Source: a virus
Length of the DNA: 22,196 bases
Direction: 5' to 3' (one strand)
IMG/VR virus record: IMGVR_UViG_3300009091_000067
Location: 1-22,196 of that record
The notes beneath the pieces are model-generated. The model was not told the origin of the DNA. It ran no database searches and was given only the letters and a program-made list of their open reading frames with translations. Each line of letters starts with the position of its first letter. Position 1 is the first letter of the stretch. Shown in pieces: positions 1 through 22,196 of this stretch. Made by a program: the position numbers and the translations under genes.

Positions 1-2214
1 ACCACTACTTGCAAAATAGAAATATATGAGACCGCTTGGTAAATCCGTCAGTACCCCTGTAACAGTTCCCATTCCATACACACCAAAAGAAGTCATTCCC
101 CTTGGCAGGTCTGCTAATGCTCCATATATTTGAGTATCTTGACCTTGTAGAACCTTTAGATTAGGTGGTAAATCGACAAAATCGCCTGAAAACGTATTAC
201 TCCCACTCATATTAAGAGTGTCAAGACAACGAGCAAGACCACTTGTAGTTATACTTGTCGTAGGATAATTCGTTCCACTATGCAACCAATAAAATGAATA
301 TAGATTATTATAGTGCCTGATTGTTACATTGCACGAACCACTTGTAACCTTTAACCAAAATTGTCGCTGTGCGCCAAAGGTTATCGTTCTTGATGTGCCG
401 GGATTCTCTGTACCTCCTTCATTGTCATAGAACATACCATTCCCATCAACAGTCATATAACAATCCTGAACAGTACATTCTAATTGTAAATCTGCACATA
501 ACGAACCGTCACCTGTTGCACTAACAGGAACAATCATTGTAGTTGAAAGGGTACCACCAACAGTAGCTATACCATCAGAAGCACCTGAAATACCGTTCTT
601 TCCTGTTAAAGTACCACTGACTTTATTGCTTGGGAAAGGATAGAAGAAACCATCACCACTTGCATATAACGTACTAACTTCATCGGCTGTCAGGGCACGG
701 TCATAGAACATTAACTCATCAATAATAGCATTAGCCCAATCTGGACCACCCTGCCACTGATTACCAACATATATAGAAGAGTGAGGATAGTAACCATGAC
801 CACGAAGTTGCGATGAATAATCAATATCAGTATTTACATAAAGGGCTACTGTCTGTCCTACTTCCCTGACTACAAGAGTCACGTGATACCAAGTATCTAT
901 TACCCATGCTGTATCATTATTCCCGTTTTGATACCCTGATGTATTTCGTACTGTAAAATGAAGTTTATCATCAACATTATAAACATACAATATCATATTA
1001 TCCCAAGGAGTGGAAGGAGTTGTCAATCTCACCAAAGTAAACTCTCTCTCTTCTACTGATGGTAAAGTTTTTAATTTTGTCCAAAATGAAATAGAATATT
1101 CATTACCTGTTGGTGCAAAATAAATTGTACTATTGTCTAATACACAATTTGTACCATTACCAAAACTCATTCCATATCCACTCTTACCTGTTTCATGATA
1201 AGTTGGTGGAGTTGAACCGTCGTAAAGAGGATAGGAAGCATTTACTTCATTAACGGCATCACCACTTGCTTCCTCAAGTTTAAAATAACCTTTCAGTCGT
1301 GTATGTAAATTGGCACAGGTATGCCCTATTAACCTATGGTACATTGTCAGATTAGCAGAAACCGTATTTGCACCCCCACCTGCCGAAGAACCATACAGTT
1401 TTCCTTTAGCTGTTAATGTTCCTGATACAGCTGGAGTACTTATACCGGCACTTGCTCCATACAGTTTACCCCGTCCTTTTAAAGTACCTGAAACTGTATT
1501 TGCTCCACCTCCTGCCGTACTACCTGCAATAGGGCTTGCAGCCATTGCCTCCTTGAACGACATTATATTCTGACAACCAGGATCACCGCCAACGGTTGTC
1601 TCTCTGCCTACCGGACTTCCTGACGCACCACCTGACGGCATTAAGCGATATGCCATTAATACTCCACTATCACTACCTGCTGTATTATTGACAGTTGCCC
1701 CTGTTGGTTGTGTCCATGATGTTCCTGACTGATATGCCCAAGTATTGTCATCAGAAGATGCCCAAGAAGCAATGGCTACAGAAGCAGAAGCGCAGGTTAT
1801 ACCTGTAATCGTAACATCATAAGGAGAACCGGGTGCAGAGAAAAGAGCCGGAGCTTCCGTAACATCAACAGACCATGTATATCCTGACGTTGGTCGGAAG
1901 ACCATCATCATACAGGTATTGTTCGTACCGCCATGTGAGAACGAAGGGTTAGCGTCCCACGTTCCGTCATATACACAATAAAACCAAGTCGCTGTTGTAA
2001 ATGCTCCTGTAGTGGTCTGAGTGGTTAATTTCGTCCATGACTGACCACCATTATTATAGACAGCGTGAGTATCACTTTTTAATCTGTTAAAGCATACCAC
2101 TACCACTAAATCCCCACTTGACATACTCCCTGGCGGAGTAATGACAGTAGGAGAAGTAGAGTTCGAACCTGCATCAACAGGTGTCGAAGCTAAACCGTGA
2201 TATGTAATAGCCAC
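1..2214 (-). CDS. Tail fibre/adhesin with LamG-like and leucine-rich repeats (partial, runs off left edge)
   Basis: This frame is open for 738 codons from a GTG at 2214 to base 1, so the C-terminus lies outside the window. An in-frame TAA five codons upstream and no in-frame ATG until codon 31 favour the GTG start. Residues 1-225 form a beta-rich head. Residues 240-285 hold two copies of a linker of the form VSGTL...GKLYG.SAG, and a related copy follows at 532-555. Residues 308-520 read as a concanavalin-like/LamG jelly roll (ISFWTK, WYHVTLVV, ALYVN, IDELMFYDRALTADEVSTLY). From about residue 676, 22-residue units of the form G.L.DLP..L begin; three are visible. LamG and leucine-rich folds in phage fibres usually bind cell-surface glycans or proteins, so host recognition is likely. 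It is the most distal visible gene of the late operon, 43 bases after the 149-residue gene. Confidence -1.
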   Translation of the reverse strand, partial: MAITYHGLASTPVDAGSNSTSPTVITPPGSMSSGDLVVVVCFNRLKSDTHAVYNNGGQSWTKLTTQTTTGAFTTATWFYCVYDGTWDANPSFSHGGTNNTCMMMVFRPTSGYTWSVDVTEAPALFSAPGSPYDVTITGITCASASVAIASWASSDDNTWAYQSGTSWTQPTGATVNNTAGSDSGVLMAYRLMPSGGASGSPVGRETTVGGDPGCQNIMSFKEAMAASPIAGSTAGGGANTVSGTLKGRGKLYGASAGISTPAVSGTLTAKGKLYGSSAGGGANTVSANLTMYHRLIGHTCANLHTRLKGYFKLEEASGDAVNEVNASYPLYDGSTPPTYHETGKSGYGMSFGNGTNCVLDNSTIYFAPTGNEYSISFWTKLKTLPSVEEREFTLVRLTTPSTPWDNMILYVYNVDDKLHFTVRNTSGYQNGNNDTAWVIDTWYHVTLVVREVGQTVALYVNTDIDYSSQLRGHGYYPHSSIYVGNQWQGGPDWANAIIDELMFYDRALTADEVSTLYASGDGFFYPFPSNKVSGTLTGKNGISGASDGIATVGGTLSTTMIVPVSATGDGSLCADLQLECTVQDCYMTVDGNGMFYDNEGGTENPGTSRTITFGAQRQFWLKVTSGSCNVTIRHYNNLYSFYWLHSGTNYPTTSITTSGLARCLDTLNMSGSNTFSGDFVDLPPNLKVLQGQDTQIYGALADLPRGMTSFGVYGMGTVTGVLTDLPSGLIYFYFASSG

Positions 2215-2257
2215 CTGAGTGAAGTATTAGATAAGGGTTTTGAGTAAACCCTGATTA

Positions 2258-2707
2258 TTAGTCTTCACTTACATCAAGATCACCGATTGCAAACTCCGGT
2301 GTGATACCTGAAGAGATTGCCAGTGGTGAAGTGAGTTCTCCCCAATAGATAGCATCATCAACACCTGACGTACCCGCCTTACATATAGCAAAGGCACCAG
2401 CGGTATTACTACCACCTGTACAGGGATCAAACGTAATAGCTGCCTCATTAGATGTAGCACCTGATGCTGTTACCCAAGAACCTGCTGCACGGGCTACTGC
2501 CTTGCGGGCATAACCTGTGTAATCACATTCTGTTCCCTGAGCTGAATCTGATGGTTCGGAACCATCTTTGAAAAGGGCAATATAGAAATTGCCTGCTGTA
2601 ACTGAACCTCTCAGTCCACCTGCATCTCCAATAAGTGTAATATCCGCATTCTCGAATATTAACTGGAGTAACGCTGTTTCAAACGAATCTTTTTTACTTC
2701 CTGCCAT
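2258..2707 (-). CDS. Tail-associated phage protein, 149 aa
   Basis: The pattern is that of a widespread phage virion-associated protein usually annotated as tail or hypothetical. It starts with SFETALLQLIFENADI, then a GDAGGL...A.NFYIALF segment, YTGYARKAVARAAGSW, EAAITFDPCTGG, a small-residue segment and IYWGELTSPLAISSGITPEFA near the end. I recognise the motif order from memory of many phages, not from a search. The protein is acidic and beta-rich, without signal peptide or membrane segment. It lies between the lipoprotein and the large adhesin in the late operon. A fibre-attachment or structural role is inferred. Start ATG at 2707 has no Shine-Dalgarno site; the leader is A/T-rich. Confidence -1.
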   Translation of the reverse strand: MAGSKKDSFETALLQLIFENADITLIGDAGGLRGSVTAGNFYIALFKDGSEPSDSAQGTECDYTGYARKAVARAAGSWVTASGATSNEAAITFDPCTGGSNTAGAFAICKAGTSGVDDAIYWGELTSPLAISSGITPEFAIGDLDVSED

Positions 2708-2731
2708 TGTCTTAAAATTTAATTGTTTGTA

Positions 2732-3355
2732 CTAGAAATTCCTTCTTTTTATATATATAATTGAATCTGCATCCTGAACAAATGTAAAATATCTTGCTCC
2801 ATAACCCGTTACGGCATGACCTTTAGCAGTCCATGTAATCATCATGTCTTTCAGATAACTGCTATCACGGTAAACGTTCCGTAAATTAGGAAAACTATCA
2901 GGTGGAAAAGCACTTGTTGCTGAAGTATCCCTTACTATTGCATCCATTCTTTTTGACTCCCAGTAGATCATCCTATCAGCTGCATCGTATACATCGTCAG
3001 CATTTTGTAGGTTCTGAGCCGTTAATGTGGGATCAATATGGAACGTAGGTCGGACTGTATCAACCAGGGAAACGGTAAATTGAGTTTCTTTCCAATTTCC
3101 AGCATTATCTGTCGCTCGTATCTTAACGGTAGCCACTTTATTTGTTGCAGTGAGTAAATACCCTGCTGCCGGAAGCTGAGTAAGAGAAGATAAAGCACAA
3201 TTATCCGTTGCTGTAACCTTAGTCAGATAATTAGGAAGAGGAGCTTCACAGGTATTTGGTCCAGCGTAAATGACTTGCGGTGGTATCTGTGAGAGTGTGC
3301 AAACACAGCTACTTAAAAAAGCAGCTACAAACGATAAAAGAATTAGTTTTTTCAT
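2732..3355 (-). CDS. Lipoprotein with HYR/Ig-like domain
   Basis: The 207-residue product begins with a lipoprotein signal peptide: MKKL, a hydrophobic core, then LSSC with the lipidated cysteine at residue 17. After cleavage, residues 28-98 resemble a HYR-type immunoglobulin fold: PP.V.YAG, VTATDNCALSSL, VTIRATDNAGN-like VKIRATDNAGNW, FTVSLVDTVRPTF. The C-terminal half, about 105-207, is not recognised. HYR domains are common in Bacteroidota surface proteins and occur in adhesion. A membrane-anchored lipoprotein inside a tail-gene cluster could block superinfection, aid lysis, or be a surface decoration; the sequence does not choose. Its start overlaps the stop of the 102-residue gene by four bases (ATGA), so translation is coupled. 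Gene identity is firm, function open. Confidence -1.
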   Translation of the reverse strand: MKKLILLSFVAAFLSSCVCTLSQIPPQVIYAGPNTCEAPLPNYLTKVTATDNCALSSLTQLPAAGYLLTATNKVATVKIRATDNAGNWKETQFTVSLVDTVRPTFHIDPTLTAQNLQNADDVYDAADRMIYWESKRMDAIVRDTSATSAFPPDSFPNLRNVYRDSSYLKDMMITWTAKGHAVTGYGARYFTFVQDADSIIYIKRRNF

Positions 3356-3660
3356 ATTTCTACATTATAAATTCCTTGTTCAAGAGTATAAGTAACTTCA
3401 CCACTTTGCATGGTCATATTATTAACAGTTTCACCAGCAGATCCATAAATTATGGAAGGTTGATGCCACCATGGATAATAAGGCCACCACGGATAGGTGG
3501 GAACGGGATCAGTCCAAACAATGGTTGTGTTGGACTCGATTGAGAATTTCTTCCAAAGCCCGTTGGGAAGCAATTTCTCAAGGGCTTTAATCAACTCATT
3601 AAGATTTACTGTACCTTCAACCTTAATGGTTTTTGCTGTTGTGTCAAGTTGTAATTTCAT
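3352..3660 (-). CDS. Small phage protein of unknown function, 102 aa
   Basis: The start reads MKLQLDTTAKTIKVEGTVNLNELIKALEKLLP, a pattern I associate with small proteins of Bacteroidota phages in tail and lysis regions, although no function is known to me. Residues 50-67 hold an unusual aromatic-proline stretch (PTYPWWPYYPWWHQP), suggesting an exposed binding or membrane-interface segment. The C-terminus (TLEQGIYNVEI) is beta-like. No signal peptide or transmembrane helix is present. It overlaps the upstream membrane peptide by four bases and the downstream lipoprotein by four bases, so the three form a tightly coupled unit that may act at the cell envelope. Confidence -1.
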   Translation of the reverse strand: MKLQLDTTAKTIKVEGTVNLNELIKALEKLLPNGLWKKFSIESNTTIVWTDPVPTYPWWPYYPWWHQPSIIYGSAGETVNNMTMQSGEVTYTLEQGIYNVEI

Positions 3661-3758
3661 TGATTAAAAATACTTTTTGTACTAAAAACAATTATGAGCA
3701 CTATGATTAATAAAATAATATGCCACCAGTCTTTTATAAATTCCCAGAGTTTTTTCAT
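3657..3758 (-). CDS. Tiny single-pass membrane peptide, 33 aa
   Basis: The peptide begins MKKLWEFIKDWWH and continues with one hydrophobic helix at residues 11-26 (WWHIILLIIVLIIVF), ending STKSIFNQ. A longer reading from 3842 exists, but it would overlap the end of the 888-residue gene by 34 bases and add a poorly hydrophobic N-terminus, so I chose the internal ATG at 3758. The stop overlaps the next start as ATGA. The size and topology would suit a pinholin or small envelope peptide, and the neighbouring lipoprotein makes an envelope role plausible, but neither is shown. It could also be a leader to its neighbour. Confidence -1.
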   Translation of the reverse strand: MKKLWEFIKDWWHIILLIIVLIIVFSTKSIFNQ

Positions 3759-3808
3759 GCTTTGTTTATTATAATTTATCAAACCACTTTTCCCTGATAT
3801 GATAATTT

Positions 3809-6475
3809 TTAAGAAATAACACTCGGTTTTATTAATAGACAATTTCCTAATGTATAATTATTTGCATTTTCTCCTGTTTCAAGAATCATAAATACATAAT
3901 ATCCATTAGACATTCTTCCTATATATGAAATACCTCCAAGAGCAGCATTTAATGGAACTTGATTAAATATTCTACTAAAAAATCTTCTCTTATCATTTGA
4001 AAAAGTTATCCATCCTTTCGGGTTAGCATCACGTCCTGAAAAGAATATAGAAAAGTAATTATCAATATTTACCCCATAACACCAATCGTCTTCTTTATAT
4101 ATTAATTCTAAATTAGTCTCAATATTGGCTACGTCTGATCTTAATATTCTTGAAACTCCCCTCCTTGCAGAGTTTACTTCAATTACATAATAAATATAAT
4201 CATCGTCAAAATGAATACCAGAGGACTGCCACATTCCATTAACGTCATTTGACGTTTTAATCAAGGTTAACGTCCAAGCATCAGTTGTAGTATTGTATGT
4301 AACTGAATGAAAATTTATATAATTATTTACTCCATCCCCATCTCCGGACATTAAATACCATACTCCACCAATGGCATCATATCTTATGTACTGAACGTGC
4401 CTTGCTAATAAATTAGGCGCACCATATAGGTAAAAACTCTTAATAGTAACCCCACCATCAATAGTATACCACACGTTGACATTATTAAACTCAGCAGTAC
4501 CTCCCGTAACGTATGTTCCCCAAGTTCTTATATGAACCCCATTAACAATAGCCTCATTTTCATCACGTGTCCATGCCCTAAAATTATTTAATGTTCCCGG
4601 AACAAAAGGATTACCGTCAGCACCCAATACCGTACTCTCCTGATATGTTGCCAAATCATCATCGCTATAATAACATTTAGTGTGATCTGAAAATCCTATA
4701 TTTCCATTATCATAAAAGAAAGCATCTACAATTTCATTGCAAGTAGTTACAAGACTTATTGGATAAGTAACTCCATTATCATTACTTAAATAAAGTGTGT
4801 GAACATCATCAAACTTTAAAACTTTTGCACCTTTAACAGCGCAAATATGATCACCTACAATAACATCAAATTTCAATATAGATTCTGCTGTCCATTTTAT
4901 TATTGTTTCATAATCTGTTCCGGTCTTATTTGTGGCATATCTTAATATGTCCGTAACCTTTCCACCCGACTCTTTTACAAAATTTAAACCCCGATAATTA
5001 TCGTTAAAATAATTGGATATGTCTTTGTTATTTAATTCGACTCCATGTAACAAACTAACTCCTGCTGCCAAATAATAATTCTGTAATATGGTTTGCCTTG
5101 CCAGAAAACTACACTCAGTTGTATCTGACCTGTCAATACCTGTTATAGTAACATAACTTTGAGCCTTATTAAATTCAATTGGAGAACCCGGAACATCTGA
5201 ATCTTTAGTATATCCTGCGAATACGTGTGACGTAGGAGTGTTTGTGTCTTCATAGGCTACTTGAAATTCTTTATTAGGAAAATCAATATGTCTTGTATAT
5301 CCAACATCTAAAAGTTGACGAGAGCCATAAGCGTCATAATTATAATTTGCATTTGTAAATGTTAAATGTTTTCCATTTAATCCGCTATCCGGAGTCGTTG
5401 TACCGATATAAGTTGCTAATGGGTAATTAAATACAGGCTTTGAAATATGACCTTTATTGTATAATGTAGTCTGTTCTGTCGGAGTAAGAATTTTATTAAA
5501 TATTCTTATATCGCTATAATGATTTGCCTGTCCTCCAAGTGTAGGCGCACCATCAGCATCGGCTCCGCATACATTTATATAAAATCTATATTTATTATCA
5601 AGAGCCGATAATGTCCCTGTAAAATCAACGTCTGCACCTATTTGAACATTATTTACAAACAAACGCATTTTTTTCGTAGTATAATTAACGTCCATCAATA
5701 AAAATGCCCACGTTAGCGTTGTATAGTCTATTGTTGAAACACGGTTAACATACCCACCAGATGATTGTAAATAAGCAAGAATATATCCATCTGTTATATT
5801 CGCTAAAATCCCATACCTACCTACCCGGCTACCTGCTATCGGTTTTCCAAACAAATACTTATACCCCGCCTTTGCTGCTGTGATATTATTTGCCCACCCA
5901 CAAAGAGTAAAACCCTGATCTCCATTACCCAGAGGATTAGTGCCAAGATTATTGATAATATCCATTGCTCCATTATCATTCACATAGGCATATCCATTAG
6001 TTTCAAATCCCAAATGTGGTAATGTAATAGTTTCATCTCCCACACCCGGATTTACAGAATCAGGTAATGTTAATCCACTTCTTGTACCTTCCCGATACCA
6101 AAAATTTGGAGTTTCTCCATCTAATTCCTGTTCAGGAGTCCATTCAATACCACTACAATTCCCACCTATAATTGTCCTACCAGAAACACTTCCTTTAGCA
6201 TAATACGTGGCTGGACCAAAAATAGGGAAAGAACCATGTATATAACCTTCCCTCTTTGCCTTATAAAGTGTAACATTGGTAGCTACACCATTTACAAGGG
6301 TAAACGAAACAGTATCATGCACCTTTACATTCCACTTTGCAGGTACCGTACCAAAAGCAACCTCATCTGGACGAGTAAACGAATATTCTATTCCCGTCTG
6401 AAAATCTATGAGGATCCCTTTGTTAGGAGTTTTCCACATTCCTTTATGCATTACCTTTACTATTCCGTAGGACAT
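3809..6475 (-). CDS. Tail fibre with LamG-like domain and Asp-box beta-propeller, 888 aa
   Basis: Residues 3-72 resemble a cold-shock/OB fold (GIVKVMHKG, KGILIDF, EYSFTR, VKVHDTVSFTLVNGVATNVTL). Residues 186-342 form a LamG/concanavalin-like jelly roll (FTLCGWANN, WAFLLMDVNY, MRLFVNNVQIG, SDIRIFNKILTPTEQTTLYNKG). Residues 540-888 look like a sialidase-type beta-propeller, with Asp-box motifs at 564 (SNDNGVTY), 671 (TIDGGVT) and a weaker one at 604 (SDDDLATY). Such modules bind or cut glycans, so this is a likely receptor-binding fibre. The start overlaps the terL stop by one base (TAATG) and has a strong Shine-Dalgarno AGGAGG eight bases upstream, rare in this window, suggesting strong translation. 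No catalytic set for sialidase could be confirmed. Confidence -1.
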   Translation of the reverse strand: MSYGIVKVMHKGMWKTPNKGILIDFQTGIEYSFTRPDEVAFGTVPAKWNVKVHDTVSFTLVNGVATNVTLYKAKREGYIHGSFPIFGPATYYAKGSVSGRTIIGGNCSGIEWTPEQELDGETPNFWYREGTRSGLTLPDSVNPGVGDETITLPHLGFETNGYAYVNDNGAMDIINNLGTNPLGNGDQGFTLCGWANNITAAKAGYKYLFGKPIAGSRVGRYGILANITDGYILAYLQSSGGYVNRVSTIDYTTLTWAFLLMDVNYTTKKMRLFVNNVQIGADVDFTGTLSALDNKYRFYINVCGADADGAPTLGGQANHYSDIRIFNKILTPTEQTTLYNKGHISKPVFNYPLATYIGTTTPDSGLNGKHLTFTNANYNYDAYGSRQLLDVGYTRHIDFPNKEFQVAYEDTNTPTSHVFAGYTKDSDVPGSPIEFNKAQSYVTITGIDRSDTTECSFLARQTILQNYYLAAGVSLLHGVELNNKDISNYFNDNYRGLNFVKESGGKVTDILRYATNKTGTDYETIIKWTAESILKFDVIVGDHICAVKGAKVLKFDDVHTLYLSNDNGVTYPISLVTTCNEIVDAFFYDNGNIGFSDHTKCYYSDDDLATYQESTVLGADGNPFVPGTLNNFRAWTRDENEAIVNGVHIRTWGTYVTGGTAEFNNVNVWYTIDGGVTIKSFYLYGAPNLLARHVQYIRYDAIGGVWYLMSGDGDGVNNYINFHSVTYNTTTDAWTLTLIKTSNDVNGMWQSSGIHFDDDYIYYVIEVNSARRGVSRILRSDVANIETNLELIYKEDDWCYGVNIDNYFSIFFSGRDANPKGWITFSNDKRRFFSRIFNQVPLNAALGGISYIGRMSNGYYVFMILETGENANNYTLGNCLLIKPSVIS

Positions 6476-8046
6476 TAACTTATCCTCCTTGCTATTTTTT
6501 TACCTATTAATTTATTGAAAGCTCCAGCAGCAGCATCAACCTGGTCCTTATATGTACTAAATGGAAAGAACCGATGTTCTTCAATAAAGTCCCGGTTCCA
6601 CATTCCATTTAATATTAAAAAGGCACCATTGTTTACCTGTACAGAATAAGGATCAGCGCGGAACACCTTATCCCCCGTAGGGCGTTCCGCACGGACGACA
6701 TAACCTGCGAGATTACGAATTGTTCCTTCGGCTGATTCCTTACCCCCACTACCTGGTTCTTGCTCTATCCAAATTTCCACACTCTTACCATCTACTTCTG
6801 CTGTCTGTCTTATAATTTTTTCACGTTCGTGACTGCTCCACCTACCCCGTTTTACATCTTCAATAATCCAACGGTTGCCTGTTAAACGACTCATTCGTAC
6901 ACCTACTGTAAATGCACCATCGCCTTCAGTACCTGCCTTGTCCCAATATCTTATCGTATTTATTATATCTATTGGTTTAGCAGGAGAGGTAGCCATTGCA
7001 AAATGATCCACCTTAAACATACCTCCTCCAGGAGGTGTGGGATCTTGACCAATCTGTCCTGCGTAGCCATACTGTCCTAAATCAGCCTCCATGTCTGTTA
7101 GTACAGACCAAGGCATTCTGTTAGGATCTAATAAGTCGTCTTTATAGTTAGCAATTAACTCTGGCGGATTCACTTGGTTTTTGTAGTTTCTACACTCTCC
7201 AGGGAGACAAATGTGCCTTACATTACCCTTATTTTTAGCCAACGTGTGACCGCTCGGATCGTCCTGATGCAGTCTCTGCATAATCAATACAGTTGGTGTA
7301 ATGGACTTGCTTGTCTTACGTGTGGATAAGGTTTGCTCTACCCAGTAGTTTGCATTCTTAAGTTCTATCTCACTTGCTGCTTGAACCGGGTTTAACGGGT
7401 CGTCTACTATTAATATATCCCCGTGAAATCCCATCAATGTTCCTCCAACTGACGTGCTGTAACGACTACCACCTACAAGCATTTGTGGTTGGCGTCCTGG
7501 AGACGATATTACTTGCTTTACGATCTTATAATTTGATTTAACGTCCTTGTCCTCTTTAATCATTAACTCCGGGTACAGTTGCTGAAATTCTGGACTCCTG
7601 ATTAAATCACGACAATACTCTGCAGACTCTAAGGAAAGTGTAGCAGAGTACGAACTGGTGATAAACCGCATCCAGTACCATTTTGTCCAACACCACGCCG
7701 GGAACATAATACTGCACGTGATAGTCTTCGTACTTCCTGGAGGTACGTTAATAATCAAGTCATATTCCCTCGGCAATCTTGCTGCGACGCGCTCCGCCAC
7801 TTTTTCAAGCTCCCTACATAAAAGCTCGATGTGCCAGTTTGGCTGAAACGTGTGTGGGCTGACAATGTGAAAGAAATGCTGTAAAAAGTGATAGAGACTG
7901 CGGTTATTGAGTTCGCGGATGACGGCTGTAGGATTGTACAATGCCGCCATTGCTATCTTGGATTTAGGTTCCTTTGTCCTGATCAGTTCAGTTGATCTTT
8001 TGGGCCTAGGTTTCCTTGTCCTGGTTAATTCAGTTACTTGAGACAT
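6475..8046 (-). CDS. terL: Terminase large subunit
   Basis: This 523-residue protein is the packaging motor and head-filling nuclease. The ATPase has a Walker A-like loop at residues 101-108 (VPPGSTKT), a Walker B at 211-216 (ILIVDD) and a coupling-type segment TVLIMQRLHQDDPSG at 252-266. The RNase H-like nuclease half shows D369 in IRYWDKAG, E428/E430 in IWIEQEPGSGG, and a late acidic pair in STYKDQVDAAAGAF (D501, D504). The length is typical. Its start overlaps the end of terS by 17 bases and its stop overlaps the fibre start by one base. Residues 5-32 consist of a tandem duplication of a basic 14-residue unit, so the true start could be the methionine at residue 33; no Shine-Dalgarno site decides. 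Confidence -1.
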   Translation of the reverse strand: MSQVTELTRTRKPRPKRSTELIRTKEPKSKIAMAALYNPTAVIRELNNRSLYHFLQHFFHIVSPHTFQPNWHIELLCRELEKVAERVAARLPREYDLIINVPPGSTKTITCSIMFPAWCWTKWYWMRFITSSYSATLSLESAEYCRDLIRSPEFQQLYPELMIKEDKDVKSNYKIVKQVISSPGRQPQMLVGGSRYSTSVGGTLMGFHGDILIVDDPLNPVQAASEIELKNANYWVEQTLSTRKTSKSITPTVLIMQRLHQDDPSGHTLAKNKGNVRHICLPGECRNYKNQVNPPELIANYKDDLLDPNRMPWSVLTDMEADLGQYGYAGQIGQDPTPPGGGMFKVDHFAMATSPAKPIDIINTIRYWDKAGTEGDGAFTVGVRMSRLTGNRWIIEDVKRGRWSSHEREKIIRQTAEVDGKSVEIWIEQEPGSGGKESAEGTIRNLAGYVVRAERPTGDKVFRADPYSVQVNNGAFLILNGMWNRDFIEEHRFFPFSTYKDQVDAAAGAFNKLIGKKIARRIS

Positions 8047-8536
8047 TCTTTGCCAGTATATCTTGTGGTAATTGATTCCTCAACCCTACCTTTTTCAACG
8101 CCATCAGTTCTTCCGTGGTTATCCCTGAAAAATCCATCTTGAGGATATTGAGGTTGGTGTGGGTGGATTCTGTCTTGGTGATCTCCATCCACTTGCTCCG
8201 CTGACGGATACTCAGCCATTTGACCGCGGCCCAGCTGTCAGGCGGATAATGCTTAATAATATCTGTGAGTACGACCTCCCCTCCCACGACCGAGACTTTC
8301 GTTTCCACGTGTGAATACCCAATCGCCTTCCTGTACAATGCTACGGCCACCTTTGCGTCGGCAGTTGCCTTTCCTTTATTCAGCATTCTGGCGAAACCTG
8401 GCTTTGTCCTTTTCCAATACGTGAGAGTATGTTCACTGACCTCCATAAAGTCTGCTATCTCTCGATCCGTGCATCCAAGCAATGCTAATTTGAATGCTTG
8501 CTTAGGACGATTCCGATTCCATTGAATCTTTTCCAT
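8030..8536 (-). CDS. terS: Terminase small subunit
   Basis: The 168-residue product carries a helix-turn-helix at about residues 23-43 (CTDREIADFMEVSEHTLTYWKR), the DNA-recognition module of small terminases. A helical, lysine-rich middle (KGKATADAKVAVALYRKAIGYSH) and a segment PPDSWAAVKWLSIRQRSKW, common in this family, follow. It would bind the packaging site and feed DNA to the large subunit. An upstream ATG at 8614 is in frame, but it lies beyond the predicted promoter -7 box (8572-8579), so the start at 8536 is preferred. It is the first gene of the late operon and overlaps terL by 17 bases. Confidence -1.
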   Translation of the reverse strand: MEKIQWNRNRPKQAFKLALLGCTDREIADFMEVSEHTLTYWKRTKPGFARMLNKGKATADAKVAVALYRKAIGYSHVETKVSVVGGEVVLTDIIKHYPPDSWAAVKWLSIRQRSKWMEITKTESTHTNLNILKMDFSGITTEELMALKKVGLRNQLPQDILAKNVSSN

Positions 8537-8571
8537 GACTAATCTGACTTTGACTTTGACTAATTTTACGT

Positions 8572-8604
8572 CAAAATTACAACAAAATCTAATAGGGTCC
8601 AAAT
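8572..8604 (-). promoter_or_regulatory. Bacteroidota-type promoter for the terS/late operon
   Basis: Reading leftward, TTTG at 8604-8601 is followed by 20 bases and then TAATTTTG at 8579-8572. This matches the known Bacteroides/Flavobacterium housekeeping consensus, a -33 TTG and a -7 TAnnTTTG separated by about 19-21 bases. Transcription would start near 8565, giving a leader of about 30 bases that contains GTCAAA GTCAAA GTCAGA before the terS ATG. Palindromes at 8681-8690 (TGTACGTACA) and 8741-8756 (TTTCAAA-2-TTTGAAA) lie upstream and could be operators. Confidence -1.
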
Positions 8605-9948
8605 AAAAAAACAATTATTTTTTAAAAAGGTTACCTGAGCCGCAATCTGACGCTTTCTGCACAACCACTTTTTTTACGTGTGTACGTACAAAAGCTATCT
8701 GTTTTTTATTGTACTTCGGGTGGAGGGTGGTTTAGAACCATTTCAAAAATTTGAAATTTTGATAAGGTCGGTTTCACACCAATTCAATTTGTGCGTATGA
8801 AGGAACCGCATTGAAAGACCTGAGCAAAACCAGGCATTCAACGCCGGGGGGGTGCCACGCAGGACCTCACACGATGCGGCAATGCACTGCCATACTACTT
8901 TCTTGTATGCCTATTACGCACTACCGCACTCTGGCAGTGCCATCGTGCCAACGTGTGGTGTGGTACGGTATACAAACATATATGGTAATATGCCTTTACC
9001 GCACATCGTCTGCGGTGATGCGGCATCCTTACTTTCTTGCGGTAATGCCGTATCTCTCTGAGCCATAGTGCCTCTCAATGCCGCATCAATACACAACCAA
9101 AACGCCATGCCTCAGGCAGGCAGACCGTGGCGATTCTTGCCACCACTTCAACCTTAAACATATTACACTATTATATCTACCACAACACCACTCATCACTG
9201 CGACTGTGGCTGATACGGCTATTCTTTTACCTATTACTTACTTTACATTAATAACTAATATCGGGTAAACTTATTTTTTTATGGTCACTTACTCATTACC
9301 TTTAATGTGACCAAGTTATACCTGGTTATACCTATAGTTACCAGGTCATGCCTATAGTTACCACACTATACCAAGCAGTACCACATCATACCAATAATTA
9401 CCTGCCAGTACCACTATATTGCCTAATATGCCTTTTTACTGTGGTAAATTAATGATGCCATATTATTATTTTTTACAGTACACTACATTGCCTACAGTTT
9501 ATTAGTTGTAACATCGTCCACGTGTCAGCCTATACCACTACATTTGTAGGTGTACATTATATGCCTATAGTTATTTTTATGGCAGATATATGTTAATTTA
9601 TTGATACTCAGTACTGATCAATTTATGGTTACTCTATACCGCATTCTTACAAGTGATTGGACCAACGTATGGCAGGCAATACAAACGTATTGACCACATA
9701 TTACAAGGCAGATCAGGCGTTTTCTGGCAGTTTCTGAGCCATGTTTTGGCACTACCGCAATCTGTATTGACTTCGCGGTAGCCAACGTATTTTTGCGGTT
9801 GTGAGTATATTGTGATTACAATGTACTGATTACCACTATGTTCAGGCTAAATTATACTAAATTACTGTTCTTAACGTGTTTTTTTATGCCTGTAATGTTT
9901 TGATTAACAGCCTTTTGTAACCTTTTTTAAAAATACCTTTAAAAAAAT
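8605..9948. other. Intergenic region saturated with TRCC/GGYA; candidate origin, pac or partition-like site
   Basis: No convincing gene is present in this 1.3 kb. The tetranucleotides TACC/TGCC and their complements GGTA/GGCA recur at very high density from about 8855 to 9785. In 8878-9016 they form inverted pairs: GGCA-6-TGCC (8878-8891), TGGCAGTGCCA (8932-8942), GGTAA-7-TTACC (8984-9000) and ACCGCA-7-TGCGGT (8998-9016). In 9299-9432 they become direct 10-bp repeats. At 9752-9781 CTACCGC pairs with GCGGTAG across 16 bases. The motif CCAACGTRT occurs at about 8948, 9661 and 9782. Position between divergent operons and next to terS fits an origin or packaging site; that is inference. Confidence -1.
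9299..9432. repeat. 10-bp phased TRCC direct-repeat array
   Basis: The dinucleotide CC occurs at 9311, 9321, 9331, 9341, 9351, 9361, 9371, 9381, 9391, 9401 and 9411, exactly 10 bp apart, and continues at 9422 and 9431; one more lies at 9299. Nearly every CC is preceded by TA or TG, giving a decamer of the form CCWNNNNNTA whose interior is not conserved. A spacing equal to one helical turn puts every site on one DNA face, as expected for a cooperatively binding protein or for phased DNA structure. It is not a classic tandem repeat, since the inner bases differ. Confidence -1.
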
Positions 9949-9979
9949 TTGTTTATTACAAATATAGTTCCTAAATTTG
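9949..9979 (+). promoter_or_regulatory. Rightward Bacteroidota-type promoter
   Basis: TTG at 9949-9951, a 20-base spacer, and TAAATTTG at 9972-9979 match the -33/-7 consensus. The start would fall near 9986, directly at a perfect hairpin GGTTTT-GAT-AAAACC (9987-10001). A small inverted repeat TTTGT-TTATT-ACAAA covers the -33 side. The next secure gene begins at 10722, so the transcript would have a long leader or be an untranslated RNA. The same ten bases TAAATTTGTA occur at 10455 and 15577. Confidence -1.
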
Positions 9980-9985
9980 TATTGT

Positions 9986-10310
9986 CGGTTTTGATAAAAC
10001 CACAAGCGTTCGTTGAAATGTTGAGAATCAGGCGGTTAAGGACAAGACGGCATGATAAGGCACTGAGATACAGTGGTTTCAGACCTTACAAGACAGATAC
10101 AGCGTATCCCTCACCCTTAAACACTTGCGAATCACCGTGTTCACAGCCATGTGAGCCGCATAATCGCTCGAAACACCGCAGAACCTCACAATGACAGTGA
10201 TCAGGCACGCGACGCCATATTCCCTTCCACAAACATCAGAACAGGGAGTAGAGAACAAGGTGTTAAAGGCTTAGAGCTGGTTTTGTAAACAAGGTTCCAC
10301 GTGAGCTATA
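9986..10310 (+). ncRNA. Possible structured untranslated RNA or long leader
   Basis: No convincing coding sequence follows the promoter at 9949-9979. Several short hairpins do: GGTTTT-GAT-AAAACC at the predicted 5' end, CACTG-AGATA-CAGTG near 10061-10075 inside TAAGG...CCTTA, TCACA-GCCA-TGTGA near 10140-10155, and TCAC-AATGACA-GTGA near 10186-10200. A 5'-terminal hairpin often stabilises RNA. No clear terminator marks the 3' end, so the extent is a guess, and short hairpins can arise by chance. Confidence is low. Confidence -1.
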
Positions 10311-10577
10311 TTAATCCCGATTGTACCCGAATATACTATCTTCCCGAAGCCAGTCGTCATTCAAAGAGGTAAGACTACCAATTACCAAACTTGCTGGCCT
10401 AGGTGTGTTTAAGGTGCGCTTTTGATGTGTACGGTGCCCCCTACAAACAAGGCATAAATTTGTACACTCCTGAATGACAGGCATAAGGACGCGATTGACA
10501 TTTTTGAACATACCACGGGGTGACGTAGGGTACGCAAGTTATTATACATTAGGACGTATAATGAAGCACATTTGTCA
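10311..10577. other. Intergenic stretch with weak promoter-like elements
   Basis: I see no gene here. A TAAATTTGTA box lies at 10455-10464, but it lacks a TTG at the right distance. A TTGACA at 10495-10500 has no matching -10. A TATAAT at 10557-10562 lies about 15 bases before the tRNA-like fold and may supply its 5' end, though no good -35 precedes it. A short leftward reading frame in this stretch has unconvincing composition. Confidence -1.
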
Positions 10578-10666
10578 GGACACTATTAAAAAATAGGGGT
10601 GACTATTTTTTATGACCCGTTTGTACGTGTTATAAGGGGTCGGCAGGTCGAACTTGCCAGTGTCCA
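10578..10666 (+). ncRNA. tRNA-like cloverleaf leader RNA
   Basis: Four arms close in tRNA order. GGACACT (10578-10584) pairs perfectly with AGTGTCC (10659-10665). After a two-base joint, an A/T-rich arm of 10 bp (10587-10596 with 10603-10612) carries a six-base loop. After one base, GACCC (10614-10618) pairs with GGGTC (10637-10641) around an 18-base loop. Directly after comes a T-arm, GGCAG/TTGCC with the seven-base loop GTCGAAC, six of seven positions matching TTCRANY. The joints (2, 1, 0, 0) mimic a tRNA, but the D-arm analogue is too long, the anticodon loop is too large, and 3' bases are ACA, not CCA. It is not a functional tRNA by sequence. It lies 56 bases before the lysine-rich gene. 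Confidence -1.
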
Positions 10667-10721
10667 CAATGTAGTATGGTGCTACAGATTTTTATTATTT
10701 TTTAACTTAATTTATTTTATT

Positions 10722-11162
10722 ATGGCAAACGTTGCTAAATCACCCGTCGCAAGTGACAATCTTGCAAATTCCAGTAAGCCTCAGGCTAATCCTTTTGAAG
10801 GTACTACCAAAAAGGTCGTACTGGCTGAGAACAGTAAAAAGGCTCAGGAAGTCCTCAAAGGCAAAGGCAAAGCCAAAACCGAAAGTAAAGGCAAAGCCGA
10901 AACCAAAAAGGCACCTAAAAAGGAAAGAGCTGAAAGTAATGAGCATATTGGCGAACGTCTGTATGCCGAAAAGGCAAGTGAACAGAAAGTATTGGCCACC
11001 TTTACAAAGGTTTACAAGGACAAAAAAGGAATTACAGACAAGAAGTTCATTAAGGCACGGGCAGAGATTTACATGGCCATAGCCGAAAAAAGAGCTCTGG
11101 CAAAAAAGGAATCCAAAAAAGAAGTTAAGGAAGCCGAAACCAAAAAGGCAAAGGTAGCCTAA
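10722..11162 (+). CDS. Lysine/alanine-rich basic protein, 146 aa
   Basis: The product starts MANVAKSPVASDNLANSSKPQANPF, has a disordered central stretch of KGK, KAK and TKK repeats at about residues 48-75, then a helical part (NEHIGERLYAEKASEQKVLATFTKVYKDKKGITDKKFIKARAEIYMAIAEKRAL is its span, residues about 80-130), and a second lysine-rich tail. It recalls histone-like or DNA-compacting proteins in charge only; no family is recognised. An upstream ATG at 10599 is in frame but would translate the tRNA-like RNA, so the ATG at 10722, after an A/T-rich leader, is preferred. It is the first gene right of the TRCC region and ends at a strong terminator, so it is a single-gene unit. Confidence -1.
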   Translation: MANVAKSPVASDNLANSSKPQANPFEGTTKKVVLAENSKKAQEVLKGKGKAKTESKGKAETKKAPKKERAESNEHIGERLYAEKASEQKVLATFTKVYKDKKGITDKKFIKARAEIYMAIAEKRALAKKESKKEVKEAETKKAKVA

Positions 11163-11184
11163 TTAAACTTCGCAGTTTAAAAAG

Positions 11185-11215
11185 AAGGACGAGCGTTTTC
11201 GCTCGTCCTTTTTTT
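11185..11215 (+). terminator. Strong intrinsic terminator
   Basis: AAGGACGAGCG pairs with CGCTCGTCCTT around a TTTT loop (11 bp) and is followed by T7 at 11209-11215. It ends the lysine-rich gene unit. The T-tract runs straight into ATGGTTATAAT, so the terminator of one unit abuts the promoter element of the next. Confidence -1.
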
Positions 11216-11226
11216 ATGGTTATAAT
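11216..11226 (+). promoter_or_regulatory. TATAAT-type -10 element
   Basis: ATGGTTATAAT places a perfect TATAAT at 11221-11226 just after the terminator. The same 18 bases TTTTTTTATGGTTATAAT recur at 11627-11644. No TTGACA-like -35 is at 17 bases, so the T-tract may act instead, or a phage sigma may read only this element. The start would be near 11232, at the first base of the second tRNA-like fold. Confidence -1.
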
Positions 11227-11230
11227 ACCC

Positions 11231-11295
11231 GCCAATGCCAAACGTGGTCAGTCCCGAAATAATAAGGGATTCGGGTTCGATTCCCGACATTGGTG
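11231..11295 (+). ncRNA. Short tRNA-like leader RNA with perfect T-arm
   Basis: GCCAATG (11231-11237) pairs with CATTGGT (11288-11294), seven pairs with one G-U. The T-arm is canonical: TCGGG/CCCGA with loop TTCGATT, which fits TTCRANY fully. GTCCC (11251-11255) and GGGAT (11266-11270) form an anticodon-like arm with a ten-base loop. The D-arm is only CCA-AACG-TGG. At 65 bases, with CAA after the discriminator position, it is not a standard tRNA; it could be a decayed tRNA, a mimic, or a 5'-end structure on the mRNA of the next gene, whose ATG is 32 bases downstream. TCCCGA occurs twice (11252, 11282), so a competing CCCGAA/TTCGGG pairing is possible. Confidence -1.
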
Positions 11296-11326
11296 CAAAT
11301 GTTTTTCACCACTTAAATTTAGACAA

Positions 11327-11602
11327 ATGAAAAAAATGATCACAGTCATGCCAAATGAGGCAACAAAGAATTCTGTAAAATCAGAACCTCTAAAATTTAT
11401 CAGGCACTATGATTTGGATGCGATGCACTTCCTTTGGTGTAATCATCCAGAATTAGTTGAATACATAAAAAGATTGGAGCCTGTTGAGATTTTTGGGTAT
11501 TGTACCTACAGGTACAATGAAAAACTGGAAATGGCTATGAAAAAAGCTAACATTCCCTTCAATGTTTTCCACGTTGAAGTTAAATGGATTCCCATCAAGT
11601 AG
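11327..11602 (+). CDS. Small unknown protein, 91 aa
   Basis: I do not recognise the family. The product starts MKKMITVMPNEATKNS and is a mixed alpha/beta protein with two cysteines (WCNHPEL, GYCTYRYNE) and a basic C-terminus WIPIK. There is no signal peptide or membrane helix. A longer frame from 11216 would translate through the tRNA-like RNA, and the recurring leader TTCACC...AGACAAATGA places the start at 11327, so this start is preferred. It stands alone between a TATAAT element and a terminator, as an independently expressed early-type gene. Confidence -1.
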   Translation: MKKMITVMPNEATKNSVKSEPLKFIRHYDLDAMHFLWCNHPELVEYIKRLEPVEIFGYCTYRYNEKLEMAMKKANIPFNVFHVEVKWIPIK

Positions 11603-11606
11603 AAGA

Positions 11607-11633
11607 AGACAGCCTGAACGGCTGTCTTTTTTT
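11607..11633 (+). terminator. Intrinsic terminator
   Basis: AGACAGCC (11607-11614) pairs with GGCTGTCT (11620-11627) around TGAAC and is followed by a T7 tract to 11633. It begins four bases after the stop of the 91-residue gene and again leads into ATGGTTATAAT. Confidence -1.
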
Positions 11634-11650
11634 ATGGTTATAATGTACAC
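11634..11650 (+). promoter_or_regulatory. TATAATGTACAC promoter/operator element
   Basis: ATGGTTATAATGTACAC combines a TATAAT (11639-11644) with GTACAC. The twelve bases TATAATGTACAC recur exactly at 12116-12127 and as TATATTGTACAC at 15605-15616, so they may be a -10 plus a regulator site. It precedes the two-gene unit starting at 11675; the leader shares TATTCACCAAA with the leader at 12496. Confidence -1.
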
Positions 11651-11674
11651 TATTATTCACCAAAAACTGAGAAA

Positions 11675-11884
11675 ATGAAGACAAATGAGTTGATTGAAAG
11701 TATCGCATGGCTTTTCCTATGCCTACTCTTTGCCACTGCCTTTTTGGCATTAGGCATTGGTACAGTAAAAAGGAGCCCTTTTGAATCTATCGCCTACTTT
11801 GCGACCAGTTTGGCAGGTATTGTTCCTGCCTATGTTATTGTTGAAGACTTATTTCATAAACTGGTTAAATCTTTACAAAAATGA
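11675..11884 (+). CDS. Small two-helix membrane protein, 69 aa
   Basis: Two hydrophobic helices are visible, residues 11-31 (AWLFLCLLFATAFLALGIGTV) and 37-57 (ESIAYFATSLAGIVPAYVIVE), joined by a short KRSPF turn, with a basic C-terminus (HKLVKSLQK). It is an inner-membrane protein by composition; the family is not recognised. The place among early-type single-gene units argues against a holin, which would usually be in the late operon; membrane remodelling or exclusion of other phages is possible. Its stop overlaps the next ATG as ATGA, so the two are co-translated. Confidence -1.
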   Translation: MKTNELIESIAWLFLCLLFATAFLALGIGTVKRSPFESIAYFATSLAGIVPAYVIVEDLFHKLVKSLQK

Positions 11885-12024
11885 GTAAAGATGAATGGGT
11901 AACCTGGTTAACGTTCCTCCAAACTGCGGAAACATTACCACAAGATGAGGAAGAGGAGTCAATTGCTGAAGGCGAGCCAGTCAAAATTGTAAAGGCAGAC
12001 TGGAAAAAAGAAGATCAAAACTGA
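11881..12024 (+). CDS. Small acidic protein, 47 aa
   Basis: The frame begins at the ATGA overlap with the membrane gene and reads MSKDEWVTWLTFLQTAETLP, then an acidic run (QDEEEESIAEGEP) and KIVKADWKKEDQN. It is strongly acidic with three tryptophans and no recognised domain. Coupling to the membrane protein and a shared terminator just downstream make it a likely partner or regulator of that protein. The small size lowers certainty, but the start/stop overlap and the terminator directly after it support a real gene. Confidence -1.
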   Translation: MSKDEWVTWLTFLQTAETLPQDEEEESIAEGEPVKIVKADWKKEDQN

Positions 12025-12033
12025 GAAATTAAA

Positions 12034-12070
12034 AAAGACTGAGTCACGTAGGTTGGCTCAGTCTTTTTTT
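12034..12070 (+). terminator. Intrinsic terminator
   Basis: AAAGACTGAG (12034-12043) pairs with CTCAGTCTTT (12057-12066); the stem can extend by TCA/TGG with one G-U pair. The T7 tract ends at 12070 and is followed by ATG, as at the other terminators. Confidence -1.
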
Positions 12071-12076
12071 ATGCCC

Positions 12077-12127
12077 CTTTGCCAAAGATGTTTTGACAAA
12101 TAACATTTGTTGGTATATAATGTACAC
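12077..12127 (+). promoter_or_regulatory. Perfect sigma-70 consensus promoter with palindromic operators
   Basis: TTGACA at 12093-12098, a 17-base spacer and TATAAT at 12116-12121 match the classical consensus at all twelve positions. The spacer holds the palindrome ACAAAT-AAC-ATTTGT (12096-12110), and CTTTG-C-CAAAG (12077-12087) lies just upstream; both look like regulator sites. GTACAC follows the -10. It drives the 76-residue gene. Such a promoter is atypical of Bacteroidota, whose main sigma prefers TAnnTTTG. Confidence -1.
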
Positions 12128-12183
12128 CCGATACAAAATTAGGAGTGGCAAATCATGACAAAAATTCACTAAAAATCAGACAA

Positions 12184-12414
12184 ATGAAATTTAAAGAATT
12201 GCTTCAAAAATTGATTGATGGTCTTACCTCTTATTATCGCTCTTACACTGATTTAGAAAAGAGAGAAAAACCAGAGTATCAGTATTTCCTGAAAATGGGG
12301 GAGTGTGAAGACATTGATGATCTGATAAAAAGCATGGATGATCAAGGTTTTGGCTATCCAAACGAGCCATTAGCTTGGTGGATTCTAACCTTTATTGTGC
12401 AGGAAGAGGGATAA
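12184..12414 (+). CDS. Small unknown acidic protein, 76 aa
   Basis: The product starts MKFKELLQKLIDGLTSYYRSYTDLEKREKPEYQYFLKMGE, helical, then ECEDIDDLIKSMDDQGFGYPNEPLAWWILTFIVQEEG. No domain is recognised. The ATG at 12184 lies in the recurring leader string AGACAAATGAAA. A GTG at 12145 would extend the frame by 13 codons, but its AGGAG is only adjacent, and the leader motif favours 12184. It is a single-gene unit between the perfect sigma-70-type promoter and a terminator, so it is probably strongly expressed unless repressed at the palindromes. Confidence -1.
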   Translation: MKFKELLQKLIDGLTSYYRSYTDLEKREKPEYQYFLKMGECEDIDDLIKSMDDQGFGYPNEPLAWWILTFIVQEEG

Positions 12415-12437
12415 TTGAAAATCCTCAGATGTATTTG

Positions 12438-12471
12438 AAAAGACGGCTGAGAAATCAGTCCGTCTTTTTTT
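12438..12471 (+). terminator. Intrinsic terminator
   Basis: AAAGACGG and CCGTCTTT enclose an inner CTGA-GAAA-TCAG stem with one bulged T, followed by T7 ending at 12471. The sequence then continues ATGGCTAATATATAAG, a weaker version of the TATAAT element, before the 164-residue gene. Confidence -1.
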
Positions 12472-12520
12472 ATGGCTAATATATAAGTAAACAAGTATTC
12501 ACCAAATAAAAAGATGACAA

Positions 12521-13015
12521 ATGAAAACAATTCAGCATCCATCGTTCGTTCGCTTATTGAACAATATTGTGAACGAGATTCCTATGAAATCTTCAGGAAC
12601 CTATAACAGGGCTGATCCTACATGCTTTGAAAAAGGAGAGATGAAATTTTCTTACAAAGGTAAGAAATTCCTTATCAGGTACAATGATTGTACCTGGGGA
12701 GTTGAAATTACCATTTACAAAATGGTATGCAAATATCCTCAGTTTGAAAATGATTCTTCATGTCCAGATCACTTTCTTTATAGAGAGGAAAAGATTGCAG
12801 GTTTCTATATCTCCAGAGAAAGAGGATTTGAAAAAGGTAGAGGATTCTACAATTATGAAGTAGTCGTCCTGAGACAAAAAGGATTGAAAGGAATGCCAGG
12901 CTTGCTTGGTAGAGCTTTTCGTCAATGCCTAAAACCTGATTTCATAAGCCTGAAAGAACAGATGTTTATGAAAGAAATGGAAAATGACTGGGGTTTGATG
13001 AAAGAGTATGTTTAG
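12521..13015 (+). CDS. Unknown protein, 164 aa
   Basis: No family is recognised. The N-terminal part (MKTIQHPSFVRLLNNIVNEIPMK) is helical, followed by a beta-rich stretch with cysteines and aromatics (YKGKKFLIRYNDCTWGVEITIYK, HFLYREEKIAGFYISRERGFEKGRGFYNYEVV) and a helical C-terminus. The frame is cytosolic by composition. Start choice: the ATG at 12521 gives the long frame; an ATG seven bases earlier opens only 30 codons. The leader again has TATTCACCAAA and GACAAATGA. It is a single-gene unit with its own terminator six bases after the stop. Confidence -1.
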   Translation: MKTIQHPSFVRLLNNIVNEIPMKSSGTYNRADPTCFEKGEMKFSYKGKKFLIRYNDCTWGVEITIYKMVCKYPQFENDSSCPDHFLYREEKIAGFYISRERGFEKGRGFYNYEVVVLRQKGLKGMPGLLGRAFRQCLKPDFISLKEQMFMKEMENDWGLMKEYV

Positions 13016-13021
13016 AAATTG

Positions 13022-13049
13022 AGGAAGGCCGAAAGGTCTTCCTTTTTTT
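13022..13049 (+). terminator. Intrinsic terminator
   Basis: GGAAGGCC (13023-13030) pairs with GGTCTTCC (13035-13042) around a GAAA tetraloop, with T7 at 13043-13049 and ATG next. It is the last of the five regularly built terminators; none follows for several kilobases. Confidence -1.
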
Positions 13050-13140
13050 ATGACCCTACACAAGGTATTGGCCTGTAAGAAATCTCAGGTAATAAGAGTA
13101 CAAATTATAGATAATCAAAGACTGAATTTAAACTTTAGAA

Positions 13141-13437
13141 ATGATGAAAAAAGACAGAAGTGTTAAATGGTATGTGACCTATGATGGTTATAATACTGGT
13201 TCAGGCGTCACCATCGTATTGGCAAAATCGCCTGAGGAAGCCCTTATCAAAATCATAAAAAAACATGGATATGGTTTTGACGAAGAAGATCAGCCAAGTA
13301 AGATGTCAGGAAAAGAACTTTTGGATCTTTTCCGTTCTCAAAATGGAGATGGCTGTGATTTTGTTATTTCCATAATTTCGGACAAAGGCAAAATCTTCTA
13401 TGTGACAGCTGAACAGGATAAACCAGAAATTATCTAA
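13141..13437 (+). CDS. Unknown small protein, 98 aa
   Basis: The start is ATGATG at 13141, after an A/T-rich leader. The product (MMKKDRSVKWYVTYDGYNTGSGVTIVLAKSPEEALIKIIKKHG is its first part, in short segments: KWYVTYDGY, GVTIVLAKSPEEAL) has a beta-alpha pattern in which a strand is followed by a SPEEAL helix, then SGKELLDLFRSQNGDGCDFVISI. This resembles small phage proteins with a compact alpha/beta fold, but no function is known to me. It opens the run of closely spaced small genes up to 15527; only six bases separate it from the next gene. Confidence -1.
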   Translation: MMKKDRSVKWYVTYDGYNTGSGVTIVLAKSPEEALIKIIKKHGYGFDEEDQPSKMSGKELLDLFRSQNGDGCDFVISIISDKGKIFYVTAEQDKPEII

Positions 13438-13443
13438 GGAAAG

Positions 13444-13665
13444 ATGAAGAGAACAAAATTCAAGACAATGTATGTCAATCACAGGTGTCCTTCAGGAGGA
13501 TACTCACGGATTGACGAAGAAGGTAAACTGCACATCACACTCTTGCAAAGGTGCATAAATAAGGCCAGAAAAAAAGGCTATAAAAAGATAGAGTTCCGTG
13601 ATATTCGCACGGATTTGAAAACTGTAATCGTTCTTAAACCATTACAATTAAGACGACTAAAATAA
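13444..13665 (+). CDS. Unknown small basic protein, 73 aa
   Basis: The product is strongly basic: MKRTKFKTMYVNHRCPSGGY at the start, a helical LLQRCINKARKKGYKKIEF segment, and a C-terminus VIVLKPLQLRRLK. The charge suggests nucleic acid binding, but no domain is recognised. It begins six bases after the stop of the 98-residue gene, after AAGGAAAG, which may serve as a ribosome site. The following gap of 50 bases holds a TTAAAA leader for the next gene. Confidence -1.
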   Translation: MKRTKFKTMYVNHRCPSGGYSRIDEEGKLHITLLQRCINKARKKGYKKIEFRDIRTDLKTVIVLKPLQLRRLK

Positions 13666-13715
13666 GTTTATTTTGAAGAATAGGTGTAGTTTCTAAACAA
13701 TTAAAATCAAAAAGA

Positions 13716-13898
13716 ATGACAAACGTCAAAATTGAAAAGAAAGGAAAGCTTCTTATCATCTCCGTAGATCTTTCAAAAACAGGCACACCAAGTGCCACCG
13801 GAAAATCATTGGTAATTGCTTCAACCAACGGTAATCAACTTATCGAAGGAACAGAAGGTGTTTTCATGGGGCTGAATGTTTACAAAAAGGCGAAGTAA
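13716..13898 (+). CDS. Conserved small phage/bacterial protein, 60 aa
   Basis: The pattern VKIEKKGKLLIISVDLSKTGTPSATGKSLVIASTNGNQ followed by a C-terminal strand (GLNVYKK) is one I know from many phages and prophages as a small uncharacterised protein; its function is unknown to me. Key visible parts are PSATGKS, which is not a Walker motif in this context, and the IASTNGNQ strand-turn. It is probably a small beta-rich protein. It lies in the middle operon, 21 bases before the T-loop hairpin at 13919. Confidence -1.
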   Translation: MTNVKIEKKGKLLIISVDLSKTGTPSATGKSLVIASTNGNQLIEGTEGVFMGLNVYKKAK

Positions 13899-13918
13899 AC
13901 AAGACCGTGAAAAGAAAT

Positions 13919-13945
13919 AATGAAGGGGTTCGACTCCCCTTCATT
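13919..13945 (+). ncRNA. Perfect hairpin with tRNA T-loop sequence
   Basis: AATGAAGGGG pairs over all ten bases with CCCCTTCATT around the loop TTCGACT, which fits the T-loop rule TTCRANY. No T-tract follows, so it is not a typical terminator. It lacks the other tRNA arms. It shares GAAATAAT before, and CATTG.T.CAAAT after, with the second tRNA-like leader at 11256-11300. It may be a processing or stability element between the flanking genes. Confidence -1.
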
Positions 13946-13968
13946 GTTCAAATTAAGAATGGATTATT

Positions 13969-14274
13969 ATGAATTTAAACATCAGAATTATGGACGAACA
14001 ATCTAGAAATGAATTAGCCAAGCTTCCTAAGGAGGCAATTGCTAACTTGAAAGAATTGTACCTTGAAAAAAGGGATCTGAGAGACTCCAGGACCAAAATT
14101 GAAGTTATTCCAGACCCAAAGGTTGAGGGTACTTTTGCTGTACAATTAATAAGATACATTCCAAGATGGAAAAGAACGGAAACCTTCCATTTTTTATGGT
14201 ATGATCACTTCTTTGATGAATGTGAATTCTCAAAATGGCCACCAATGAGTGGTATACCAAGAATCCTAATTTAA
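13969..14274 (+). CDS. Unknown protein, 101 aa
   Basis: The product has a helical N-terminal half (MDEQSRNELAKLPKEAIANLKELYLEKRDLRD) and a second half rich in aromatics (YIPRWKRTETFHFLWYDHFFDECEFSKWPP). No domain is recognised. Two in-frame starts are possible, 13969 and 13990; no Shine-Dalgarno site decides, and the first is given because it follows the A/T-rich leader. The HFLWYDHFFDEC segment has histidine, aspartate and cysteine that could bind a metal, but this is only a visual impression. Confidence -1.
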   Translation: MNLNIRIMDEQSRNELAKLPKEAIANLKELYLEKRDLRDSRTKIEVIPDPKVEGTFAVQLIRYIPRWKRTETFHFLWYDHFFDECEFSKWPPMSGIPRILI

Positions 14275-14296
14275 AAACCATTAAAACTTAGAAATC

Positions 14297-14665
14297 ATGT
14301 GTTTTCAAACAACAAAAGGAACAAGGCTAAGAATAGCCAAGGAAGACATCATTGTCTATAAAAAAGGCAAACGTTTAGGAAAAGGTACCAGATTCGGTGC
14401 CGTATGCAGACATGGATTCTTCTATGAAAAAGGAGTGTTGCAACCCAAGGTTAAACTGGTAAAGAAAAACCCTGGAGCACCTTACGACAGGGATCGTGAT
14501 ATTTTTGAAGGGTATCACTCTTTTATTGAATGTCCAAAGTGGCCTGGTAAAGGAAGAGTCTTAGGAATGTTTATCATTCCTAAAGGAACTGGTTATTATC
14601 AGAATGAAAAGGAAAGAGTTGCTGAAACAACCATTTGGGTAGATTTCTTAAAGGTAATAAGATGA
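14297..14665 (+). CDS. Conserved phage protein of unknown function, 122 aa
   Basis: The start MCFQTTKGTRLRIAKEDIIVYKKGKR, a central HGFFYEKG...PKVKLVKK, then FEGYHSFIECPK and MFIIPKGTGYYQNEKERVAETTIWVDFLKVI match a small protein family I recall from many Firmicutes and Bacteroidota phages, with the order MC...AKEDI..YK, GYHSF and IPKG..YY. No function is known to me. It looks beta-rich and cytosolic. It starts after a TTAAAA-type leader and overlaps the next gene as ATGA. Confidence -1.
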   Translation: MCFQTTKGTRLRIAKEDIIVYKKGKRLGKGTRFGAVCRHGFFYEKGVLQPKVKLVKKNPGAPYDRDRDIFEGYHSFIECPKWPGKGRVLGMFIIPKGTGYYQNEKERVAETTIWVDFLKVIR

Positions 14666-14856
14666 AAATAAAAGAAATTATCAAACAGTTAGCAAATGCT
14701 ACACCAGAGGAGTATCCAAAGGTAAGGAGTACCATGAGTGATGATGTTATTAACTTCATTAAAGAAAATCTGCCAAGTCAATATTTTCTTTTCCAAGAAA
14801 AAGAAGATGTTTATCAAAGTCTATTGAGATTTATAAATGAATTTAAAATAAAATGA
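14662..14856 (+). CDS. Unknown small helical protein, 64 aa
   Basis: The chosen start lies in the ATGA overlap with the previous stop, giving MKIKEIIKQLANATPEEYPKV at the N-terminus; an in-frame ATG 27 bases earlier would lie inside the previous gene. The product is almost wholly helical and amphipathic, ending LLRFINEFKIK. No domain is recognised. Four-base overlaps on both sides show a tightly coupled operon. Confidence -1.
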   Translation: MKIKEIIKQLANATPEEYPKVRSTMSDDVINFIKENLPSQYFLFQEKEDVYQSLLRFINEFKIK

Positions 14857-15113
14857 AAGGATCAAAAGTAGAATTGCTCCAGAGAGCACAAGAATTAATT
14901 CAAGCAGCCATTGTCTTGATTGAGGAAGCTACGGTAGGGGATAGTAATACAAAAGCATACCTTACTGATCACTTGAAAATATTAGCAAGTGAAGATCACG
15001 GATTTTTATCTAATGATATAAATCTGGACAAAGTCATGAGAAAGTATGAAAATGACGATGAAGAAATTGAATTCAATAATGAAATAAATCTAATAATGAA
15101 GGGAGATTTTTAG
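14853..15113 (+). CDS. Unknown acidic helical protein, 86 aa
   Basis: The product starts MKGSKVELLQRAQELIQAAIVLIEEATVGDS, a long helix, and ends with an acidic stretch (KYENDDEEIEFNNEINLIMKGDF). It has no membrane helix or signal. No family is recognised; charge and helicity would fit a small adaptor or DNA-mimic-like protein, but nothing shows that. It overlaps the preceding gene as ATGA and lies one base from the next. Confidence -1.
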   Translation: MKGSKVELLQRAQELIQAAIVLIEEATVGDSNTKAYLTDHLKILASEDHGFLSNDINLDKVMRKYENDDEEIEFNNEINLIMKGDF

Positions 15114-15114
15114 A

Positions 15115-15351
15115 ATGGATGAACTGTATGAACTATCGCAGGCGATGTTTGCACTATCAACGCCTTCAAATCCGATTCCTTTTGCGAACGGACTTGTAAA
15201 AGGATGCAAAGAAAATGGAACTGATTGGATACGAAGCTTCACTTCAAAACGTATCCTATTCACACTGCTACAGCAGGTGTACGGGTCTGCTTTTAGACTC
15301 GATTCATTTGAAGAATTTCAATTTCTATTAAAAAGGAGGGACATGAAATGA
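15115..15351 (+). CDS. Unknown small protein, 78 aa
   Basis: The product reads MDELYELSQAMFALSTPSNPIPFANGLVKGCKE, then SKRILFTLLQQVYGSAFRLDSFEEFQFLLKRRDMK. It is probably helical; no domain is recognised. A GGGAG at 15101-15105 lies ten bases before the start and may be a Shine-Dalgarno site. The stop overlaps the next start as ATGA, and AGGAGG inside its end serves the next gene. Confidence -1.
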   Translation: MDELYELSQAMFALSTPSNPIPFANGLVKGCKENGTDWIRSFTSKRILFTLLQQVYGSAFRLDSFEEFQFLLKRRDMK

Positions 15352-15527
15352 CAATCCAGGTAGGAGACCATGTTTATTGGAAAATAAGAGTAGGTATGTT
15401 TTATCGAACAATTTCTGGTATAGTAGAATCCATCAAAGGCAATACTGCCAATGTCAGAAAAACAACCCAAAAAGATTGGGGATACGTGGAAAAGGATATA
15501 AATGGATTGACCAAATCTAAAAATTAA
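15348..15527 (+). CDS. Small SH3/KOW-like protein, 59 aa
   Basis: The frame starts in the ATGA overlap and has a good Shine-Dalgarno AGGAGG at 15334-15339. The product begins MTIQVGDHVYWKIRVGMFYR and continues TISGIVESIKGNTANVRKTTQ, a pattern of small barrels: VGD.VYW, then GIVESIKGNTANV. Such folds are often nucleic acid or peptide binders, but no function is assigned. It is the last gene before the promoter region at 15555, and no terminator is evident after it. Confidence -1.
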   Translation: MTIQVGDHVYWKIRVGMFYRTISGIVESIKGNTANVRKTTQKDWGYVEKDINGLTKSKN

Positions 15528-15554
15528 AAAGAAGAGAAATAACTGCCTATCACA

Positions 15555-15616
15555 TTGATGTACAATATATTAAAAATAAATTTGTATATCACAAAAATAG
15601 TTTATATATTGTACAC
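15555..15616 (+). promoter_or_regulatory. Bacteroidota-type promoter framed by a perfect inverted repeat
   Basis: TTG at 15555-15557, 19 bases, then TAAATTTG at 15577-15584 match the -33/-7 consensus; the start should be near 15591. GTACAATATAT (15560-15570) and ATATATTGTAC (15604-15614) are perfect inverted copies. One lies between the promoter boxes, the other just after the start, the layout of a repressor that binds two sites. The right copy extends to TATATTGTACAC, like the TATAATGTACAC elements upstream of early genes. It drives the replication operon. Confidence -1.
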
Positions 15617-15635
15617 AATTTAATTTAATTGATCA

Positions 15636-16094
15636 ATGATTAAAATCTACGACCTTTGCTTCGTTGGAAATATTTCTGCTAATATTGGCAGAGTATTCAA
15701 ATTTAAGGTAACTCAGATTACTGAAATTACCGATCCGAGTCTTCCAGGCCTAATCTTGGACTCTATTCCCAGGCCATATTTGGTATTCCAGAAATGTAAT
15801 ATCAAAGATCTTCAGATTGGGGATTATTTAACAGTAGAAACAGAAGACGACAATTCATTTAAAAATTGGAAGAGAACCTTGCATCCTCCAAAAAGATTAG
15901 AGGACGATGAAATCTTTCAATATGTTGTAGAAGATAAGGCTAAAAAGATGGAACGAAAGGCCTTAACGGAATTCCGTCAAGGTCAAATACGTTTAGACAG
16001 GATTCTAAAAAGAGTGAAGGAAGCAATGATTGAATTGACTCCTTCACAAAGAAGTGCTTTTGCTCTTCATGTCTATCAATACCTACTCAAATGA
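15636..16094 (+). CDS. Unknown protein, 152 aa
   Basis: The N-terminal half is beta-rich (MIKIYDLCFVGNISANIGRVFKFKV, IPRPYLVFQKCNIKDLQIGDYLTVETED), an OB- or barrel-like pattern. The C-terminal half is helical and charged (KAKKMERKALTEFRQGQIRLDRILKRVKEAMIELTPSQRSAFALHVYQYLLK, about residues 100-152). As first gene of the replication operon it may bind DNA or help replication, but no family is recognised. It overlaps the next gene as ATGA. Confidence -1.
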   Translation: MIKIYDLCFVGNISANIGRVFKFKVTQITEITDPSLPGLILDSIPRPYLVFQKCNIKDLQIGDYLTVETEDDNSFKNWKRTLHPPKRLEDDEIFQYVVEDKAKKMERKALTEFRQGQIRLDRILKRVKEAMIELTPSQRSAFALHVYQYLLK

Positions 16095-16306
16095 CGGAAA
16101 AACTAAAGGCTGAATCAAAGCCTGTCACACTGGCGGAATTAAAGGAATACTTCTTTACACACTATTCCTGTATCGAAATGAATCTAACAGACATCGAGCT
16201 TACAAAATGGATGTCACAAGGCTATGTAAAAGACTTACCTGTTCATACGATGGCAGATAGTCTTTCAGATTATTTACTTGCAAATGGTGCTTTTGCACAA
16301 GAATAA
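16091..16306 (+). CDS. Unknown small protein, 71 aa
   Basis: The product starts MTEKLKAESKPVTLAELKEYFFTHYSC and continues IELTKWMSQGYVKDLPVHTMADSLSDYLLANGAFAQE. It is helical and slightly acidic, with no recognised domain. The four-base overlap with the previous gene implies coupled translation, so the two may act together. A 30-base A-rich gap separates it from the DUF932-like gene. Confidence -1.
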   Translation: MTEKLKAESKPVTLAELKEYFFTHYSCIEMNLTDIELTKWMSQGYVKDLPVHTMADSLSDYLLANGAFAQE

Positions 16307-16336
16307 AAATGATGTTTAACCAAAACAAATTAAAAA

Positions 16337-17518
16337 ATGGAAAGGACAAAACAACAAGGACTCAACGCATTAGTTGAGAAAAGAATCCAAGCCAGGTTGG
16401 CTTCGGGTTTAACGAATGCTAAAACAGCAGTCAGTAGACTGATGGAAGAGGGCAAGATCGCCCGTGACTTTATCTTTGAGGTAGGAACTGAAAAGAAAGG
16501 CATAAAGACAAATATTATCTTCAAACCAGATCCAGGTTATGGTGTAGGCTCCACCTTTATGTTACCTGAAAAGGAAGCCAAAACAGGAAAAAAGATAATT
16601 GTTCCACGCGATTATCAAATTAACATGCATGCTGTACGTCAGGTAGCAGCAAAACTGAACATTCCTTCCACCTACATTACCTCATTATTAATGGGGGAAG
16701 AATGGCAACAGACACTTGCTTATAAAATTCTCAACACCCACAATGGCTGGACTGACAGGAATAATGTTCTTGTTCGTGCAGTAGGAAAAGAAGTGAGAGG
16801 ATTTTTATCAGATCAGTACCGAAGATTGGATTCAGAGTTGATCTTCAATGCTCACGTTGAAGCATTGATAGAGTGTGGTGGACAATTATCCGACGGATAT
16901 ATGGATGACACACGGGTAATGCTGGAAAGTTTCCATCCAAAACCTATTGAGGTTGTAACGGAATTAAATGGTATTATATTACTTGCATTTGGTACCAGGA
17001 TTGCTACTTCTGATTATGGAGATGGTGCTTTGGAACTTCGCAGTTTTATATTGCAAGGAGTTTGTTTAAATGGAATGGTAAGGGAATCCGTTCTACGTGC
17101 CGTACATTTAGGAGCAAAACTGTCAAACATTCAAGGATTGTCTGATGAAACTTATTTATCAGACAGCAAGACAACTGCTCTGGCAATTCGTGATTTAACA
17201 AAGAACCTGTACAGCTCTGATGCTATAAAGGAACATAAATTGGAAATAAAAGCTGCTGCTGGTGTGCCTGTAGGTGATCCCGTCATGTTCCTAAGAAATC
17301 TTCATTATACAGGTAAACTGTTAATTGGAGAGAGCAACAAGATTGGCGAGATGATGATGAGAAATGATCCAAAGATGGGACTTCAGGGTGAGTCTACCTT
17401 ATGGAAGCTCAGCCAAGGGATCACTGCATACGCTAATGAAGAAGATGTTACACCACGTAGGAGAATGGAACTTGCAGAGGTTGCCGGAGACCTTCTGAAT
17501 AAAATCAAAAGTAATTAA
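16337..17518 (+). CDS. DUF932-like phage/plasmid protein, 393 aa
   Basis: The core resembles DUF932 (phage/plasmid-like protein): NMHAVRQVAAKLNIPSTYITSLL, ILNTHNGWTDRNNVLVRAVG, VRGFLSDQYRRLDSELIF, then LAFGTRIATSDYGDGALELRSFILQGVCLNGMV. The RAVG...RGFLSDQYRRLD segment is the family's most telling part. Residues 1-75 are a basic helical extension. The biochemical role of DUF932 is not established; it is frequent in phages and plasmids beside replication and recombination genes. Here it sits directly before the SNF2 helicase, two bases apart, supporting a role in DNA metabolism. Confidence -1.
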   Translation: MERTKQQGLNALVEKRIQARLASGLTNAKTAVSRLMEEGKIARDFIFEVGTEKKGIKTNIIFKPDPGYGVGSTFMLPEKEAKTGKKIIVPRDYQINMHAVRQVAAKLNIPSTYITSLLMGEEWQQTLAYKILNTHNGWTDRNNVLVRAVGKEVRGFLSDQYRRLDSELIFNAHVEALIECGGQLSDGYMDDTRVMLESFHPKPIEVVTELNGIILLAFGTRIATSDYGDGALELRSFILQGVCLNGMVRESVLRAVHLGAKLSNIQGLSDETYLSDSKTTALAIRDLTKNLYSSDAIKEHKLEIKAAAGVPVGDPVMFLRNLHYTGKLLIGESNKIGEMMMRNDPKMGLQGESTLWKLSQGITAYANEEDVTPRRRMELAEVAGDLLNKIKSN

Positions 17519-17520
17519 AT

Positions 17521-19161
17521 ATGTATCCAGTACCAAGAATTGGTTCTAAGCCAGGGAGAATACTCTCCTTGGCTTCCAATGAGGATGGAGAGAAGGTTAT
17601 GATGATTAACTTCAGGTATGACCTTGATTTGATATTTGCCGTCCGCAAATTACCTGGAAGGCTGTATCATCCTAAATTATCCTGTTGGAGTGCACCTATC
17701 TATAAAGATACGGTAGAAATTCTCACCAGATTGGGATTTACTATGGATGAGAAATTAGAACGATTCGTCCATAAATTAGAAGAGCAGGAAAAAGAAGTAG
17801 CACCAGATCTTGAGATTAAAGGATTGAAAGGAACATTATATCCTTTTCAAAAGAAAGGAGTTGCTTTTATAGAATCCAGACATGGCAGAGCCTTGATTGC
17901 AGATGAGATGGGTTTAGGCAAAACTATTCAAGCACTGGCTTGGCTTCAGTTGCATCCAAAATATAGACCTGCTGTTGTAATCGCTCCTTCCATAGCTAAA
18001 TTACATTGGGCAAGGAAAGCAGAGGAGTGGATGACAAATCCTAATACAGAAGTTTTATCAGGTGAAAGACCTTGGATCCCTTCAGGAGACATTATAATTA
18101 TTAATTATGATGTTTTACCAAAATGGATACCTGTTTTATTAGGAATAGGTATGAAGGTTATTATCACAGATGAATGTCATTATTATAAAAACAACAAGGC
18201 CTTAAGGACAAAGGCTGTTAAGACATTAAATAAGTATTCAAAATATTTTATTGCGATAAGTGGCACCCCGATAAAGAATCGTCCAGTAGAAATATTCAAT
18301 GCCGTTAATGCAATCTCTCCAGGATTGCTTGGACCTTTCTGGGATTTTACCAAAAGATATTGTGATAGGAAACATACCAGGTTTGGATGGGATTATTCTG
18401 GTGCATCTAATCTGCATGAGCTATTTAAGATTTTGACAGACACTATTATGATACGTAGGTTAAAGAAGGACGTATTAAAAGATCTTCCACCCAAGACATT
18501 TTCCTTTGTTCCAATTGAAATGGATAATGAGGATGAGTACAGGGTAGCGGAGGCGGATTTTATAGCCTATATAAAACGATTCAAAGGCGATGCAGCCGCA
18601 ATAAAAGCCGCACGGGCTAAGGCATTTGTTAGGACGGAAGGCTTGAAGCAGTTAGCTGTCAAAGGCAAATTAAATAGTATTGTTCAATGGATAACAGAGT
18701 TCCTGGAATCAGATCAAAAGCTGGTTGTATTTGCTCATCATGTATTTGTTATTAAGTTACTGATGGAATCTTTTCCAGGTATCTCTGTAAAGATAGACGG
18801 CTCTACAACAGATAAGCAGAAACAACAGGCGGAAGATTTGTTTCAGCATGACAAAAGAATACGTCTTCTCTTTGGCAACCTACAGGCTGCTGGACAGGTC
18901 ATTACCTTAACTGCTGCCTCAAATGTAGCAATAATAGAGTTACCTTGGACTCCAGGAGATATATCTCAAGCAGTAGACCGTTGCCATAGAATAAGTCAAA
19001 AATACAGAGTAATGGTTTATTACCTACTTGCGGTTGATACAATAGAAGAGAAGATTGCCAAACTGCTTGATAGGAAACGTATGGTATTAGATGCTGTCTT
19101 AGATGGACAGGATACAAAAGAAGAAGATTTATTAATGGATTTGATTAAAGAATATACCTAA
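17521..19161 (+). CDS. SNF2-family DNA helicase/translocase with HARP-like N-terminus
   Basis: All main superfamily 2 motifs are visible in 546 residues: motif I ADEMGLGKT (127-135), motif II DECH (217-220), motif III SGTP (247-250), and motif VI QAVDRCHRISQK (483-494). Residues 27-75 (MMINFRYDLDLIFAVRKLPGRLYHPKLSCW) resemble a HARP domain as in SMARCAL1-type annealing helicases, which rewind DNA at stalled forks. It probably remodels replication or recombination intermediates and is not expected to be the main unwinding helicase. It lies between DUF932 and the sigma factor, two and ten bases away. SNF2 genes of this kind are common in phages; a replicative DnaB-type helicase is not in the window. 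Confidence -1.
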   Translation: MYPVPRIGSKPGRILSLASNEDGEKVMMINFRYDLDLIFAVRKLPGRLYHPKLSCWSAPIYKDTVEILTRLGFTMDEKLERFVHKLEEQEKEVAPDLEIKGLKGTLYPFQKKGVAFIESRHGRALIADEMGLGKTIQALAWLQLHPKYRPAVVIAPSIAKLHWARKAEEWMTNPNTEVLSGERPWIPSGDIIIINYDVLPKWIPVLLGIGMKVIITDECHYYKNNKALRTKAVKTLNKYSKYFIAISGTPIKNRPVEIFNAVNAISPGLLGPFWDFTKRYCDRKHTRFGWDYSGASNLHELFKILTDTIMIRRLKKDVLKDLPPKTFSFVPIEMDNEDEYRVAEADFIAYIKRFKGDAAAIKAARAKAFVRTEGLKQLAVKGKLNSIVQWITEFLESDQKLVVFAHHVFVIKLLMESFPGISVKIDGSTTDKQKQQAEDLFQHDKRIRLLFGNLQAAGQVITLTAASNVAIIELPWTPGDISQAVDRCHRISQKYRVMVYYLLAVDTIEEKIAKLLDRKRMVLDAVLDGQDTKEEDLLMDLIKEYT

Positions 19162-19171
19162 CCAAAAATTT

Positions 19172-19669
19172 ATGGACAACATCGATTTAATCAGAAAGAT
19201 AGCATGGTCTTTCCATTATACAACAGGGATGGAGTGGGAGGATCTCTTTCAAGAAGCAGCCTTAGCCTGTTGTGAAGCAATGAAAAAGTATTCTCCAGAT
19301 AAAGGTAAACTATCTACCTATCTATGGCGATGTATGACTAAGCGTCTACAAACCTATCTACAAGAGCAAGACCACTACAAGATACACAAGGACTGGAGAA
19401 GTAATACCACAGGCATTTGTTCTATTGAAGATGTCAAAGTAAGTACGACAGTAGAAATGGAATTCTGGTGGGAGTCTTTATCAGATGAAGCATATGAGAT
19501 TGCTAAGGTAGTGATAGCTTCTCCAAAACCTTATTTAGAATTAAGAAACCTCAACAAATCTATCAGTAGAATCAAACACGTTATGAAAAATAATGGATGG
19601 GACTGGAGAAAGATACGCAGAGGTATTACGGATTTAAGAATGGCTTATTCAAAAGAATTTCTTGTATAA
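19172..19669 (+). CDS. Small phage RNA polymerase sigma factor
   Basis: Residues 12-66 match sigma-70 region 2: FHYTTGMEWEDLFQEAALACCEAMKKY, then SPDKGKLSTYLWRCMTKRLQTYLQEQ; DLFQEA and the KG.LSTYL stretch are the best-kept parts. The C-terminal part (ISRIKHVMKNNGWDWRKIRRGITDLRMAY) looks like a helix-turn-helix, related to the ends of other phage sigma-like proteins (GW.W.RI...F.EIR). At 165 residues it lacks region 1.1 and a full region 3. It probably redirects host RNA polymerase to phage promoters. Whether it activates late or middle genes cannot be told; the TATAAT elements upstream are candidates. Confidence -1.
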   Translation: MDNIDLIRKIAWSFHYTTGMEWEDLFQEAALACCEAMKKYSPDKGKLSTYLWRCMTKRLQTYLQEQDHYKIHKDWRSNTTGICSIEDVKVSTTVEMEFWWESLSDEAYEIAKVVIASPKPYLELRNLNKSISRIKHVMKNNGWDWRKIRRGITDLRMAYSKEFLV

Positions 19670-19687
19670 TAATTAAAAACTACTCAA

Positions 19688-19933
19688 ATGAAAAATTTAT
19701 TTAGATTGATTTTTGATTGGTTCCTTTCTTTATTTAAAAAGAAGGTAAAAGTAGAACCTGTAAAGAAACCTATTCTGAAGGAAACAGAGCCTAAAAAGAA
19801 GAAGGAAAAAAGCTTCTCTATTGGTTTTAGAGCTCGTGTTCAACATAATAATCGAAGAACTACAGATGGCAGGAAACGACAGATAATAAAGGTTGGTAAC
19901 ACAACCAAAACAATTTATCATGATCCAAAATAA
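19688..19933 (+). CDS. Small basic protein with amphipathic N-terminus, 81 aa
   Basis: The N-terminus (MKNLFRLIFDWFLSLFKKK) is an amphipathic hydrophobic helix that could lie on a membrane. The rest is very basic (EPKKKKEKSF, NNRRTTDGRKRQIIKVGNTTKTIYHDPK). The combination suggests a membrane-associated, nucleic-acid-binding protein, but no family is recognised. It lies between the sigma factor and the primase, and its stop overlaps the primase start by one base (TAATG), so it is co-translated with it. Confidence -1.
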   Translation: MKNLFRLIFDWFLSLFKKKVKVEPVKKPILKETEPKKKKEKSFSIGFRARVQHNNRRTTDGRKRQIIKVGNTTKTIYHDPK

Positions 19934-20835
19934 TGGATATAATTCAACTGTATCAAGATTATAGTGTAGACCATAAAACAGAAGGTCACAAGCACTGTCG
20001 TCCAGGATGGGTAAACACACCTTGTCCATATTGTACAGGTAATCCAGGATACCATTTAAGTTACAATTTACAGAATGATTTCTATCTGTGTTGGCGGTGC
20101 GGATGGCATCCTATTGTACCTACAGTAGCTTTGCTTATTCATCTTCCCAGGAAGGAGACAGAAATTCTCGTCAAGAGATATGGATTACTTCTTGCCAAGA
20201 GTCGAGAGATTGTAGAGGCAAAGAACGGCACAAAAGAATATCGTCTTCCAAGTAGGGTTTTTCCTTTAGAGAAGAATCATATGAAATACCTGGAAGGAAG
20301 AGGCTTTGATCCTGTGTATTTACAAAGGGAATATTACCTTGTTGGCACAGGTCCTGTCAGCCTGTTAGACGGCTTAAATTACAAACACCGTATAGTTATA
20401 CCTTTTATATGGGACGGGCAAGAAGTCTCATTTGATTCACGTGATATCACAGGCAAACATTTATACAAGTACCTTGCCTGTCCTTTGGAACGTGAGAAGA
20501 TACCTCATAAATCAATTTTATATGGAAAACAAGAACATTGGAGAGATGCAGGAATCTGTGTTGAAGGACCAACCGACGTATGGAGATTGGGCTTCTCAGC
20601 TTTTGCAACATCAGGAATTAAATACACCCCAAAACAAGTCAGAGAAATCGCTAAGGCGTTTAGAAGAGTGGCGGTTATGTTTGACAACGATCCTCAAGCT
20701 ATTGTTCAGGCGAACAAATTAGTAGCAGAACTAAAATTCCGGGGAGTTGACTCATTTACAGTAGATGTAAAAGACGACCCAGGAAGTATGAAACAAGAAG
20801 ATGCAAATTATTTAGTCAAACAATTAATCAAATGA
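19933..20835 (+). CDS. DNA primase with zinc finger and TOPRIM domain
   Basis: A CHC2-like zinc finger occupies residues 20-58, with CPYC at 31-34 and CWRC at 53-56 as the clear ligand pairs. Residues 153-180 hold a DnaG-type core (RIVIPFIWDGQEVSFDSRDITG..LYKYL). The TOPRIM domain shows EGPTDVWRLG (211-220, catalytic-type glutamate E211) and VMFDNDPQA (248-256, DxD pair D251/D253). At 300 residues it is shorter than DnaG and lacks a helicase-binding tail or fused helicase, so it is a stand-alone phage primase that makes RNA primers. The end overlaps the next ATG by four bases. Confidence -1.
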   Translation: MDIIQLYQDYSVDHKTEGHKHCRPGWVNTPCPYCTGNPGYHLSYNLQNDFYLCWRCGWHPIVPTVALLIHLPRKETEILVKRYGLLLAKSREIVEAKNGTKEYRLPSRVFPLEKNHMKYLEGRGFDPVYLQREYYLVGTGPVSLLDGLNYKHRIVIPFIWDGQEVSFDSRDITGKHLYKYLACPLEREKIPHKSILYGKQEHWRDAGICVEGPTDVWRLGFSAFATSGIKYTPKQVREIAKAFRRVAVMFDNDPQAIVQANKLVAELKFRGVDSFTVDVKDDPGSMKQEDANYLVKQLIK

Positions 20836-21452
20836 AAAAAATATGTACTAAATGTAGGGAAGAAAAAGGAATATCTCAATTTTCTAAGTCACATCCTACT
20901 CGTTGTAAATGTTGTTTGACTCTTATGCATAAAGAATATTTGAAAAAACATCCTGAAAAAGGAAAACAATATGACAAAAGATATTATGAAAGGAATAAAC
21001 AAAAAATCTTAGAAAGGGATCACATATATCAAATGAGACCAGATGTTAGAGAACGCAAGAAGGAATATAACACTCAATATGCAATAACACATTCAGAAGA
21101 AATAAAAGAGCAAAGGAAGGAAGCTTATAAACAAAATAAAGAAAAATTTAAAGCCCAAAGTATTGCCTATCATAATAAAATGAGGATTGAACACCCAGAA
21201 AAAGTAAAAGAGTGGCAAAGAAAAGCAAATCATAATAGTCTGGAAAAGATGAGAAAAACCTTACCTGACTATTACGTTGCACATACATTCAACCTACCTA
21301 TACAAGAAGTAAGAAAATATTCCCCATTACTTCTCGAAGTTCATAGACAACATATTCGTTTACATAGAGAAATAAAAAAGAAGTTTAACCAATTAAAAAC
21401 CAAAGAAAATGAAAAAAGTAAAGAAAGTCAAAGATCTAAAAGAGTTGCTTGA
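20832..21452 (+). CDS. Zinc-ribbon, arginine/lysine-rich helical phage protein, 206 aa
   Basis: The N-terminus has C5-x2-C8 and C25-x2-C28 (MKKICTKCREEKGISQFSK, RCKCCL), a zinc ribbon like those in HNH-type or related phage proteins. Residues 35-135 are helical repeats of the YYERNKQKIL kind. Near the end comes LPDYYVAHTF, then PLLLEVHRQHIRLHREIKK, an ending I recall from a common phage zinc-ribbon family of unknown role. No HNH catalytic histidine motif is visible, so nuclease activity is not supported. Nucleic acid binding is likely. It is coupled to the primase by an ATGA overlap. Confidence -1.
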   Translation: MKKICTKCREEKGISQFSKSHPTRCKCCLTLMHKEYLKKHPEKGKQYDKRYYERNKQKILERDHIYQMRPDVRERKKEYNTQYAITHSEEIKEQRKEAYKQNKEKFKAQSIAYHNKMRIEHPEKVKEWQRKANHNSLEKMRKTLPDYYVAHTFNLPIQEVRKYSPLLLEVHRQHIRLHREIKKKFNQLKTKENEKSKESQRSKRVA

Positions 21453-21627
21453 TGCCCAATTAGAAATGGCAGCAGCAGTAGCAAATGGAGAAATTGATCC
21501 CAAAAGAGCCAATTCCACAAAAAACCTTTGGGGTGGAGCATTAGCCTCAATAAGAGAGAAACGCAGAAGGATTACTGAAACTAAATCTACGGAAACAATT
21601 CACTTTGTTGATGATGTTCAACTATGA
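21409..21627 (+). CDS. Small phage protein, 72 aa
   Basis: The product starts MKKVKKVKDLKELLDAQLEMAAAVANGEIDPKRANSTKNL and ends ASIREKRRRITETKSTETIHFVDDVQL. The layout, a helix, then NGEIDPKRAN, then a second helix, resembles small two-helix phage proteins frequent beside zinc-ribbon genes; function unknown to me. It begins inside the end of the previous gene (44-base overlap) in another frame, after an AACCAAAG leader, and it overlaps the next gene as ATGA. Confidence -1.
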   Translation: MKKVKKVKDLKELLDAQLEMAAAVANGEIDPKRANSTKNLWGGALASIREKRRRITETKSTETIHFVDDVQL

Positions 21628-21833
21628 AAACAAGAAAGAAAAGAAGACTTATTGCTATGGAGAACAGGAATGCCTTGTACAATAAGGTATGTCGTCACAA
21701 CTTAGAACTCGCAAAGAAGAACACCATGCTTTCCATAAGGTGTAATTTTTTAGAGGATCTATGCATTAACTATGAAGCCTGGATTAATCGTAACAGGTGG
21801 TGGCAGTTTTGGAAATGGTTTAAGACAAAGTAA
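21624..21833 (+). CDS. Small basic tryptophan-ended protein, 69 aa
   Basis: The product starts MKTRKKRRLIAMENRNALYNKVCRHN and continues with a helical LELAKKNTMLSIRCNFLEDLCINYEAW, ending NRNRWWQFWKWFKTK. The basic start and tryptophan-rich end suggest contact with nucleic acid or a membrane surface; no family is recognised. The four-base overlap with the previous stop supports the start at 21624. Confidence -1.
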   Translation: MKTRKKRRLIAMENRNALYNKVCRHNLELAKKNTMLSIRCNFLEDLCINYEAWINRNRWWQFWKWFKTK

Positions 21834-21834
21834 A

Positions 21835-21975
21835 ATGGCATTTGAATGGAGTCCTTGGTTTTATGCCTGGGATGTTTCAAGTGGGTGTATCTGGGATCTG
21901 TCAATAATTAAAATATATACCTTAATTAAAACTAAAAAAGATGAAAAGAACAAAGAAACCAGCAAAACCTTTTAA
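21835..21975 (+). CDS. Possible 46-aa tryptophan-rich peptide
   Basis: The frame starts two bases after the previous stop and reads MAFEWSPWFYAWDVSSGCIWDLSIIK, then a basic tail (IKTKKDEKNKETSKTF). The tryptophan-rich start looks protein-like, and the gap it fills would otherwise be unused. Against it: its last 35 bases overlap the next gene in another frame, which may explain the lysine-rich tail. A longer version from 21772 runs inside the previous gene and is less likely. Low confidence. Confidence -1.
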   Translation: MAFEWSPWFYAWDVSSGCIWDLSIIKIYTLIKTKKDEKNKETSKTF

Positions 21976-22196
21976 GCCAGTAGGTCTTGAAGGTAAAGAA
22001 ATTGTGGACTCACCATCACCCAGTAGTGTTGTCTTACACTCTGGTTGGAGTCCCAGAGGTCCAATGAAAGGATATCCATGTGATGTCTATATTGTAAATG
22101 GTGCCTTTGAAGTAAATGGAAGACTGTCTAATTGGTGGACATGGAGAAGAATCATAAAAACTAAAAATGGAGATGTTTCTCTTGGTCCAGAAGAAT
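21941..22196 (+). CDS. Unknown protein, partial at right edge
   Basis: The frame opens at ATG 21941 after a CTTAATTAAAACTAAAAAAG-type leader and stays open for 85 codons to the window end. It starts MKRTKKPAKPFKPVGLEGKE and contains VVLHSGWSPRGPMKGYPCDVY and NWWTWRRIIKTKNG. The leader matches those of other genes here, which supports the start. No family is recognised from this part. Confidence -1.
   Translation, partial: MKRTKKPAKPFKPVGLEGKEIVDSPSPSSVVLHSGWSPRGPMKGYPCDVYIVNGAFEVNGRLSNWWTWRRIIKTKNGDVSLGPEE

Follow-up and report, generated by a model that had tools for sequence, protein, structure and literature searches.

In an uncultivated phage, a non-coding stretch between divergently transcribed genes carries eleven CC dinucleotides spaced exactly 10 bp apart, a phasing far beyond chance. 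The CC steps sit within a core, TRCCW, that recurs at every tenth base pair, successive cores being separated by five bases that are not conserved. The array is read here as a possible cis-acting docking site for an oligomeric DNA-binding protein, of the kind represented by ParR/parC centromeres or by iterons; the features on which this reading is built leave it with about an even chance of being correct.

Genomic setting of the array

The window, by which is meant the whole 22,196-bp stretch of DNA that was analysed, is virus record IMGVR_UViG_3300009091_000067 (G000). The same phage is also represented by IMGVR_UViG_3300006224_000025 (G001, 32,795 bp), which has 10,158 bp identical to the window, and the two records together bring the known genome of the phage to ~44.8 kb. 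G001 ends at window position 10158, within the non-coding region. Known phage DNA offered no close counterpart of this part of the genome, as positions 8000-11200 had no blastn match in 50,697 phage records. The best matches of TerL among isolated phages are to Cellulophaga (39% identity) and Croceibacter (37%) phages, which makes a host among the Bacteroidota likely.

The array occupies the middle of a divergent intergenic region of 1,984 bp, at a distance from both of the outward-pointing promoter matches described below. The first-pass annotation had described it as lying between divergent operons, about 770 bp upstream of terS, and this placement holds, with a measured distance of 775 bp to the terS start and an array that is directly observed to be non-coding (no open reading frame of at least 60 aa covers it, and a period of 10 is not divisible by 3). 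No Rfam match to a known RNA was found in the window, nor in the intergenic region at E values up to 1. To the left of the array, terS and terL are oriented leftward, and TerS possesses an N-terminal helix-turn-helix (HTH) together with a strong small-terminase match. To the right lies a rightward early operon that includes a helicase, a sigma-like protein encoded at 19172-19669, a primase and an endonuclease VII-like protein, and its first gene, encoding a lysine-rich protein, gave no relative in the IMG/VR search. Translation of terS probably begins at ATG 8536 rather than at TTG 8614, because a promoter match falls between the two and both the promoter and the lengths of related proteins fit the ATG better. 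Matches to the Bacteroidota-type promoter pattern number three in the window as against 1.4 expected; two of them flank the intergenic region, and both point outward (Table 1). The -7 box just upstream of terS is also present in the related loci L019, L020/L021, L044 and L052. Cumulative GC skew has a local minimum near the array, a signal that is confounded by transcription.

A separate observation concerns the proteins of this phage group, several of which are unrelated to one another and nonetheless start with MERTK or MKRTK (window 13444, 16337 and 21941; L016:8266; L017:614; L009:2477). In terL, TRTRKP...IRTKEP is found near the N-terminus. The recurrence suggests a shared N-terminal tag or a translation-start signal.

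Table 1. Positions in the window of the array, its internal repeats and the flanking genes and promoter matches
Feature	Position	Strand	Basis or remark
terS, small terminase	8030..8536	-	start taken as ATG 8536
Bacteroidota-type promoter match, TTTG-N20-TAATTTTG, just upstream of terS ATG, directed away from array	8572..8603	-	pattern match
Perfect 7-bp inverted repeat TGGTCAC...GTGACCA, including site 1	9282..9313	-	one of 19 such stems in 22 kb
Phased array, CC at 9299, 9311-9411 every 10 bp (11 sites), 9422 and 9431	9299..9432	.	CC positions
Two near-identical 20-bp copies, TACCTGGTTATACCTATAGT / TACCAGGTCATGCCTATAGT	9319-9338, 9339-9358	.	TRF, 88% match
Sites 2 and 4, mutually inverted, ACCTGGT / ACCAGGT	9320..9346	.	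sequence
Bacteroidota-type promoter match, TTTG-N20-TAAATTTG, toward rightward operon, away from array	9948..9979	+	pattern match
Lysine-rich protein, 146 aa, first gene of rightward operon, no family	10722..11162	+	

Phasing, core motif and spacers

Every CC position listed in the first-pass annotation was recovered. The spacing is exactly 10 bp from 9311 to 9411, after which a step of 11 leads to 9422 and a step of 9 to 9431, where register is regained; the CC at 9299 lies 12 bp ahead of the first site, and one further CC, at 9405, is out of phase. The 134 bp hold 13 TRCC words, with site 9311 itself reading GACC. That the period should exceed the level of shuffled sequence was the check proposed with the original observation, and it does. 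When the 134 bp were shuffled 20,000 times with dinucleotides and CC count preserved, and periods 5-15 were evaluated, the best run was 7 sites and appeared once, as against 11 in the array. Runs reached at most 6 when 13 TRCC words were placed at random (50,000 trials) and likewise when the 1,984-bp intergenic region was shuffled (2,000 trials). The wrapped-column statistic at period 10 gave z values of ~14-16, and autocorrelation of RCC gave z10=8.5 and z5=-0.6. Aside from the array's own 20- and 30-bp multiples, no other run of more than 5 CC occurs in the 22 kb at any period from 3 to 39.

When the 11 units are aligned on CC, the core stands out directly, with T in 10/11, a purine in 11/11, CC in 11/11 and A or T in 11/11, while the remaining five columns are near random (0.02-0.51 bits); the minus strand accordingly reads W-GGY-A-N5. 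Mean pairwise identity among the spacers is 0.26, as compared to 0.27 expected from composition. Because spacer identity is at the level of composition and the core is invariant, phase and core look as though they have been kept by selection, and do not resemble a fresh tandem repeat. The spacers nevertheless show a weak alternation with a super-period of 20 bp, identity being 0.37 between units separated by an even number of steps and 0.17 where the number is odd (P=0.02; P=0.057 with units 5-11 only), and the adjacent 20-bp copies in the left part of the array are a sign of possible growth by 20-bp duplication.

These data refine two statements made from the first look at the DNA. The array had been called a repeat of phase and not of sequence, which holds only approximately, since TRCCW is conserved, the spacers have a super-period and 9319-9338 and 9339-9358 are near-duplicates. 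Its sites had also been placed on one and the same helical face. The pitch is indeed near that of a helical turn, but steps of 10.0 bp on DNA of 10.5 bp per turn drift by 17 degrees per site, which adds up to half a turn from one end to the other (resultant 0.61). Phased DNA curvature, offered at the same time as one explanation of the array, is not supported, for the predicted intrinsic curvature at the array is average and ranks at the 55th percentile within the window (wedge model).

Phased patterns in related phages and in IMG/VR

A TerL search of IMG/VR yielded 57 loci, many of which have a non-coding stretch of 0.6-2.2 kb upstream of terS. The expectation that relatives would have a 10-bp periodicity in this interval was borne out only in part. 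The TRCC array itself is in none of them: of 37 TerL-related records, 0 have even four RCC at 10-bp steps. L019, the closest relative having the intergenic region (TerL 75%), has no significant phasing, L043 has none, and that of L026 is marginal and not clear. Upstream of terS in L042, within the divergent region (4080-4190), A recurs every 10 bp ~11 times (z 5.8, 0/120 shuffles), and the corresponding divergent regions of L021 (5715-5850) and L023 (200-330) contain 13-bp phased arrays (0/120 shuffles each), with AGTAAGGTAATAA-like units in L021. The phasing in these three loci is weaker than that of the window array and is built of other sequence. Hexamer vocabulary common to the relatives' divergent regions stays close to shuffle level. 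Judged from sequence comparison, the intergenic locus is a place of recurring phased patterns with sequence turnover, and the TerS recognition helices, which vary among the relatives, turn over too.

The array also stands apart on a wider scale. A scan of IMG/VR for six TRCCW at 10-bp steps found 72 stretches, most of the others being plain tandem repeats, and the spacers of the window array are by far the least similar (0.29, the next being 0.51), making it the only one of its type with unrelated spacers in that scan. A looser pattern scan of IMG/VR returned, among the matches listed, many arrays in which RCC recurs at 5-bp intervals. These non-coding RCCNN arrays (GGYNN on the other strand) include, among the matches listed, L131:414-930, L166, L085, L110, L151, L156, L163 and others; they reach up to 99 units (L131), often occur several to a locus, and mostly have a homologue of Vipr, the protein of the VIPR systems discussed below, nearby. 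On their sequence features, the 5-nt RCCNN loci are unannotated VIPR loci. A Vipr profile, grown from a protein taken as the SUSP1 Vipr by its gene position and flanking GGY arrays, identifies relatives at 37 further loci, the majority of which have 5-nt GGY arrays. In the array of L098 (1386-1592), GGY is found only in every second pentamer, the other pentamer being mostly TGY or AGY, and a two-phase vrRNA consensus is possible there.

Candidate functions of the array

A docking array is favoured because of the fixed 5-bp core in every turn, the near-helical pitch, the 20-bp super-period, the place between outward promoter matches that is seen directly in the DNA, and the recurrence of phased patterns in relatives. 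From these features we infer protein binding, oligomerization and a role for the resulting complex. A homo-oligomeric protein of the phage (or of its host) would recognize TRCCW through the major groove, one core in each helical turn, its neighbouring subunits lying 10 bp apart and probably forming pairs over 20 bp. Eleven to 13 subunits or dimers would thereby cover ~110-130 bp of DNA with an unbroken nucleoprotein complex, wrapped or solenoid-like, and such a complex would most likely serve replication initiation or other genome handling (packaging, partition), and not simple operator repression of one promoter. A cooperative DNA-binding protein had been put forward in the first-pass annotation, and it remains the best reading on the anatomy of the array, although no Pfam match to ParM, ParR, RHH or TubR was found among the proteins scanned from the ~44.8 kb. 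Also against docking are the lack of the same array in any relative, including the absence of significant phasing in L019, the half-turn drift of the 10.0-bp spacing and the weakness of the spacer alternation.

The closest known likeness is to plasmid centromeres, in which the binding sites of ParR are repeats of 10 bp (pB171), 20 bp (pSK41) or 11 bp (R1) (PMC9426499). The parC site of R1 consists of ten tandem direct copies, and its reader is ParR, an oligomerizing ribbon-helix-helix protein (PMC9426499, PMC5016525). Like these centromeres, the window array comprises tandem direct sites of such a pitch in a non-coding region, but there the whole repeats are usually conserved, whereas here only TRCCW is; moreover, an adjacent parM-parR operon was not found among the phage proteins scanned with Pfam. 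Because no partition gene was found, the array is not classed as parC. With iterons the array shares direct sites in an intergenic region where transcription diverges, but it has no adjoining initiator gene. Replication-origin iterons, unlike the window array, are usually longer and conserved over their full length.

A narrower version of the docking array, and a special case of it, would make the array a pac site, with the TerS ring displaying its HTH domains about one DNA turn apart and the DNA wrapping round the ring. This is quite unlikely. The 775 bp that separate the array from terS are few enough to count as proximity, the HTH of a protein with so strong a small-terminase match would suit a 5-bp core per turn with one HTH on each site, and phased arrays and TerS recognition helices both differ between relatives. 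DNA wrapping is one of two published models of TerS (PMC11331095); the same paper places wrapping and internal-channel binding under major debate and describes the structure of a small terminase on DNA in which the recognition sequence is defined, both of which weigh against the pac reading. So does L008, in which the TerS recognition helix is nearly the same (VSEHTITYWKRTKP) and no array is found in a 21-kb contig, although that contig is incomplete and the evidence against TerS as the binder is weak. Pac sites, besides, are usually in or next to terS, and the distance that can be taken as proximity is on this measure a difference.

VIPR systems, newly reported in phages, employ vrRNAs composed of GGY/NN tandem repeats at a 5-nt pitch, with 9-16 units, hypervariable bases between and a structured 3' tail (PMC13142463). 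The minus strand of the window array could correspond to a VIPR-like tandem-repeat guide RNA of 10-nt instead of 5-nt pitch, with GGY as a scaffold held by protein, the variable bases as guide and the hairpin from 9313 to 9282 as 3' tail, an explanation regarded as unlikely. All sites read GGY, the VIPR scaffold trinucleotide, on that strand, in 11-14 copies with variable bases between; a minus-strand transcript would form the hairpin directly 3' of the array, where a VIPR tail is found, and its loop holds ACATTAAA, which by eye is like the tail of SUSP1 vrRNAs. VIPR loci are likewise phage-borne with long intergenic stretches, and part of the array of L098, a genuine Vipr locus (Vipr E=4.6e-23), shows GGY at a spacing of 10 nt. 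The pitch of the window array is nonetheless 10, with no 5-nt signal in RCC, and the base after GGY is A in 10/11 units and so not hypervariable, although the other bases vary; no close relative with a differing array was found. The hairpin has a folding z of only -1.9, and such stems occur about once per kb. Neither G000 nor G001 contains a Vipr relative by phrog_4652 or by the profile grown here, which detected the positives SUSP1, L098 and L166, although the genome may not be complete and Vipr types are divergent; there is no second array; and a gapped target for the guide was found nowhere in the collected loci beyond the array itself, none being extended in IMG/VR, where the three-unit matches L335 and L336 do not extend. 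One further protein, encoded at window 12521-13015, was considered as a RAMP candidate for its glycine-rich stretch and rejected, with an hhalign probability of 0.1% and a single-sequence model (mean pLDDT 61.8) that predicts a five-strand meander and not the RRM order. Because the defining features tested, a 5-nt pitch and a nearby Vipr gene, were not found, the array is not classed as VIPR, and membership is not supported; that it represents a VIPR-like guide RNA of a novel kind, with GGY anchors every 10 nt, variable words of up to 7 nt and a partner protein undetected or acting in trans, is considered quite doubtful. A decayed 20-bp satellite, that is, a functionless relic of tandem duplication, would account for the near-duplicates and the super-period, but neutral decay should strike core and spacer alike, and CC, R and W are retained in 11/11 units beside spacers at chance identity, with zero indels over 100 bp; elsewhere, most 10-bp tandem repeats of this word consist of copies that are nearly identical. 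Such a relic is improbable. A rightward transcript that is C-rich and G-poor, with CC every 10 nt, might instead constitute a Rho-utilization (rut)-like element, as Rho binds spaced YC steps and C outnumbers G on the plus strand most markedly in this part of the window (GC skew -0.31 in 9000-9499). Rho, however, needs neither an exact 10-nt period nor TRCCW, and a rightward transcript is not evident between outward promoters, making this idea highly improbable. Both the relic and the rut-like element are less likely than the docking array.

Were the array a true relative of vrRNAs with a 10-nt pitch, it would broaden a new class of RNA guides that are non-contiguous. If it is instead the protein-docking array favoured here, it would show, with uncommon clarity for a natural sequence, selection acting on spacing around a minimal core, and it would offer a direct handle on a switch in replication, packaging or partition in a group of uncultivated phages whose hosts are probably Bacteroidota.
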